From NCBI GenBank assembly GCA_947467145.1, contig CANIGJ010000006.1:62001-126000 (forward strand): a stretch of 64,000 nt of DNA, given 5' to 3'. The translations under genes and the position numbers were made by a program. Below are positions 1 to 64,000 of the stretch, piece by piece; within the stretch, counting starts at the first letter, position 1, and each line of letters starts with the position of its first letter. The DNA comes from Rhodospirillaceae bacterium (GTDB taxonomy: Bacteria > Pseudomonadota > Alphaproteobacteria > Rhodospirillales > UBA2165). A model generated the notes under the pieces. It was not told the origin of the DNA, made no database searches, and saw nothing but the letters and a program-made list of their open reading frames with translations.

Positions 1-9
1 CGCCCCGAA

Positions 10-1374
10 ATGACCGACACGCCCTCCCCAGCCGACTTCAATACCCTCGGACGCCAATTGGAAGCAGCCGGGAAGCCCGATAGCGCCGTGCAAGCGTTTC
101 GCGGTGCGCTGTCGCTCGATCCGCTCTACCGCCCGGCGGCGGCGAATCTCGGCCGTATCCTGGTCGCATTGGACCGGCCGCGCGATGCCGTCGCGGCGTT
201 GGAGGCTGTGGTGGCGGCCGCCCCTTACGATCTGGCCCTCAACGTGAATTACGCCAACGCGCTCATGGGAATCGGCCGCGTCGTCGAAGCCGAACAGCGG
301 TTGCACGCCGTGATCGCGACCGGCGCGGCCCCGGCCCAAGCCTATAATTCGCTGGGTATCGCCCGCTATATCCAGCGCGATTTCGTCGGGGCGCGCGAGG
401 CCTTTCGCGCCGCTACAACCGCCGATTCGACCTTCGCCGAAGCGCACGAGAATCTCGCCCAGGCGCTGCTCCATCTCGGCGATTATGAAAACGCCTGGAT
501 CGAGAACGACTGGCGCTGGCGCAATCCGTCCAACGCTCTGACCAAACGCATCTTCACCGTGCCGGAGTGGGACGGCCGACCGCTAGACGGCCGCACCCTG
601 CTGCTGCATGGCGAGCAAGGGCACGGCGATACCATCCAATTCGCCCGTTATGCGGCCTACATCCCGCGCGGGATGGGCGGCAAGGTCCTGCTCGCCTGCC
701 AGGAAGCGCTGGAGCCGCTGCTGTCCACCGTGCCCGGCGTGGACGAGGTCTATATCCTCGGCAACGAGCTACCGCATTACGATTGCCAGGCCCCCATCGT
801 CACGGTGCGCCGCCTGCTCGGCACGCGAATCGACAATGTGCCGTTCTTCACCGAACCCTATATCGACGCCGTACCCGATCCGGATATCGCGGCCCGGCCC
901 GGGCTGAAGATCGGCATCAATTGGACCGGCAAGCCGCTCTATGCGGACGATCCATACCGCAACCGGTCCTGCCCGCCCGAATATTTCGCAATGCTGGCGG
1001 AAAAATTGGGCGCCACCGTGTTCAGCCTGCAATTTCGCCCGGCACCCGGCGAAGTCGAACGCGCCCAGGCCATCGACCTTGGCGCCCGAATCGACAGCTT
1101 CCGCGATACCGCGCGCATCGTTGCCGCCCTCGATCTGGTGGTCACAATCGATACCGCGCTCGCCCATATCGCCGGCGCACTCGCCAAACCCTGCTGGGTT
1201 CTGCCGCCCTATACCGCCGATTGGCGCTGGACGGCGCTGCCCGACGGCACCCAGCCCTGGTATCCCTTCACCCGGGCGATCCGCCAAACCACGCCCGGCG
1301 ATTGGGCCGGATCGTTCGCTCGGCTCGTCCCACAACTATCACAACATCTTGTGAATGGCGGATATCGGCCCTAG
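10..1374 (+). CDS. TPR protein with GT9-like C-terminal domain
   Basis: About 454 residues. The first 170 residues read as tandem tetratricopeptide repeats, with the usual Ala/Gly/Leu spacing (for example EAHENLAQALLHLGDYENAW). A second half follows with HGEQGHGDTIQFARYA and, near the end, DTALAHIAGALAKPCWVL. That resembles the nucleotide-sugar-binding end of ADP-heptose:LPS heptosyltransferases (GT9), and TPR proteins with this tail are common in alphaproteobacteria. A role in glycan or flagellin glycosylation is inference only. The frame is still open to base 1, so the true start could lie before the window. No clear ribosome binding site is visible ahead of the ATG at 10. Confidence 0.85.
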   Translation: MTDTPSPADFNTLGRQLEAAGKPDSAVQAFRGALSLDPLYRPAAANLGRILVALDRPRDAVAALEAVVAAAPYDLALNVNYANALMGIGRVVEAEQRLHAVIATGAAPAQAYNSLGIARYIQRDFVGAREAFRAATTADSTFAEAHENLAQALLHLGDYENAWIENDWRWRNPSNALTKRIFTVPEWDGRPLDGRTLLLHGEQGHGDTIQFARYAAYIPRGMGGKVLLACQEALEPLLSTVPGVDEVYILGNELPHYDCQAPIVTVRRLLGTRIDNVPFFTEPYIDAVPDPDIAARPGLKIGINWTGKPLYADDPYRNRSCPPEYFAMLAEKLGATVFSLQFRPAPGEVERAQAIDLGARIDSFRDTARIVAALDLVVTIDTALAHIAGALAKPCWVLPPYTADWRWTALPDGTQPWYPFTRAIRQTTPGDWAGSFARLVPQLSQHLVNGGYRP

Positions 1375-1504
1375 GTGCGGGCGGGCGCTGCCTTCAAGCC
1401 GTTGAAACTTACGACTATTTCAGACAGATAAGCCTTTGATATATTTGCAAAATTTCTTAACAAGACATTAATTCGCTAAATCTGGGCAGCAAAAGCCCGT
1501 ATCA

Positions 1505-1520
1505 CCACAAAATATAGTTG
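1505..1520. promoter_or_regulatory. NrdR-box-like site 1
   Basis: CCACAAAATATAGTTG matches 12 of 16 positions of the NrdR consensus ACACWATATWTWGTGT as I recall it. It lies 162 bases before the nrdJ start codon. NrdR is the usual repressor of ribonucleotide reductase genes in bacteria and commonly binds paired boxes. The nrdR gene is not in this window. Confidence 0.55.
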
Positions 1521-1560
1521 CCGATCCCCGACGATTGGGATTAACGTTTGTCCTCTGACC

Positions 1561-1576
1561 CCACCATATGTTGTGG
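1561..1576. promoter_or_regulatory. NrdR-box-like site 2
   Basis: CCACCATATGTTGTGG also matches 12 of 16 positions of the NrdR consensus and is flanked by an extra C/G pair that extends the dyad. It starts 56 bases after the first box, wider than the usual 31-32 base pairing distance. Together the two support NrdR control of nrdJ. Confidence 0.55.
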
Positions 1577-1681
1577 GATCGGACAGTCAAAAAAACCATA
1601 ACCGTTTACCTGGGAAATAGAGCGTAACCCCGAACAGGGGACCGTTCTGTTGGGTACGGGGGTTTTCAGTCGGGGGACTAA

Positions 1682-4600
1682 ATGCGTATCGCACGTCATT
1701 ACACCACCGCCGAAGCAGGTGCTTACGGCGCCATCGAATTCCGCGCCGTATCGAGCGAGATTCGTAACCCAGATGGGTCCGTGGTGTTCTCCCATGACCA
1801 GATCGACGTGCCGGCAGAATGGTCGCAGATCGCTTGCGATGTTCTGGCGCAGAAATATTTCCGCCTCACCGGCGTGCCGGTCCATTCCAAGAAGGTCGAG
1901 GAAGACGACGTTCCGGCCTGGTTGTGGCGCTCGATCCCCGATGCGGCCAAGCTCGACGCCCTGCCCGCCAAAGAGCGCTTCCGGGGCGAAACCTCGGCCA
2001 AGGAAGTCTTTCATCGCCTCGCCGGCACCTGGGCCTATTGGGGCTGGAAAGGCGGCTATTTCGATTCCGAGGCCGACGCAAAGGCCTATTACGACGAGAT
2101 GAGTTTCATGCTGGCGACGCAGACCTGCGCGCCCCACTCGCCGCAATGGTTCACCACTGGCCTGCATTGGGCCTACGGTATCGAAGGTGTCGCGCAAGAT
2201 CATCAGCACTACGTCGATTTCAAAACCGGCGCAGTGACGCGCTCGGAATCGGCCTGCGAGCATCCGCAACCTTACGCCGCCTTCATTCAATCGTGCTCCG
2301 ACGAAGTCGTGCGCGATGACAGCATCATGGACCTATGGGTCCGCGAAGCCCGCCTGTTCCGCTACGGCCTGGGCACCGGCTCCAACGTCTCCGCCCTGCT
2401 GGGCGAACACGAACCCATTCCCGGTGGCGGCATTTCGTCGGGCGCGATCAGCGCGCTGCGCATCGGCGATCACGCCGCGGGTGCCAACAACACGGGCCGC
2501 ATGACGCGCGGCGCGGCCAAGATGGTCGTGCTCGACGTCGACCATCCCGATGCCGAAGCCTTCGTGAACTGGAAAGTCCGCGAAGAACAAAAGGTCGCCG
2601 CCCTTGTTGCGGGCTCGCGCCTGTTCGAAAAACACGTCAACGCGATCATGGCGGCCGCCCATGCCGGCGTGAACGGGGGCAAATTCGATCCCAAGCAGAA
2701 CCTCGCCCTCAAACGCGAAGTCATTGCCGCGCGCAAATCGATGCTGCCGGAAAGCGCCATCCAAAAAGCCATCGACTTCGCCAAGCAGGGCTACACCGAC
2801 ATGAAGGTGGAGACCTACGACACCGACTGGGATTCGGAAGCTTATTTCACCGTGTCGGGCCAGAACTCCAAAACCTCGATCCGCGTCAGCGACGACTTCC
2901 TGAAAGCGGTGGCGGGCAACAGCGACTGGAACCTGATCCGCCGCACCGATCGCGCCGTGCACAAGACGATCAAGGCGCGCGAGTTGTGGGATCAGATCGG
3001 CGAAGCCGCCTGGTCCTGCGCCGATCCCGGCGTACAGTTCGACACCACGATCAACGATTGGAACACTTGCGCCGAGGCCGGCCGCATCAACGGCTCGACG
3101 CCGGCGTCGGAATACCTGTTCCTCGATAACACGGCCTGCAATCTCGCCTCGCTGAATCTGCGCACCTTCGAGCGCGCCAATGGCAGCTTCGACGTCGCCT
3201 CGTTCCAGCATGCGGCGCGACTCGCCACCATCACGCTAGAAATCTCCGTGCTGATGGCGCAGGCGCCGTCGGCCGAAATCGCCTTGGCGTCCTACACCTA
3301 CCGCCCGCTCGGCCTCGGCTATGCCAATCTCGGCGGCTTCTTGATGGCGCAAGGCCTTGGCTACGACAGCGACGAAGGACGTACGCTCTGCGCCGCGATC
3401 AGCGCGCTGATGAGCGGCGTCGCCTATCGCACCTCGGCCGAAATCGCCGAAGAGCATGGCCCCTTCCCCGGCTATGCGGCCAACAGCGCCAGCATGCTAC
3501 GCGTCATCCGTAATCATCGCCGAGCCGCCAACGGCGAGACCAAGGGTTACGAGAAACTTTCCGTCCTGCCGGTGCCGCTCGCCGACTCAGCCGATCCGAT
3601 TGCCGCCGAAATCATCGCGGCCGCGCGCGCATCCTGGGACGACGCGCTCGCCATGGGCACCGAACACGGCTACCGCAACGCACAGATCTCGGCGATTGCA
3701 CCCACGGGCACGATCGGTGCGATCCTCGATTGCGATACCGCCAGCATCGAACCCGACACCGCACTGGTGAAATACAAGAAGCTGTCGAACGGCGGCCATT
3801 TCAAGATCATCAACCGCACCGTCCCGGCTGCCTTAAAGCGCCTGGGCTACAGCGAAGAACAGATCGAAGCGATCGTCAAATACGCCGTCGGTCACGGCAC
3901 ACTCGACGGTTCACCCGCGATGAACCATGCCGATCTCAAGGCGCGCGGCTTCAACGGCGTCACCATCGCCAAGCTCGAAGCAGCCCTCGCCGACACTGCC
4001 GATATCAAATACGCCTTCAACAAATGGACGCTCGGCGCCGAATTCTGCACCAAGGTGCTGAACATCCCGGCCGAGAAGCTCGACGATATCGCCTTCGACA
4101 TGCTGAGCGCGCTCAACTTCTCCGACGAACAAGTGCGCGCCGCCAATGCCTATGTGCGCGGCGCCATGATGCTCGAAGGTGCGCCCGGCCTGAAGGCCGA
4201 GCATCTCGCCGTCTTCGATTGCGCCAACCCTTATGGTTATGCCGGCAAGCGCTCGCTCTCGTCCGACGCGCATATCCGCATGATGGCGGCCGCCCAGCCC
4301 TTCATCTCGGGCGGCATCTCCAAGACCCTCAACTTGGCGAATGCGGCGACGATGCAGGATTGCCGCGATGCCTACATGCTGTCGTGGCAGCTCGGCCTCA
4401 AGGCGAACGCCATCTATCGCGACGGCTCCAGACTGTCGCAGTCGCTGAACGCCGAAGTGTTGGACGACGAGGATGACACGCCCGCCGAACAGGTCGCAGC
4501 CGAGGCGCCCGCTGCAGCGACGAACGCACAGATTTTTGAGCGCATCATCGAGCGGACCGTGGCCAAGCGCACGCGTCTGCCGGAACGTCGCAAGGGTTAC

Positions 4601-5335
4601 ACCCAGAAGGCGACCGTGGGCGGTCACAAGGTCTATCTGCGGACCGGCGAATACGAGGACGGCCGCGTCGCCGAAATCTTCGTCGACATGCATAAGGAAG
4701 GCTCGGCCTTCCGCAGCCTGATGAATAATTTCGCCATCGCGATTTCCATCGCCCTGCAATATGGCGTGCCGCTGGAAGAATTCGTCGAGGCGTTCACCTT
4801 CACGCGCTTCGAGCCGGCCGGTCAGGTCGAAGGCAACGACTCCATCAAGATGGCAAGCTCGCTGCTCGATTACATCTTCCGCGAACTCGCGGTGTCCTAC
4901 CTCGCGCGCAACGATCTCGCGCACGTGCAGCCCGAAGATCTGGCGTACGATGCGATCGGCCGCGGCGAAGCCGACGGCGAGATCGAACCGGTGATCGCCA
5001 AGGCGGCGAGCAAAGGTTTCATCCGCGGGCGCAACAATCTGCTGGTCGTCAATGGCGGACGCAGCGGTCAGCCGATCAATCAAGCGGCCAATCAGGCCAC
5101 GGCAACCGTCGCGATGGCGAGCGCCGACGGCGGACTGGCACTACAGACGACAACGCAAGAAACCGTCGCGGTCAGCACGGATATCATTGCGGAAACGGAC
5201 GCACGGATGGACGAGATCCGCGAGGCCCGGATGAAGGGATACGAAGGTGACGCATGCGGCGAATGCGGCAACTTCACGCTGGTGCAGAACGGCACCAACA
5301 TGAAGTGCGTCACTTGTGGTTCAACGAGCGACTGA
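1682..5335 (+). CDS. nrdJ: Vitamin B12-dependent ribonucleotide reductase (class II)
   Basis: A 1217-residue adenosylcobalamin-dependent ribonucleotide reductase. It reduces ribonucleotides to deoxyribonucleotides without needing oxygen. Visible signatures are the redox Cys205 in [10 protein letters not shown], the active-site Cys486 in [11 protein letters not shown], and the IAPTGTIG and IEPDTALV segments of the barrel. The C-terminal tail has two CxxC pairs (Cys1192/1195 and Cys1209/1212), which look like the thiol-exchange tail or a zinc ribbon. Length fits the long proteobacterial NrdJ form. The ATG at 1682 has a GGGGG ribosome binding site 6-7 bases upstream. It appears monocistronic and probably NrdR-controlled. 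B12 dependence means the host must make or import cobalamin. Confidence 0.97.
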
Positions 5336-5345
5336 CCAATCGGTC

Positions 5346-5507
5346 GCCAAATGGGGTGTACGAACATATCGCTGTACCGTCTGACCTCGCTACGTATCGC
5401 GGGGCGACATTTCAGTTTACGAGTTCCTCCCTGGTGAAACTTGGGGGTGCGATACGGTAAAAGGGCCTGCCAGCCTACTTCGACCGAGCGCACCCCATTT
5501 TTTTGGC
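5346..5507 (+). ncRNA. Candidate structured RNA or attenuator after nrdJ
   Basis: No ORF explains this stretch, but it has nested long-range pairing. AAATGGGGTG (5349-5358) is the exact complement of CACCCCATTT (5491-5500), with GCC/GGC able to extend the stem past a T bulge. Inside it, CGTATCGC (5393-5400) pairs with GCGATACG (5449-5456). A competing helix is possible: GGGGTGCG (5444-5451) with CGCACCCC (5489-5496), directly followed by seven Ts. The first fold looks like a 6S-type rod with a central bubble. The second looks like a terminator with a 37-base loop. I cannot tell whether this is an independent RNA, the nrdJ terminator, or an attenuator for the next gene. Confidence 0.4.
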
Positions 5508-5593
5508 CATCGTTCGTGGCCGTCGACGCCAACCGACCGATCCTCTAATATCGCCCGATAATACCGCCTGATCGATTGCACAGGGATGTCGCC

Positions 5594-5974
5594 ATGCGAA
5601 TCCTGTTTCTGGTCGCGCTTTTGCTGTCCGTGAGTGCACGGCCATATGCCGCCGAGCCGCCCGGCCGCTATATCGGCAATTATTCCGCCAACCCATACGC
5701 CCCCAGGACCGAGCCACAGCCGCGCGGCACCTACACCAATCCCTACGGCGATAGTTCCAACTCTCCGCGCCTCTACGACAGCCAGGGGCAGCTCCGTGGC
5801 AATCTCAACACCAACCGCGCCGATCCCGACAGCGTCGCCAATCCCTATGGCCGCTACGGCAGCAAATATTCCGAAGACAGCATCAACAATCGCTACGGTG
5901 CCGGCAGCCGCTATAACGACGACAGCCCGAACAATCGCGCAGGCGATGGCCTCAGGATTTACCGGCCCGATTAA
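5594..5974 (+). CDS. Small exported Asn/Tyr/Gly-repeat protein
   Basis: 126 residues with a Sec signal peptide (MRILFLVALLLSVSARPYAA). The mature chain is polar and made of short repeats with NPYG, INNRYGAGSRY and NNRAG, ending in YRPD. Similar NPYGxY...INNPYGAGS repeats occur in small secreted proteobacterial proteins of unknown function. I assign no function. The ATG at 5594 is preferred because AGGGA lies about 7 bases upstream. A TTG at 5576 is in frame but would put charged residues before the signal peptide. The structured region 5346-5507 lies just upstream and may be its leader. Confidence 0.75.
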   Translation: MRILFLVALLLSVSARPYAAEPPGRYIGNYSANPYAPRTEPQPRGTYTNPYGDSSNSPRLYDSQGQLRGNLNTNRADPDSVANPYGRYGSKYSEDSINNRYGAGSRYNDDSPNNRAGDGLRIYRPD

Positions 5975-6045
5975 CGCGTGATTTGGCGCACGCACGGTGC
6001 CATCCTGCCCTCATCAAATTGCCCGACAATCGCCAAGGGGATCAC

Positions 6046-6510
6046 ATGGCCGGTAAATATGAAACGCGTCTGATCGAACTGTCGCTCGATATGCCCAAGG
6101 CCGCGACGCCGGTCGGCAATTACGTCGCCTATGTCATCACCGGCAATCTGGTGTTTGTCTCCGGCCAGCTTCCGCTGGTGAACGGCGAGATCAAATACAA
6201 AGGCAAAGTCGGCGCCGACATTTCCTTGGAAGACGGCCAGGCCGCTGCACGCGCCTGTGCGCTCAATCTGGTGGCGCAGGTGCGCGCCGCCTGCGGCGGT
6301 AACCTCGATCGCGTCAAACGCGTGATCAAGCTGTCCGGCTTCGTCAATTCGAACCCGGATTTCACCCAACAGGCCAATGTGATCAATGGCGCGTCCGACC
6401 TGATGGTGCAGATTTTCGGCGATGCGGGCAAACATGCACGCGCCGCCGTGTCCTGCCCCACTTTGCCGCTCGGCGCCGCGGTTGAGATCGACGCGGTCTT
6501 CGAGATCTGA
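6046..6510 (+). CDS. RidA family protein (YjgF/YER057c/UK114)
   Basis: 154 residues of the RidA fold, seen in VSGQLPLVNGEI, the RACALNLVAQVRAACG helix and the C-terminal GAAVEIDAVFEI strand. Members hydrolyse reactive enamine/imine intermediates of amino-acid breakdown or act as related deaminases. The length is nearer to the longer RidA-like subfamily than to E. coli RidA, so exact substrate is open. The start at 6046 has AAGGGG 5 bases upstream; an earlier in-frame start at 5983 lacks this. The stop is one base from the start of the VOC gene, so the two are probably co-transcribed and coupled. Confidence 0.9.
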   Translation: MAGKYETRLIELSLDMPKAATPVGNYVAYVITGNLVFVSGQLPLVNGEIKYKGKVGADISLEDGQAAARACALNLVAQVRAACGGNLDRVKRVIKLSGFVNSNPDFTQQANVINGASDLMVQIFGDAGKHARAAVSCPTLPLGAAVEIDAVFEI

Positions 6511-6511
6511 C

Positions 6512-6886
6512 ATGGCAACCTTCCATCGCATCGACCACGTGGCGTTGCATGTGAAGGATGTCGATGTCTCCGTGCAATTTTACGAACGTCATTTTGGGTT
6601 CGAGACTTATTTCCGCGGGCCGACGCCCAGCGGCGTCGATATCGCTTACCTGAAACTCGGCGATACCGTGCTTGAACTCACCGGTCATGCCGATGCGCAT
6701 ACCGGCGGCTTTCATTTCTGTGTGGAGACCGACGATTTCGACGGCGCCGTCGCGGCATTGAAGGACGCCGGCGTGCCAGTCGCTACCCCGCCGCATAAAA
6801 CCGCGCCCCGCACCCCTCGCGAAGCGAATTGGCGCCGCGTCGTCTTTTCCGGCCCCGACGGCGAGCCGGTCGAGATCAGGGGTTAG
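6512..6886 (+). CDS. VOC (glyoxalase/bleomycin-resistance) family protein
   Basis: 124 residues forming a vicinal-oxygen-chelate module: HRIDHVALHVKDVDVSVQFYERHFGFE at the N-terminus (His8 region), LELTGH, GFHFCVETDD, and a terminal PDGEPVEIRG. These positions match the metal ligands of lyases and dioxygenases in the superfamily, so a metal-dependent enzyme is likely. The substrate cannot be read from sequence. It starts one base after the ridA-like stop codon, implying an operon. Confidence 0.88.
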   Translation: MATFHRIDHVALHVKDVDVSVQFYERHFGFETYFRGPTPSGVDIAYLKLGDTVLELTGHADAHTGGFHFCVETDDFDGAVAALKDAGVPVATPPHKTAPRTPREANWRRVVFSGPDGEPVEIRG

Positions 6887-6931
6887 ACGTCGGCCCTTGC
6901 CGATCAATCCTATCGGTCCTACCCTTCGCCC

Positions 6932-8098
6932 ATGCCCGATGGTCGCGAGGAAGTCAGGGTCGAGGTTATCTCCCGCATCGCCGATATCCCGGTCGAGCAG
7001 TGGAACGCCTGCGCGGGATCGGCCAACCCGTTCGTTCGTCACGCTTTTCTCAATGCGCTCGAGGAATCGCGCTCGGTCTGCGAGCGCACCGGCTGGTCGC
7101 CACAGCATCTCGTCGTGCGCGGGGCCGACGGCAAGGTCGACGCCTGCATGCCGCTCTACCTCAAGACCCATTCCAACGGCGAATATGTGTTCGATTGGGG
7201 CTGGGCCGACGCCTACGAGCGCGCCGGCGGCAGCTATTATCCCAAACTGCAATGCGCGGTGCCCTTCACGCCGGCGACCGGTCCGCGCCTGCTGGTGCGC
7301 GATGGTGCGCCCGCTAACAGCGCCGATATCCTGATCGCGGCCGCAGTCCAACTCGCCGAAAACAACGGCATCTCATCGGTCCACGTCACCTTTCCGACCA
7401 AGACGGAATGGGAAAAGCTGGGTGCGAGCGGTTTCCTCATGCGCGAAGGTAAGCAATACCATTGGGAGAACCGCGGCTACGCGACCTTCGACGATTTCCT
7501 GGGCGAGTTGTCGTCGCGCAAGCGCAAGCAGATCCGCAAAGAGCGCCGCGAGGTCACCGATGCCGGCGTGATACTACGGCGCATCTCGGGCACCGACATT
7601 ACCGAGGCGCATTGGGACGCCTTCTATCGCTATTACCGCTCGACCATCGATCAGCGGCATTACGGGCGCGTCTATCTCAATCGCGAATTCTTCTCGCGCC
7701 TGGGTGCCGCCATGTCCGACATGGCGCTGCTCGTCTTCGCAGAATACGAGGGTCAATATATCGGCGGTGCGATCAACCTGATCGGCGAGGACACCTTGTT
7801 CGGCCGCAATTGGGGCTGCACGCGCGAAGTCAAGTTCCTGCATTTCGAGGCGTGCTACTACCAGGCCATCGAGTTCGCCATCGAACGTAAGCTGGGTTGG
7901 GTCGAGGCCGGCGCGCAAGGTGAACATAAAATCCAGCGCGGGTATCTTCCGCGCGAAACCTATTCGGCCCATTGGATCGCGGACGAACGTTTCCGTGCCG
8001 CAGTGTCGCGCTTCCTCGATCAGGAGCGTCGCCAGACCGAACAAGAAATCGAAATGCTGATGGAGTATTCGCCCTACCGCAAAGTGGGCGAGGACTAG
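6932..8098 (+). CDS. FemAB/GNAT-like protein (COG3146, DUF482 family)
   Basis: 388 residues. Matches the COG3146 family of predicted N-acyltransferases, annotated as peptidoglycan biosynthesis/recognition. Visible signatures are WNACAGSANPFVRHAFLNALE at the N-terminus, FDWGWADAYERAG, KRKQIRKERREV, and GEHKIQRGYLPRETYSAHWI at the end. It has no signal peptide, so it acts in the cytoplasm. Biochemical role is unproven for the family. It ends tail to tail with the HD-domain gene, the two TAG stops sharing CTAG. Confidence 0.88.
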   Translation: MPDGREEVRVEVISRIADIPVEQWNACAGSANPFVRHAFLNALEESRSVCERTGWSPQHLVVRGADGKVDACMPLYLKTHSNGEYVFDWGWADAYERAGGSYYPKLQCAVPFTPATGPRLLVRDGAPANSADILIAAAVQLAENNGISSVHVTFPTKTEWEKLGASGFLMREGKQYHWENRGYATFDDFLGELSSRKRKQIRKERREVTDAGVILRRISGTDITEAHWDAFYRYYRSTIDQRHYGRVYLNREFFSRLGAAMSDMALLVFAEYEGQYIGGAINLIGEDTLFGRNWGCTREVKFLHFEACYYQAIEFAIERKLGWVEAGAQGEHKIQRGYLPRETYSAHWIADERFRAAVSRFLDQERRQTEQEIEMLMEYSPYRKVGED

Positions 8099-8724
8099 CC
8101 CTCTTTCTCGATCGTCAAGAAGCGGAACTTCTCCAGGAACTGACGCCGCGCATCCTCCGGCGGGACGGGCCGCAAGCGCCGCGCCGAACGCGGGCGGCGA
8201 TATTCAAAAACCTTGCGCGCTTCCGCTTCCTCGAACCCGGCGAGCTGCACCGCTTCCAAGAACGCCGCATCCTTGTCGGCACGTTTGATCGCTGTCCGCC
8301 ACTCGGCCGGCAGCTCGGCCGGCAAGCCAAAGCGGATGTTCACGGCGGCCTGCACGGTATGTTCGATGGTTTTATAGGCGTCGCCGATTACCGCCTTGAA
8401 CGGCGTGATCAGATCGGCAGTCACGAACTCGCTTGAATCATGCAGCAAGGCCGCCAGCCGCAACCGCTTGCTGGCGCGCGGCTCGCGGTGGATCAAAAGT
8501 TCGAGCACCAGCACCGAATGCTGCGCCACCGAAAACGCGTGATCGCCTTTGGTCTGCCCATTCCAGCGCGCGACGCGCGATAGGCCCAACGCGATATCGT
8601 CGATTTCGATATCCAGGGGCGACGGCTCGACCAGATTAAGCCGACGACCCGACAGCATGCGTTGCCAGGCGCGTGGCGTTTTCGGTGCGGCAGACGCAGG
8701 TTTCTTCGAGGCTGTCTTCGTCAT
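8095..8724 (-). CDS. HD-domain phosphohydrolase (YfbR-like)
   Basis: About 209 residues. The HD metal site is in AALLHDSSEFVTADLITPFK, with an upstream His in DHAFSVAQHSVLV and a downstream RADKDAAFLEA. This pattern fits the YfbR/5'-deoxynucleotidase-like HD family (COG1896), which hydrolyses nucleoside monophosphates or related phosphate esters. The start at 8724 has GGGGAC just upstream. Longer in-frame starts (8745, 8838) would run back through the clpA terminator hairpin and are less likely. It is the next gene after clpA on the same strand but is separated from it by that terminator. Confidence 0.85.
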   Translation of the reverse strand: MTKTASKKPASAAPKTPRAWQRMLSGRRLNLVEPSPLDIEIDDIALGLSRVARWNGQTKGDHAFSVAQHSVLVLELLIHREPRASKRLRLAALLHDSSEFVTADLITPFKAVIGDAYKTIEHTVQAAVNIRFGLPAELPAEWRTAIKRADKDAAFLEAVQLAGFEEAEARKVFEYRRPRSARRLRPVPPEDARRQFLEKFRFLTIEKEG

Positions 8725-8790
8725 GGTCCCCGCGTTTTGGGTCATCGGAGCGGACAAGGCAAGCCGTCCGGCCCCGAAAAAGACCATGAA

Positions 8791-8816
8791 AAAGGCCGGT
8801 CTCGCGACCGGCCTTT
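8791..8816 (-). terminator. Rho-independent terminator of clpA
   Basis: An 11-bp perfect stem, AAAGGCCGGTC (8791-8801) and GACCGGCCTTT (8806-8816), with a 4-base loop. Read on the minus strand it is followed by TTTTTC, 22 bases after the clpA stop codon. Confidence 0.9.
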
Positions 8817-8838
8817 CCCTATTCATATCCGAGAACAA

Positions 8839-11175
<2,337 letters not shown>

Positions 11176-11192
11176 TTGTGTACCGGTCTCTT

Positions 11193-11531
11193 TCAATCTT
11201 TCTCGATGGTGCATTGCAGCGGATGTTGGTGCTGCTGTGCAAGGTCCATCGTCTGGTTGACCTTGGTTTCCGCGACCTCATAGGTATAAACGCCGCACAC
11301 CCCCACCCCCTTCTGGTGGACGTGCAACATAATGCGGTTCGCTTCTTCGTGGTTTTTGGCGAAGAACTGCTCAAGTACATGCACCACGAATTCCATCGGG
11401 GTGTAGTCGTCGTTAAGCATCAGGACCTTGTACATAGACGGCTTCTTCGTCTTGGACCTGCTTTTGACAGCGACGCCGTGATCTACATTGTCACGACCGC
11501 CACCATTCTTCTTATCGTCGTTGCGTTTCAT
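11193..11531 (-). CDS. clpS: ClpS adaptor protein
   Basis: 112 residues. The ClpS core is clear: [24 protein letters not shown], the [19 protein letters not shown] segment, and the terminal [10 protein letters not shown]. ClpS binds the ClpA N-domain and delivers N-degron substrates to ClpAP. The N-terminal extension is basic and Asn/Gly-rich ([15 protein letters not shown]), as in other alphaproteobacterial ClpS. An upstream in-frame start at 11636 is unlikely because its extra residues do not resemble ClpS. Genes clpS-clpA form an operon. Confidence 0.95.
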
Positions 11532-11666
11532 TGCTTTGGAGTCCGTTTGGCAGGCACTAATTGCTGCTCCTATACCCCGTGATACCGGCATTCGACAGGA
11601 AACACTAACACCTCCATCGGACCCGGCAAATGTCAATTTCGCGCCCGTTTTCCGCCGATTTGCCCG

Positions 11667-12395
11667 TCACGATTCGTCAAATCGCAGCCTGAAATGATTG
11701 GGGAATTCAAAGCCGCTGCTGGGGCGCGATTCACCGTAGATATCGAACTCCGTCGTTTTGCGCGGCTGATTCACGGCAACGCCCGTCATATCCCAGGCGA
11801 ACAACATCTTGGGAAACGCCGCCTGAATGAAATCCTCGTTCGGCCAGACCCAGGCGTTCAAATGGAACTTCCCGTCGATGCAGGCCGACACCGCCCAATA
11901 GAACTCGATCGACGTGACGGCACGGCGCGGCGCCGCCTTGGTCAAGAAGCCGTCCGCCAGCACCGCGCGCTTCAAGCGATCCGTTTCCGCCTGCGGCAGG
12001 TCGATGACCGCCTTCTGCGCGCGCCACGGCCCAAACACGTCCAGGTTGGACGGATCGATCGTCATCGCCGCCAGATTGGCCTTTTCGGTCACGCGCGCCG
12101 TAACGCGCGTCAGGCCGGGTTGTGGCCCCGGCTCGATATCGTAGGTCCGCACCTGCTCGACATAGACGGCGTTGTAGACGAAGCGATAACGGTCGGGCGC
12201 ACCGGCCACGCAATTACGCTTCTGATCTTCGCCTTTGACGTACGAGAACCAGGTGAACTTGCGCGCCCCCGGCTGATCCTGATCGCCCTGTCCGCCGGTG
12301 GCGCAGCCCGCCAGCAGCGCGGCCATGAGCGCCACTCCAGCAATAACCCTCGTCCCTCGAACCATCATGGACTTGCGAGCCTCATACGCACTCAT
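11667..12395 (-). CDS. Putative lipoprotein of unknown function
   Basis: 242 residues. The N-terminus has a hydrophobic segment ending in a lipobox, ALLAGC, with Cys31 as the likely lipidated residue. The rest is a soluble periplasmic chain with no motif I recognise (YRFVYNAVYVEQVRTYDI, EFYWAVSACIDGKFHLNAWVWPNEDF). A shorter start at residue 10 or 11 (MMVRG) would give a more typical lipoprotein signal and cannot be excluded. The gene sits between clpS and the divergently transcribed carboxypeptidase gene. Confidence 0.8.
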   Translation of the reverse strand: MSAYEARKSMMVRGTRVIAGVALMAALLAGCATGGQGDQDQPGARKFTWFSYVKGEDQKRNCVAGAPDRYRFVYNAVYVEQVRTYDIEPGPQPGLTRVTARVTEKANLAAMTIDPSNLDVFGPWRAQKAVIDLPQAETDRLKRAVLADGFLTKAAPRRAVTSIEFYWAVSACIDGKFHLNAWVWPNEDFIQAAFPKMLFAWDMTGVAVNQPRKTTEFDIYGESRPSSGFEFPNHFRLRFDES

Positions 12396-12583
12396 TGAAC
12401 CGCTCTGTTTTAATTATGTAGGACGACTTTCGGGATTAACCAATTATTCAGTACGTTACTCTATTTGAGGTGAGACGATATTCCCATAACCACTTGATTC
12501 CGCCCAAGTTATCAAAGAGTGTTATCATTATTGCGCAGGCGATCGGGCGGCCGCCGCACAATCCCATGGGGGAAATGGATTAG

Positions 12584-13921
12584 ATGGCACAGCTGAGCGC
12601 CTGCGAAAAAACCAAGAAAAACCAATACTTTACCGCTACGCGCGGCCTGCTCGCGGCCACCTTTGCCGCCCTCGCCCTGACCTTCACCACCCTGGATGCC
12701 CGAATCGCCGAAGCCAAATACGCCGCCATCATCGTCGATGCCGGCACCGGCGTCGTTCGCCATGAAGCCAATGCCGACGACCGCAATTCGCCGGCATCTC
12801 TCACAAAGTTGATGACGATCTATTTGTTGTTCGAAGCCATCGAAAACAAGAGGCTTTCCTGGAACAGCATGATGACGGTGTCGCGCCATGCCGCGAACCA
12901 GTCGCCGACCCATCTGGCGCTATCGCCGGGCGAAACCATCTCGGTGAAGGACGCCACCCTCGGCCTGATCATCCATTCAGCCAATGACGTCGCCGTAGTG
13001 GTCGCCGAAACCCTGGGCGAGACCGAAGAGAAATTCGCGCTGATGATGACCGCCAAGGCGCGCAAGATCGGCATGACCCGCACCACCTTCCGCAACGCGT
13101 CGGGCCTGCCCAATCCGGGCCAGCAATCGACCGCGCGCGACATGGCGATCCTCGCCCAGGCAATGATGGACCGCTTCCCGCAATATTATCCGATGTTTGC
13201 GGAATCGAGCTTCGTCTACAAAGGCCGCACCTTCAAAAGCCATAACCGCGTCACCCTCAACTATCAGGGCGCCGACGGCCTCAAGACCGGCTATACGCAT
13301 GCGTCCGGCTTCAACCTCGTCACCTCGGCCACCCGCGACGGTCATCGCCTGATCGGCGTCGTGTTCGGCGGCAACACCGCAGCGGCGCGCGACCAGCAGA
13401 TGATGCGCCTACTTGACGACGGCTTTGCCGCCCGGCGCGGCGGCGGCGCGGTCATCGCGCGCAACAACTTGCCCAGCACCGTGCAATCCAAGGCCCCGGC
13501 GCGCGTCCAGAATGCCTACGTGCAGCAGGCGGAAGCGAAGCCCGCCCCCAAGGAGCCGAAACGCAAATTCGCCACAGCGGGTGACGAGGAAATTGTGCTC
13601 GTTAATCCCAGCATGGCCAATCCTAGCGACAAATCCGATTGGGGTATCCAGGTCGGTGCGTTCAATACCAAGACACCGGCCGAGAGCACGGCACGCGATG
13701 TGTCGAAGAAGTATGCCAAGCTTTTGAAGGGTGGCCATGTCGCCATCGCGCCGCTGGCCAACAAAAAGGGCAAGACGCTCTATCGTGCGCGTATCATGGG
13801 CATCGACAAGGACGCGGCCTACGAGACCTGCAAGATCCTCAAGCGCGCCCAGATGCCCTGCATGGAATTGCGCGGCAGCGACGACGCGGAAGTAGCGGAG
13901 CGCGTTTCCACCGTTCGCTAG
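12584..13921 (+). CDS. D-alanyl-D-alanine carboxypeptidase with SPOR domain
   Basis: 445 residues, peptidase family S11 (penicillin-binding protein 5/6 type). It trims the terminal D-Ala from peptidoglycan stem peptides in the periplasm. Catalytic motifs are visible: SLTK (Ser72, Lys75), SAN (Ser132-Asn134) and KTG (Lys234). A hydrophobic N-terminal segment (residues about 20-40) serves for export. The last 100 residues carry a SPOR domain (WGIQVGAFNTKTPAE...LYRARIMGIDKDAA), which binds denuded septal glycan and targets the protein to the division site. The two are joined by an Ala/Pro/Lys-rich linker. A GGGGG run about 12 bases upstream is a weak ribosome binding site. Confidence 0.93.
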   Translation: MAQLSACEKTKKNQYFTATRGLLAATFAALALTFTTLDARIAEAKYAAIIVDAGTGVVRHEANADDRNSPASLTKLMTIYLLFEAIENKRLSWNSMMTVSRHAANQSPTHLALSPGETISVKDATLGLIIHSANDVAVVVAETLGETEEKFALMMTAKARKIGMTRTTFRNASGLPNPGQQSTARDMAILAQAMMDRFPQYYPMFAESSFVYKGRTFKSHNRVTLNYQGADGLKTGYTHASGFNLVTSATRDGHRLIGVVFGGNTAAARDQQMMRLLDDGFAARRGGGAVIARNNLPSTVQSKAPARVQNAYVQQAEAKPAPKEPKRKFATAGDEEIVLVNPSMANPSDKSDWGIQVGAFNTKTPAESTARDVSKKYAKLLKGGHVAIAPLANKKGKTLYRARIMGIDKDAAYETCKILKRAQMPCMELRGSDDAEVAERVSTVR

Positions 13922-14093
13922 ACCTTACGCACGAACGAGCTTAAGGCATCCGCAAAACTACCGCCGGATTTCGCGGGTCCCGCAATCCAATTTCGTCGAT
14001 CGTACGATGTCAGCGGCACGGCTCTCGTATCGACCGGATCAATGGACGCATCGCACCGCAAGCAGACAAAGCCTAATCGACGTTTATACTTGC

Positions 14094-14140
14094 GTTCATA
14101 TTGTGAACGATGGTATCCCGCTTTCGTTCATAACATGAAC
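14094..14140. promoter_or_regulatory. Two tandem 15-bp palindromic operator-like sites
   Basis: GTTCATATTGTGAAC (14094-14108) and GTTCATAACATGAAC (14126-14140) share the form GTTCAT-N3-RTGAAC. Their centres are 32 bp apart, close to three helical turns. A half site ATGAAC follows at 14154 and contains the start codon of the antiporter gene. This is the layout expected for cooperative binding of a dimeric regulator. The regulator is not identified in the window. Confidence 0.6.
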
Positions 14141-14153
14141 GCCATGGTGCACG

Positions 14154-15512
14154 ATGAACGGAATGGAATTCGGGTATATCACGCTGACCTTGGCGGTCCT
14201 GCTGGGTGCGGCCCACATTCTGGGTTATCTTGCTGAGCGCTTACGTCAGCCACGCCTAGTGGGTGAAATCCTAGCGGGCATCCTGCTCGGACCGTACCTG
14301 CTCAAAGAACTGGTACCCGACGCTTACACGTATCTTTTTTTGTTCTCCCCCAAAATAGATACCGCCTTGGGTTTTATCTATCAGTTTGGACTCATTCTGT
14401 TGATGTTCTGCTCCGGTTCGGCAGCGCGTCGCATCTTGGCAAAGGAGAACCGGCGGCAAACCTACACACTGATCGGTGTGGCCGACGTTATGAATTTCGC
14501 GCTTGTGCTCGGCCTCGGCTTCGCCGGCCTGCTCCCTCTCGCCGAATTGACCGGAACCGCAGGACAGGAAATGTCGACGCTGCTCGTTCTGGCTATCGCC
14601 GTCGCAGTCACATCGATTCCGGTCATCTCACGCATCTTTTGGGACCTGCGCATTATGCACACGCGCTTCGTGAGCCTGATCCTCGGCTCCGCCGTGCTGG
14701 AAGATATCGCACTGTGGATCGTGCTGGCGGTTGCGACCGCGCTGGCCAAAACCGCAACGCTGGCCGATCAGCAGATCGTCGGCGTGGTCACGGAACATGT
14801 CGCCGCGACCTTCGCTTTTGTCATGTTCGCGCTCATTGTGCTCCCGCGTCTGCTGAAGCGTGTGAGCCGTGCGCGCTGGAATGTGCTGCTGGCCTCGTCG
14901 CCTGTCGGCTACGTGGCGGTGGTCTTGCTTGCGAACTGCGCGGTCGCGGCCGCGCTCGACGTAAACTTGCAGTTTGCCGCTCTGCTGGCCGGATATGCAC
15001 TGGTCGGCGGCCTGGACGGCAGCGAACGGGAGCGCTTTGCCGAACCGATCGATAGCATTGCGCGCGTGTCGTTCGGCATCTTTATCCCAATCTACTTTGC
15101 ACTGATCGGTTATCGACTGGTATTCGGACACGAATTTTCGTGGGTAATACTGGCCGGTTTTTTTGTCGGATCGACGTTGCTCAGCCTGGTAACCGGCGGT
15201 CTGGCGGCACGGCTTGCCGGTTTTCGCGGCATCGACATCATCAATATTGCACTTACTACAAATGCGCGCGGCGGACCCGGCATTGTGCTTGCCGGCATCG
15301 CGTACGATACCGGAATCATCAACGGCGCATTCTTTACTGCCTTGGTGTTGACGGCCGTACTGACATCGCAGATGGCTGGTAGCTGGTTGCGCTTTGTTCT
15401 GTCGCGAGGATGGCCCCTACTATCCACCAATCCGGAGGATGGTCCCCTTCCGGCTGCCCAGCCTGAGGCATCCCAGGACACGCTAACAATGCCACGCGGT
15501 TCAGCGCTGTAG
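14154..15512 (+). CDS. Cation:proton antiporter, CPA2 (Kef/NhaS-like) family
   Basis: 452 residues with 11-13 predicted membrane helices. Family features are RLRQPRLVGEILAGILLGP in helix 2, ITSIPVISRIFWDL-like helix 5 sequence, and NARGGPGIVLAGIAYD near the end. Members exchange Na+ or K+ for H+. No cytosolic NAD-binding (RCK) domain follows, so it is a membrane-domain-only form. No Shine-Dalgarno is seen before the ATG at 14154; the next ATG at 14163 is also possible. Codon and base use look less GC-biased than neighbours, which may mean recent acquisition (impression, not measured). Two palindromes lie directly upstream. Confidence 0.9.
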   Translation: MNGMEFGYITLTLAVLLGAAHILGYLAERLRQPRLVGEILAGILLGPYLLKELVPDAYTYLFLFSPKIDTALGFIYQFGLILLMFCSGSAARRILAKENRRQTYTLIGVADVMNFALVLGLGFAGLLPLAELTGTAGQEMSTLLVLAIAVAVTSIPVISRIFWDLRIMHTRFVSLILGSAVLEDIALWIVLAVATALAKTATLADQQIVGVVTEHVAATFAFVMFALIVLPRLLKRVSRARWNVLLASSPVGYVAVVLLANCAVAAALDVNLQFAALLAGYALVGGLDGSERERFAEPIDSIARVSFGIFIPIYFALIGYRLVFGHEFSWVILAGFFVGSTLLSLVTGGLAARLAGFRGIDIINIALTTNARGGPGIVLAGIAYDTGIINGAFFTALVLTAVLTSQMAGSWLRFVLSRGWPLLSTNPEDGPLPAAQPEASQDTLTMPRGSAL

Positions 15513-15534
15513 GTTGTTCCTACACCTCAATTGA

Positions 15535-15999
15535 CTAGCGTAGAACGTCGGCGGCCTTGCCGATCTTATCGGTCGAGGCGATCCAGCGGTCCAAGCCCAT
15601 CAGGAACGGCCGGCGATGCTGGCGGCACCATTCGTCGAAGTCCCAGGGCTCGTCCGTCGCCTGCATCTTCGGTCCGGACAGAAACGACAGCGCCATCGCC
15701 TTAATGCCGCCGACGCCTTTCACCCGCACCCACTTGGCTTCGTAACTATCGCCCTCATAGATCGCGAGGCGGCGCTGCGCCTCCGGCCCAACATTACGCA
15801 ACAGCCGCCCCTGAACGCGTTCGCCGGGCGACGGCACCAAGGTCGGATAATGCTGGTCGGCGACGCGCACGATCTTGTAATCGTCCAGCGTGGCGGGACG
15901 GAGCCGGGCCGCCGTCACGGCCATGCCGGTGACGCGCGCGCAGATCGCCGCATCCATCAAGGTGCCGTAGAAGAAAAAGGTAAGGCGCTCGGTGTTCAT
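15535..15999 (-). CDS. Gamma-glutamylcyclotransferase (GGCT/AIG2-like) family protein
   Basis: 154 residues. The N-terminal FFYGTLMD is the YGTL substrate-binding motif of the GGCT fold, and the acidic catalytic position is likely in AIYEGDSYEAKWV. The family releases 5-oxoproline from gamma-glutamyl amines or acts on related substrates. Substrate is not determined. It follows the phosphomannomutase gene by 44 bases on the same strand and may be the last gene of that operon. It is convergent with the antiporter gene, 22 bases apart. Confidence 0.85.
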   Translation of the reverse strand: MNTERLTFFFYGTLMDAAICARVTGMAVTAARLRPATLDDYKIVRVADQHYPTLVPSPGERVQGRLLRNVGPEAQRRLAIYEGDSYEAKWVRVKGVGGIKAMALSFLSGPKMQATDEPWDFDEWCRQHRRPFLMGLDRWIASTDKIGKAADVLR

Positions 16000-16043
16000 A
16001 GGAGCGCGTGTAGCACGAAACCGGCTTTACGCGAAATCCAACA

Positions 16044-17459
16044 CTAAGCGAAGTCAGATGGCGGCTCGATATTGGACGCGCGCAATTCACCGCCGAGGGT
16101 CGCCGCCAGGCGCTTCAAGCCCTCCTGGGTTTCGGACTCGCAGCGCGCGACCAAGACCGCTTGCGTATTGGAGGCGCGCAGCAACCACCAGCCATCGGCG
16201 GAATCGACACGCACGCCGTCGGTATCCTGCACCTTGATGCCGGACTTGGACCCGAGCCGCGCTTTGACCTCTTTCACCACATCGAACTTACGCTCGTCGG
16301 GGCAGTCGAAGCGGATTTCGGGCGTGTTGAACATCTGCGGCAGGCCGTCGCGCATCTCGGCCAGCGACTGATCAGAAACTTCCAGGATCGCCAGCAGGCG
16401 CACCGCGGCATAGAGCGCATCGTCGTAACCGTAATAGCCGTCGGCAAAGAAGATATGCCCGCTCATCTCGCCCGCGATCGGGGCGTGGATTTCCTTCATC
16501 TTGGTTTTGATCAGAGAATGGCCGGTCTTCCACATGACGGGCTGACCGCCCGCCTTGGCGACCTCGTCGAACAGCACCTTGCTCGCCTTCACATCGGCGA
16601 CGATCGGCAGGCCGGGACGACGCGACAAGATTTCGCGCGCCAACACGACCAGGATCTGATCGCCCCAGAGCACGCGGCCCTTGGCATCGACCACGCCGAT
16701 ACGATCCGCATCACCGTCGAAGGCAACGCCGAGATCGCACTTCTCGCGGATCACCAGTTCCTTGAGCTGTTCGAGATTTTCTTCGACCGTCGGGTCGGGA
16801 TGATGCGCCGGGAAGGTGCCGTCGATCTTGCCATTGATCACGACATGCGTGCCCGGCAGCTTCTTGATCAACAGTTCGAGCGCTTCGCCGCCGGCGCCAT
16901 TGCCGGGATCCCACGCGACCTTCAGCTTCTTGCCGCCCTTGGCATCCGCCAACAGGCGTTCGACATAACGTTCGAGCACGCGCTCGTCGCGCACGCTGCC
17001 TTTGGAATTCTTGCGGTCGCTGTCCTGGATGACGCGGCCGTCGGCCACGCGTTTGCCGAGCGCCTGGATATCGTCGCCGAAGAACGAATGGCCGGAGACG
17101 ACCATTTTCAAGCCGTTCTGATCCGACGGATTGTGCGACCCAGTCACCATGATGCCGGCGTCGCACGTGATGATGTTGGTCGAGAAATACAGCATCGGCG
17201 TCGGGCCCAGACCGGTCCGCACCACATGGGCGCCCGCCCCGGTCAAACCTTTCACCAGGGCTGCTTCCAGTTCGGGCGACGACAAGCGGCCATCGCGGCC
17301 GACGCAAATGGTCGGATCGTCCTTGCCTGTACGCTCGCGCAGTTCGCTCGCGAAGCCGCGGCCGATCGCCTCGAAGTCATCGGCGTTCAGGGTTTTGTCG
17401 ACGATGCCGCGAATGTCGTATTCGCGGAGGATGGTCGGGTGAAGTTTACGTCCTGCCAT
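16044..17459 (-). CDS. Phosphomannomutase/phosphoglucomutase
   Basis: 471 residues of the alpha-D-phosphohexomutase family, AlgC/ManB type. Motifs in order: TGSHNP with the phosphoserine Ser108, the metal loop DGDADR, the sugar-specificity loop GEMSGH and the phosphate-binding loop RASNTQ. It interconverts hexose 6- and 1-phosphates (glucose or mannose). Downstream of galU and ugd on the same strand, it would supply glucose 1-phosphate for UDP-glucose or mannose 1-phosphate for GDP-mannose. The gap to ugd is 54 bases. Confidence 0.95.
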   Translation of the reverse strand: MAGRKLHPTILREYDIRGIVDKTLNADDFEAIGRGFASELRERTGKDDPTICVGRDGRLSSPELEAALVKGLTGAGAHVVRTGLGPTPMLYFSTNIITCDAGIMVTGSHNPSDQNGLKMVVSGHSFFGDDIQALGKRVADGRVIQDSDRKNSKGSVRDERVLERYVERLLADAKGGKKLKVAWDPGNGAGGEALELLIKKLPGTHVVINGKIDGTFPAHHPDPTVEENLEQLKELVIREKCDLGVAFDGDADRIGVVDAKGRVLWGDQILVVLAREILSRRPGLPIVADVKASKVLFDEVAKAGGQPVMWKTGHSLIKTKMKEIHAPIAGEMSGHIFFADGYYGYDDALYAAVRLLAILEVSDQSLAEMRDGLPQMFNTPEIRFDCPDERKFDVVKEVKARLGSKSGIKVQDTDGVRVDSADGWWLLRASNTQAVLVARCESETQEGLKRLAATLGGELRASNIEPPSDFA

Positions 17460-17513
17460 GTGCCACTAATCCTTTGGGTCGGCGTTTATTCACATCCTCC
17501 CCCAAAAAACACC

Positions 17514-18839
17514 CTACCCCTGATTCAAATGCCCCCGCCCGATCCCGCTATAGCGGAACCCAGCCTTCGCCACGTCGTCGGGGCGATAGATATTGCGCAG
17601 ATCGACGAGGACCGGCTGCTTCATGCGTCCCTTGATCCTTGCAAGATCGAGTGCCCGGAATTCGTTCCATTCGGTGACGATGGACAGTACATCAGCGCCG
17701 TCCGCCGCCTCATAGGCATTGTTGCACCACACCACGCCGTTGAATTCCGGCATGTGCTTGGCTTCCCTCATGCCCTGCGGATCGAACACCTTCACGATGG
17801 CGCCTTTCGCAACCAGCGCCGGCACGATGGCCAAGGATGGTGAATCGCGCATGTCGTCGGTGTTCGGCTTGAAGGTGATGCCGAGGATGCCGATGGTCTT
17901 GCCCTTGATGTCGCCGCCGATCGCGGCGGCGATCTTCTCGGCCATCTTCTTTTTGCGATCGTCGTTCACCGCCACGACGGTCTCGACGATGCGGATCGGA
18001 CTGCCGGACGTCTGCGCGGTACGCACCAGCGCCAAGGTATCCTTGGGGAAGCACGATCCGCCGTAACCCGGACCGGGATGCAAGAATTTCGATCCGATGC
18101 GCCCGTCGAGGCCGATACCCTTGGCGACGTCCTGAACGTCCGCGCCGAGCGTCTCGCACAGATCGGCGATCTCGTTGATGAAAGTGATCTTCGTGGCGAG
18201 GAAGGTGTTCGCCGCGTATTTGATCAGCTCCGCCGTGCGACGCGCGGTGTAGATGATCGGCGTCTCGTTGAGGAACAACGGGCGGTAAAGCTGGCCCATA
18301 AGCGATTTGGCCTGATCGCCATGCACGCCGATAACGACGCGGTCGGGACGCATGAAATCGCTGATCGCCGCGCCCTCGCGCAGGAATTCCGGATTCGAGA
18401 CGACATCGAACTGCGCTGTCGGGTTCGTATCGCGAATGATCTTTTCGACCTCGTCGCCGGTGCCGACCGGCACGGTCGATTTGGTGACGATGACGGTGTA
18501 GCCGTCGAGTGCTTCGGCGATTTCCTTCGCCGCGCCATAAACATAGGACAGATCCGCATGCCCGTCGCCGCGCCGTGACGGCGTGCCGACCGCGATGAAC
18601 ACCGCATCGGCATCCTTCACCGCATCGGCCAGGTTGGTCGTGAAGCTGAGACGACCGTCCTTCACATTGCGCTCGACCACATCGTCGAGGCCAGGCTCGA
18701 AGATCGGGATTTCGCCCGCCTTCAGCTTTTCGATCTTGGTGGCATCCTTATCGACGCAGCACACATCCCAGCCGAATTCGGAAAAGCACGCGCCGGACAC
18801 CAATCCGACATAGCCCGTCCCGATCATCGCAATACGCAT
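17514..18839 (-). CDS. ugd: UDP-glucose 6-dehydrogenase
   Basis: 441 residues. It oxidises UDP-glucose twice to UDP-glucuronate using NAD. The N-terminal Rossmann motif is GTGYVGLVSGACFSEFG. The catalytic cysteine is Cys263 in GYGGSCFPKD. The central helix has NTFLATKITFINEIADLCE, and the C-terminal UDP-binding domain starts around residue 310 with GITFKPNTDDMRDSPS. The start at 18839 gives the canonical MRIAMIGTGYVG. It lies 27 bases after galU, so product and substrate enzymes are adjacent. Confidence 0.96.
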   Translation of the reverse strand: MRIAMIGTGYVGLVSGACFSEFGWDVCCVDKDATKIEKLKAGEIPIFEPGLDDVVERNVKDGRLSFTTNLADAVKDADAVFIAVGTPSRRGDGHADLSYVYGAAKEIAEALDGYTVIVTKSTVPVGTGDEVEKIIRDTNPTAQFDVVSNPEFLREGAAISDFMRPDRVVIGVHGDQAKSLMGQLYRPLFLNETPIIYTARRTAELIKYAANTFLATKITFINEIADLCETLGADVQDVAKGIGLDGRIGSKFLHPGPGYGGSCFPKDTLALVRTAQTSGSPIRIVETVVAVNDDRKKKMAEKIAAAIGGDIKGKTIGILGITFKPNTDDMRDSPSLAIVPALVAKGAIVKVFDPQGMREAKHMPEFNGVVWCNNAYEAADGADVLSIVTEWNEFRALDLARIKGRMKQPVLVDLRNIYRPDDVAKAGFRYSGIGRGHLNQG

Positions 18840-18866
18840 GGTCGATCTATCCTGTCAGCAGTCGTA

Positions 18867-19736
18867 CTAGACGTATTTCTTGAGCATGGCCTTTACGCGC
18901 TCGGTCATGTCCGGGCGGTCGAGCGCGAACGCGACCGAGGCTTCGAGGAAGCCCGCGCGGTTGCCGCAATCGTAGCGCTTGCCGTCGAAGCGCAGCCCAC
19001 GAAACGGAATGTCCGGAATCGTGCGCGCCATCGCGTCGGTCAACTGGATCTCGCCACCGGCACCCGGCTTGGCGGTCGACAGTTTCTCGAACACCTCGGG
19101 CTGCAAGATGTAGCGGCCGATGATCGACAAGGTGGACGGCGCATCGGCGGGCTTCGGCTTTTCCACCAGGCCCTTGGCGCTGGCGATCCGGCCGTCGTCG
19201 CTGGTCACATCGAGGATACCGTAGCGATCGGTCTGTTCGCGCGGCACGTCTTCGACGGCGACGAGGTTGCCGCCGATCTCGGCATGCAGATCGATCATCT
19301 GCTTGAGGCAACCCGGACGCGCGAGGATGAGATCGTCGGCGAGCAGAATGGCGAACGGCTCGTCGCCGATCAGATGACGCGCGCACCACACCGCATGGCC
19401 GAGGCCGAGGGGCGATTGCTGACGCGTATAGCTGATCTGGCCGGGCTCGAGCACCAGCTCGCGAATGGCATTGAGCGCTTCCGTATTGCCCTTCTCGGAC
19501 AAGGAGCGTTCGAGCTCGAACGAACGGTCGAAATGATCTTCGATGGCGCTCTTGTTGCGCCCGGTGACGAAGATGAATTCCTCGATGCCGGCCTCACGCG
19601 CCTCGTCGACGGCGTATTGGATCAGGGGCCGATCGACGATCGGCAGCATTTCCTTGGGCAGGGCTTTGGTAGCGGGCAGGAAACGTGTGCCTTGTCCGGC
19701 GACGGGGAAGACCGCCTTGCGAACCCGTTTTTGCAT
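18867..19736 (-). CDS. galU: UTP-glucose-1-phosphate uridylyltransferase
   Basis: 289 residues. It makes UDP-glucose from UTP and glucose 1-phosphate. The nucleotide-binding N-terminus is KAVFPVAGQGTRFLPATKALPKEMLPIVD, followed by FAILLADDLI (metal-binding Asp) and VEKPKPADAPS. Length matches bacterial GalU. It is the first gene of a minus-strand series galU-ugd-pgm-GGCT. The 455 bases upstream contain repeated decamers that may be regulatory. Confidence 0.96.
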   Translation of the reverse strand: MQKRVRKAVFPVAGQGTRFLPATKALPKEMLPIVDRPLIQYAVDEAREAGIEEFIFVTGRNKSAIEDHFDRSFELERSLSEKGNTEALNAIRELVLEPGQISYTRQQSPLGLGHAVWCARHLIGDEPFAILLADDLILARPGCLKQMIDLHAEIGGNLVAVEDVPREQTDRYGILDVTSDDGRIASAKGLVEKPKPADAPSTLSIIGRYILQPEVFEKLSTAKPGAGGEIQLTDAMARTIPDIPFRGLRFDGKRYDCGNRAGFLEASVAFALDRPDMTERVKAMLKKYV

Positions 19737-20191
19737 TAGTTTAGATGCCGTTCAGTCAATCGCGCGGCCGTGAATGGCGCGCGGGAAGCCCCTTCTGCCA
19801 TGGATTTGCATTTACCCGCAAGCCGCCGAGGCCGGTCTTTTTGCAATGCCACAGGGATATCACGCTAATGCCGTGTTTTGCCCGGTTTTCCGGCGATTTC
19901 TGTGCCTTTTTGAACGTTTCAGTGCGGAATCTCATCATTTCTAAGCATCAGGAGCGAAAGGCCGCGGAAATCCGCCATTTTGCGACGGTGCGGAGGCCCG
20001 CGATCTGATCATTCTCTCCTCATTCTCTCATCATGGTCTAAGCATCGTCTTAGCATCCTATGGTCATGCTCTTAGCACGATCTGGACATGCTGTTGCAGC
20101 GCTGCCGAGCCCCTTGCCGATCTTACAATTCATAAGAACAAACAACGAACATCGTTCGGATTTCGGCACTGCCGGTCAAGGAAAATCGGCT
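19737..20191. other. 455-base intergenic region upstream of galU
   Basis: I find no credible gene here. It lies upstream of galU (minus strand) and downstream of the Sel1/HExxH gene, so it should hold the galU promoter and possibly the end of the upstream operon. The notable content is four near-identical decamers between 19940 and 20078 and a small palindrome CGAAC-ATC-GTTCG (20146-20158). No clear Rho-independent terminator is seen. Confidence 0.6.
19940..20078. repeat. Four copies of a TCTWAGCAYC decamer
   Basis: TCTAAGCATC occurs at 19940-19949 and 20037-20046, TCTTAGCATC at 20048-20057, and TCTTAGCAC at 20070-20078. The last three are 11 and 22 bases apart, in phase with the DNA helix. 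Copies 1 and 2 of the cluster also form an inverted pair CTAAG-CATCGT-CTTAG. This suggests a multi-site protein-binding region; the protein is unknown. Confidence 0.5.
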
Positions 20192-21628
20192 CTACTTCTT
20201 ACCACCCTTGGCGGGTTTGCCGATTTCATCGCGCCACTTCACGATCAGCTTCTGCTGTTCGGGACAGAGCTTGATATAGCCGGACGCATCCATCACATCG
20301 GGCGAGCCGCCGACCGCCTTGATCGCGATGATCTCGCTTTGCGTCGCCTCGCACTCGAACGCCATGTCCTGGACGCGCTTGCCGCCCGGCCCTTCGATAC
20401 CCTGCAGCCAGCGCACGGGATAATCCATGAGCTGCGCGATCTTCTGCTCGTTGCCCGGTTGGCGCTGGAGCTTCGCGATCTCAACCCGGATGTCATAGGA
20501 TTTTTGATCCTGTGCCGCATGCGTGCCTTCATGCACGAGGGTCTGCAACAGATAGAGCGGCGAGGAATAGAGCATGTCGCGGCGCGCGAAGATGATGCGA
20601 TGGCCAGGCTCGCTCAGCACCTTGTTGTAATAGGCGCCCTGCGCGTCGATCGTGCCTTCGGGCTTATAATGTTTCGAGATCGGGCCGTATTGGATTTCGT
20701 CGACGATCTCGACGTATTTCTTAACCTCCGGCGGTATTTTCTCGACCATGTCGAAAGCCTGTCGCATGAGCCGGAAATAGGTGCCGTTGTTCACATCGGG
20801 ATAAACCGAGCCGTAAACTTTCATGCCCCCCATGACGCGCATGTAGAGATCGATGAACGGCGAATCCGGCAGGCTCTCGTAGACTTTGCGTTTCGCTTCG
20901 AGCAGCACGGCCTTGGCCGCATATTGCGGTGAGTCGTCCATCGACACGTTCGTCGCGATGCGCAACATCCCCGGCTTCTTCGGCGCCCAGCCGATATAGC
21001 GGTGGTATTGCCCGCCGGTATGAAACTCGAACGTCTCGATCACCGATAGATAGATCCGCGCCATCGGATCCTGATCGAATGCCGACTGGACGATGCCGGG
21101 CAGGATGCGCCGCGCCGTCGCCTGATCGTCGTCGCTGACCCGCGCCTGGAACTCGATACCGAATTCAAGCGGCGCTTCGGCCGCCTTCGGATCAAGGCGA
21201 ATACGCGCGCCGTCGCAGACCAAGCCGCCGGCGCGCCACACGCCCAGGCGTTGATCGAGCGCGCCGCGCCCCGCCGCATCCAGTTCGGCGCGATATTGCG
21301 TGGCGTGGCGGCGCGAATTCTCGTCCCCCGAACGGAACGCCAGTTCCGACCAGAGCGCCGCGTCGAGCGGCGATTTCGCGACCCCCTGCCCGGTCGCGTA
21401 CATATTGGCGACCTGACGTTGCGCCGGCCCGAGCCCGGCATCGGCGAGCGGTGCAAACGAGATCAGCGCGCGCGCATGATCGTTCGCGCTCAGCCGCAAC
21501 AAACCTTCCTTATAGGAATTCGCGATCTGCGCGAGCGTGCAGCGGCCGGCCTCAGCCGCGTTCACATCCGGCACAGTCGCCAGCAATCCCCACATGGCGA
21601 ACAGCGCAGCCCCCAAAGCCCCCCGCAT
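20192..21628 (-). CDS. Exported Sel1-repeat protein with HExxH zinc-protease motif
   Basis: 478 residues. A signal peptide (residues 1 to about 25, ending NAAEA) precedes one or two Sel1-type repeats (FAPLADAGLGPAQRQVANMYATGQGVAKSPLDAALWSELA). The C-terminal half contains LVHEGTHAAQD, an HExxH zinc motif with His366, Glu367 and His370. Glu427 in AFECEATQSE is a plausible third ligand. This suggests a periplasmic metallopeptidase of no family I can name. The ATG at 21628 has GGGAG 7 bases upstream. It starts 2 bases after the J-domain gene, so the three genes VWA/J/HExxH form one operon. Confidence 0.82.
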   Translation of the reverse strand: MRGALGAALFAMWGLLATVPDVNAAEAGRCTLAQIANSYKEGLLRLSANDHARALISFAPLADAGLGPAQRQVANMYATGQGVAKSPLDAALWSELAFRSGDENSRRHATQYRAELDAAGRGALDQRLGVWRAGGLVCDGARIRLDPKAAEAPLEFGIEFQARVSDDDQATARRILPGIVQSAFDQDPMARIYLSVIETFEFHTGGQYHRYIGWAPKKPGMLRIATNVSMDDSPQYAAKAVLLEAKRKVYESLPDSPFIDLYMRVMGGMKVYGSVYPDVNNGTYFRLMRQAFDMVEKIPPEVKKYVEIVDEIQYGPISKHYKPEGTIDAQGAYYNKVLSEPGHRIIFARRDMLYSSPLYLLQTLVHEGTHAAQDQKSYDIRVEIAKLQRQPGNEQKIAQLMDYPVRWLQGIEGPGGKRVQDMAFECEATQSEIIAIKAVGGSPDVMDASGYIKLCPEQQKLIVKWRDEIGKPAKGGKK

Positions 21629-21630
21629 CG

Positions 21631-22356
21631 TTATGCTCCCAGTACGTCTTTTGCTTGATTGATCTTCGCCGCCAGATAGGTCGATCCTCCGAGATCGGGA
21701 TGGATCTTGCTCATCAGCCGATGATGCGCCGCCTTGATCTGCGCCGCGTCCGCGCCGGGCGTGAGACCCAAAATTTCATACGCTTCGTCGCGGCTCATCG
21801 TGCCGTTGCGCGGCGGCGCGGCATGATCCTGCGCCGCCCGCTCGCGCCATTGGTCGCCATGATAACGGTCGAGATAAGCGGTGAGGACCTGCACGCTATC
21901 TTCATCGTGCCGCGCTTCGTCCAACAAGATGAGCAGTTCGGCCAACGCCAGATCGCGCAAAGCGCGCCCCTCGAAGCGGCCGGCGAGAATATCGCCATTC
22001 ATCTCACCGCTATCGTGATCGAGCACGACGCTCACATAGCGCGTGCGCACCTCGGAGGTCTGCCCGGGGCTGCCGATCCCTTCGGCCGGATCGCCCGTCG
22101 CCGCGCCACCGAAGCCGCCCATCCGAAACATATCGCGCGCGCGCTTGAACAGTGGCATCAGCATCGGCGCCGCGAACAACGCCGAACCGATCCGGCCGGT
22201 GACGGCAAGGTAACCGCCCGCCACGCCAACCAGGCCGACCGCGCCCCATTTCAACACCTGCACCAGGGTCGCCGGGTTGGCGTTGGCATACCAGCGGGCG
22301 CCGTACATCAGGAATACGACGACGAAAATCCCAATGGCGACGTAGGCGGCGATCAT
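21631..22356 (-). CDS. Membrane-anchored J-domain protein
   Basis: 241 residues. The N-terminus has one or two membrane segments (AYVAIGIFVVVFLMYGARWY, then AVGLVGVAGGYLAVTG). A linker rich in charged residues follows, with a region similar to TerB/DjlA-like proteins (LALAELLILLDEARHDEDSVQVLTAYLDR). The last 65 residues are a J domain: EAYEILGLTPGADAAQIKAAHHRLMSKIHPDLGGS, with the essential HPD. The C-terminal J domain behind an N-terminal anchor recalls Tim14/Pam18. It would recruit DnaK to the inner membrane. Its ATG overlaps the VWA stop codon (ATGA). Confidence 0.88.
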   Translation of the reverse strand: MIAAYVAIGIFVVVFLMYGARWYANANPATLVQVLKWGAVGLVGVAGGYLAVTGRIGSALFAAPMLMPLFKRARDMFRMGGFGGAATGDPAEGIGSPGQTSEVRTRYVSVVLDHDSGEMNGDILAGRFEGRALRDLALAELLILLDEARHDEDSVQVLTAYLDRYHGDQWRERAAQDHAAPPRNGTMSRDEAYEILGLTPGADAAQIKAAHHRLMSKIHPDLGGSTYLAAKINQAKDVLGA

Positions 22357-23069
22357 CTGCCACCTTTCATCTGATTGGCGATCTGTATAATCGCGCCGCC
22401 GCGCGCCGTCGCAAAATTCTCCAGCGCCTTGCGACCGCCGGCGGCGAACACCGCGACCGCATTCAACAGATCGCGCAAGGTCTTGGCGCTGCCCGCATCG
22501 AAGCGGCAGTGCGCGCCGCCGGTCAGGCGCGCGAGCTGAGCGAAAGCGAATTCGGCCAGCACGTCGTGACCTTCCTGAAACAGGAACACCGGCACACCGA
22601 GCAAGCCCAACTCTCCCGCGACCTTACCCAGCCGGTCGACATCTTCTTCCATGCAATCGCCGACGAACACCACGGCGTTGACTCGTTTGCGCTTGGTCTC
22701 GGCGACCGCGTGGCGCAGGACTTTCTCGATCTGCGTCTCGCCCGCCAGACAGGCGACACCCGACATGCGCCGCGTCAAATCCTGCGAGCGCGAGGTCCAG
22801 TCGCTCGCCTGGAAATCCATGAAGCCGCGATAATAGGCGAGCTGGATGTCGAGCCCGCCCAGCGAAGCCGTTTCATCGAACATCGCGGCCTGGAGATGAC
22901 AGGCCTGATCCCAGGTCGGCTGACGGCTCGCCGTGGCGTCGAGCGCGAAGATCAGGCGGCCCCGATCGCCGGCAGGTACGCGTACGGGCGTGCACGCGAC
23001 CTTGCGCAGGAAGTCCTGCAGCTCGGTCGACGACGAGGTGTTTGTCGGAAGTTTATCGTTGCCAGCCAT
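22353..23069 (-). CDS. VWA-like protein with MIDAS-type motif
   Basis: About 238 residues, no signal peptide. LIFALDATASRQPTWDQA gives a DxTxS metal-ion-dependent adhesion site like that of von Willebrand factor A domains. A second conserved strand is AVVFVGDCMEED, with VPVFLFQEGHD following. VWA domains bind partner proteins through a metal. Similar short VWA proteins occur beside J-domain proteins in alphaproteobacteria, as I recall. The ATG at 23069 is preceded by an in-frame GTG at 23072; both fit. The stop overlaps the J-domain start, implying translational coupling. Confidence 0.83.
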   Translation of the reverse strand: MAGNDKLPTNTSSSTELQDFLRKVACTPVRVPAGDRGRLIFALDATASRQPTWDQACHLQAAMFDETASLGGLDIQLAYYRGFMDFQASDWTSRSQDLTRRMSGVACLAGETQIEKVLRHAVAETKRKRVNAVVFVGDCMEEDVDRLGKVAGELGLLGVPVFLFQEGHDVLAEFAFAQLARLTGGAHCRFDAGSAKTLRDLLNAVAVFAAGGRKALENFATARGGAIIQIANQMKGGR

Positions 23070-23231
23070 CACGCTGTCATTTGGCGAAAAGCCTCAGGAA
23101 GTCTAGCGCCAGCCGTTGTGTGAAACAACGTCCACCACAGCCATTAATCGGTCGATCTAGTAAGCTCGCCTATTATGTCAAATTGGCGGCCGAGCTAGAA
23201 AAGTGCCGTGATTCCGGCTAGAGACAGGCTT

Positions 23232-24350
23232 GTGGATAAGATCGACTGTGCGGTGATCGGAGCGGGAGTGGTCGGGCTGGCAATCGCCCGGGCCCTCGCC
23301 TTGGCGGGCCGCGAGGTCGTCATCCTCGAAGCCGAAAATGCCATCGGCACAGGCACCAGTTCGCGCAACAGCGAAGTGATCCATGCCGGCATCTATTATC
23401 CCCAAGGCAGCCTGAAGGCGCAGTTCTGCGTCGCGGGCAAAAACCTGCTCTACGATTTCTGCGCCAGCCACGGCGTACCGCACCGGCGCACCGGCAAGCT
23501 GATCGTCGCCACCACCGAGGCCGAGGTCGCCAATCTGCATGCCCTCAAAACCAAGGCCGCGGCCCACGGCGTCGATCTCGAATTCCTTGAGGGCCATCAG
23601 GCGAAGGCGTTGGAGCCGAATCTCAATGCCGTCGCCGCGCTCTTTTCACCGACCACGGGGCTGATCGACAGCCACGCGCTGATGCTGGCCTATCTCGGCG
23701 ACGCCGAAGCCAACGGCGCGGCCCTCGCCCTCAACGCGCCGGTGATCGGCGGTGCGGTGCGCGACGACGGCATCGTGCTCAATGTCGGCGGGCCCGAACC
23801 TATGACCTTGCTATGCACTACGGTCGTCAACTCGGCCGGGCTTTATGCGCAAAAGGTCGCCGGCTCCATCAAGGGCGTGTCGGCCGCCCACATACCGCCG
23901 ACGCGTTACGCCAAGGGCACCTATTTCACCTTCGCCGGTAAATCGCCCTTCACCCACCTGGTTTATCCCTGCCCCGAAGAAGGCGGGCTGGGCGTCCACC
24001 TGACGCTCGATCTCGCCGGGAGTGCGCGCTTCGGACCCGACGTCGAATGGGTGGACGACATCGATTACCGCGTCGATCCCCGGCGCGGCGACAAATTCTA
24101 TGCCGCCATCCGCACCTATTGGCCGGCGCTGCCCGACAACGCGCTGTCGCCCGGCTATAGCGGCATCCGGCCGAAACTCGGCGGGCCGGGCACGCCCGGG
24201 GCCAATCCCGACTTCACCATCAGCGGCCCCGTCGAGCACGGCATAGAAGGTCTGATTAACCTTTTCGCCATAGAATCGCCCGGTCTGACGTCCTCGCTCG
24301 CTCTCGCGGAGCACGTCCTTTCGAAAGCCTCGACCCGAAAGATCGGCTAA
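23232..24350 (+). CDS. FAD-dependent oxidoreductase, L-2-hydroxyglutarate oxidase-like
   Basis: About 372 residues of the DAO/GlpO fold. The FAD motif is [31 protein letters not shown]. Family-typical stretches are [39 protein letters not shown], and [16 protein letters not shown] at the C-terminus. The [12 protein letters not shown] motif is shared with LhgO/L-2-hydroxyglutarate dehydrogenase-type enzymes, which convert L-2-hydroxyglutarate to 2-oxoglutarate. Start is uncertain: GTG at 23232 has AGACAGG just upstream, and GTG at 23208 is also in frame. It is divergent from the VWA operon. Confidence 0.88.
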
Positions 24351-24360
24351 GATTTCGACC

Positions 24361-25473
24361 ATGATATCGATCGCATCGCGCTCTCTCGGTCTGCTGGCCA
24401 TGGCCCTGTGTCTGACGCTGGCCCTGCCCGATGGCGCACAGGCCCAGCAGAAAAAAGGCGCGCCCAAGGCAGCACCCGATGCCGGTGTGCGCGCGCAAGG
24501 GCAGAACGTCGATCTCGGCCAGCCATCCGCGCCGTCGCCCAATGACGAGATCACCACCGATCCGCGCCAACGCATGCGCAATCTCGTTAGCGACATCAGC
24601 GCCTATGCCCGCTTGGCCAATCCGGATTTCGTCATCATCACGTTCGACGGCCTCGACCTGCTCGAGCGGGTCGATCCGATCGATCCCAGCAAACGCGCGG
24701 CGGCCGCGACCTATCTCAAAAACATCGACGCGGTGATCGCACCCGAGCTCAGCTTCCATCCGCCGAACGAACGCGGCGACATCAAGACCGAGGACAAGGT
24801 GCGCGATGAGATGCTGCGCCTGATCGACATCGGCAAGAATCGCGGACTACGCGTCTGGACGGTGGACTACGCCAAGGATGCCGCCATGGCGTCCGAAGCG
24901 ATCAAGTTCTCGGTCGGCAAATCCTACATTCCCCTCGTCTCGACGACAGTCGACTATCGCTTCAACCGTATTCCGCCAGGCCGGCCGCTCAACGAGAACC
25001 CCAATGCCATCACCGGCATCAATCACATCAAGAACGTCCTCATGCTGACCGACACCAGCGCCTGGGATACGCCCGAGGAATTCGCACTGGCGGCCGCCAA
25101 CACCAATTACGACGCCATTGTCGTCGATGTCTTCCATCGTGGACGCACGCCGCTCGGCGCGCGCACTGTCAGCGGACTCAAATACAAAAAACTCGGCACG
25201 CGCCGGATGGTCTTCGCCTATGTCGATGTCGGCCACGCCGATTCAGCCCGCTACTACTGGAAGCCCGGCTGGCACGAAGGCACGCCCCCGTTCATCGCCG
25301 CACCAACCAACAGCAATCCCGACAAATACACCGTGCAGTACTGGGATCCGATGTGGCGCGATGTCATCTTCGGCAACGCCAATTCCTATATCTACGGCAT
25401 CCTGCAACAGGGCTTTGACGGCGTCATTCTCGATGGCGTCGAAGCCTTCCGCTTCTTCGAGGGCGAGCAGTAG
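24361..25473 (+). CDS. Exported TM1410/GH114-like glycoside hydrolase family protein
   Basis: 370 residues with a signal peptide (residues 1 to 28, ending GAQAQ). The mature chain reads as a TIM barrel: DFVIITFDGLDLL, RMVFAYVDVGHADSARYYWKPGW, YTVQYWDPMWRDVIFG and GFDGVILDGVEAFRFF. These match the MJ1477/TM1410 family related to endo-alpha-1,4-polygalactosaminidases. The expected target would be an extracellular or periplasmic aminosugar polymer, but no substrate is known for this subgroup. It starts 10 bases after the FAD oxidoreductase gene. Confidence 0.87.
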   Translation: MISIASRSLGLLAMALCLTLALPDGAQAQQKKGAPKAAPDAGVRAQGQNVDLGQPSAPSPNDEITTDPRQRMRNLVSDISAYARLANPDFVIITFDGLDLLERVDPIDPSKRAAAATYLKNIDAVIAPELSFHPPNERGDIKTEDKVRDEMLRLIDIGKNRGLRVWTVDYAKDAAMASEAIKFSVGKSYIPLVSTTVDYRFNRIPPGRPLNENPNAITGINHIKNVLMLTDTSAWDTPEEFALAAANTNYDAIVVDVFHRGRTPLGARTVSGLKYKKLGTRRMVFAYVDVGHADSARYYWKPGWHEGTPPFIAAPTNSNPDKYTVQYWDPMWRDVIFGNANSYIYGILQQGFDGVILDGVEAFRFFEGEQ

Positions 25474-25508
25474 GCTTTCGCCGCATACGAGCCATGCGTG
25501 GCGGTCAA

Positions 25509-25536
25509 TTGACACCGCGCGCCCCCGCACTATCCT
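25509..25536 (+). promoter_or_regulatory. Sigma-70-like promoter of the sugE riboswitch RNA
   Basis: TTGACA (25509-25514) is a perfect -35 box. TATCCT (25531-25536) lies 16 bases downstream and matches four of six -10 positions. Transcription would begin near 25543, at the first base of the riboswitch. Confidence 0.65.
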
Positions 25537-25543
25537 CAATCCG

Positions 25544-25592
25544 ATCGGGGACGACCCCGATTCATTCCTGACATATGCGGGGACGACCCTGC
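25544..25592 (+). promoter_or_regulatory. Guanidine-II (mini-ykkC) riboswitch
   Basis: Two short stem-loops, each with an ACGA loop, are seen just before sugE. The first is ATCGGGG-ACGA-CCCCGAT (25544-25561). The second is GCGGGG-ACGA-CCCTGC (25577-25592) with one G-U pair. Two GC-rich hairpins with ACGR tetraloops joined by a short linker are the defining features of mini-ykkC, which binds guanidinium and turns on guanidine exporters. It lies 22 bases before the sugE ATG, near the ribosome binding site CGGAG, so control is likely at translation. Confidence 0.88.
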
Positions 25593-25614
25593 CGCAGATC
25601 GGAGATCGTCTGTC

Positions 25615-25932
25615 ATGGCATGGACTATTCTTGTGCTCGCCGGCTTTCTTGAAATCGGCTGGGCGGTCGGCTTGAAATACGCCGACGGCTTCACCCGCCC
25701 CATCCCATCGGTTCTGACCGTCGTCAGCATGATCGCCAGCATCGTGTTGCTCGGCATGGCGATGAAATCGATTCCGCTCGGCACCGCCTATGCGGTGTGG
25801 ACCGGCATCGGCACCGTCGGCGCGCTGATCGCCGGCATGATGCTGTTCGGCGATTCAACCTCGCCGGTCAGATTATTGTGCGCGGGTCTGATTGTTGCCG
25901 GGATCGTGGGCCTGAAGATCAGCGCGGCCTAA
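25615..25932 (+). CDS. sugE: SMR-family guanidinium exporter (SugE/Gdx)
   Basis: 105 residues with four membrane helices, the small multidrug resistance fold. The N-terminus [26 protein letters not shown] has the essential Glu13 and the pattern of the SugE/Gdx branch rather than EmrE. Gdx proteins export guanidinium in exchange for protons. The guanidine-II riboswitch directly upstream independently supports this role. It ends convergently with the HPt gene, with overlapping stop codons. Confidence 0.95.
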
Positions 25933-26438
25933 GCGCTCGGCTTCACGGTCCGCTTGGCGATGACCTGTTCGAGACCGGTCAGGAATTTCTTGCCGATCGC
26001 GCCGCCGTCGCCCTTCAGTTTATGCGCCATGACGGCCTGCAGCGCGTTGACATGCAATTCGATCACTTCGATCGCGTTGTTGTCGGCCTTGCCGCCGAGA
26101 TTTTCAATGAAGCGGCAGAGCTGATTGCCGACAATCGTCATCAATTGATAGTCGAAGCTGCCGCCCTGGCCCTTGATGTCGTGCGAGACGGCGAAGATCG
26201 CTTCGAGCTGCGCCGCCGTCTCCGCATTCTGCCCGCCGCCCGCCGCCTTGAGCGTCGCGAACGCCTTGGCGAGCCGGCCGAGATCGTCCTTGGCCCACTT
26301 CAGGTAATCTTCGGACATGCCCTGGATGACGGCCTCTGCCTTTTCGAGCATGGCTTCATCGACGGCACCCGGACCGCCCACAGTCACCTTGGAGTTCAGC
26401 GTCAAATTCGGCCGGATGATCCGCGCGCTATCGCTCAT
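25929..26438 (-). CDS. HPt-domain phosphotransfer protein
   Basis: 169 residues, cytosolic and mostly helical. [29 protein letters not shown] is an HPt-type motif with His86 as the likely phosphorylated residue. The Lys and Gly after it are conserved in HPt bundles. Residues 1 to about 30 are a variable N-terminal tail. It follows the response-regulator gene on the same strand with a 99-base gap, so the pair may form one branch of a phosphorelay. No histidine kinase is adjacent. Confidence 0.82.
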
Positions 26439-26537
26439 CTCTCAGATCCTAGTCCCTAGATTTACCAGGTATTATGTTGCATCGCCTCCCAACGCAACTT
26501 GGGCACAATACTAACAGATTTTGCAACCGGCGATAGT

Positions 26538-27080
26538 CTAACCGTTCAACAATGCCTTCACTTCGTCGCCCGATAGCTCGGCGGTCGGTTTGCCGGCGCG
26601 GCGCTCCGCGCCATCGTACTTGACCTGCTTGCGTCGCCGGTCGGGACCGAAATGGTCTTTCGTTTCGACGAAGGGACGCGGGTTTTTGATGATCTCGCGG
26701 ATGCGCGTGAAGAGCGTCTTAGCCGAGATCGGCTTGATGACGAATTCGTTGACGCCAGGGTCGCGCGCCTCCGTCACACGCTGCATTTCGGAATGCGCGG
26801 TCAACATGATGATCGGCATGAAGCGATAGGGGCCGTCCTTCTTGCTGCGCAGGTCCTTGACGAAATCGAGGCCGGACACCGGCTGCATCTGCCAATCGCA
26901 GATCACGATATCGATCGGAAAGGCACTGAGCATCTCGTAGGCGCCGGGCACGTCGCGCGCCTCGCGGATCGTTTGCACGCCGAGCGCATTGAGGATGTTG
27001 CGCACTAAGGAGCGCATGTGATCGCTATCCTCGATAACGAGGAAGTTCACTTTTTCAATATTATAAGACTGACCCGCCAT
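26538..27080 (-). CDS. CheY-like response regulator with C-terminal extension
   Basis: 180 residues. The receiver domain covers residues about 10-130: acidic pair in FLVIEDSDHMR, phospho-acceptor Asp62 in VICDWQMQPVSG, Thr94 in IMLTAHS and Lys116 in FVIKPIS. A basic, helical tail follows (FGPDRRRKQVKYDGAERRAG...ELSGDEVKALLNG) with no DNA-binding fold I can recognise, so it is a stand-alone signalling receiver. Its natural partner may be the HPt protein encoded next on the same strand. Confidence 0.9.
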   Translation of the reverse strand: MAGQSYNIEKVNFLVIEDSDHMRSLVRNILNALGVQTIREARDVPGAYEMLSAFPIDIVICDWQMQPVSGLDFVKDLRSKKDGPYRFMPIIMLTAHSEMQRVTEARDPGVNEFVIKPISAKTLFTRIREIIKNPRPFVETKDHFGPDRRRKQVKYDGAERRAGKPTAELSGDEVKALLNG

Positions 27081-27135
27081 ATCCCGTATCCGAACGCATT
27101 TCCCGGCTGGGTGATGTGATCTATATCACGAAAGC

Positions 27136-27576
27136 TTAAAGGAGGCCTAGCGCGCGCAATTCGTCAGCCATGGCCGACGGCAAATCCGGCGCCTGGACGG
27201 CGTTCTTGCCGAGATCCGGCGGCGCATCCTCGACCCTGAGATAGCGCCAGCCCTGGAACGCCTTGTGATGGCGCGGCTCGATCAAGACCAGCTCGGGGTC
27301 GAGCCGGATCAGGCAATAACCCCGCCCCTCGTCGTCGTTCTCGCGGCTGATCGCCAGCACGCGCTGACGCACACGGATATGATTCTTCATCACCCAATAG
27401 ATCGAACCGCCATCGGTCAGCTCGTCCTCGCGCTTGGGCACATTGCGCGTATAGGTCTGCAGCACGCCGCGCTTGCCGCTGAAATTCTTGTAATTCTTCA
27501 GCCGGTCCTTCTGACGTTCGCGCAATTGCTCGACCGTCTCGAGTCCTGCCGCCATGCGGATAAGGTGAACGGTCAT
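27136..27576 (-). CDS. DUF1489 family protein
   Basis: 146 residues. The family pattern is clear: VHLIRMAAGLETVEQL, PKREDELTDGGSIYWVMKNHIRVRQRVL, and LIRLDPELVLIEPRHHKAFQGWRYLRVEDAPPDLG. DUF1489 is a conserved alphaproteobacterial family of unknown function. The ATG at 27576 overlaps the TGA of the enoyl-CoA hydratase gene (ATGA), which decides the start over an in-frame GTG at 27591 and implies translational coupling. Confidence 0.9.
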   Translation of the reverse strand: MTVHLIRMAAGLETVEQLRERQKDRLKNYKNFSGKRGVLQTYTRNVPKREDELTDGGSIYWVMKNHIRVRQRVLAISRENDDEGRGYCLIRLDPELVLIEPRHHKAFQGWRYLRVEDAPPDLGKNAVQAPDLPSAMADELRALGLL

Positions 27577-28391
27577 GCGCCGGGATACCAACTCGGGTTG
27601 CGTTTTTCCAGAAATGACGAAAAGCCTTCGCGCGCTTCATCCGTGACGCGGCCCGCCGCACTGATCTCGGCGAACATCTCAGCCATGGCATCGCCGAACT
27701 CGCCTTGCGCGGCTCGGCCGATCAAACGCTTGGTGTCGCTGATCGCGGTCGGCGCACAGCGCAGCAGCGCATCGATGATCGGGGCGGCCGCCGCATCCAA
27801 GCCGCCGACCGGGCAAATCGTCTGCACCAGCCCGATACGTTGGGCCTCGTGTACATCGAAGGTTTCCGCCGTCAGCGCATAACGCCGCGTATTGCGCACA
27901 CCGATGGCGTCGATCAATTGGCGCAGGATCGGCGCGGGTGTGATGCCGATCTTCACTTCGGTCACCGCGAAGCGCGCATCTTCCGACGCAACCACGATAT
28001 CGCACGCCGCCGCATAACCGGCGCCACCACCGAAGCAAGCATTCTGGATCAGCGCGATGGTCGGCTTGTTGATCTGCGCCAACTTGCGCATCGCGCCGGT
28101 CGACATGCGGGACGCCGCCAGGCGATCGTATTCGCTCGCCGTCGCCAGAATCTTGAACCAGTTCACGTCCGCACCGGCGGAGAAATGTTTGCCGGCGCCG
28201 CGCAGCACGACAACGCGCACGCGTGCGTCGGCCTCAAGCGCGAACAAGGTCTGTGTCAGCCCGGTCAGCAGCGCCGGGTTGTAGCTGTTGAAGACCTGCG
28301 GCCGGTTGAGCGTGACGGTGGCAACGCCACGCGCGTCGATCTCGCTCAAAACCACGCTTTCGGGTGTTTCGGCCGACGTTTCTGTCGTCAT
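27573..28391 (-). CDS. Enoyl-CoA hydratase/isomerase family protein
   Basis: 272 residues of the crotonase fold. The oxyanion-hole segments are GAGKHFSAGADVNWFK and IQNACFGGGAGYAAACDIVVAS, followed by FAVTEVKIGITPAPI. FSAGADxNWF and the EVKIGITPAPI block resemble methylglutaconyl-CoA hydratases (leucine and isovalerate breakdown), but no other leucine-pathway gene is nearby, so this is a guess. Starts at MTTETSAETP. Downstream DUF1489 gene overlaps it. Confidence 0.88.
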   Translation of the reverse strand: MTTETSAETPESVVLSEIDARGVATVTLNRPQVFNSYNPALLTGLTQTLFALEADARVRVVVLRGAGKHFSAGADVNWFKILATASEYDRLAASRMSTGAMRKLAQINKPTIALIQNACFGGGAGYAAACDIVVASEDARFAVTEVKIGITPAPILRQLIDAIGVRNTRRYALTAETFDVHEAQRIGLVQTICPVGGLDAAAAPIIDALLRCAPTAISDTKRLIGRAAQGEFGDAMAEMFAEISAAGRVTDEAREGFSSFLEKRNPSWYPGA

Positions 28392-28409
28392 GCGATGCGA
28401 TTCCTCAAA

Positions 28410-28784
28410 TTATTCCGCGCGGCCACGGTAGACGATGATCGCAAACAACAACATGCCCGCCAAGACGAACAGCGACGCCACCGCGGTCAGCGGCACGAAT
28501 TCCATATGGCCCGCGAACATGAGGAACAGTCCCGCAATCATGCCGATCACGCCGACATTCATGAGCCAGAAATGGACCTTGGGCAGCGTGCCCACCGCGA
28601 GGGTTGGGAAGGCCCGATAGACGAGCCCGAAGATCGCCATGGAAACCCAGCCGAGCAGGTTGATGTGCGTATGGGTCGGGGCCTGGACGTGATCGTTTGA
28701 GGCCGCCATGAAAATGCCTAAGGTCATGCCGACGATCGCATAGAGGACAGCGCAGCGGATGAATTTGATTGCGAGATTTTGCAT
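28410..28784 (-). CDS. Small four-helix membrane protein related to haem-copper oxidase subunit I
   Basis: 124 residues with four predicted membrane helices. THTHINLLGWVSMAIFGLVYRAFP is shared with the NorB/CcoN-type haem-copper oxidase subunit I fold, where HxHxNxxG residues sit near the haem/metal sites. The rest of subunit I is absent, so this is a stand-alone small family. A role in haem or redox sensing is speculation. The ATG at 28784 has GGGGGG about 8 bases upstream; a GTG at 28808 is in frame but less likely. It may be co-transcribed with the enoyl-CoA hydratase gene 18 bases downstream. Confidence 0.82.
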   Translation of the reverse strand: MQNLAIKFIRCAVLYAIVGMTLGIFMAASNDHVQAPTHTHINLLGWVSMAIFGLVYRAFPTLAVGTLPKVHFWLMNVGVIGMIAGLFLMFAGHMEFVPLTAVASLFVLAGMLLFAIIVYRGRAE

Positions 28785-28863
28785 GTTTTGGGCCCCCCGA
28801 AATGCCACCTTTCTCGTCGGTCATTTGCACCCGCCTGTCCTAAAAAACAAGTAACATGCCCGC

Positions 28864-29679
28864 ATGACGTTCGAAGCGCCCCGCCCCCCCGCAGATCGCC
28901 AGCAAGCCCCGCCAACCTGGGGACGAGCCCCCCTGCTGCGCGTTCTGCTGGCCCAAGCAGTCGGCGCCTTCTTCGCGTTCCTTGGCGCCTTTGCCGCCGC
29001 CGCATGGTTCGGCCTGACCGCGCCGTTGTTCGTCGTCCTGGTCACCCAAGGCGTTATTGCGGCGCGTCTGGGCGAGCGGCTGTTCCGCCTGCCGCGCTGG
29101 TGGATTCCGATCCAGATGGTGATGCCGCCGGCAGCAGCACTTCTGTCGGGTTTCGACGTGCCGGCCTGGATTTATCTGGCTGCCTTCGTTGTGCTGGCGC
29201 TGGTGTTCTGGAATGCCGCCGGCTCGCGCGTGCCGCTGTATCTGAGCAACGCTACGACCGAAACCGCGCTGGCCACCCTGCTCCCCGACCGCCCGGGAGC
29301 GCGCTTCATCGATCTCGGCCACGGCTTCGGCGCAACCGTGCTGACCTTGGCCAAGGTCCGCCCCGACATGATCGTCGAAGGAATCGAAAGCGCGCCCTTC
29401 CCGTTCCTCGTATCCTGGATACGCCGCCTGATCATCGGCCCGGCCAACGCGCGCATTCTCTACGGCGATCTATGGAAGCGCGGCCTCGCCCCCTACGACA
29501 TGGTCTATGTGTTTCTGTCGCCGGCCCCGATGAGCGCGATCTTCGAGAAGGCCAAGGCCGAGATGATGCCGGGCAGCCTGCTGGTCAGCAATTCCTTCGC
29601 GGTCGAGGGCATCGAGCCCACCGAGACGCGCGTGCTCGACGATGGACGGCGGACCAAGTTGTATCTCTATCGTTTCTGA
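28864..29679 (+). CDS. Membrane-anchored class I SAM-dependent methyltransferase-like protein
   Basis: 271 residues. Residues about 22-120 form three or four hydrophobic helices. A Rossmann methyltransferase core follows: GARFIDLGHGFGATVLTLAKVRPDM (motif I), VEGIESAPFPF, ARILYGDLW and YDMVYVFLSPAPMSAIFEKA. The fold and glycine-rich loop are convincing, but substrate is unknown. The combination of a membrane anchor and a cytosolic methyltransferase suggests a lipid or membrane-protein substrate, as inference. It is divergent from the small haem-oxidase-like gene. Confidence 0.82.
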   Translation: MTFEAPRPPADRQQAPPTWGRAPLLRVLLAQAVGAFFAFLGAFAAAAWFGLTAPLFVVLVTQGVIAARLGERLFRLPRWWIPIQMVMPPAAALLSGFDVPAWIYLAAFVVLALVFWNAAGSRVPLYLSNATTETALATLLPDRPGARFIDLGHGFGATVLTLAKVRPDMIVEGIESAPFPFLVSWIRRLIIGPANARILYGDLWKRGLAPYDMVYVFLSPAPMSAIFEKAKAEMMPGSLLVSNSFAVEGIEPTETRVLDDGRRTKLYLYRF

Positions 29680-29720
29680 GCGACGCTTTAATTCCTAGAT
29701 AACGGGCACGGCAGGCTCGC

Positions 29721-30767
29721 ATGCGCATCGGCATTCCCTTTGCTCTTTTCTCCGCTGTGTTGTTTGGCGCGAGCACGCCGCTCGCCAAATCGCTTTTGGT
29801 TTCGGTCGATCCGTGGATGATGGCGGGCCTGCTTTATCTGGGCGCAGGGATCGGTCTCGCGGCGCTGAATGTCGGACGGCCCCTGATCGGCCTTCCCGCG
29901 GTCGAAGCCCCGTTGCGGCGCATGGACCTGCCTTGGCTTGGATTGGCGGTGCTCGCGGGCGGGCTGGCGGGGCCATTATTCCTGATGTTCGGATTGTCCG
30001 TCAGCGATGCCGCAACCGCATCGCTGCTGCTCAATCTGGAAGGCCTGGCGACGATGGCCATCGCCTGGATCGTGTTCCGCGAAAACGTCGATCGTCGCCT
30101 CCTCCTCGGCGCCTTGGCCATCCTCGCCGGTGCGGTCGTGATTTCCTGGGATGGACAGGCAACGCTTCAATGGGGCGCTGTTCTGATCGCCGGCGCTTGC
30201 CTGTGCTGGGGGATCGACAACAACGTTACGCGCAAAATTTCTTCGTCCGATCCGGTGCAGATCGCGATGATCAAAGGACTGGTCGCGGGCTCGCTCAATT
30301 TGATCATCGCGCTGACCAACGGCGCGCATATTCCGGCGCCAGACCTCGTCGCAGCCATCTGCGCCATCGGGTTCCTCGGCTATGGCATCAGCCTAGCGCT
30401 ATTCGTTCTGGCGTTACGCCATCTCGGAACGGCCCGGACCGGAGCGTATTTCTCCCTGGCCCCATTCGTCGGTGCGATCCTCGCCATCGTCATGCTGTCG
30501 GAACCGCTGAGTTTCAGGCTAACGATCGCGGGCATGCTCATGGCGATCGGGTTGTGGCTACACCTTACGGAACGGCACGCTCACAACCACACCCATCACG
30601 CCATGGAGCATGAACACCAGCACATCCATGACGAACATCATCAGCACGATCACGACCATAGCCCGATCGATGCGACGAAGCCGCATAGTCACCGCCATCG
30701 GCATGTGCGCATGACCCATCGTCATGCCCATTATCCGGACATCCACCATCGTCACGATCATGCCTGA
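29721..30767 (+). CDS. DMT/EamA transporter with C-terminal His-rich tail
   Basis: 348 residues. About 285 residues form the ten-helix drug/metabolite transporter fold with two EamA repeats (FALFSAVLFGASTPLAKSLL and a second beginning WGAVLIAGACLCWGIDNN). The last 64 residues carry about 25 histidines with Asp/Glu and no hydrophobic stretch, a likely metal-binding tail. This recalls His-rich tails of metal exporters and carriers, so divalent metal transport or sensing is a reasonable hypothesis, not shown. It ends 11 bases from the convergent mgtE. Confidence 0.88.
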   Translation: MRIGIPFALFSAVLFGASTPLAKSLLVSVDPWMMAGLLYLGAGIGLAALNVGRPLIGLPAVEAPLRRMDLPWLGLAVLAGGLAGPLFLMFGLSVSDAATASLLLNLEGLATMAIAWIVFRENVDRRLLLGALAILAGAVVISWDGQATLQWGAVLIAGACLCWGIDNNVTRKISSSDPVQIAMIKGLVAGSLNLIIALTNGAHIPAPDLVAAICAIGFLGYGISLALFVLALRHLGTARTGAYFSLAPFVGAILAIVMLSEPLSFRLTIAGMLMAIGLWLHLTERHAHNHTHHAMEHEHQHIHDEHHQHDHDHSPIDATKPHSHRHRHVRMTHRHAHYPDIHHRHDHA

Positions 30768-30778
30768 GGCGACGAGGC

Positions 30779-32175
30779 CTAAAGCAAAATCAACGTCGCC
30801 AATCCCAGAAAGACGAAGAACCCGAAGATATCGGTGATCGCGGTCGCGAAGGCCGATGACGCCACCGCCGGATCGAGGCCGATGCGCTGCATCAGCACGG
30901 GCATGATCGAACCGTAAAGACCGGCGACCAGCAGGTTGAGCACGATGGCGAGACCGATGACGCCGCCGAGTGCCGCATTATCGAACCAGATGGCCGCGAT
31001 CACGCCGACCAGCACGGCGAACACCATCCCGTTGAGAAAAGCGACGACGACTTCCTTACCGACATTGCGCAGCGCATTTGCCGGCGTCAGTTCCTTCATG
31101 GCGATGGCGCGCACCGCAACAGTGAGCGTTTGTACGCTCGCCGTGCCGCCCATGGCGGCGACAATGGGCATCAGGATGGCCAGCGCCACCATTTCGCTGA
31201 TCGAGCCCTGGAATAGGCGGATGACGCTGGCCGCCGCAAACGCGCAGACGACATAAGTCAGCAGCCAGGTGAAGCGCGAACGCACGGTGCCCATGACGGC
31301 GGTGAACAGATTGTCGCCTTCGCCGACGCCGGCCAGGCGCATGATGTCTTCTTCATGTTCTTCGTCGATGACGTCGACGATGTCGTCGATGGTGATCACG
31401 CCGACCAGACGCCCGGCCTCGTCAACGACCGGCGCCGAGGTGAAGTCGCGCTGGCGGAACAAGAAGGCGACTTCTTCCTGGTCCATATTGACCGGCACGG
31501 TCTTCATATCCTTGGCGATCAAGGTATTGAGTGCGATCGGACGGCGCGCCACGACGACGCGCGACAAGGGCACGGTGCCGACCGGGAAATGGCGCGGATC
31601 GACCAGGATGACGTCGTAGAAATCCGCCGGCAGGTCTTCGTCCTCGCGCAGGAAATCCAGCGCCTCGCCGACTGTCATGGCTTCGGGCAAGGCGACCACT
31701 TCGCGCTGCATGAGACGGCCGGCGGTGCCCTCTTCGTAGGCCAAACCTTCGCGGATGACGGTGCGGTCTTCGGCCGGCAAGGACGCCAGCAACGCATCTT
31801 GTTCATGTTCGTCGAGTTCGCCGACGACGAAGATGGCGTCGTCCGAATCCATTTCGGCGACCGCTTCGGCGACCTCTTTCATGCCGAGCTGTTCGATGAC
31901 CTGCTCGCGCACGGTATCGTCAAGCTCGGTCAGCACCACCGGATCGAAGTCGTCGCGGATCTGTTCGATCAGCTTGGCGCGCTGCTCGATATCCAACGTT
32001 TCGAGCAAGTCGCCCAGGTCGGAATAGTGCAGCGGCGCCGCCAGCGACTTGGCGGTCGCCAGGTCGTCATGCTCGAGCGCGCGGGTAACGGTCTCGATGA
32101 ATTGGGCAGAAAGTCCGTGTCCGCTGCTCGCTTCGGGTTCCCCGTCGCGTGCAGTCGGTTCTTCGGACAGGTCGT

Positions 32176-32179
<4 letters not shown>
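30779..32179 (-). CDS. mgtE: Magnesium transporter MgtE
   Basis: 466 residues. Domain order is the family norm: an acidic N-domain of helical repeats (residues about 40-145, EVAEAVAEMDSDDAIFVVGELDEHEQDALL), a CBS pair (about 150-275, IDDIVDVIDEEHEEDIM), and a five-helix pore (about 300-466) with MGGTASVQTLTVAVRA. The CBS and N-domains close the channel when cytosolic Mg2+ is high. The start overlaps the stop of the malic-enzyme gene by four bases, suggesting coupled translation. Confidence 0.95.
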
Positions 32180-34482
<2,303 letters not shown>

Positions 34483-34551
34483 CCGGCCTCCACGGCCGTA
34501 GCCGGCCCTAATCTCGATTTATCGTCCTCAGAACATAATGTCCCGAAAGAC

Positions 34552-34638
34552 TGGTGCGGACGAGAGGACTCGAACCTCCACCCCGTTTCCAGGACTACCA
34601 CCTCAAGGTAGCGCGTCTGCCAGTTCCGCCACGTCCGC
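34552..34638 (-). tRNA. tRNA-Leu (anticodon GAG)
   Basis: An 87-base tRNA on the minus strand. The acceptor arm GCGGACG pairs with CGTCCGC, followed by A and an encoded CCA. The anticodon stem CTACC/GGTAG encloses the loop TTGAGGT, giving anticodon GAG (Leu, CTC/CTT codons). The T-arm is GGGTTCGA-like with a long variable arm, as in type II tRNAs. Confidence 0.95.
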
Positions 34639-34767
34639 ACTGGCGCGCTAGTTACCAGGACGTTTTGCGGATGGCAAGTGGCCCCCTGTCTCCTCGGTGC
34701 AGGCGAACCACACAGAGCCATTGATGTCCCGATTTTAAGACGGGCCGAAGACGGTTACACTGGGCGC

Positions 34768-35433
34768 ATGGACAGCATACCCGCAGTCGAGGCCGTCGAG
34801 TGGCGCACAACCGCGGCACCCGTTGGCTATGAGGATGCTTTGGCCGAAATGGAGGCGCGAGTCGCCGCCATCCATGAGGGCTCGGCCAGCGAACTGATAT
34901 GGCTGCTCGAACATCCGGCCCTGTATACCGCCGGGGTCAGCGCCAGCCCCGACGAGCTTTTGACCCCGGCCCGCTTTCCGGTCCACCGCACCGGGCGTGG
35001 CGGGCGCTATACCTATCACGGACCTGGCCAGCGCGTCGGCTATGCCATGCTGGACCTGCGCCAGCGCGGCCAGGATGTCAGGGCCTATGTCCATAACCTG
35101 GAAGAGTGGGTTATCCGCTCCCTGGCCGAGTTTGGTGTAGCCGGCGAGCGCCGGGAGGGCCGAATCGGTATCTGGGTCGTGCGGCACGATCTTCCGTCGG
35201 GTCCTCTGGGACCGGTCGAGGAAAAGATCGCGGCCATCGGTGTCAGGGTGCGGCGCTGGGTCGCCTTCCACGGGGTCGCCATCAATGTCGCCCCCAACCT
35301 CGGTCATTTCGCCGGCATCGTGCCCTGCGGCATCGCGGACTTCGGCGTCACCTCGCTCAAAGCGCTCGGCCATGACGTTTCGATGACCGATATGGACGCC
35401 GCCCTGCAACGGACCTTTTCCCAGGTTTTTTAA
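34768..35433 (+). CDS. lipB: Octanoyltransferase LipB
   Basis: 221 residues. It transfers octanoyl groups from acyl carrier protein to lipoyl domains, the first step of lipoate synthesis. Signatures: [14 protein letters not shown], the family core [17 protein letters not shown], catalytic Lys153 in [12 protein letters not shown] and the nucleophile Cys187 in GIVPCGI. The ATG at 34768 gives the expected N-terminus; the longer in-frame start at 34678 adds residues not seen in LipB. It faces away from the tRNA-Leu and maeB genes. Confidence 0.95.
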
Positions 35434-35505
35434 ACTTGGCGATTGAACTGGGATATTCCCCGGACCCTTGCTTCCCGCTATGGTCCGCACGGGGGTACAA
35501 TAAGT

Positions 35506-36399
35506 ATGGCTGACGATTTCAAGACGTCGGAGATGTTCCGCCGCGAACTGTCGCGGATGGAAGCCGCCATGGCCGCTCAGGTCGAATGGCTGAAGGAATG
35601 GCACATCGCTGTGCTGGCTCCGGACCCCAATCTGCCCGCCGTGATCATCGGCCCGACCCCCTTCCGCGCCTGGTATTACGGCCTGCCGTCCGACCTGTTC
35701 GCCGAAAGCATGGCCTTTGCCGTGCTGGGCATGAACCTTGAGACCATGCAGACCCTGGCCGAACAACTCGCCAATACGGTGCGTGCGAATGCAGGCAAGC
35801 TGCCCAGCGCCGAATACGCCCATTTCATGGATGCGGTCGGCAAGTTCAATCAAGGTGTGTTCAAGCTGATCCGCGAATGCGTCAGCGAGATCGCCTTCAT
35901 CGACGACCTGACCGGCGTCGGCAACGAAAACGGCATGAAGCTGCATATCGCGGCCGAATTGGAGCGCGTGCGCCGCACCAATCAGCGCTGCTGTGTCGCC
36001 CTCGTCGAGATCGACAATTTCCGCCTGCCAGGCGGCGATGAAAGCGGCGCTTACGCCATCAACCTCAACGAGGTCATGGCCGCATTCGCGACATTATTGG
36101 GCGGCAAGCTGCGGCCCTACGATCAACTATTCCGCACCGGCCAGGAACATTTCATGCTGGCCCTGCCCTATACCGAAAGCGACGTCGCCGAAGCCGTGCT
36201 CAAGCGCCTGGCCGGCACCTTGACCGGGGGACGGCTCAAACTGATCGACGAAACGCCGATCGATCTCGATATCCGCTTCGGCCTCGCCTCGATCGAGCCC
36301 AACGATACGATCGATAGCGTCATCGAAAACGCCTATGCCGCGCTCGACCAGACGCGCGGGCCCAAGCCGATGATGATCGCAACCTACCGGCATTATTAG
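35506..36399 (+). CDS. Degenerate GGDEF-family protein with CZB-like N-terminus
   Basis: 297 residues. The C-terminal half has the diguanylate-cyclase fold (FIDDLTGVGNENGM, CVALVEIDNFR, DIRFGLASIE). The signature GGDEF loop is replaced by TGQEHF (Gly212-Gln213-Glu214-His215-Phe216), so it is probably not an active cyclase. The N-terminal part (about 25-90, WLKEWHIAVLAPD...RAWYYGLPSDLF) resembles the CZB zinc-sensing domain of some diguanylate cyclases, but with its usual His/Cys ligands replaced. A role as a c-di-GMP or protein-binding regulator is inference. The ATG at 35506 follows GGGGG. Confidence 0.8.
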   Translation: MADDFKTSEMFRRELSRMEAAMAAQVEWLKEWHIAVLAPDPNLPAVIIGPTPFRAWYYGLPSDLFAESMAFAVLGMNLETMQTLAEQLANTVRANAGKLPSAEYAHFMDAVGKFNQGVFKLIRECVSEIAFIDDLTGVGNENGMKLHIAAELERVRRTNQRCCVALVEIDNFRLPGGDESGAYAINLNEVMAAFATLLGGKLRPYDQLFRTGQEHFMLALPYTESDVAEAVLKRLAGTLTGGRLKLIDETPIDLDIRFGLASIEPNDTIDSVIENAYAALDQTRGPKPMMIATYRHY

Positions 36400-36477
36400 A
36401 ACCAAGCGGCTCGACATGCCGAAGGTGCGGCCGTCATAATCACCGCCAATAACAAACGTCTACAGGAAGGGTAAGGT

Positions 36478-37338
36478 ATGAACCGCCGCATCATCGCGAC
36501 GCTTGCTGTCTCCGTCTTCGTGCTCTCCGCCTGCGGCTTTCGTGTGCCGCTGAACCCGACCTTATCGCAAAAGCAGATTGCCGACGTGGTGGCGAGCCCG
36601 GATCGGGCAGCCGCCGACCGCCAGAACGACGTGCGCCGCAAACCTGAAGAGGTCCTCGCCTTCATCGGCGTCAAACCCGGCAGCGCGGCGCTCGATATCA
36701 GCGCGGCGGCCGGCTACACCACAGAATTGCTGTCGCGCGCCATCGGCCCCAACGGCGCGGTCTATGGCCAGAGCGCGCCGCCGCGCGAGAACGCGCCGCG
36801 CCCGGCCCAGCCCGAAGGCAATTCGTCCGGCGTCGCCGCCCCGGCAGCTGCCCCCGCCGCCGCACCCGTGCGGCGCACGTCGCCCGAACAACTCGCGGCC
36901 CGCACCGAGGCCATGCGCGCCGCCAAGAATTTCGCCTTCGCGCCCATCGTTCCGGTCGTGCAGCCCTTCGACAATCCGGTGCCGGCGCAGGCCACGCCGG
37001 GCAAGCTCGATCTCGTCACCTTCATGTTCAATTACCACGACATGGGCTTCATGGGTGTCGATCGCGCCGCCATGAACCGCGCCATCTTCGCCGCGCTTAA
37101 AAGCGGCGGCCAATACGTGATCGCCGACCATGCAGGCCGTCCCGGCACCGGCATTTCGGAAAGCGGCACGCTGCACCGCATGGAAGAAGCCTTCCTGATC
37201 AAGGAAGTCGAGGCGGCCGGCTTCAAGCTCGCGGCGCGCGGCACGTTCCTGAGCAATCCGAACGATCCGAAGGACAAGAACACGCCCGATCCGCCCCAGC
37301 CCAAGGACGACTTCATCGTGAAGTTCGTGAAGCCGTAA
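36478..37338 (+). CDS. Lipoprotein related to class I methyltransferases (COG4798-like)
   Basis: 286 residues. Lipoprotein signal with lipobox VLSAC and Cys19. The core resembles predicted methyltransferases of COG4798: KPEEVLAFIGVKPGSAALDISAAAGYTTELLSRAIGP, DLVTFMFNYHDMGFMGVDRAAMNRAIFAALKSGGQYVIADHAGRPGTG, and GTLHRMEEAFLIKEVEAAGFKL. SAM is not normally available in the periplasm, so the activity is doubtful. An Ala/Pro-rich insert (about residues 100-140) splits the domain. A strong AGGAAGGG precedes the ATG. It is followed by a TctC-type gene. Confidence 0.85.
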   Translation: MNRRIIATLAVSVFVLSACGFRVPLNPTLSQKQIADVVASPDRAAADRQNDVRRKPEEVLAFIGVKPGSAALDISAAAGYTTELLSRAIGPNGAVYGQSAPPRENAPRPAQPEGNSSGVAAPAAAPAAAPVRRTSPEQLAARTEAMRAAKNFAFAPIVPVVQPFDNPVPAQATPGKLDLVTFMFNYHDMGFMGVDRAAMNRAIFAALKSGGQYVIADHAGRPGTGISESGTLHRMEEAFLIKEVEAAGFKLAARGTFLSNPNDPKDKNTPDPPQPKDDFIVKFVKP

Positions 37339-37385
37339 GCGAAAAAACAAACGGCAGAATAAAAGACCAAAACAGGGAGCTATCG

Positions 37386-38396
37386 ATGACGTCATTCAAA
37401 TACGCGCTCGGCGTGCTTGCCGTGTTCGCCTGCTCATCGGCGCAGGCCCAAGACATCACCTTCAAAGGCCAGGATGTGACGGTGAGCGTCGGCGTCGGCC
37501 CGGGCGGCGGCTACGATACCTATGCGCGCCATTTCGCCCGCCATCTCGGCAAGCACCTGCCCGGCACGCCGAACGTCATCGTCAAGAACGAGCCGGGTGC
37601 GGGCAGCCTCAAGCTTGCGGTGCGCATGTACAACGCGGCGCGCAAGGACGGCACCGAATTGGCGCTGATCCCCTCGTCCGTGGCGCTCGAACCGTTGTTC
37701 GGCAATTCGGATGCGCAGTTCGATACCAACAAGCTCAATTGGATCGGCAATCTCGATTCCGATATCTCGAGCTGCGGCGTGTGGAAACACGCCAACGTGA
37801 AAAGCTGGGAAGATCTGAAGACACGCGAAATCATCTTCGGCGCGACCGGCCCGTCGGCCATTACCTCGATCCATCCCAACGTGATGGCGTCGCTGGTCGG
37901 CCTGAAGATCAAGGTGATTTCCGGTTACGCCGGCACACGCGACATCAATGTCGCGATGCAGCGCGGCGAAGTCGATGCGACTTGCGGCATGTATATGAGC
38001 ACCATCCGCTCGCAGTATCAGCAGAACGTCGATGCCGGCGAGTTGTCGATCCTGATGACCTTCGGCAAGGAACGCACCAAGGATTTCCCGAACGTCGCCA
38101 GTCTGTTCGAATTGGTGAAGCCCGGCGAAGATCGCCAGTTAGCCGAGCTGATCTTCGGCGCCGACGCCATCGGCCGCCCGATCGCCGCACCGCCGGGCAT
38201 GGCGCCCGAGCGTGTGGCGCTGTTGCGTAAGGCGTTCGACGCCACCGTCGCCGATCCGGACTACATCGCCGAGGCCGCCAAGATCGGGCTCAGCATCACC
38301 TCGATGCCGGGCGCCGAACTGCAAAAGCAATTTGCCGCGTTCTACGAAGCGCCGAAGGCCGTCGTCGCCAAGGCGCAAACCGTGATGGGGCGCTAA
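37386..38396 (+). CDS. TctC/Bug family tripartite tricarboxylate transporter binding protein
   Basis: 336 residues with a signal peptide (SSAQAQ cleavage). The family fold is shown by VSVGVGPGGGYDTYARHFARHLGKHLPGTPNVIVKNEPGAGS, GATGPSAITSIHP, and VISGYAGTRDINVAMQRGEVDATCG. Bug proteins capture carboxylates or similar small acids in the periplasm for TctAB. No tctA/tctB pair is next to it, so it may be an orphan receptor. RBS is CAGGGAG, 5 bases before ATG. Confidence 0.93.
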   Translation: MTSFKYALGVLAVFACSSAQAQDITFKGQDVTVSVGVGPGGGYDTYARHFARHLGKHLPGTPNVIVKNEPGAGSLKLAVRMYNAARKDGTELALIPSSVALEPLFGNSDAQFDTNKLNWIGNLDSDISSCGVWKHANVKSWEDLKTREIIFGATGPSAITSIHPNVMASLVGLKIKVISGYAGTRDINVAMQRGEVDATCGMYMSTIRSQYQQNVDAGELSILMTFGKERTKDFPNVASLFELVKPGEDRQLAELIFGADAIGRPIAAPPGMAPERVALLRKAFDATVADPDYIAEAAKIGLSITSMPGAELQKQFAAFYEAPKAVVAKAQTVMGR

Positions 38397-38429
38397 CTGG
38401 CAAACCTTTTACGCAACCGCACACGCGGG

Positions 38430-38501
38430 ATGGCCCGCCGTTTTTTCGTAACGGCGGGCATCCTCGCCATTCTCGCCCTGGTCTACCTCATCGTCGGTTG
38501 A
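38430..38501 (+). CDS. Possible 23-residue membrane peptide
   Basis: ATG at 38430 opens MARRFFVTAGILAILALVYL followed by IVG and a TGA stop. It has basic residues first, then a single hydrophobic helix, like many small bacterial membrane proteins. The same DNA contains a 10-bp hairpin, GCCCGCCGTT-TTTTCGT-AACGGCGGGC. No clear ribosome binding site is visible. It may be a real small gene or just a structured 3' end of the TctC gene. Confidence 0.35.
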   Translation: MARRFFVTAGILAILALVYLIVG

Positions 38502-38504
38502 TAA

Positions 38505-38536
38505 CGGAGCCGTGAGGACGCGGAACCACGGCTCCG
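38505..38536. terminator. Perfect 10-bp hairpin, possible terminator without T-run
   Basis: CGGAGCCGTG (38505-38514) and CACGGCTCCG (38527-38536) form a perfect stem with a 12-base loop. It has no T tract on either strand, so it may be a Rho-dependent end or a mRNA-stability hairpin rather than an intrinsic terminator. It lies between the TctC-type gene and the next exported protein. Confidence 0.4.
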
Positions 38537-38579
38537 CGCACCCGTTGTCATTCCATCGCACCGACGAAGGGATGACATC

Positions 38580-39002
38580 ATGTGCCCAACCAAAAAATTC
38601 CTGCTGGCCGCCGTCAGCGCCGCCATTCTGACCGGCGCCAACCTGCCCGGTCTCGCACAGGCACAAAGCGCGGGTGCCTCCGGCGGAGCCTCCGGCACCG
38701 GCAGCAGCATCGGCGGCAATGGTGCGGGCTCCGGCAATCTCGGCAACAATCTGGGGACCATTAGCCCGGGCACCAATCCGACCGGCTTGCCGCCGGGTTC
38801 GCCCGGCTCGGGCACGCTAGGTTCCAAAGTCGACGGCGCGGTCAACGGCAGCAACCGCCTTCCCGGCATCACGCCGTACCCGAGCGCGACGGGTAGCGGC
38901 ACGCCGGTTCCGGAACTGGCGCGACCGCGCAGTTCGGGCGCGGAGATTGGGGGAACGGCCGGTGCTAGCGGACGCGGTGCGGTGGAGATTCCGCCGCGCT
39001 GA
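38580..39002 (+). CDS. Exported Gly/Ser-rich low-complexity protein 1
   Basis: 140 residues. A signal peptide (AAILTGANLPGLAQAQ) leads into a Gly/Ser/Asn/Pro-rich chain: GASGTGSSIGGNGAGSGNLG, then a P/G region ending GAVEIPPR. No catalytic motif. GAAGGG lies 9 bases before the ATG, supporting it as a real gene. It shares its overall plan with the next gene (39132), but the two are not obviously repeats of one another. Function unknown; perhaps an envelope or matrix polymer. Confidence 0.72.
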   Translation: MCPTKKFLLAAVSAAILTGANLPGLAQAQSAGASGGASGTGSSIGGNGAGSGNLGNNLGTISPGTNPTGLPPGSPGSGTLGSKVDGAVNGSNRLPGITPYPSATGSGTPVPELARPRSSGAEIGGTAGASGRGAVEIPPR

Positions 39003-39131
39003 TTCGGGCGCAGTCCCAGCGGATCTCGCCGACCATCCGATGACACAATGTGTAAAGTTTTTGATAGGAACCAACTTGGCCCACTTCCCCTTTCGTGAGT
39101 GTTAGGACTTCACGCACGAAAGGGATCATCA

Positions 39132-39575
39132 ATGGTTTCGAAGAAAACGTTTCTCGCGGTGGCTGCTGCGCTGACCGCGACTGGGTTGTTGTCGGCAACG
39201 CAGATCAACGCCGCGCCGCAGGTTCCGGTTGAGATGCTGATCGCTCAGGCCAATGTCGGCGCGGGCGCTAACGCGGGCACCAGTGTCGGCGTACAGCTGC
39301 CGGGTGTCGGCGTGGGTGCCGGCGCAGGTGTCGGTGCGGGCGCAGGCGCCAATGGCTCGGGCTCGAGCAATGGCGGCGCGAGCGGCTCGGCCTCGGGCGG
39401 TGCGAATGCCGGCGCGGGCGCCAACAGCAATTCGTCGGGCAGCGCGGGTGCCGGTGTCGGCGCCAGCCGTTCCGGGGCGGGCTCGGCATCGGGCAATGGC
39501 TCCGGCGTGGGCATCGGCGGTTCCGGCTCGGCCGGCGCTTCCGGTTCTGGCGCGGTGCGCGTTCCTGGCCGCTAA
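39132..39575 (+). CDS. Exported Gly/Ala/Ser-rich low-complexity protein 2
   Basis: 147 residues. Signal peptide MVSKKTFLAVAAALTATGLL, cleaved near NAAPQ. The mature chain is almost only Gly, Ala, Ser, Asn and Val (GVGVGAGAGVGAGAGANGSG), ending GAVRVPGR. The ATG at 39132 has AAGGGA about 8 bases before it. The ending resembles the end of the previous gene (GAVEIPPR). A strong bidirectional terminator follows. Function unknown. Confidence 0.72.
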   Translation: MVSKKTFLAVAAALTATGLLSATQINAAPQVPVEMLIAQANVGAGANAGTSVGVQLPGVGVGAGAGVGAGAGANGSGSSNGGASGSASGGANAGAGANSNSSGSAGAGVGASRSGAGSASGNGSGVGIGGSGSAGASGSGAVRVPGR

Positions 39576-39598
39576 TCGCCATCGCTCAAAGCTAAAAC

Positions 39599-39636
39599 AA
39601 AGCCGCCGGTCATCCGTGAGGACGACCGGCGGCTTT
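39599..39636. terminator. Bidirectional Rho-independent terminator
   Basis: AAAGCCGCCGGTC (39599-39611) and GACCGGCGGCTTT (39624-39636) form a 13-bp stem with a 12-base loop. It has TTTTGTTT after it on the plus strand and TTTGTTTT on the minus strand. It separates the convergent genes ending at 39575 and 39659. Confidence 0.93.
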
Positions 39637-39658
39637 TGTTTGTTAGGCGTATCGACGG

Positions 39659-40033
39659 TCAGTGCAAGCCCGAGCCGCGATTGGTGATGCCAGACCCGCC
39701 GCCGTAAACCGGATTATTGCCGATCGGTTGGCCGGCGCGCAGATCGTTCTGACGCTGAATGCAGTCCTGCCGCGACCGCGGATCGCTGATCTGCGCACAC
39801 TGATCGGAGCCTGCCGCACGCGGCGCGGTGCTGCTCGGTCCGCTCGGAACGGCGTTCGGATTGACCATCTCACCGCCGCGATTGGTGCCCATACCGGTCG
39901 GCGAACTGGCGCTATTTGCTTGGGCGAGCTGCATGGGTGCTGTGGCGGTCTCGGCGCTGGCGTGGCCGGCGGAGAAACCAATGAGTGCGGCCGATGCCGC
40001 TGCGACGACGGAGAATGTCTTCAAATCGATCAT
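39659..40033 (-). CDS. Small exported Cys-motif protein A
   Basis: 124 residues with a signal peptide (SAALIGFSAGHASAE). The mature protein is polar and disordered-looking, with a pair of cysteines in QCAQISDPRSRQDCIQRQND that could form a disulphide. The same QC-x-x-[IL]-x-x-PR-x-RQDC pattern recurs in the protein at 40394-40789. The start has AAGGGAA 7 bases before it. Function unknown. Confidence 0.72.
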   Translation of the reverse strand: MIDLKTFSVVAAASAALIGFSAGHASAETATAPMQLAQANSASSPTGMGTNRGGEMVNPNAVPSGPSSTAPRAAGSDQCAQISDPRSRQDCIQRQNDLRAGQPIGNNPVYGGGSGITNRGSGLH

Positions 40034-40147
40034 GCGGTTGTTCCCTTATTGCAAGTCCGGGGGCGGACAAGGATTCAACCGAGCAAGGTTAGGGTCGTTC
40101 CGAAATCAGGCCCTCACGATCTTGCGACGACGCAAAGGTCACATGTC

Positions 40148-40381
40148 TTAAACGCGTTTCGCGCTTTCGCCCGCCGACAGGGCCGCGAGGTCGGCCGGGA
40201 CCATTTCACCCAGCAACATGCGAGCACGCGATTGCGCATCGAGCCCGGCCAGGGGCGCAATTTTGACTTCGCCCTGATATTGGACCTTTACCGCGTCGCC
40301 TTCGACGACATATGTCCCGCTATAGGGTTTGCCGTCGCGCGCGACCTCAACCGTGTGAACGCCATCTTCCGGATCGGACAT
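40148..40381 (-). CDS. Small hypothetical protein (77 residues)
   Basis: 77 residues, no signal peptide, mixed beta sheet. Sequence such as VEVARDGKPYSGTYVVEGDAVKVQYQGEVKIAPLAGL suggests a small beta-barrel domain. No family is recognised. AGGAG 9 bases before the ATG supports translation. It lies 12 bases after the stop of the upstream exported protein and is likely co-transcribed with it. Confidence 0.68.
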   Translation of the reverse strand: MSDPEDGVHTVEVARDGKPYSGTYVVEGDAVKVQYQGEVKIAPLAGLDAQSRARMLLGEMVPADLAALSAGESAKRV

Positions 40382-40393
40382 GGTTTACGCTCC

Positions 40394-40789
40394 TTACTTG
40401 CTGCCGCTGCTCACGACCAAGGTGGGCTCAACGGACGCATTGACGGCCGCGGCCGGCGACGGCCCGCTGCTCACACGGATCATGCAGTCCTGACGTTCGC
40501 GCGGGCTGGTGAGACGGCCACATTGCCCGACCGCCATGGTGCTGGTCAGTTGCGGGCTGTGGGTGCGCCGCCCGGTCGAGGGCGCCGATTTGCTTTCGGT
40601 ATCGAAGCGCGGCGCCAAGATCCGGGGCGCATCCAGATCCGAACGCAATTCCTGGCCTTGGGCCGGCGATGCCAGCGCGAACGACATCCACAGATTTAAC
40701 GCGCACATCGCGAAGAGTGCGGCGACGAGCCCGGCGGCGCGCAGATCGCTGCGAAAATATGGTCCAGTGCTGATCCCAATTTCAGTCAT
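40394..40789 (-). CDS. Small exported Cys-motif protein B
   Basis: 131 residues. One hydrophobic N-terminal segment (LVAALFAMCALNLWMSFALA) acts as an anchor or signal. The C-terminal part has QCGRLTSPRERQDCMIR, matching the Cys motif of protein A at 39659. The start at 40789 (MTEIGIST) has AGGAACC upstream and is preferred over an in-frame start at 40846. Function unknown. Confidence 0.7.
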   Translation of the reverse strand: MTEIGISTGPYFRSDLRAAGLVAALFAMCALNLWMSFALASPAQGQELRSDLDAPRILAPRFDTESKSAPSTGRRTHSPQLTSTMAVGQCGRLTSPRERQDCMIRVSSGPSPAAAVNASVEPTLVVSSGSK

Positions 40790-40973
40790 GAAGGCGGTTC
40801 CTACTGCATCCCGCACCCCTGCGCGGTATATACAGTTCAACCGCACCCGCGACGGTCTGTTCCGTGCGTCTGGATAGGGTCACAGGCGGGTACGCGGATT
40901 GGACCGGATGTCCGAAGAATGTCTCGCCCCATCGCCGGCGGAACCGCCGCCGCGCTGATGCGCTTAAGCCGGG

Positions 40974-41228
40974 ATGGATTACACTTCCGCCGTCGGCTAC
41001 CTCGCCGCCCTGATCACCACCGCCTCCAACCTGCCGCAGGCGATCAAGTGCTGGCAGACGGGCGAGACGCATGACATCTCGCTCAAGGCCTTCATCATCC
41101 TGGCCGCCGGCCTCGGCACCTGGGTGGTTTATGGGGTGTTGAAGAGTGACGTTCCGCTCATCGCCGCCAATGCGATTTCAGCAGCGATCGCGCTGTCCAT
41201 CGTCGCGGCGAAATTGAAGAACGGCTAG
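40974..41228 (+). CDS. SemiSWEET-type sugar transporter
   Basis: 84 residues with three helices, the bacterial SemiSWEET fold (half of a SWEET). The proline-glutamine loop is TTASNLPQAIKCWQTGETHDISL in helix 1-2. Members dimerise to transport mono- or disaccharides. The start codon lies 184 bases from the divergent Cys-motif gene. It ends convergently, sharing CTAG with the next gene. Confidence 0.9.
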   Translation: MDYTSAVGYLAALITTASNLPQAIKCWQTGETHDISLKAFIILAAGLGTWVVYGVLKSDVPLIAANAISAAIALSIVAAKLKNG

Positions 41229-41632
41229 GTCAGGCGCTCAGGCGCACTCGCCCAGCCCTCGCCGCTCAGTTCGCAATCGGTGACGGGGCAAACGAACCGC
41301 GTGCCCGGCGGGCGCACCGGATGGGCCGCCGTGCCGGACGGGATAAAGGAATGAAATAGCTGGCATTCCTTTTCGAATGCCTTTCGTGTCGACACATAGC
41401 TGCGGAATTTAAAGGCATCGTGCGCACCAATCTGCGCCGTCAACGCACCCGCCAGATCGCGGTCGTCACGCCCAACTTTTCGCACGAAAAATTTGCCATC
41501 ACGCAGACGCCCCAGCGCATAGGCGCCGATCGACAATGGCTCGATATGCTCGGCGATGCTGTCAGCCGTCAGCGTAAACGGGCCGAGCAGCCCGGACCCT
41601 TGCGCAGCCACTTTTGGGGCAGGTTTAGCCAT
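41225..41632 (-). CDS. Hypothetical protein (135 residues)
   Basis: 135 residues, cytosolic. Visible features are a charged region KFFVRKVGRDDRDLAGAL, an aromatic/charged region KFRSYVSTRKAFEKECQLFHSF, and a C-terminal Cys pair in RFVCPVTDCELSGEGW that could bind a metal. No family recognised. No clear RBS. Convergent with the SemiSWEET gene with overlapping TAG stops. Confidence 0.6.
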   Translation of the reverse strand: MAKPAPKVAAQGSGLLGPFTLTADSIAEHIEPLSIGAYALGRLRDGKFFVRKVGRDDRDLAGALTAQIGAHDAFKFRSYVSTRKAFEKECQLFHSFIPSGTAAHPVRPPGTRFVCPVTDCELSGEGWASAPERLT

Positions 41633-41675
41633 GGCGCGAAATTAATCGCGGCACCGCGCCGAAGTCCAGAGGGTG

Positions 41676-44096
41676 TCAGCCGCCCACGCTGGTGGGCTTG
41701 CCAAGGTCGGCCAGGATCTGGCGCACCTTCACCGCCAAATCCTCCATCGTGAAGGGCTTGGGAATGAAGTTGATGCCCGTATCGAGGATGCCGTTATGGA
41801 CCACCGCATTGCGCGTGAAACCGGTAGTGAAGAGCACGCGCATATTGGGACGGCGCGTCAACACCTCGTCGGCCAACTGACGGCCGTTCACGTCGGGCAT
41901 CACAATATCGGTGAACAGCAACACGATCTCGGGATGCTGATCGACAATTTCGAGCGCCTCGATCGCGTGGCCGGCCTGCAGGACCGTGTAGCCCAGCTCG
42001 CGCAGGGTATCGGCCGTCAGCTGGCGCAGGCGATCCTCGTCCTCAACCACCAAGATGACTTCGTCCGCCGACCCACCGGCGATGGGCCGCGATTCGCGTT
42101 GTACGGTCGCCGGCATGGCATCGCCGTAATGACGCGGCAGGTAGATCTTGATCGTCGTGCCGTGGTTCGGCTCCGAATAGATCTTGATATGGCCTTTGGA
42201 CTGTTTAACGAAACCATAGACCTGCGACAGGCCGAGTCCCGTCCCCATACCCGTCTTCTTCGTCGTGAAGAACGGATCGAACGCGCGATCGACCACATCG
42301 GCGGTCATACCGGTGCCGGTGTCGCTGACCGCGATCTGGACATATTGGCCGGCGCTCGTGCCATCGTTCTCGCGGCAATATTCGTCATCGAGATAGGTGT
42401 TCGCCGTCTCGATCGTCAGGCGGCCGCCGTCGATCATCGCATCGCGCGCATTGACGCACAGATTGACCAGCGCGTTTTCCAATTGCGGCGCATCGGCGAA
42501 GGTCTTCCACAGGCCGGCGCCCAGCACGGTTTCGACGCGGATCTGTTCGCCGAGCGTGCGGCGCAGCAGTTCCGACATATTGCTGACCAGACGATTGGGT
42601 TCGACCACGTCGGGCGCCAGCGCCTGCTGACGCGAGAAGGCGAGCAAGCGGCTGGTCAGGGTCTTGGCGCGGTTGACGCCTTCGAGCGCCGTATTGACGA
42701 AACGCTGCAGATCGTGGGTTTCGCCGCGATCGAGCCGACGCTGGATCAGGCTGAGGCTCGACAACATGATCGACAGCATATTGTTGAAGTCGTGCGCGAT
42801 GCCGCCGGTGAGTTGGCCGACCGCTTCGATCTTTTGGAATTGCCGCAGATCGCTCTCGGCCTTTTCGCGTGCCGTCATCTGGGCGAGCAATTCGGTATTG
42901 ATCTGCGCCAGCTCGCGCGTGCGCTCATCGACCTTGGCTTCCAGGATCTCGGCATGCGCGCGCACCTGTTCGGCGGCGAAGGCCAGCGCATCCTGCACGG
43001 CAGTGAATTCGCGCAAGGATGTCTCGACGCGTACCGGCGTGCGCATATCGCCGACCTGACGCCCCGCCACGGCGAGCCCGGCCAACGGCCGCGCCACGAA
43101 GCTCCACAGCCACAGGGCGATCAAGGAAGTGCCGAGCAGCACGATCGCGCCGAAGGCGGCGAGGATATAAAGCGAATCGCGCAACGGCGCTTCGATCACG
43201 GCCTGCGGGATATTGGCGGCGACCAGCCAATTGCCGATCGCGGTATGCGAATAGCCGACCAGCGCCGGCCGGCCACCGCTCGGCCCGATGAAGGTACCTT
43301 CGAACTTATTCGCCAGGGCGAGATATTCCGGCGCGCCGGGCTTACCGGTCACGCCCTCGTGATTCTGTGAGCGCGTGACATAGACGCCGTTGGCATCGCC
43401 AACACCAATGATCCAGCGCGGCGGCGTGACCGCCTTGATCACCTGATGGAAGTGCAACGAATCGACACTGACATGCAGCAGGTATTGCTTGCCGGAATTG
43501 GTTTTGACGGCAAGCACGATCGTGACAATCGGATTGCCGGTGCTGACCGCATTGACCACGTTGGTGACAACCGGCTCGCTCGTTTCGAGGGCGCGATCGT
43601 CCACCGAATAAGGGCTGCGCGGCAGTTGATCGCGCTCTTCATAGGGCCGACGTGTGTTCCAAAGCTGCTGACGGTCTTCCACGCGACGGATCGCGATGTT
43701 GACGCCACCGAAGGATTTGACCCGCTGCGCCTGCTGATACAACGACTCCATATCGTCATTGGCCAAAGCGTTCGATAACGCGAGCGTCTGCAACGTCGTC
43801 TGCAAGCCCTGCAGGTTGCGATCGATCGCGGTCGCGGCGGCGCGCGCCACGCCGATGCCTTCAAGCTCGTAACGCGCCCGTTCGGATTCCGCGTAACGCA
43901 GCAGCAGGAAGCCGGCGAACAGGATGCCCGGAATGACGAGAACGGCGACCAGCGCCAGGATGATGGCCTGGGTGGGGACTCGCCCGCGGGGGCGCGTGGG
44001 GGCCAAGGCGGCGGCCATGCGGGGAATATCGTCCTGCATCTCTGAACTGGCCGTTTTCGGCTCGTTGAGCGGAGAAACCGCCAGCGGCGGAGACAT
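41676..44096 (-). CDS. Hybrid histidine kinase with extracytoplasmic sensor
   Basis: About 806 residues. After a cytosolic N-terminus, a membrane helix (AIILALVAVLVIPGILFAGFLLL) leads to a large periplasmic sensor with dCache/PDC-like features (VDDRALETSEPVVTNVVNAVSTGNP). A second helix and a HAMP-like stretch follow. The kinase has His435 in GGIAHDFNNMLSIML, HATPase motifs (SDTGTGMTADVV, GTGLGLSQVYGF) and a C-terminal receiver with Asp730 (LLFTDIVMPDVNG). Start chosen at 44096 (GGAG upstream); two further in-frame starts lie 5' (44132 ATG and a TTG). Ligand unknown. Confidence 0.92.
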   Translation of the reverse strand: MSPPLAVSPLNEPKTASSEMQDDIPRMAAALAPTRPRGRVPTQAIILALVAVLVIPGILFAGFLLLRYAESERARYELEGIGVARAAATAIDRNLQGLQTTLQTLALSNALANDDMESLYQQAQRVKSFGGVNIAIRRVEDRQQLWNTRRPYEERDQLPRSPYSVDDRALETSEPVVTNVVNAVSTGNPIVTIVLAVKTNSGKQYLLHVSVDSLHFHQVIKAVTPPRWIIGVGDANGVYVTRSQNHEGVTGKPGAPEYLALANKFEGTFIGPSGGRPALVGYSHTAIGNWLVAANIPQAVIEAPLRDSLYILAAFGAIVLLGTSLIALWLWSFVARPLAGLAVAGRQVGDMRTPVRVETSLREFTAVQDALAFAAEQVRAHAEILEAKVDERTRELAQINTELLAQMTAREKAESDLRQFQKIEAVGQLTGGIAHDFNNMLSIMLSSLSLIQRRLDRGETHDLQRFVNTALEGVNRAKTLTSRLLAFSRQQALAPDVVEPNRLVSNMSELLRRTLGEQIRVETVLGAGLWKTFADAPQLENALVNLCVNARDAMIDGGRLTIETANTYLDDEYCRENDGTSAGQYVQIAVSDTGTGMTADVVDRAFDPFFTTKKTGMGTGLGLSQVYGFVKQSKGHIKIYSEPNHGTTIKIYLPRHYGDAMPATVQRESRPIAGGSADEVILVVEDEDRLRQLTADTLRELGYTVLQAGHAIEALEIVDQHPEIVLLFTDIVMPDVNGRQLADEVLTRRPNMRVLFTTGFTRNAVVHNGILDTGINFIPKPFTMEDLAVKVRQILADLGKPTSVGG

Positions 44097-44210
44097 CACA
44101 GCTCCGGGATCATCTCCCACTCTCCGGTCCATCGTCCCCCGCCCCAATCACGCTTCGCCAGTATCGTCAGGCGACCTTAGCGTTTCCGGCGGAAAATCGC
44201 ACCCTCGAGC

Positions 44211-44236
44211 GTTGTGACCTTTTTTGGTCACAACGG
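44211..44236. repeat. Perfect 10-bp inverted repeat around a T6 loop
   Basis: CGTTGTGACC (44211-44220) and GGTCACAACG (44227-44236) flank TTTTTT. It lies in the gap between the end of the GST gene and the start of the kinase gene. Neither strand has a T tract after the stem, so an operator or processing site is as likely as a terminator. Confidence 0.55.
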
Positions 44237-44265
44237 CTCAGTCGGGCAGCGGAAAGTCTTACAAC

Positions 44266-44985
44266 CTAACGCGTTGCCGCGTTCAGACGTTGGCTGTTGT
44301 CCTTGGTGTCGTAGATGTTAATGGCTTCCTTGCCTTCCGCCGCCTTGGCCATGCGCTCGCGGATTTCGGTCGCCATCGCGTCGTTACGCTGCACGGCGGG
44401 ACGCGCCTGCATCGCCTTAAACCAGCGGTGGAAGTTCGGGTACTCGGCCTCGGTGATGCCGCGATCCTTGTGGCCCTTGGTCCAGCCATAGGTCGCCATG
44501 TCCGCGATGGTATATTCGTCGCAACCCAGCCAGGCGCTGTCCTTCAGGCGATTATCGAGCACGCGGTAGAGTCGGATCGATTCATTGTTATAACGATCCT
44601 TCGCGTATTGGATATTTTCCTTGGTGTAGGTGTTGAAGTGGTTGGCCTGCCCGAACATCGGGCCGACATGCGCCATCTGGAAAATGACCCATTGCAGGGT
44701 GTCGTACCGCTTGCGCGCATCCTTGGGCAGGAACTTGCCGAACTTCTCGGCCAGATAAATCAGGATCGCCCCGGATTCCATCATCGTGTATGGCTTGCCG
44801 CCCGGCCCATCGGGATCGACGATGGTCGGGATCTTATTGTTGGGCGACAGTTTCAGGTATTCGGGTTTGAACTGGTCGCCCAGGCGGATGTTGATGTCGA
44901 AGTGTTTCCACGCGACGCCCAATTCCTCGAGCATGATCATGACCTTCTGCCCGTTGGGCGTCGGCGACGAATGCAATTCGATCAT
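44266..44985 (-). CDS. Glutathione S-transferase, YfcG/nu-class-like
   Basis: 239 residues. The thioredoxin-like N-domain reads MIELHSSPTPNGQKVMIMLEE with PNN KIPTIVD and ESGAILIYLAEKFG; the C-domain is helical. PTPNG and SPNNKIP resemble E. coli YfcG/Ure2p-like nu-class enzymes, which have disulfide-bond oxidoreductase activity and weak GSH transferase activity. The ATG at 44985 has AGGAGG at a good distance, so upstream in-frame starts are discarded. It is divergent from msrB with a 121-base shared promoter region. Confidence 0.93.
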   Translation of the reverse strand: MIELHSSPTPNGQKVMIMLEELGVAWKHFDINIRLGDQFKPEYLKLSPNNKIPTIVDPDGPGGKPYTMMESGAILIYLAEKFGKFLPKDARKRYDTLQWVIFQMAHVGPMFGQANHFNTYTKENIQYAKDRYNNESIRLYRVLDNRLKDSAWLGCDEYTIADMATYGWTKGHKDRGITEAEYPNFHRWFKAMQARPAVQRNDAMATEIRERMAKAAEGKEAINIYDTKDNSQRLNAATR

Positions 44986-45058
44986 TTGATATATCCTCCT
45001 GGCGCCCGCGCCCTGCTCTATGGCGAGGTTGGCGGCGCCCCTCCTGGGGGTTAAACTT

Positions 45059-45072
45059 GGAACATTGGTTCC
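45059..45072. promoter_or_regulatory. Palindrome in the GST/msrB divergent promoter region
   Basis: GGAAC-ATTG-GTTCC (45059-45072) is a perfect 5-bp arm palindrome located 35 bases before the msrB start, between two genes of redox defence. It could be the operator of a shared regulator. The regulator is unknown. Confidence 0.35.
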
Positions 45073-45106
45073 GATGCCATGTTCGATATTAGGGAGTTTG
45101 AGCGCC

Positions 45107-45505
45107 ATGAGCGACAAGATCAAGAAATCCGAGGCCGAATGGCGCGCCGAGTTGACGCCCGAACAGTATCACGTGACCCGTGAACACGGCACCGAAGCGC
45201 CCTTCACCGGCGAATATTTCAAGACCAAGGCGCCCGGCATCTATAAATGCATCGGCTGCGGTACGGACCTGTTCCTATCCGACGACAAATTCGATTCCGG
45301 CACCGGCTGGCCGTCCTATACGCGCCCGGCCGCGGACGACGTGATCGAGGAAACCCGCGATGTCAGCCACATGATGGTGCGCACCGAGGTTCACTGCAAA
45401 AAGTGCGGCGCCCATCTCGGCCATCTGTTTCCCGATGGCCCCGCGCCGACCGGCCTGCGCTATTGCATCAATTCGGCGTCGCTGAAGCTCGACCCGAAGA
45501 AATAG
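45107..45505 (+). CDS. msrB: Peptide methionine-(R)-S-oxide reductase MsrB
   Basis: 132 residues. It repairs methionine R-sulfoxide in proteins. Signatures are the catalytic Cys120 in GLRYCINS, the [11 protein letters not shown] loop, and zinc ligands in CIGCG (Cys48, Cys51) and CKKCG (Cys97, Cys100). GGGAG lies about 11 bases before the ATG. Divergent from the GST gene; both fit a redox-defence role. Confidence 0.96.
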
Positions 45506-45526
45506 CGGTCCCGTCGACGTCCTCGA

Positions 45527-46414
45527 ATGACTTCCGCCACTGGCATGAAGCCGGTGACGCGCGGCATCCTATACATGATCGCCGCGTCAGCGCTCATTTC
45601 CGCCAACGATGCGGCGATCAAGGTGCTGATCACGCAAGGCTTCCATTCGCTCGAGGTCGTGTTCTTCCGTAATTTTTTCGGTGTGCTCGCCTTCCTGCCG
45701 TTCTATTGGCGGCTCGGCATGGCGTCCTTACGGACCGAACGCTTCGGCTTTCATCTGTTCAAGAACCTGCTGCAAACGACGAGCATCGTCGCCTATTTCT
45801 GGGCGCTCGGCTTGATCAGCTTGGCCGATGCGGCGGCGCTCGGCTTCATGCAGCCGATCTTTTCGTCAGCGGGCGCCATCTTGTTCATGGGCGAGCGTTC
45901 GCGTTTGATCCGCTGGGTCTGCATCGCCACCGGCATGGGCGGCATGGTGATCCTGCTGTCGCCCGGCCTCAGCGGCACACTCAACATGGGCACCCTGCTG
46001 GTGATCGGCGCCACCATCGTCGGCGCCTGTGTACGTTTGATGACCAAGAACCTGATCCGCACCGACTCGGCCTCGACCATCGTCATCTACTTGTCCGTCA
46101 CGGTCACGGTGCTGACCTTCATCCCGTCGCTGTTCGTCTGGGTTTGGCCCAATTTCTGGCAATGGGTCCTGTTCATCGCCATCGGCGCCTCAGGCAGCGC
46201 CTGCCACTGGCTGATGACCGAGGCCCTGAAGCATGGCGACGTGACCGCGATCGAGCCGATGAACTACACGCGGCTGGTGTGGGCAGCCTTTTTCGGCATG
46301 CTTATCTTCGGCAACGTGCCCGGGCTGGCCACCTGGGTGGGGGGTGCGATCATCATCACAGGCGCAATCCTGCTGCTGCGCGTCGAAACCCGCGAAAGAC
46401 AGCGGATTTCCTAG
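45527..46414 (+). CDS. DMT (EamA) family transporter
   Basis: 295 residues with ten membrane helices and two EamA repeats. Visible starts are RGILYMIAASALISANDAAIKVLI and the second repeat around WQWVLFIAIGASGSACHWLMTEALKHGDVTAIEPMNYTRLVWAAFFGMLIFG. Family members export or import metabolites such as amino acids. No His-rich tail. It begins 21 bases after msrB and is probably co-transcribed. Confidence 0.9.
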   Translation: MTSATGMKPVTRGILYMIAASALISANDAAIKVLITQGFHSLEVVFFRNFFGVLAFLPFYWRLGMASLRTERFGFHLFKNLLQTTSIVAYFWALGLISLADAAALGFMQPIFSSAGAILFMGERSRLIRWVCIATGMGGMVILLSPGLSGTLNMGTLLVIGATIVGACVRLMTKNLIRTDSASTIVIYLSVTVTVLTFIPSLFVWVWPNFWQWVLFIAIGASGSACHWLMTEALKHGDVTAIEPMNYTRLVWAAFFGMLIFGNVPGLATWVGGAIIITGAILLLRVETRERQRIS

Positions 46415-46501
46415 GATATTTCGGTGTTAAGACATTGACGCCGAGCGCTTTTTTGGGTTCGATGGCCACAACTGCACATTGAGAAGCTGGGAGATAACTT
46501 C

Positions 46502-47518
46502 ATGGCTCAGATCGCGTATGGCGTTGGGACCTCGCATGGCCCGCTCCTGAACCTGCCGCCCGCCGAATGGGAAGTCCGCGCCAATTTTGATCGCGCGCAA
46601 ATCGACCTAGCACTGCGCGATGGCACCTATACCTACGAGGAACTTCATAAACATCGCGGCGGCCCGCATTTCGCGAAGTTCACCACGCTCGACGAACGCA
46701 CCGCGCGGCACACGCGTTGCCAGCAAGGTCTCGATCAATTGGGCGACAAGCTGCTGGCCGCCGATCCGGACATCATGGTCGTCGTCGGCGACGATCAGCA
46801 CGAGTGGTTCATGGAAGACAAGCAGCCGTCCTTCTCCGTTTTCTGCGGCGACGAGATCCAGAACCTCACGCTCACCGAAGAAGAGCGCGAACACAAAATC
46901 AAAATCGGCCGCGGCAGCGATATGTATTCCTATCGCCCGCTCGCCGATCAGGCCTATCCGGTCGCCAAGGACCTCTCGCTGCACATCCACCAACAGGCGG
47001 TCGAGGACGAATTCGACGTCGCCGCCTGCATGAAGCAGCCGACCGATGCGGACGGCTCCATTCGTTCCGTCGGCCATGCCATCGGCTTCATCTATCGCCG
47101 CCTGCTGCGCGATAAGCCGGTGCCGGTCGTGCCTGTGCTGCTCAACACCTTCTATCCGCCCAACCAACCAACGCCGAAGCGTTGCTACGAATTCGGCAAG
47201 TCGATCGGTCGCGCGATCCGCTCGTGGAAATCCGACGCGCGCATCGCGGCGGTCGCATCGGGCGGCATCAGCCACTTCGTCGTCGATGAGGAATGGGATC
47301 ACAAGATGCTCGGCGCCTTCAAGAACGGCGACGTCGAGACTTTGATCAACGAACCGAACATCATGTTCCGCTCGGGCTCGTCGGAAACCAAGAATTGGAT
47401 CTGCGTCGCCGGCATCCTCGAAGGCAGCGGCCTGAAGATGGACCTGCTCGACTACGTGCCGTGCTATCGCACCGACGCCGGTACCGGCTCGGGCATGGCG
47501 TTCGCAACCTGGTCCTAG
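46502..47518 (+). CDS. LigB-type class III extradiol dioxygenase
   Basis: 338 residues. The fold matches the protocatechuate 4,5-dioxygenase beta chain (LigB): AYGVGTSHGPLL with iron ligand His12, a second His around 51-56 (HKHRGGPHF), NTFYPPNQPTPKRCYEFGKSIG, and GGISHFVVDEEWDHKM with likely ligand Glu264. LigA-like helices are not fused, and no other ring-cleavage gene is near. It could act on a non-aromatic or unusual substrate. A possible promoter TTGACG-N17-TTCGAT lies at 46435-46463. RBS GGGAG. Confidence 0.9.
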   Translation: MAQIAYGVGTSHGPLLNLPPAEWEVRANFDRAQIDLALRDGTYTYEELHKHRGGPHFAKFTTLDERTARHTRCQQGLDQLGDKLLAADPDIMVVVGDDQHEWFMEDKQPSFSVFCGDEIQNLTLTEEEREHKIKIGRGSDMYSYRPLADQAYPVAKDLSLHIHQQAVEDEFDVAACMKQPTDADGSIRSVGHAIGFIYRRLLRDKPVPVVPVLLNTFYPPNQPTPKRCYEFGKSIGRAIRSWKSDARIAAVASGGISHFVVDEEWDHKMLGAFKNGDVETLINEPNIMFRSGSSETKNWICVAGILEGSGLKMDLLDYVPCYRTDAGTGSGMAFATWS

Positions 47519-47521
47519 CGG

Positions 47522-47576
47522 CGTAAAGACAAACGCGGAAGCCTCGCCGGTTCACCGGCGGGCCGTCCGGGTTACG
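47522..47576 (+). promoter_or_regulatory. Structured 5' leader of the CHASE kinase gene
   Basis: CGTAA (47522-47526) can pair with TTACG (47572-47576) around an interior hairpin CGCCGG-TTCA-CCGGCG (47545-47560). The run ACGC-AAGCC ... GGGCCG-CCGGGTTAC resembles the 3' half of c-di-GMP-I (GEMM) riboswitches, but the 5' GEMM half (GAAA tetraloop hairpin) is not seen. It lies just before the GGAGAG ribosome binding site at 47583. Confidence 0.35.
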
Positions 47577-47598
47577 TAAGTCGGAGAGCAATTACGCC

Positions 47599-50520
47599 AT
47601 GCGTGCGATCGGCACCATAGCTTCGGCGAACAGTGCCGGCTGGGCGTTGGAAAAGCCGCATGTGCGGACCCTGCTCGATTACCTGCCGGCGGCGGTGGCC
47701 GCGATCGGCATCGTGCTGCTCGGCATCATCGCCGAGAACCTCAATACCCGCTCCTTCCAACAGGTCCTGCGCTTCGAGGTGTCGGACGACGTCAACGTCG
47801 TGCGCGCCCGCCTCGAAGGCATCATCACCGCCAACGCCAGTCTGATCCGCGGCATGACGGCGGTCATCGCGACAGAGCCCAATATCTCGACTGAGGATTT
47901 CAACGAAATCTCCGCCCAGATCATGCGCGGTAAGTCGCAGATCCGGAACATCGTCGGCGCACCCGATATGGTGATCCGCTATGTCTATCCGTTCCAGGGC
48001 AACGAGGCCGCGATGGGGCTCGATTACAATGCGGTGCCGGCGCAGCGTGACGCCGCCAACCGCGCCAAGGACCTGGGCGAGCTTGTGCTGGCCGGCCCGG
48101 TCGATCTCGTGCAAGGCGGCAAAGGGTTCATCGCGCGCATCCCGGTCACGACGGCCGAAACGCCCGGCCGACCGAGCCGCTTCTGGGGCTTGGTGTCGAC
48201 GGTCCTCGACCTCGACCGCGTCTATGAAGCCGCCGGCCTCACCGATCCCGATCTTGAAGTCGAAATCGCCATTCGCGGCCGCGACGCGACCGGCCCGGAC
48301 GGCGCCATTTTCTACGGTCGCCCCGATGTCTTCGAAAATTCGCCCGTCCTCGCCGATGTCGTGCTGCCCTACGGTTCGTGGCAGATGGCGGCGATCCCCA
48401 AGGGCGGTTGGCCCGCCATCCCATCCAATCAGCGTCTGCTGCAGACCGCGTTTTGGATCGCCGGCATCCTGATCGTCATGCCGTTGATCGCGGTCGGCAC
48501 CCTGCTCGGCCAACGCCGCCGCGCCGAGGACAGCCTCGTGCGCGCTATGGAAGATTTGCAGGAGAAATCACAGGCGGCCGAAGTTTCCGAAGCTAAATTC
48601 GCCGCCGCGTTTGAGCATTCGCCGCTGGTCGCCACCATTTCGCGCCTCGATACCGGCGCCATCCTCGACGTGAACAACGCGTTCCTGCGCACCACGGGTT
48701 ACGAGCGTTACGAGGCCATCGGGCGCAACAGTTCCGATCTTGGATTGTTCGACGAGTCGCAACGCAACGAGTTCCGTCGTCAGATGATGGAGAACGGCCA
48801 GGTCGTCGGCATGGAAACCCGCGCGACGATGAAAAGCGGCCGCGACATCGAAGCGCAGATCTACAGCCAGATTTTCGCCATCGACAATACGCGCTACATC
48901 CTGACCCTGGTCGAAGACATCACGCAGCGCAAACGCGCCGAACGCCAAGGCCGCGATGCCCAGGAAGAAGCCGATGCCGCGCAACGCCGGCTACGTAACG
49001 CCATAGAAACGGTCAATGACGGCTTCGTGCTGTTCGACCGCGACGACAAGCTGGTGACGGCGAACAGCAACTATTACCGCTTCTTCGAATCGATCGGCGC
49101 ACCCGTCGTGCCCGGCCAGACGACCTACGAACAGATCATGCGGACCGCCGCCAAGGCCGGGATGTACAAGTCGGCTATCGGCCGCGAAGACCAATATGTC
49201 GCCGAACGAATGGCCTCGTTCCACTCGGGCGATCAGACGACCGAACAGGAACTCGTCAACGGCAGTTGGATCCGCGTCACCGAACGGCGCATGAGCGACG
49301 GCAGCATGGTGTGCTCCGGCGTCGACATCACCGAACTGAAGCGGCGCGAGGTCGAACTGGACCACGCGCGCATCATGGCCGATGCCGCCAACCAGGCGAA
49401 ATCGACCTTCCTGTCGTCAATGAGCCACGAACTGCGCACGCCGATGAATGCGATCCTGGGCTTCGCCCAATTGCTGGAACGCGGCGCCCGCCTGCCCGAT
49501 CCGGAGCGCCAGCGCCAATATGCGCGCCATGTGCTCAATGCCGGCAATTACCTGCTCGAGCTCATCGATCAGGTCCTGGAACTGTCCAAGATCGAAGCCG
49601 GCAAGCTGTCGCTGGTTTATGAGAGCGTCGAACTGCCCGACGTCATCGCACACAGCCTGTTCATGGTGGCGAGCCGCGCCAAGAAAGCCGGCGTCACCAT
49701 CGTCAATCGCGCCGATGGCCTGACCCTGCCCCATCTGTGGGCCGACCGCTCGCGCGTACGCCAGATCCTGCTCAACTTCCTGTCCAACGCCATCAAGTAC
49801 AACAAGAAAGGCGGCACGGTGACCGTCTCGGCCATCCCGCTCGACGACAAGATGATCCGCATCAAGGTCGAAGACACCGGCACCGGCATTCCCGACGAAT
49901 ACCATTCTCACGTGTTCGAGCCCTTCAACCGATTGGGACGCGAGGCCGACGGCAGCGAGGGTTCGGGGATCGGGCTGGCCATCACCAAGCAGATCGCCGA
50001 AATCCTCGGCGGCGCCATCGGCTTCAAAAGCCAGGAAGGCATCGGCAGCTCGTTCTGGGTCGATCTGCCGATCTCGCCCGATGAGATAGCCGACAAAACC
50101 GGCGAACGACGTAAGATCGACCGTACCACGCCGGCGCCCGAGCCTGGCGATGCGCGCCAACGCATTCTTTATGTCGAGGACAACGCCTCCAACCTCCAAC
50201 TCATGGATGAGCTGCTGGGCACCATCGGCAATTTCACCATGACCAGCGCGTCGAACGGCCTCTTGGCACTGCAAATGGTGCACGAAGATCCGCCCGATCT
50301 GATCCTGCTCGATATCAACCTGCCCGAAATGGACGGCTTCGAGGTCCTCAAGCGGCTGCAAAACGATCCGGCCACCAAGGACATCCCGGTGATCGCCGTG
50401 ACCGCCGCCGCCATGCCGGCCGAGGTCGAGCGCGGCCTGTCGGCCGGCTTCAAGGAATACATCACCAAGCCGATCGATATCGCCTCGGTGCTGCGCGCCA
50501 TCGAACGGCAGATTTCGTAA
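47599..50520 (+). CDS. Hybrid histidine kinase with CHASE sensor and PAS domains
   Basis: 973 residues. A membrane helix (about 30-47) precedes an extracytoplasmic CHASE domain (residues about 60-250, NASLIRGMTAVIATEPNIST), then a second helix (AFWIAGILIVMPLIAVGTLL). Two PAS domains follow (about 320-440 and 465-580), the first with a QKRAERQG linker. The kinase has His610 in FLSSMSHELRTPMNAILGF, an HATPase domain with GSGIGLAITKQIAE, and a C-terminal receiver with Asp905 (LILLDINLPEMDG). CHASE domains often sense small organic ligands. No response regulator with output is adjacent. Confidence 0.95.
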   Translation: MRAIGTIASANSAGWALEKPHVRTLLDYLPAAVAAIGIVLLGIIAENLNTRSFQQVLRFEVSDDVNVVRARLEGIITANASLIRGMTAVIATEPNISTEDFNEISAQIMRGKSQIRNIVGAPDMVIRYVYPFQGNEAAMGLDYNAVPAQRDAANRAKDLGELVLAGPVDLVQGGKGFIARIPVTTAETPGRPSRFWGLVSTVLDLDRVYEAAGLTDPDLEVEIAIRGRDATGPDGAIFYGRPDVFENSPVLADVVLPYGSWQMAAIPKGGWPAIPSNQRLLQTAFWIAGILIVMPLIAVGTLLGQRRRAEDSLVRAMEDLQEKSQAAEVSEAKFAAAFEHSPLVATISRLDTGAILDVNNAFLRTTGYERYEAIGRNSSDLGLFDESQRNEFRRQMMENGQVVGMETRATMKSGRDIEAQIYSQIFAIDNTRYILTLVEDITQRKRAERQGRDAQEEADAAQRRLRNAIETVNDGFVLFDRDDKLVTANSNYYRFFESIGAPVVPGQTTYEQIMRTAAKAGMYKSAIGREDQYVAERMASFHSGDQTTEQELVNGSWIRVTERRMSDGSMVCSGVDITELKRREVELDHARIMADAANQAKSTFLSSMSHELRTPMNAILGFAQLLERGARLPDPERQRQYARHVLNAGNYLLELIDQVLELSKIEAGKLSLVYESVELPDVIAHSLFMVASRAKKAGVTIVNRADGLTLPHLWADRSRVRQILLNFLSNAIKYNKKGGTVTVSAIPLDDKMIRIKVEDTGTGIPDEYHSHVFEPFNRLGREADGSEGSGIGLAITKQIAEILGGAIGFKSQEGIGSSFWVDLPISPDEIADKTGERRKIDRTTPAPEPGDARQRILYVEDNASNLQLMDELLGTIGNFTMTSASNGLLALQMVHEDPPDLILLDINLPEMDGFEVLKRLQNDPATKDIPVIAVTAAAMPAEVERGLSAGFKEYITKPIDIASVLRAIERQIS

Positions 50521-50522
50521 AA

Positions 50523-50547
50523 AAGGCCCGGCGAGCAGCCGGGCCTT
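50523..50547. terminator. Terminator after the CHASE kinase gene
   Basis: AAGGCCCGGC (50523-50532), loop GAGCA, GCCGGGCCTT (50538-50547): a 10-bp stem, 3 bases after the kinase stop. Minus-strand reading ends TTTTTTA, so it may act in both directions, also serving the convergent CmcJ-like gene. Confidence 0.9.
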
Positions 50548-50571
50548 CCTCATTAAGATAGTCTTCCCGTT

Positions 50572-51411
50572 CTAATTATCTTCGTCGAAGAAGGCGATGG
50601 TACGGATTTCGATCGATTGGCGCGGCGGCGCATCGGTCGGCGTCGTCGGATCGACGAACGCGGTATGCGCGGTGAAGCGCGCCCGGCCGTCCTTCTTGGA
50701 TTCGTAGACCTTGAAGACGATCGCCTCGTCGCGGCGCATCTTCGGGAAATAGTACCATTCGTGGTTGGGGTTATAGGCAATCTGATAGGTCTCGCCGACC
50801 CGGTCTGGGTAACGCCGCTCGGCCGCGATCAGGTCCTTCATCTCCAACGAACGCGCATCGGCGATCGCCAGGGGATCGGCCAGCAGCGGCTTGGTGTCGA
50901 TCGACCGCCAGACCTGGATGATGGCGAAGCGCCGTTTGATCAGGCCCTCGGCCTCGGCCGGCAGGAGGTCGCGCACGCGTTGCGGCCCCGACCATTCGGT
51001 ATAGTCGTTATGGACCGACAGCACCGGCTCACGGAGCAGTTGCTCGGCGCGCTGGCCTTCGTCGCCCGAGCGCAACGTATGGTCGAACACATGGACCCGG
51101 GCGGCACCCGAAACCTTTTTGATCAGCTCGACACATTCCGGGTAATAGACGGACTTAAGCTCGTCGGGGTCGAGGAAGTTCTTCACCTTGGTGAGGTGAT
51201 CGACGAATTCGAAACCCTGCACATCGAGGTCGAGGTCTGCCCGGATCGCACGGCCGTCATGGACGACGACCGGCGTCTCCTCGGCCTTGCCGGTGACGCG
51301 CCGCGTCATGTTGGCCGGACCGAACGTTTCGTTCACCGGCTTGGTCCCGGTGTTGACGTTGTAGCGCAGCCGGGCTTCGAGGCCGCCGGCGGGAAGCGTT
51401 GTATCGGGCAT
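50572..51411 (-). CDS. CmcJ/NvfI-like oxidoreductase family protein
   Basis: 279 residues. Blocks that match the CmcJ/NvfI family: SVHNDYTEWSGPQRVRDLLP, RRFAIIQVWRSIDTKPLLADPLAIADARSL, NPNHEWYYFPKMRRDEAIVFKVYESKKDG and FTAHTAFVDP. These proteins relate to cephamycin and meroterpenoid biosynthesis proteins and to iron/2-oxoglutarate enzymes, but the bacterial members are uncharacterised. The His in VHNDYT and AHTAF are candidate metal ligands. GGAGGG precedes the ATG. A short palindrome lies upstream at 51492-51505. Confidence 0.85.
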   Translation of the reverse strand: MPDTTLPAGGLEARLRYNVNTGTKPVNETFGPANMTRRVTGKAEETPVVVHDGRAIRADLDLDVQGFEFVDHLTKVKNFLDPDELKSVYYPECVELIKKVSGAARVHVFDHTLRSGDEGQRAEQLLREPVLSVHNDYTEWSGPQRVRDLLPAEAEGLIKRRFAIIQVWRSIDTKPLLADPLAIADARSLEMKDLIAAERRYPDRVGETYQIAYNPNHEWYYFPKMRRDEAIVFKVYESKKDGRARFTAHTAFVDPTTPTDAPPRQSIEIRTIAFFDEDN

Positions 51412-51491
51412 CGAGCCCTCCTGTTTCTTTATGGGCTGAGTCTAATCCTCAGGCTTGCGCGGAGCAACAGGACGCACCAAAGCGAGGCAAA

Positions 51492-51505
51492 GCTTCAGAT
51501 GAAGC
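51492..51505. promoter_or_regulatory. Short palindrome upstream of the CmcJ-like gene
   Basis: GCTTCA-GA-TGAAGC, a perfect 6-bp arm palindrome, lies 81-94 bases before the CmcJ-like start codon. It may be an operator; there is no further evidence. Confidence 0.3.
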
Positions 51506-51582
51506 ACTGGATCTAGAGAATTGAAATAGAATGATTAATCGCGCCGATCTAAAGTATCGCGCGAACGCAACGCGGCGTTCTA

Positions 51583-52005
51583 TCAATAGACCATGCGCGC
51601 GGTGATGGTCTTGCCTTCCTCGGGCAAGGTAATCATCGCCGCATCGAACGGTGGTGCGCCCAGGAAGACCGGAGCATCGTTGGAAAAGCCGTAACCTTCC
51701 TGCGGCAAGCCCAGGAGGCTAATATCCATCTTGCCGTTGTTGTTCTCGTCGTGATGCAGCGCCAGTGCGTAAGGACCCGGCGTCAGCCCTTCGAAGATGA
51801 CAGTCATCTCGCCTTCGCGCGCCGGCAGATTGCGCGTCACCACGCTTTTGCCGCTGGGGAAATCGACGGGATTATTGAACAGCGCCAGACGCATCTGACC
51901 GGCTGAATTGCGGATACCCATCACGGTGACGGTCAGTTCGGATGCAGCAGCCGGTACGACCGCTGCGAGCATCAACGTCAGAGCAAGAGCCCCACCCCGG
52001 ATCAC
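51583..52005 (-). CDS. DUF2141 family exported protein
   Basis: 140 residues with a signal peptide (ALALTLMLAAVVPAAAS). The mature domain is DUF2141: LTVTVMGIRNSAGQMRLALFNNPVDF, GPYALALHHDENNNGKMD and LGLPQEGYGFSNDAP. It is a small beta-sandwich of unknown role in the periplasm. The start is a GTG at 52005. It follows atpC by 23 bases on the same strand, so it may be read through from the ATP synthase operon. Confidence 0.85.
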   Translation of the reverse strand: MIRGGALALTLMLAAVVPAAASELTVTVMGIRNSAGQMRLALFNNPVDFPSGKSVVTRNLPAREGEMTVIFEGLTPGPYALALHHDENNNGKMDISLLGLPQEGYGFSNDAPVFLGAPPFDAAMITLPEEGKTITARMVY

Positions 52006-52028
52006 GGTCGGCGGAGCCCGGTCGAGCC

Positions 52029-52454
52029 TTACGCCGCGCGGCGCAGCGTAACGGCCTGCACCAACGCCTCGGCGGCGGTGACCTGAGCCTGGGCGGCAGC
52101 AAGACCTTCGACAGATGCGCCGGCCAGGGCCTCACGCGCCGTCGTCAGGCGAGCCTGGGCATCCTGCGCGCTGATGTTGGCAACGGCTTCGACCGATTCG
52201 GCCAGAACGGTCACCCGCTCCGGCGTCACTTCGGCGAAACCGCCGATGACGAAGAAACTCTGAGTCACATGCCCGCCATTGTGGATATCGACCAGGCCGG
52301 GGCGCAGCGTCGTAATCAACGGCGTATGGCCCGGCAGCGCGCCGATATCGCCTTCGGCGCCCGGCACGACGACCATGTCGACCGGTTCCGAGACCGAAAG
52401 CGCGGTCGGGGTGACCAGATCGAACTGGATCTTCTGGGAACCGGTGTCAGCCAT
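52029..52454 (-). CDS. atpC: ATP synthase F1 subunit epsilon
   Basis: 141 residues. Beta-sandwich N-domain (QFDLVTPTALSVSEPVDMVVVPGAEGDIGALPGHTPLITTLRPG) and a two-helix Ala-rich C-terminus (EGLAAAQAQVTAAEALVQAVTLRR), which brakes ATP hydrolysis in bacterial enzymes. It is the last gene of atpHAGDC, following atpD by 3 bases. Confidence 0.95.
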   Translation of the reverse strand: MADTGSQKIQFDLVTPTALSVSEPVDMVVVPGAEGDIGALPGHTPLITTLRPGLVDIHNGGHVTQSFFVIGGFAEVTPERVTVLAESVEAVANISAQDAQARLTTAREALAGASVEGLAAAQAQVTAAEALVQAVTLRRAA

Positions 52455-52457
52455 GGA

Positions 52458-54807
<2,350 letters not shown>

Positions 54808-54845
54808 ACGCCGCTATTTCACTTCGAGGTCAAAGGGACGGCGAC

Positions 54846-56378
<1,533 letters not shown>

Positions 56379-56939
56379 TTAACCAATCCCTCTCATGGCG
56401 AGACGCATATGTTGCAACTTGGTGCGGAGCGACGAATCGACCATCCGCGAACCGATCCGAACGACGAGGCCGCCAAGCAGGCCGGCATCGACGCGAGATT
56501 CCACTGAAACTTTACCACCCATCGACTTGCGCAAGGTGGCTTCGAGCTCGGAGAGCTGACGCGATGTCAGCGGCTGCGCGCTCGTGACATGCGCGGTCAG
56601 CTCACCACGGCGCCCGGCGAGGATCGCCAGATAGCCTTCGATGACGTCCGGCAGCGCGAACAGGCGGCGATTGGACGCCAGCACACCCGCGAACTTGCGG
56701 GTGAGGTCCGAAGCGCCGGCCTTGCTGAGAATTTCGTTGATTGCCTTGCCCTGCTCGGCGCGCGAGATGACCGGCGAGCGAATCATGCGGTTGAAATCGG
56801 CCGATTCGGCGATCATCCGCGCAATGGCGCGGAGGTCTTCGGCAACCTGATCGAGCGCTTTGGCCTCGTCGGCCAATTCATACAGCGCCGTCGCATAGCG
56901 CCCGGCCAAACCTGTGGCGCCTGTTGTGTCGGATGCCAC
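56379..56939 (-). CDS. atpH: ATP synthase F1 subunit delta
   Basis: 186 residues. The OSCP/delta pattern is GLAGRYATALYELADEAKALDQVAEDLRAI at the N-terminus and the C-terminal VSVESRVDAGLLGGLVVRIGSRMVDSSLRTKLQHM. It links F1 to the stator stalk. First gene of the F1 operon; F0 genes are elsewhere, as usual in alphaproteobacteria. The 203-base gap before it has no gene. Confidence 0.95.
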   Translation of the reverse strand: MASDTTGATGLAGRYATALYELADEAKALDQVAEDLRAIARMIAESADFNRMIRSPVISRAEQGKAINEILSKAGASDLTRKFAGVLASNRRLFALPDVIEGYLAILAGRRGELTAHVTSAQPLTSRQLSELEATLRKSMGGKVSVESRVDAGLLGGLVVRIGSRMVDSSLRTKLQHMRLAMRGIG

Positions 56940-57142
56940 CTGAACAGTCCCCGTACTTAATTACCCTGGCGATGAATTCCACGTCCGTCCCCGAACCGTG
57001 GAAAAGGCGCGTTTGGCGCGGTTTTCTGCCGAACGCGGGGGTTGTCTACCATACCGATACAGGGCACGCAAGCGGACCACCTCAAGCAATCGAGAGCCCT
57101 AATAGGCATATAATAAACAAAGGCTTAGTGTGTGTTTCGGCG

Positions 57143-59380
57143 TCACAAAAAGCTGTAGGGATCAATGTCGAGCTGGACCTTTACGCGGTCCGAGACTCGG
57201 GTGCGCGCAATCCAGTCGGCCAGACGGCGCTGCAGGTTCACATTTCGGTCCGCTTTTACCAGGAATCGGCGCCGGTGACGGCCCCGTAGCACGGCCAAGG
57301 GCGCCTGGGCCGGCCCCAGGATCTCCATCCCCTGCCCGCGCGGCGCCGTGCGGTTGAGCGCACTGGCGGCATCGTCCACCGCCCGGGCATCGACGCTCGA
57401 CAGAATCACCCCGGCGAGGCGGCCGAAGGGCGGCATCCCATGATCGCGCCGCTCTTCGGCCTCGGCGGCCACGAAACCCGCGCGGTCACCCACTGACAGC
57501 GCCTTCATCACCTTGTTCTCCGGCATGAAGGTCTGCACGAACACCCGGCCCGGCCGCTCCGCGCGCCCGGCGCGTCCCGCCACCTGATAGAGCAATTGGA
57601 ATGTGCGCTCGGCCGCGCGCAGATCGCCGCCCTCCAGGCCGAGGTCGGCATCGACCACGCCGACCAGGGTCAGATAGGGAAAGTGATAGCCCTTGGCGAC
57701 GATCTGCGTGCCGATAATCAGATCAACCTCGCGGTCTTCGATCCGGCGCACCAGTTCCTGCGCTTCGCTGGCCGAGCGGATCGTGTCGCTGGCCGCGACC
57801 GTGAACGTGACCTCCGGGAACAGCCGCGTGACCTCTTCGGCCAGGCGTTCGACGCCGGGCCCGCAGGCGAACAATTTGTCCTCGACCTTACATTCCGGGC
57901 AGGCCTTGGGTTTGGCCATGGAATAGCCGCAGTGATGGCACTGCAGACGGTCGATCAGACGATGCTCGACCAGCCAGGCCGTGCAGCTCGGGCATTTCAA
58001 ACGATGACCGCAAGCGCGGCAGAGCGTGAGCGGCGCGTAGCCGCGACGATTGAGATAGAGCAACGCCTGCTCTTTGGCCGCGAAGGTTTCGCCGAGCGCT
58101 TTGACCAACTGCGGCGACAGCCAATTGCCGCTGTCCATCTTTTCCGCGCGCATGTCGACGACATGGATATCGGGCAGCGCCGCGCCGCCATGGCGATCGG
58201 CGAGGACGTGCAGGCCATAACGGCCCGTCTCAGCATTGTTGGCGGTTTCAAGTGACGGCGTGGCCGAAACTAACACCGTCGGAATTTCGCCCAGATGGGC
58301 GCGCACCACGGCCATGTCGCGCGCATTGTAGATCACGCCTTCGTCCTGCTTGAACGATGCGTCATGTTCTTCATCGACCACGATGATGCCGAGTGCCTGA
58401 TATGGCAGGAACAACGCCGAGCGTGCGCCGACCACGATCTGCGCTTCGCCGGTCGCCACCGCGCGCCACGTCGCGCGGCGCTGTGCCATCGGTACTTCGG
58501 AATGCCAGATCGCGGGCAAGACGCCAAAGCGCTGGCGGAAACGATCGAGCCATTGCGCGCCTAGCGCGATTTCCGGTAGCAGCACCAATGCTTGCTTGCC
58601 CGCAAGCAAAGCCGCGCGCACGGCCTCGATATAAACCTCGGTCTTACCGGAGCCCGGCACGCCTTCCAGCACCGTCACGGAATAGCCGCCCTCAGTCGCC
58701 TTGGCGGCCAGATCGTCGGCCGCCGTCTGTTGATCCGAAGATAATGTCGGACCGGGCGCATCGAGATCGGGCGGCGTGAAGCTAGCGGGCGGCGCCATAT
58801 CGACGCTGATCAGCAAGCCGGCATCGGCCAAGCCCTTGACCACCGATACGCCCACGCCGGCCTCGCGCGCCAGCTCGCTCGCCGGACGCGGCGGCCCGCC
58901 GACAAGCACATCAAGCACGCGTTGCCGCGCCGGTGTCATCATTATCTCAGGCGGCGAAGGCAACGCAGCGAACGCGCGTATCGGCGTCGGCGGTGCCAGC
59001 GCTTCGGGCACGCTCATCGCCATCCTGAGCACCGAACCCGGCGCGGCCATGGCGTAAGAGGCAACCCAATCGACGAAGCGCCGCGTCGCCTCGACCATCG
59101 GCGGACAATCGAGCTTGCCCGCAATTGCCTTCAGCTTGGCGGCGGGGACCTCTTCGGCCTCGCCATCCCAGACGACGCCGATCACCTTGCGCGTGCCCAA
59201 CGGCACCGAGACGAAATCGCCCGGCGACACACGCAGTTCATCCGGCACGGCATAACTATAGCCACGCCCCAGCGGCAACGGCAGCAGAACACGGACCAGC
59301 CGCACCGAATCGGCTGTCAAATTCTTGTGGCCGATCTCATGCGAATCTGAGATCGATGGTGTGGTTTCGGTTGGGGGCAT
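57143..59380 (-). CDS. priA: Primosomal helicase PriA
   Basis: 745 residues. It restarts collapsed replication forks. The N-terminal 3'-DNA-binding domain reads VRVLLPLPLGRGYSYAVPDELRVSPGDFVSVPLG. Walker A is GVPGSGKTEVYIEA (near residue 240), with DEEH box VVDEEHDASFKQ. The zinc site is CRACGHRLKCPSC and CHHCGYSMAKPKACPEC. It is transcribed toward atpH, whose start lies 204 bases beyond the priA stop. A 15-bp palindrome sits right before its start codon. Confidence 0.96.
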   Translation of the reverse strand: MPPTETTPSISDSHEIGHKNLTADSVRLVRVLLPLPLGRGYSYAVPDELRVSPGDFVSVPLGTRKVIGVVWDGEAEEVPAAKLKAIAGKLDCPPMVEATRRFVDWVASYAMAAPGSVLRMAMSVPEALAPPTPIRAFAALPSPPEIMMTPARQRVLDVLVGGPPRPASELAREAGVGVSVVKGLADAGLLISVDMAPPASFTPPDLDAPGPTLSSDQQTAADDLAAKATEGGYSVTVLEGVPGSGKTEVYIEAVRAALLAGKQALVLLPEIALGAQWLDRFRQRFGVLPAIWHSEVPMAQRRATWRAVATGEAQIVVGARSALFLPYQALGIIVVDEEHDASFKQDEGVIYNARDMAVVRAHLGEIPTVLVSATPSLETANNAETGRYGLHVLADRHGGAALPDIHVVDMRAEKMDSGNWLSPQLVKALGETFAAKEQALLYLNRRGYAPLTLCRACGHRLKCPSCTAWLVEHRLIDRLQCHHCGYSMAKPKACPECKVEDKLFACGPGVERLAEEVTRLFPEVTFTVAASDTIRSASEAQELVRRIEDREVDLIIGTQIVAKGYHFPYLTLVGVVDADLGLEGGDLRAAERTFQLLYQVAGRAGRAERPGRVFVQTFMPENKVMKALSVGDRAGFVAAEAEERRDHGMPPFGRLAGVILSSVDARAVDDAASALNRTAPRGQGMEILGPAQAPLAVLRGRHRRRFLVKADRNVNLQRRLADWIARTRVSDRVKVQLDIDPYSFL

Positions 59381-59381
59381 G

Positions 59382-59396
59382 GGCTACACTGTAGCC
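59382..59396. promoter_or_regulatory. Palindrome abutting the priA start codon
   Basis: GGCTAC-ACT-GTAGCC (59382-59396) is a perfect 6-bp arm inverted repeat within 2-16 bases of the priA ATG, overlapping its expected ribosome binding site. A bound protein or an mRNA hairpin would block translation initiation. Confidence 0.4.
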
Positions 59397-59434
59397 GCAA
59401 CCGGGGGGCCTGCAAGTTGCTAGGCTTTTATGAA

Positions 59435-59503
59435 CGTCCTGGTGCGATCTGGGGCTTTGAGACCCCGCCTACCGCCAGGACGAAGAGACGGCCGTTAGCG
59501 GCC
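59435..59503 (+). other. Structured leader upstream of talC
   Basis: Two hairpins lie in the 200-base gap between divergent priA and talC. CGTCCTGG (59435-59442) pairs with CCAGGACG (59475-59482), extendable by a G-U and a G-C pair, around an inner GGGG/CCCC helix (59451-59454 and 59463-59466). CGGCCG-TTAG-CGGCCG follows (59488-59503). They fit a 5' leader of talC on the plus strand, or palindromes for regulators. Confidence 0.4.
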
Positions 59504-59590
59504 GAATGCGCGATGTTTGTGCGCGCGCAGTCGTAATGTGATCGGTTGCCGCCACCAAGACATGTAGAACCAAGAGGACAGACCTCGAAG

Positions 59591-60247
59591 ATGAAATTCT
59601 TTATCGATACCGCCGACGTTGAAGAGATTCGCAAACTCGCCAAGACCGGGATGGTCGACGGCGTGACCACCAATCCGACCCTGATCGCCAAATCGGGCCG
59701 CAAGATCATGGATGTCATCGCCGAGATCTGCGACGTCGTCCCCGGGCCGATCAGCGCCGAAGTGACCGCCACCGAAACCGAGGGGATGCTGAAGGAAGGG
59801 CGCAAGCTCGCCGCCATCGCCAAGAATGTCGCGGTGAAGCTGCCGCTCACGGTCGATGGTCTCACCGCCTGCAAGACGCTGCGCGACGCAGGCACGATGG
59901 TCAACGTCACGCTGTGCTTCTCGGCCGCCCAGGCGCTGCTCGCCGCCAAAGCCGGCGCCACGTTCATCTCGCCCTTCGTCGGCCGGCTCGACGATATCGG
60001 CCAGGACGGCATGGAGCTGATTTCCGATATCTGCCAGATCTATTCGCAATATCCGGAACTCGAGACCGAAGTGCTGGTCGCCTCGGTGCGCCATCCGGTG
60101 CATGTCGTCCAGGCGGCGAAGATGGGTGCGCATGTCGCGACCCTGCCGCCGGCCATCCTGCGCCAGATGTATAACCATCCGCTGACCGACAAGGGCCTGG
60201 CTGCCTTCCTCGCCGATTGGGCGAAGACCGGCCAAAGTATTCTGTAA
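59591..60247 (+). CDS. Transaldolase (TalC/FSA-type)
   Basis: 218 residues. N-terminal [16 protein letters not shown] with Asp6, [14 protein letters not shown], and the Schiff-base Lys83 in NVAVKLPLT. This small class is either transaldolase of the pentose phosphate pathway or fructose-6-phosphate aldolase; sequence alone does not decide, but VTTNPTL and length favour transaldolase in alphaproteobacteria. The ATG at 59591 gives the canonical start. Next gene 25 bases downstream. Confidence 0.94.
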
Positions 60248-60272
60248 TCGAAGGGCGATCTCTGGAGGAAAG

Positions 60273-60995
60273 ATGACCACCGAACCCGCGACACAGGCCG
60301 ACGATTTCGACGTGGACCTCGCCCCCGAACAGGTCGAGGCTTTCTTACGCGCCAATCCCGGGTTCCTGGGCGAACGGCCGGACCTGATCTCGATCCTCAC
60401 CCCCCCGTCGCGCTGGGAAGGCGGCGCGGTCGTCGATCTGCAAAGCATGATGGTGCAGCGCCTGCGCGAAGAATCGCGCGACTTGCGCGATGCGGCGAAC
60501 CTGCTGATCAGCACGACGCGCTCCAACATGATCGTGCAGACACGCACCCATGCCGCCGTGATGGCGTTACTAGGTGCCGACAATTTCGATCGCCTCGCTC
60601 ACGTCATCCGTCACGACCTGCCGTTGCTGCTCGACGTCGATACGGTGTCGCTCTGCTTCGAGAGCAATTCGTCATCGCCGCCCGATTTCGCCGACGTGCG
60701 CTGGCTGCCGGTCGGCAGCGTCGCCAAGACGTTCGGTGGCGATACCGAGCCCTTCTATCGCCTGCTCGAAGATGTCGAAGACGACGGCCAGGTGTTCGGC
60801 GAAGCGTCCGGGCTTGTGAAATCGGCGGCACTCGCGCGCGTGCAGCCGGGCAATGGCATTCCCGCCGCCATGCTGGCGTTGGGGGCCCGCGATCGCGGCG
60901 CGTTTCATGCGGGCCAATCGTCCGACCTGCTCACCTTCCTCGCGCGCGTCACCGAAATGTGCGTGCACAGATGGCTGCCGGAAGCCCTCAGCTAA
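60273..60995 (+). CDS. DUF484 family protein
   Basis: 240 residues. Matches the DUF484 family, GAF-like, by VEAFLRANPGFLGERPDLISIL, MMVQRLREESRDLRDAANLLIST, and LLTFLARVTEMCVHRWL. It has no known activity, but in proteobacteria it is regularly found beside xerC. TGGAGGA precedes the ATG. Its 3' end overlaps the xerC start by 25 bases. Confidence 0.92.
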   Translation: MTTEPATQADDFDVDLAPEQVEAFLRANPGFLGERPDLISILTPPSRWEGGAVVDLQSMMVQRLREESRDLRDAANLLISTTRSNMIVQTRTHAAVMALLGADNFDRLAHVIRHDLPLLLDVDTVSLCFESNSSSPPDFADVRWLPVGSVAKTFGGDTEPFYRLLEDVEDDGQVFGEASGLVKSAALARVQPGNGIPAAMLALGARDRGAFHAGQSSDLLTFLARVTEMCVHRWLPEALS

Positions 60996-61948
60996 CAACC
61001 GATCTGGCCGAAGCCGGGATTACGATCCCGGCAGAGCCGGCGCTGATCCGCGCCATCGAAGACTGGCGTCAGTGGCTGACCGTCGAGCGCAATTGTTCGG
61101 CCCATACGCTCGATGCCTATGGGCGCGATCTCGCCGCCTTTCTGAATTTCCTCACCGAACATTCCGGCCATCGCGTCGGCTTGCGTGATCTTGAAGGCCT
61201 GACGGCCGCCGACTTCCGCGCCTATCTCGCGCGCCGCGCCGGCGACGGCCTGACCAAATCCTCCACCGCGCGCGGGCTTTCCAGTTTGCGCAATTTCTTT
61301 CGCTTTCTCGAACGCCGTGGGTTGGCCGCCAACGCGGCCATTGGCGCCGTACGCACCCCGAAGCTACCGCGCGGCGTGCCCAAGCCTTTGTCGGTCGAAG
61401 ACGCCAAGGGGGCGCTCGACGTCGCCGTCGATCTGCATGACGATCCGTGGCAAGCCGCGCGCGATCATGCGCTCTTCACGCTGATCTATGGCTGCGGGTT
61501 GCGTATCAGCGAAGCGCTGTCTTTACGCGTCGGCGATGTTCCGGATGGTGACGCCATTACGATTACCGGTAAGGGCAACAAACAGCGCGTCGTGCCCCTG
61601 CTCCCGATCGTCAAGGAGCGCATCGCGCATTACCAAGCACAGTGCCCCTACAAGCGCGGCAAACGCGATCCGCTATTCGTCGGCGCACGCGGTATGAAGC
61701 TCAATCCCGGCGTCGTGCAGCGCACCATGCGCAAAGTGCGGCTCTATCTCGGCCTGCCCGAAACTGCGACGCCGCACGCGCTGCGCCATTCCTTCGCCAC
61801 ACACTTGCTGGCGGGCGGCGGCGATCTGCGCACCATTCAGGAATTGCTGGGCCACGCGTCGCTGTCGACGACCCAGCGCTATACCGCCGTCGATGAAAAA
61901 CGCTTGATCGACGTCTATAAGGACACCCACCCGCGCGCACGCGGTTGA
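60971..61948 (+). CDS. xerC: Site-specific tyrosine recombinase XerC
   Basis: 325 residues. Catalytic residues are in place: Arg178 (CGLRISEAL), Lys201 (TGKGNKQR), His269 and Arg272 (HALRHS), His295 (LLGHASL), and Tyr304 (RYTAVDEK). The N-terminal SAM-like domain binds DNA. With XerD it resolves chromosome dimers at dif. The ATG at 60971 gives 325 residues; a GTG at 60959 adds four. Adjacent DUF484 supports the housekeeping XerC assignment rather than an integrase. Confidence 0.95.
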   Translation: MAAGSPQLTTDLAEAGITIPAEPALIRAIEDWRQWLTVERNCSAHTLDAYGRDLAAFLNFLTEHSGHRVGLRDLEGLTAADFRAYLARRAGDGLTKSSTARGLSSLRNFFRFLERRGLAANAAIGAVRTPKLPRGVPKPLSVEDAKGALDVAVDLHDDPWQAARDHALFTLIYGCGLRISEALSLRVGDVPDGDAITITGKGNKQRVVPLLPIVKERIAHYQAQCPYKRGKRDPLFVGARGMKLNPGVVQRTMRKVRLYLGLPETATPHALRHSFATHLLAGGGDLRTIQELLGHASLSTTQRYTAVDEKRLIDVYKDTHPRARG

Positions 61949-61979
61949 TACTGCCGTTCAGGGCGGGCAGACTTCAGCC

Positions 61980-62834
61980 ATGAAAATCACACGCTTCAAG
62001 ATCCAGGACAAAACAAGTTACGGCGTCGTCATCGGTGAGGGCATCGTCGATGTCGGCGCCAAGCTGGGCGGCACCTACCCGGACGTCGTCGATGTGTTGC
62101 GCGCCGACGCGCTCAACCGCATTGCCGAATTTTCGGCCGGCCGTATCCCTGATCTCACCTTCGATCAGGTCGAATTCTTGCCACCCGTGCGCAGCCCCAA
62201 CGCGGTACTCGCCGTCGGACGCAATTACGGCAGCGCCTACGAAGACATGGGCACCAAGTTCCCGGGCCATCCCAGCATCTTCATGCGGCGCTACGAGGCG
62301 CAGGCGGCGCATCGCGGCAATTTGGTGCGGCCCAAGGCCTCGCACCTTTACGACGGCGAAGCGGAACTCGCACTCGTCATCGGTAAAGCCGGACGCCACA
62401 TCAGGGAAGCGGACGCCTTTGGTCACATCATCGGCTATTCGATCTTCAACGACGGCACCCTGGTCGATTGGGGCGATCACACGGCGCGCAATGTGACGCC
62501 GGGTAAAAACTTCTTCGCATCGGGCGCCTTCGGCCCGTGGATAGTGACAGCCGACGAGATCGGCGATGCCACCCAGCTTACCATTCTGCATCGCATCAAC
62601 GGCGAAGAGGTCCAACGCGGCTCGACCTCCGAGATGATCTTTTCGATCCCGGCGATCCTCGCCTATCTATCGACATTCTGCGCTCTGGAACCCGGTGACG
62701 TGATCACCACCGGCTCGCCCGGCGGCATCCGCCCGCGTCGCGACAAGGGCCTTTACTATATGCCCGGCGACAGGATCGAGATGGAGATCGATAAGATCGG
62801 CGTTCTCGTGAACACCGTGGTGGACGAGGCCTGA
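61980..62834 (+). CDS. Fumarylacetoacetate hydrolase (FAH) family protein
   Basis: 284 residues. FAH fold with metal ligands in HLYDGEAELALVI (Glu, Glu) and GYSIFNDGTLVDWG (Asp), and ITTGSPGGIRPRRDKGLYYMPGD. The family includes acylpyruvases, isomerases and hydratases of ring-cleavage products. Exact substrate unknown; no catabolic operon adjoins. It is followed by a small convergent membrane-protein gene. Confidence 0.92.
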   Translation: MKITRFKIQDKTSYGVVIGEGIVDVGAKLGGTYPDVVDVLRADALNRIAEFSAGRIPDLTFDQVEFLPPVRSPNAVLAVGRNYGSAYEDMGTKFPGHPSIFMRRYEAQAAHRGNLVRPKASHLYDGEAELALVIGKAGRHIREADAFGHIIGYSIFNDGTLVDWGDHTARNVTPGKNFFASGAFGPWIVTADEIGDATQLTILHRINGEEVQRGSTSEMIFSIPAILAYLSTFCALEPGDVITTGSPGGIRPRRDKGLYYMPGDRIEMEIDKIGVLVNTVVDEA

Positions 62835-63026
62835 TCAGTTCTCGCCGTCGCGCCGTGCATTGCCATTGATCAAAAAGTGAAAGGTGAACATCCAGACGAT
62901 GCTGCCGAGGATGACCGGGCCCGTATAGCCTTGTGCGTTGGGCAGCTTGTCGACGATCACGATCACGGCAAACGGGATTCCATAGATGAAAAACAAACGG
63001 CAGGCCGCCGCGAGCCGCCCTTTCAT
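62835..63026 (-). CDS. Small two-helix membrane protein
   Basis: 63 residues. Two hydrophobic helices (LFFIYGIPFAVIVIV, PVILGSIVWMFTFHFLI) and a polar tail (NGNARRDGEN). It abuts the FAH-family stop. Starts with a standard ATG. No function or family recognised. Confidence 0.6.
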   Translation of the reverse strand: MKGRLAAACRLFFIYGIPFAVIVIVDKLPNAQGYTGPVILGSIVWMFTFHFLINGNARRDGEN

Positions 63027-63047
63027 TCTAGCTGTCCCATCGGTGGC

Positions 63048-63335
63048 CTAAACCGTATCGATCTCTCGGAACCCCTGCTCGGTCGGCACATCGATCGGTG
63101 AGGCGGTCACGTTCGTCACCTTCGATTTGGGCGAACCCTGCCAGCAGGCCTGCACCATATCGTCGACCTGATCCTTCGGCCCGGCAAACACGGCCTCGAC
63201 CGTACCGTCGGCGCGGTTGCGCACCCAGCCGGTGAGGCCGCGCTTGGTCGCACTCTCGACGGTCCAGTTCCGATACCAGACGCGCTGCACCTTGCCTTCG
63301 ATGCGCGCATGCACGGCAATAATATCGCTGCTCAT
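63048..63335 (-). CDS. Acylphosphatase
   Basis: 95 residues. The catalytic Arg22 lies in GKVQRVWYRNWT, where most family members have VQGVWYR, and the catalytic Asn40 in GWVRNRADGTVEA is conserved. It hydrolyses acyl phosphates such as carbamoyl phosphate or 1,3-bisphosphoglycerate. It lies 10 bases after the carboxylase subunit gene on the same strand. Confidence 0.93.
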   Translation of the reverse strand: MSSDIIAVHARIEGKVQRVWYRNWTVESATKRGLTGWVRNRADGTVEAVFAGPKDQVDDMVQACWQGSPKSKVTNVTASPIDVPTEQGFREIDTV

Positions 63336-63345
63336 GGGAAGGTCC

Positions 63346-64000
63346 TTACGCGAACTCGATCAAGGTCTGATTGACCTCGACGCTTTGGCCCGGCGTTACG
63401 AGAACGGCTTTCACCGTACCATCGGCCTCGGCGGTCAGCTGGTTCTCCATCTTCATGGCTTCCACCGACACCAGCGGATCGCCGATGCGCACTTCGGCGC
63501 CCACCGTCACGGCGATAGTTTTGACGAGCCCCGGCATAGGCGAAACCAGTATCTTCTGCGCGCGCGCGTTGGTCTTTTCCGGCATGCGCGACAGCATGTC
63601 GGCAGCACGCGGCGTCATGACGCGCGCGACGGCCCGGAAACCGGTGTGGCGCAAGGTGATCGTATCGCCGGCGCGTTCGCACTGAACAGTATAATCCTCA
63701 CCATCGATGCGCGCCTGGAAAAGGCTTTTGGACGGCGACCAATCGGTGCACACCAGATAGGTATGCGCTGCGGTCCGCACTTCGTAGCCATCCTCGGCCA
63801 CCGCAATCTGCACCGCGTGATGGGTATTGTTGAGCACGACGACCCAGCCGTCATCCTCGACGCGCGGACGCGATGCGGCTGCGATCGCCGTACCATCGCT
63901 GAGGCGCGGCTGCAGATTGGTGCGGCGTGCGGCCAGTATACGGCTCATAACCGCCGCGACCGCAACCAGGCGCCCGACATCGGGATACGTGCCCTGCATC
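63346..64000 (-). CDS. Acetyl/propionyl-CoA carboxylase alpha subunit, C-terminal part
   Basis: The last about 218 residues of a biotin-dependent acyl-CoA carboxylase alpha subunit. The biotin carrier domain is intact, with the biotinyl lysine in VEAMKMEN, and the preceding BT-type beta-barrel is present (ARVMTPRAADMLSRMPEK...LVSPMPGLVKTIAVTVGAEV). Size and the VSVEAMKMEN tail fit PccA-type enzymes. The 5' end and the biotin carboxylase domain lie beyond the window, so substrate preference cannot be stated. An ATG at 63999 is internal, not a true start. Confidence 0.9.
   Translation of the reverse strand, partial: MQGTYPDVGRLVAVAAVMSRILAARRTNLQPRLSDGTAIAAASRPRVEDDGWVVVLNNTHHAVQIAVAEDGYEVRTAAHTYLVCTDWSPSKSLFQARIDGEDYTVQCERAGDTITLRHTGFRAVARVMTPRAADMLSRMPEKTNARAQKILVSPMPGLVKTIAVTVGAEVRIGDPLVSVEAMKMENQLTAEADGTVKAVLVTPGQSVEVNQTLIEFA

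Follow-up and report, generated by a model that had tools for sequence, protein, structure and literature searches.

Directly downstream of nrdJ, the gene for a class II (adenosylcobalamin-dependent) ribonucleotide reductase, the window (the whole 64,000-nucleotide stretch of DNA that was analysed) carries a short unit whose sequence, terminator pairs and position at the nrdJ 3' end are conserved and which matches no Rfam family above threshold. We consider it likely that this nrdJ 3'UTR encodes a putative anti-Shine-Dalgarno (aSD) sRNA of ~85 nt, presumably Hfq-dependent, pairing in trans with Shine-Dalgarno (SD) sequences. NrdJ ranks among the main sources of DNA precursors in many Alphaproteobacteria. 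If the proposal is true, a conserved sRNA on the nrdJ mRNA couples DNA-precursor supply to the translation of other genes.

The putative sRNA unit in the nrdJ 3'UTR

The features of the locus are as follows.

1506..1575, + strand: two putative NrdR-box-like sites, CACAAAATATAGTT and CACCATATGTTGTG, 5' of nrdJ
1682..5335, + strand: nrdJ (Pfam Ribonuc_red_2_N, Ribonuc_red_lgC)
5349..5358, + strand: long-range arm AAATGGGGTG, a potential competitor for the terminator 3' arm, in a 5' extension common to the sister genome only
5420..5504, + strand: conserved sRNA unit of aSD hairpin, terminator hairpin and U7 (conservation, folding, covariance model)
5420..5443, + strand: 5' hairpin CGAGUU / AACUUG with aSD loop CCUCCCUGGUGA, the loop nearly invariant in 30 copies
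5444..5504, + strand: terminator hairpin GGGGUGCG / CGCACCCC with inner stem CGGU / ACCG and CCUGCCAGCC at its apex, followed by A and U7 (both helices show compensatory changes)

The nrdJ mRNA is the presumed host of the candidate sRNA. The nrdJ stop codon lies at 5333-5335 and the next likely start codon at 5594, and the 258 nt between them (5336-5593) are non-coding, as the sequence-only reading had proposed for part of this gap. That reading had also drawn a rod-like unit of 162 nt; most of its structures are real, but its bounds are wrong, the conserved unit being 5420-5504. Its alternative 8-bp stem followed by T7 is present, with GGGGTGCG at 5444-5451 pairing with CGCACCCC at 5489-5496, then an A and T7 at 5498-5504. 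This stem and U-tract at the 3' end of the unit constitute an intrinsic terminator. The unit thus lies between the stop codon and the terminator of the gene, on the same strand, the position of a 3'UTR-derived sRNA. Folded alone, the core 5420-5504 gave z = -3.06, with none of 200 shuffles as stable, whereas the fold of the 180-nt whole was unremarkable (z = -1.51; equally stable in 15/200 shuffles). CUCCC in the loop of the 5' hairpin is predicted to be mostly unpaired, and the near-invariant loop thus exposes an SD-complementary motif, the feature of aSD sRNAs. A small ORF and then ridA follow the unit in the window.

Upstream of nrdJ, the two NrdR-box-like sites each differ from CACWATATATWGTG by 2 mismatches, and matches with at most 2 mismatches occurred in 3/300 shuffles; if real, these sites would tie the sRNA to dNTP supply. 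Elsewhere in the window, a Guanidine-II riboswitch (25543-25591, + strand, 47.5 bits) precedes an ORF resembling, by eye, a SugE/Gdx-type small multidrug transporter, and an ordinary tRNA gene with a long variable arm was identified at 34555-34638 (- strand, 51 bits).

Conservation and covariation

A DNA search of 60 relatives returned matches in 20, all in the family of the window and nearly all within 5422-5504. The named genomes with the exact loop pattern were uncultured proteobacterial assemblies, mostly Rhodospirillales. In total, 34 distinct copies of the unit were gathered for alignment, giving the consensus AGUUCCUCCCUGGUGAACUU-GGGGUGCG...CGCACCCCAUUUUUUU with a near-invariant loop and a variable middle. 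The string at the terminator apex (window 5460-5475) is a second strongly conserved element, found in the family of the window only and missing from the shorter elements elsewhere.

In the outer helix of the terminator, 97.1% of cells were paired and four pairs had changed on both sides; in the inner helix, both sides had changed in three pairs. RNAalifold performed poorly on the MAFFT alignment (A1), in which rows from the genus of the window were off by one base, and covariation was therefore run on a curated subset (A2) with the structure specified from single folds, a procedure that favours that structure. The covariation score was 0.136 against 0.086 in shuffles and was reached by 0/500 of them, although these shuffles ignore relatedness and the structure came from folds of some of the same sequences. 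Covariation therefore offers support rather than proof for the predicted pairs of the terminator and inner stems. Both stems were conserved among relatives, while the long closing stem of the sequence-only reading was not. The aSD hairpin showed no compensatory changes among the aligned copies because its sequence is nearly fixed, and covariation says little there.

A covariance model of the unit (R1) matched 22 of the 24 genomes of the family. In the two others, the contig ends just past the nrdJ stop codon (G011) or the 3' end of nrdJ was not found (G018). Family genomes carry one to four tandem units directly 3' of nrdJ, spaced 88-138 nt apart, and every copy in these arrays has its own loop and its own terminator. 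The claim of an undescribed structured RNA after nrdJ is supported, with sequence and pairs conserved and every Rfam family below threshold.

Association with nrdJ across the order and class

When NrdJ was searched by tblastn at the family loci, its C-terminus lay directly upstream of the element and in the same orientation in every case where the contig reached far enough; the exceptions were two weak matches elsewhere in the genome of the window and a second match in G016. An order-wide scan with R1 matched 71 of 317 genomes. Outside the family but within the order, 40 R1 matches had nrdJ coordinates at hand; of these, 38 (33 genomes) lay 23-157 nt past the last matched NrdJ codon on the same strand, mostly at 23-35 nt. 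In G024, which has two nrdJ genes, the element is located 3' of both. The consensus at the order level was UCCUCCCUGGGAAACUUGGGGCG with a shorter terminator, and several families of the order were without the element.

Beyond the order, we sampled 60 nrdJ downstream regions, nearly all from different families. CTCCCT occurred within 150 nt 3' of nrdJ in 20 of them; the controls gave 6 on the antisense strand, 1 in a distant region, and 3.1 among shuffles, which reached 8 at most. A stricter module, UCCUCCCU-N-ACU plus a terminator, followed nrdJ in 13 of the 60 genomes against 1 in antisense. Among the weak class-level R1 matches outside the order, seven were found just 3' of nrdJ (G336, G379, G412, G433, G490, G549 and G599), at least six others lay away from nrdJ, and the remainder had no assigned position. 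Further weak matches were observed at G243:C2:1946868-1946916, G244:C62:5590-5638 and G280:C65:6144-6198, those in G243 and G280 away from nrdJ; these may represent additional module hosts or copies of alpha-r8.

The pattern CTCCCT-N0-9-ACTT-N0-2-GGG had few sites per genome, about as many as its reversed control, and one of these sites was at nrdJ in most tested genomes, several of which had been chosen for having it. A generic terminator artefact was rejected, since a pattern present only a few times per genome is too rare for a general terminator feature.

Alternative explanations

The element could be a divergent true alpha-r8 gene (mmgR/suhB, RF00519) that stands at nrdJ by chance, is transcribed from a promoter of its own and acts as alpha-r8 is known to act. 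RF00519 is indeed the best Rfam match, at 21.9 bits here and up to 28.5 bits on class-level elements, and the layout of CUCCCU, ACUU and terminator is in common. These scores fall far under the gathering threshold of 41 bits. The alpha-r8 10-mer UUUCCUCCCU is matched at 9/10 positions (GUUCCUCCCU), in a loop rather than in a single strand, and speaks clearly neither for nor against membership. The weak 5' hairpin that precedes the 10-mer in alpha-r8 is mismatched in the alignment of the window, and in many relatives the motif begins only 11-32 nt past the nrdJ stop. The neighbours are nrdJ, the small ORF and ridA, with no FGase gene among them. Additionally, G032, G034, G040 and G050 each carry, at a different locus from the nrdJ element, an alpha-r8 that scores above the threshold. 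Membership in alpha-r8 was rejected on its score, missing 5' hairpin and missing FGase neighbour, and we regard this explanation as unlikely.

A still less probable explanation is a stability or termination element acting only in cis in the nrdJ 3'UTR, whose CUCCCU loop would bind an RNase or Hfq on the nrdJ mRNA. Position and terminator are consistent with it. In an hfq mutant of Sinorhizobium meliloti, NrdJ protein was far lower and the nrdJ transcript was down only 2-fold (PMC3484140), a hint of post-transcriptional control of nrdJ that suits a cis element; the strong Hfq dependence has stayed unexplained, and an nrdJ sRNA would bear on it as well. Termination, however, needs neither a near-invariant SD-complementary loop nor arrays, and the same core works in trans in SisA (PMC12559287).

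The sequence-only reading had suggested a possible attenuator, in which the arm AAATGGGGTG would prevent the terminator and so control the downstream genes. Its mutually exclusive pairings are real alternatives. The arm at 5349-5358 can form 10 bp with CACCCCATTT at 5491-5500, and with each fold enforced the MFE was -56.6 kcal/mol for the long-range fold and -57.9 kcal/mol for the terminator fold; at equilibrium the arm was paired at ~0.29 and the terminator at ~0.72. The arm keeps 7/10 pairs in one sister genome of the genus and was found in no other; in many family genomes there is no room for it because so few nucleotides separate the nrdJ stop from the core. It belongs to an 84-nt 5' extension (window 5336-5419) with its own hairpins, present in the sister genome G001 and missing in many family members; this extension is perhaps an additional copy that has decayed, perhaps a switch specific to the genus. 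Although ridA lies downstream in many family genomes, attenuation is very improbable, and was rejected for the family, because the element stays with upstream nrdJ while the downstream genes vary, the antiterminator arm is confined to the genus of the window, and tandem copies each carry a terminator. The likeness to 6S RNA was also not supported, with no match to 6S models even at E = 10, and no 6S, riboswitch or attenuator model matched the element (window searched at the gathering threshold, region at E up to 10).

Proposed function of the putative nrdJ-linked sRNA

For the trans-acting aSD sRNA, which we prefer, transcription of nrdJ would end at the sRNA's own terminator, and a 3' piece would be freed, with a cut 5' of the hairpin by an RNase E-type enzyme as the probable route. 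An internal promoter appears a less likely source; a weak promoter scan for the sRNA found none, and the space outside the coding region is small in the many genomes with 11-32 nt before the core. Hfq would presumably hold the sRNA by its U-tail, and the exposed loop UCCUCCCUGG would pair in trans with SD regions of the CCAGGGAGGA type in other mRNAs, whose translation would be repressed. The level of the sRNA would then follow nrdJ transcription. In relatives, duplication of the unit has produced arrays of two to four. We infer that the sRNA is freed from its host transcript, is bound by Hfq and represses mRNAs in trans by analogy with the characterised sRNAs SisA-D, CcsR1-4, SorX, SorY and NfeR1; the element may work like alpha-r8 (MmgR/SisA), SorY and CcsR. 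Several points count against this best explanation: the outcomes of the promoter scan and of the target comparison below, the aSD hairpin without compensatory changes, the families of the order without the element, and the terminator in every copy, which would limit read-through to the later copies of an array.

Perfect 9-nt loop complements upstream of start codons (CAGGGAGGA-N3-12-ATG) were collected from the family genomes, and 18 of the 54 ORFs, classed by eye, encoded periplasmic substrate-binding proteins; a control motif with one changed base gave 6 of 31 (p = 0.21), a difference that does not establish target specificity. In both genomes of the genus, a CAGGGAGGA site precedes a TRAP-type DctP gene and a TctC-type gene, and these genes are candidate targets, a lead and not a result. 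Complementarity to the ribosome-binding site of nrdJ itself (UCGGGGGAC) was weak by eye, which speaks little for autoregulation.

Comparison with known aSD sRNAs

Our full-text search of the literature on nrdJ and sRNAs found no description of such an RNA, and an earlier mention in older work on alpha-r8 or cuckoo RNAs is possible. The nrdJ-linked locus appears to be new, without certain priority, while the aSD type of sRNA is already known.

Two other loci of this kind were observed in the genome of the window. A second aSD hairpin (GUUCCUCCCUGUUGAAC) with a terminator is located in a DUF1127 3'UTR (L111:2042-2116, - strand; G000:C7:112341-112415), an arrangement like that of CcsR/CIN1. An alpha-r8-like element scoring 30.2 bits lies just 5' of a gamma-glutamyltranspeptidase gene (L110:2043-2124, - strand; G000:C32:37742-37823).

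The alpha-r8 RNAs (MmgR of Sinorhizobium, SisA-D of Caulobacter; RF00519) share with the nrdJ element the UUCCUCCCU core, a Rho-independent terminator preceded by ACUU, a similar length and the occurrence of sibling copies. They differ in having a weak 5' hairpin followed by a single-stranded 10-mer, their own promoters and, usually, a location by an FGase gene (PMC12559287), whereas the motif of the nrdJ element is in a hairpin loop. In SisA-D, the 10-mer core represses mRNAs with Hfq (PMC12559287). SorY of Rhodobacter (RF02651) also has the core, as CCUCCCUGUUGGACUUGGGCC, and a terminator, but possesses its own promoter and a longer 5' structure, and its model gave at most 30 bits on class-level elements against a cut-off of 111. 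SorY acts on the transporter mRNA takP (PMC6238624), and SorX and SorY limit transporters (PMC5036791, PMC6238624).

CcsR1-4, the cuckoo-type RNAs of the CIN1 locus, are likewise tandem homologous sRNAs with a terminator at the end, and they arise by processing of a DUF1127 mRNA in its 3'UTR (PMC10253847, PMC8625941). Their host is thus not nrdJ, and the likeness noted here concerns their arrangement. NfeR1 (alpha-r14) shares aSD motifs within hairpin loops and acts at the SD to repress mRNAs of transporters and of ntrBC (PMC10746234); it differs in its 123 nt, its three CCUCCUCCC hairpins, its independence of Hfq and its own promoter. Tentatively, an aSD sRNA in the nrdJ 3'UTR that tunes the translation of uptake and metabolic genes could be an ancestral alphaproteobacterial trait, with alpha-r8, SorY and CcsR as kin of one module spread among 3'UTRs, a possibility to which we give less than even weight. 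The nrdJ locus would offer a class-wide anchor for tracing the origin of the aSD sRNAs MmgR, SisA, SorY and CcsR.

Follow-up and report, generated by a model that had tools for sequence, protein, structure and literature searches.

Two of five small genes clustered in the analysed window (the whole 64,000-nucleotide stretch of a Rhodospirillaceae bacterium contig), genes C and E of the cluster A to E (Table 1), encode proteins that appear to belong to a set of seven, each with a signal peptide, a disordered linker and a cysteine hairpin near the C-terminus, because five further small exported proteins of the same genome end in the looser pattern C-x8-R-x2-C. Such a set points to envelope proteins of an undescribed and fast-changing kind; the word "undescribed" refers to searches of Pfam, NCBIfam and PHROGs (the latter for A-E only) and of the literature, in which nothing was found on such a bacterial motif.

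The five ORFs were all found at positions 38580-40789, in agreement with an earlier sequence-only reading that had placed five small genes in approximately 2.2 kb, and are flanked by a TctC-type receptor gene (37386-38396, plus strand) and a SemiSWEET transporter gene (40974-41228, plus strand). The two Gly/Ser/Ala-rich exported proteins of that reading correspond to A and B, whose signal-peptide starts were recognized by eye, and its 77-residue protein to D. Genes A and B, on the plus strand, converge on E, D and C, on the minus strand; the ends of B and C are 83 bp apart, with a 17-pair stem-loop in the gap that is likely a terminator, and D starts 12 bp past the end of E. Terminator-like sites were not in excess over the whole region (4 vs. 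2.9 in shuffles, sd 1.9), and the remaining three have 5 pairs each, vs. 17 for the stem between B and C. For B, the ATG at 39132, behind AAAGGGA, was preferred over the GTG at 39099. As judged by eye, the N-termini of A, B and C are ordinary-looking signal peptides, and E has a longer stretch ahead of its hydrophobic segment, which may be either a signal peptide or a membrane anchor.

Table 1. Location of the analyzed genes, motifs and hairpin-bearing proteins (positions of the window unless a locus is given)
Feature	Location	Strand	Description
A	38580..39002	+	140 aa, Gly/Ser-rich exported protein; mature part without Cys
B	39132..39575	+	147 aa, Gly/Ser/Ala-rich exported protein; without Cys
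C	39659..40033	-	124 aa, exported; disordered linker and Cys hairpin
D	40148..40381	-	77 aa, without signal peptide
E	40394..40789	-	131 aa; N-terminal hydrophobic segment and Cys hairpin
Cys motif of C	39761..39802	-	QCAQISDPRSRQDC
Cys motif of E	40484..40525	-	QCGRLTSPRERQDC
C-terminal GAVEIPPR of A	38976..39002	+	shared with B
C-terminal GAVRVPGR of B	39549..39575	+	shared with A
17-pair stem-loop	39599..39636		between the ends of B and C; scan lists minus strand
C28-i, C28-ii, C28-iii	L151 12168-13521 (contig C28)	-	adjacent small exported hairpin proteins
C1 protein	L131 17-457 (start of contig C1)	-	146 aa, exported; terminal hairpin
G096 protein	L173 1399-1815	+	138 aa, exported; two tandem hairpins

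All five ORFs are taken as genes. Their small size and biased composition, together with the lack of homologues of A-C in the searches made, could indicate that some of them are not genes, yet this is very improbable given the Shine-Dalgarno-like stretches seen by eye ahead of all five, the placement of the long stem precisely in the gap between B and C, the signal peptides and shared motifs, and the G+C content, which peaks at codon position 3 in all of them but D (0.67 at position 3, below the 0.74 at position 1).

The motif QC-x-x-[IL]-x-x-PR-x-RQDC, previously claimed to be common to C and E and to link genes of otherwise unlike sequence, is fitted exactly by QCAQISDPRSRQDC in C and QCGRLTSPRERQDC in E, and BLASTP between both proteins was significant over that stretch only (13/29, E = 4e-6, as a single comparison). 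A cruder comparison was less striking: the best ungapped 14-mer between them has 8 identities, and in 2000 shuffles that preserved composition this value came up 6 times. Searched as a DNA pattern in 297 genomes of the order, C-x2-[IL]-x2-PR-x-RQDC was present in a single one, the own genome, with two occurrences (C and E), and its reversed control had no match in the same 297 genomes. With the leading Q, the motif had one match in a public genome collection that may exclude the window's own genome; this match, in a Porphyromonadaceae bin, was judged to be out of frame, another frame looking coding there. On these two results the strict motif is not common, and the pattern search that the sequence-only reading had proposed showed it to be specific rather than widespread in unrelated proteins.

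A looser pattern was found at 17 places of the own genome, C and E included, vs. 6 in the reversed control, and among those places read in frame one more was convincing, C28-iii, which ends in CAKIANPAERRKCIQTSG. C28-ii and C28-i adjoin C28-iii, all three being located just beyond secA. The C1 protein, recovered by a second pattern and by an earlier weak match of C, ends in QCQAIYDMADRQTCINRTQGGR and carries three GDVAG units; GDV[PAS]G units are also present in C28-ii. An ORF scan for C-x8-R-x2-C covered 850,071 bases (23% of the genome, made up of the window plus 40 stretches) from contigs C1, C6, C28, C8 and C9, a sample that is not random, since C1, C6 and C28 were chosen for known members. 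It yielded 157 occurrences, 15 of them with a signal-like start under a crude rule, and six of these were convincing by eye: C, the C1 protein, the three C28 neighbours and C28-iv. E, missed by the crude signal rule, is the seventh bearer. Four of the five additional bearers are thus encoded on contig C28 and one at an end of contig C1, and the usual form of the hairpin among the seven is C-x2-[IL]-x-[DNS]-x3-R-x2-C. When a profile of eight hairpins was run over the whole own genome, the matches listed were the seven bearers, with four weak ones at E <= 1 beyond those listed; the seven bearers had built the profile, so that the search adds only that it revealed no other close copy.

In an all-against-all BLASTP of nine sequences (cut-off E = 0.001), C matched E, C28-iii and the C1 protein, C28-i matched C28-iii and the C1 protein, and C28-ii matched the C1 protein through their shared GDVAG repeats; C28-iv had no match below 0.001, the best being 0.004, with C28-i. 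The hairpin of C28-ii lacks both the [IL] and the P, and this protein is tied to the set only via the repeats. The two cysteines and the arginine are invariant in eight aligned proteins, namely the seven bearers and a counterpart of C28-iii in G001, the other genome of the genus. Common descent is hard to prove with so short a motif; nevertheless, based on the BLASTP pairs and on the invariant residues, we infer that descent of all seven bearers from a common ancestor, though not proven, is likely.

The counterpart in G001 is syntenic with C28-iii, sharing with it three neighbours in conserved order (an alpha/beta hydrolase, 81% identity; an FMN-dependent dehydrogenase, 78%; and a second hydrolase, 84%), and no second match to the hairpin profile was found in G001 below E = 0.18. 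Both proteins are identical at 11 of the 13 motif residues and at 13 of the 49 others, and therefore the hairpin is the constrained part in this syntenic pair. The comparison, a single one at the sequence level, says that the hairpin would be kept while the chain drifts.

Searches in relatives and in family libraries were also performed. No family was found at cut-off for A-E in Pfam, NCBIfam or PHROGs, nor for the other bearers or the G096 protein in Pfam and NCBIfam. In none of the relatives searched was the five-gene cluster recovered, and the conservation of its order, suggested earlier as a check, was not borne out: of 100 genomes, none of the 99 besides the own one matched C at E <= 0.001, and neither E nor D had a convincing relative there. 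For E, the own genome and seven others of the 100 matched at E <= 0.01; these seven matches were rejected, all with stops inside and their loci (L010-L016) without the motif in a six-frame scan. Two plasmid records that matched C at E = 2 and 6 were not credited either. One loose pattern matched 51 of 100 genomes, including the own one, and its reversed control also matched many; when the loose-pattern loci were fetched and read in frame, no exported bearer was recognized outside the genus. Relatives of the SemiSWEET gene were present in 8 of 24 genomes of the family, own included, and no match to the other 14 window proteins tested was found in their short flanks. Two observations concern other genes of the window. 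The hybrid histidine kinase (41676-44147, minus strand) was matched elsewhere only in its C-terminal kinase part: in other genomes of the family, matches at E <= 1e-60 covered only residue 316 onward, and the N-terminal sensor part had no match at that threshold. At 32176-34482 (minus strand), a malic enzyme is fused to a phosphate acetyltransferase-like domain; its best matches in the plasmid collection were Azospirillum proteins, at 60% identity, which suggests that the DNA comes from an alphaproteobacterium.

The hairpin profile matched 135 of 150 order genomes at E <= 1, vs. approximately 63% under perfect E-values, an excess that may reflect either signal or the calibration of a 26-position profile; below E = 0.001, solely the eight sequences used to build it were retrieved. 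Among 28 further profile loci that were read (L173-L200, the wrong frame being evident for at least five), one exported bearer was recognized, in L173 of G096, a genome from another family of the order. This protein resembles the bearers in its signal-like start and disordered-looking tail, and differs from them in having two hairpins, CARIKDAREKQKC and CARIKGTREKQEC, of the form C-x2-I-x-[DG]-x3-K-x2-C, with Lys where the bearers have Arg, followed by a tail rich in Lys and Asp. Moreover, when the profile was compared with the PDB, the sole sequence at E <= 10 was the C-terminal 36 residues of AP7 from abalone nacre (2jyp, E = 0.0089), and the reversed profile had no match in the same set. 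Like the bearers, AP7 is secreted and partly disordered, and its stretch CYSITDPGERQRCI resembles the C-x2-I-x-D-P-x2-R-Q-x-C-I of the bearers. Unlike them, it is an animal biomineral protein, with four cysteines, vs. two each in mature C and E, and the match spans 14 residues, which alone would be no proof of kinship. The C-terminal domain of AP7 is described as taking part in self-assembly and in mineral nucleation in vitro, and its four cysteines as probably binding metal (PMC6003135).

We read the likenesses to AP7 and to the G096 protein as pointing to a mini-fold that is portable or recurrent rather than to kinship. Taken further, they could mean that the hairpin is cheap and arose several times in unrelated exported orphans, C and E being just a local pair. 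Most bearers indeed fail to align outside the hairpin, and the number of order genomes with a profile match at E <= 1 exceeds a well-calibrated expectation. We nonetheless consider several origins rather unlikely, as three bearers are adjacent on contig C28, the window has two within 1 kb, C28-ii and the C1 protein have repeats in common outside the hairpin, and the 150 genomes yielded only the building sequences below E = 0.001. The description of the AP7 cysteines also bears on whether the two cysteines of the bearers bind metal or serve in redox exchange instead of forming a structural disulphide. Such a role is improbable: each hairpin has two cysteines, that of C is devoid of His, Met and further Cys, the best PDB match is short and of modest E-value, and no metal or redox family was matched in the family-library scans.

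Other known systems were compared with the bearers. The EexN lipoprotein family (NF033894), also composed of small exported proteins, was weakly matched by residues 4-58 of C28-iii (E = 0.015), most of its length, and C28-iii has a lipobox-like LAAC (by eye), in line with the bearers being small entry-exclusion-like lipoproteins or similar surface immunity proteins. However, C28-iii scored 15.2 bits vs. the family cut-off of 33 bits, five other bearers scanned (including the G001 counterpart), as well as C and E, were not listed at E <= 1, and no lipobox was evident by eye in the G001 counterpart, C or E, making this identity most unlikely. VasI/TagO, a type VI secretion accessory protein, has a CaxIxDxxxRLxCYD stretch with the same C-x8-R-x2-C spacing as the bearers; VasI in Pfam was matched neither by A-E (E <= 1) nor by six further bearers (E <= 5). 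Hydrophilins, which are Gly-rich and disordered like the bearers, are defined by Gly > 6% and hydrophilicity > 1. Among the eight proteins computed (mature starts set by eye, C28-iii left out), C28-iv alone has both properties (6.8% and 1.22), and hydrophilicity was below 1 in A, B, C, E, C28-i, C28-ii and the C1 protein, which thus fall outside the definition.

Regarding the three remaining genes of the cluster, GAVx[VI]PxR is common to the C-termini of A and B, in a stretch picked after inspection in which 9 of the last 13 residues are identical, vs. at most 8 in 20,000 draws of the mature composition. Among 100 genomes the pattern matched 15 times, in 13 of them (the two own matches included), and 8 of the 15 matches end in TGG, which the pattern allows and which is not a stop; it is not rare, since its reversed control matched equally (15). 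Both matches in the own genome fall in neighbouring genes, A and B, and for this reason they link the two, which are likely a diverged tandem pair as judged from their sequences. For D, a structure with four strands and two helices was predicted (mean pLDDT 77.9), and Foldseek found no match to the model at E <= 0.001, nor was there a match to D in the plasmid collection; a weak match within a 360-aa frame of one other genome of the 100 was not convincing as a relative. Given the lack of a signal peptide and the predicted beta-rich fold, D need not be part of the exported set.

The AlphaFold2 model of C alone had a mean pLDDT of 53.4, with the hairpin region well above it (85 and 79 for residues 81-90 and 91-100, respectively), and contained two helices, a short one over residues 79-81 and a longer one over 85-99. 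A disulphide would join Cys79 and Cys91. The balance of probability leans slightly towards C, E and the five other bearers being exported, mostly unfolded proteins, each with one disulphide-closed hairpin knob as a contact site. The seven would be exported via their signal peptides, on whose basis alone an envelope location is plausible, and would remain largely unfolded except for one short C-x8-R-x2-C hairpin near the C-terminus. Outside the inner membrane, where conditions are oxidising, the cysteine pair would most likely close one disulphide, stapling the short helix to the longer one, so that the flexible chain would carry a small, stable knob. Being the constrained part, this knob would likely be the contact site, and the chain would act as a fast-changing spacer. 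The proteins might also be parts of a joint structure, of the envelope or of a matrix, as the sequence-only reading had proposed. A and B, in turn, would be similar exported, disordered filler.

Exported proteins that are small and disordered tend to be treated as isolated orphans. In this genome, seven of them are connected by a hairpin of 13 residues, whose two cysteines and arginine provide a concrete handle on the role that such proteins may have in the envelope.
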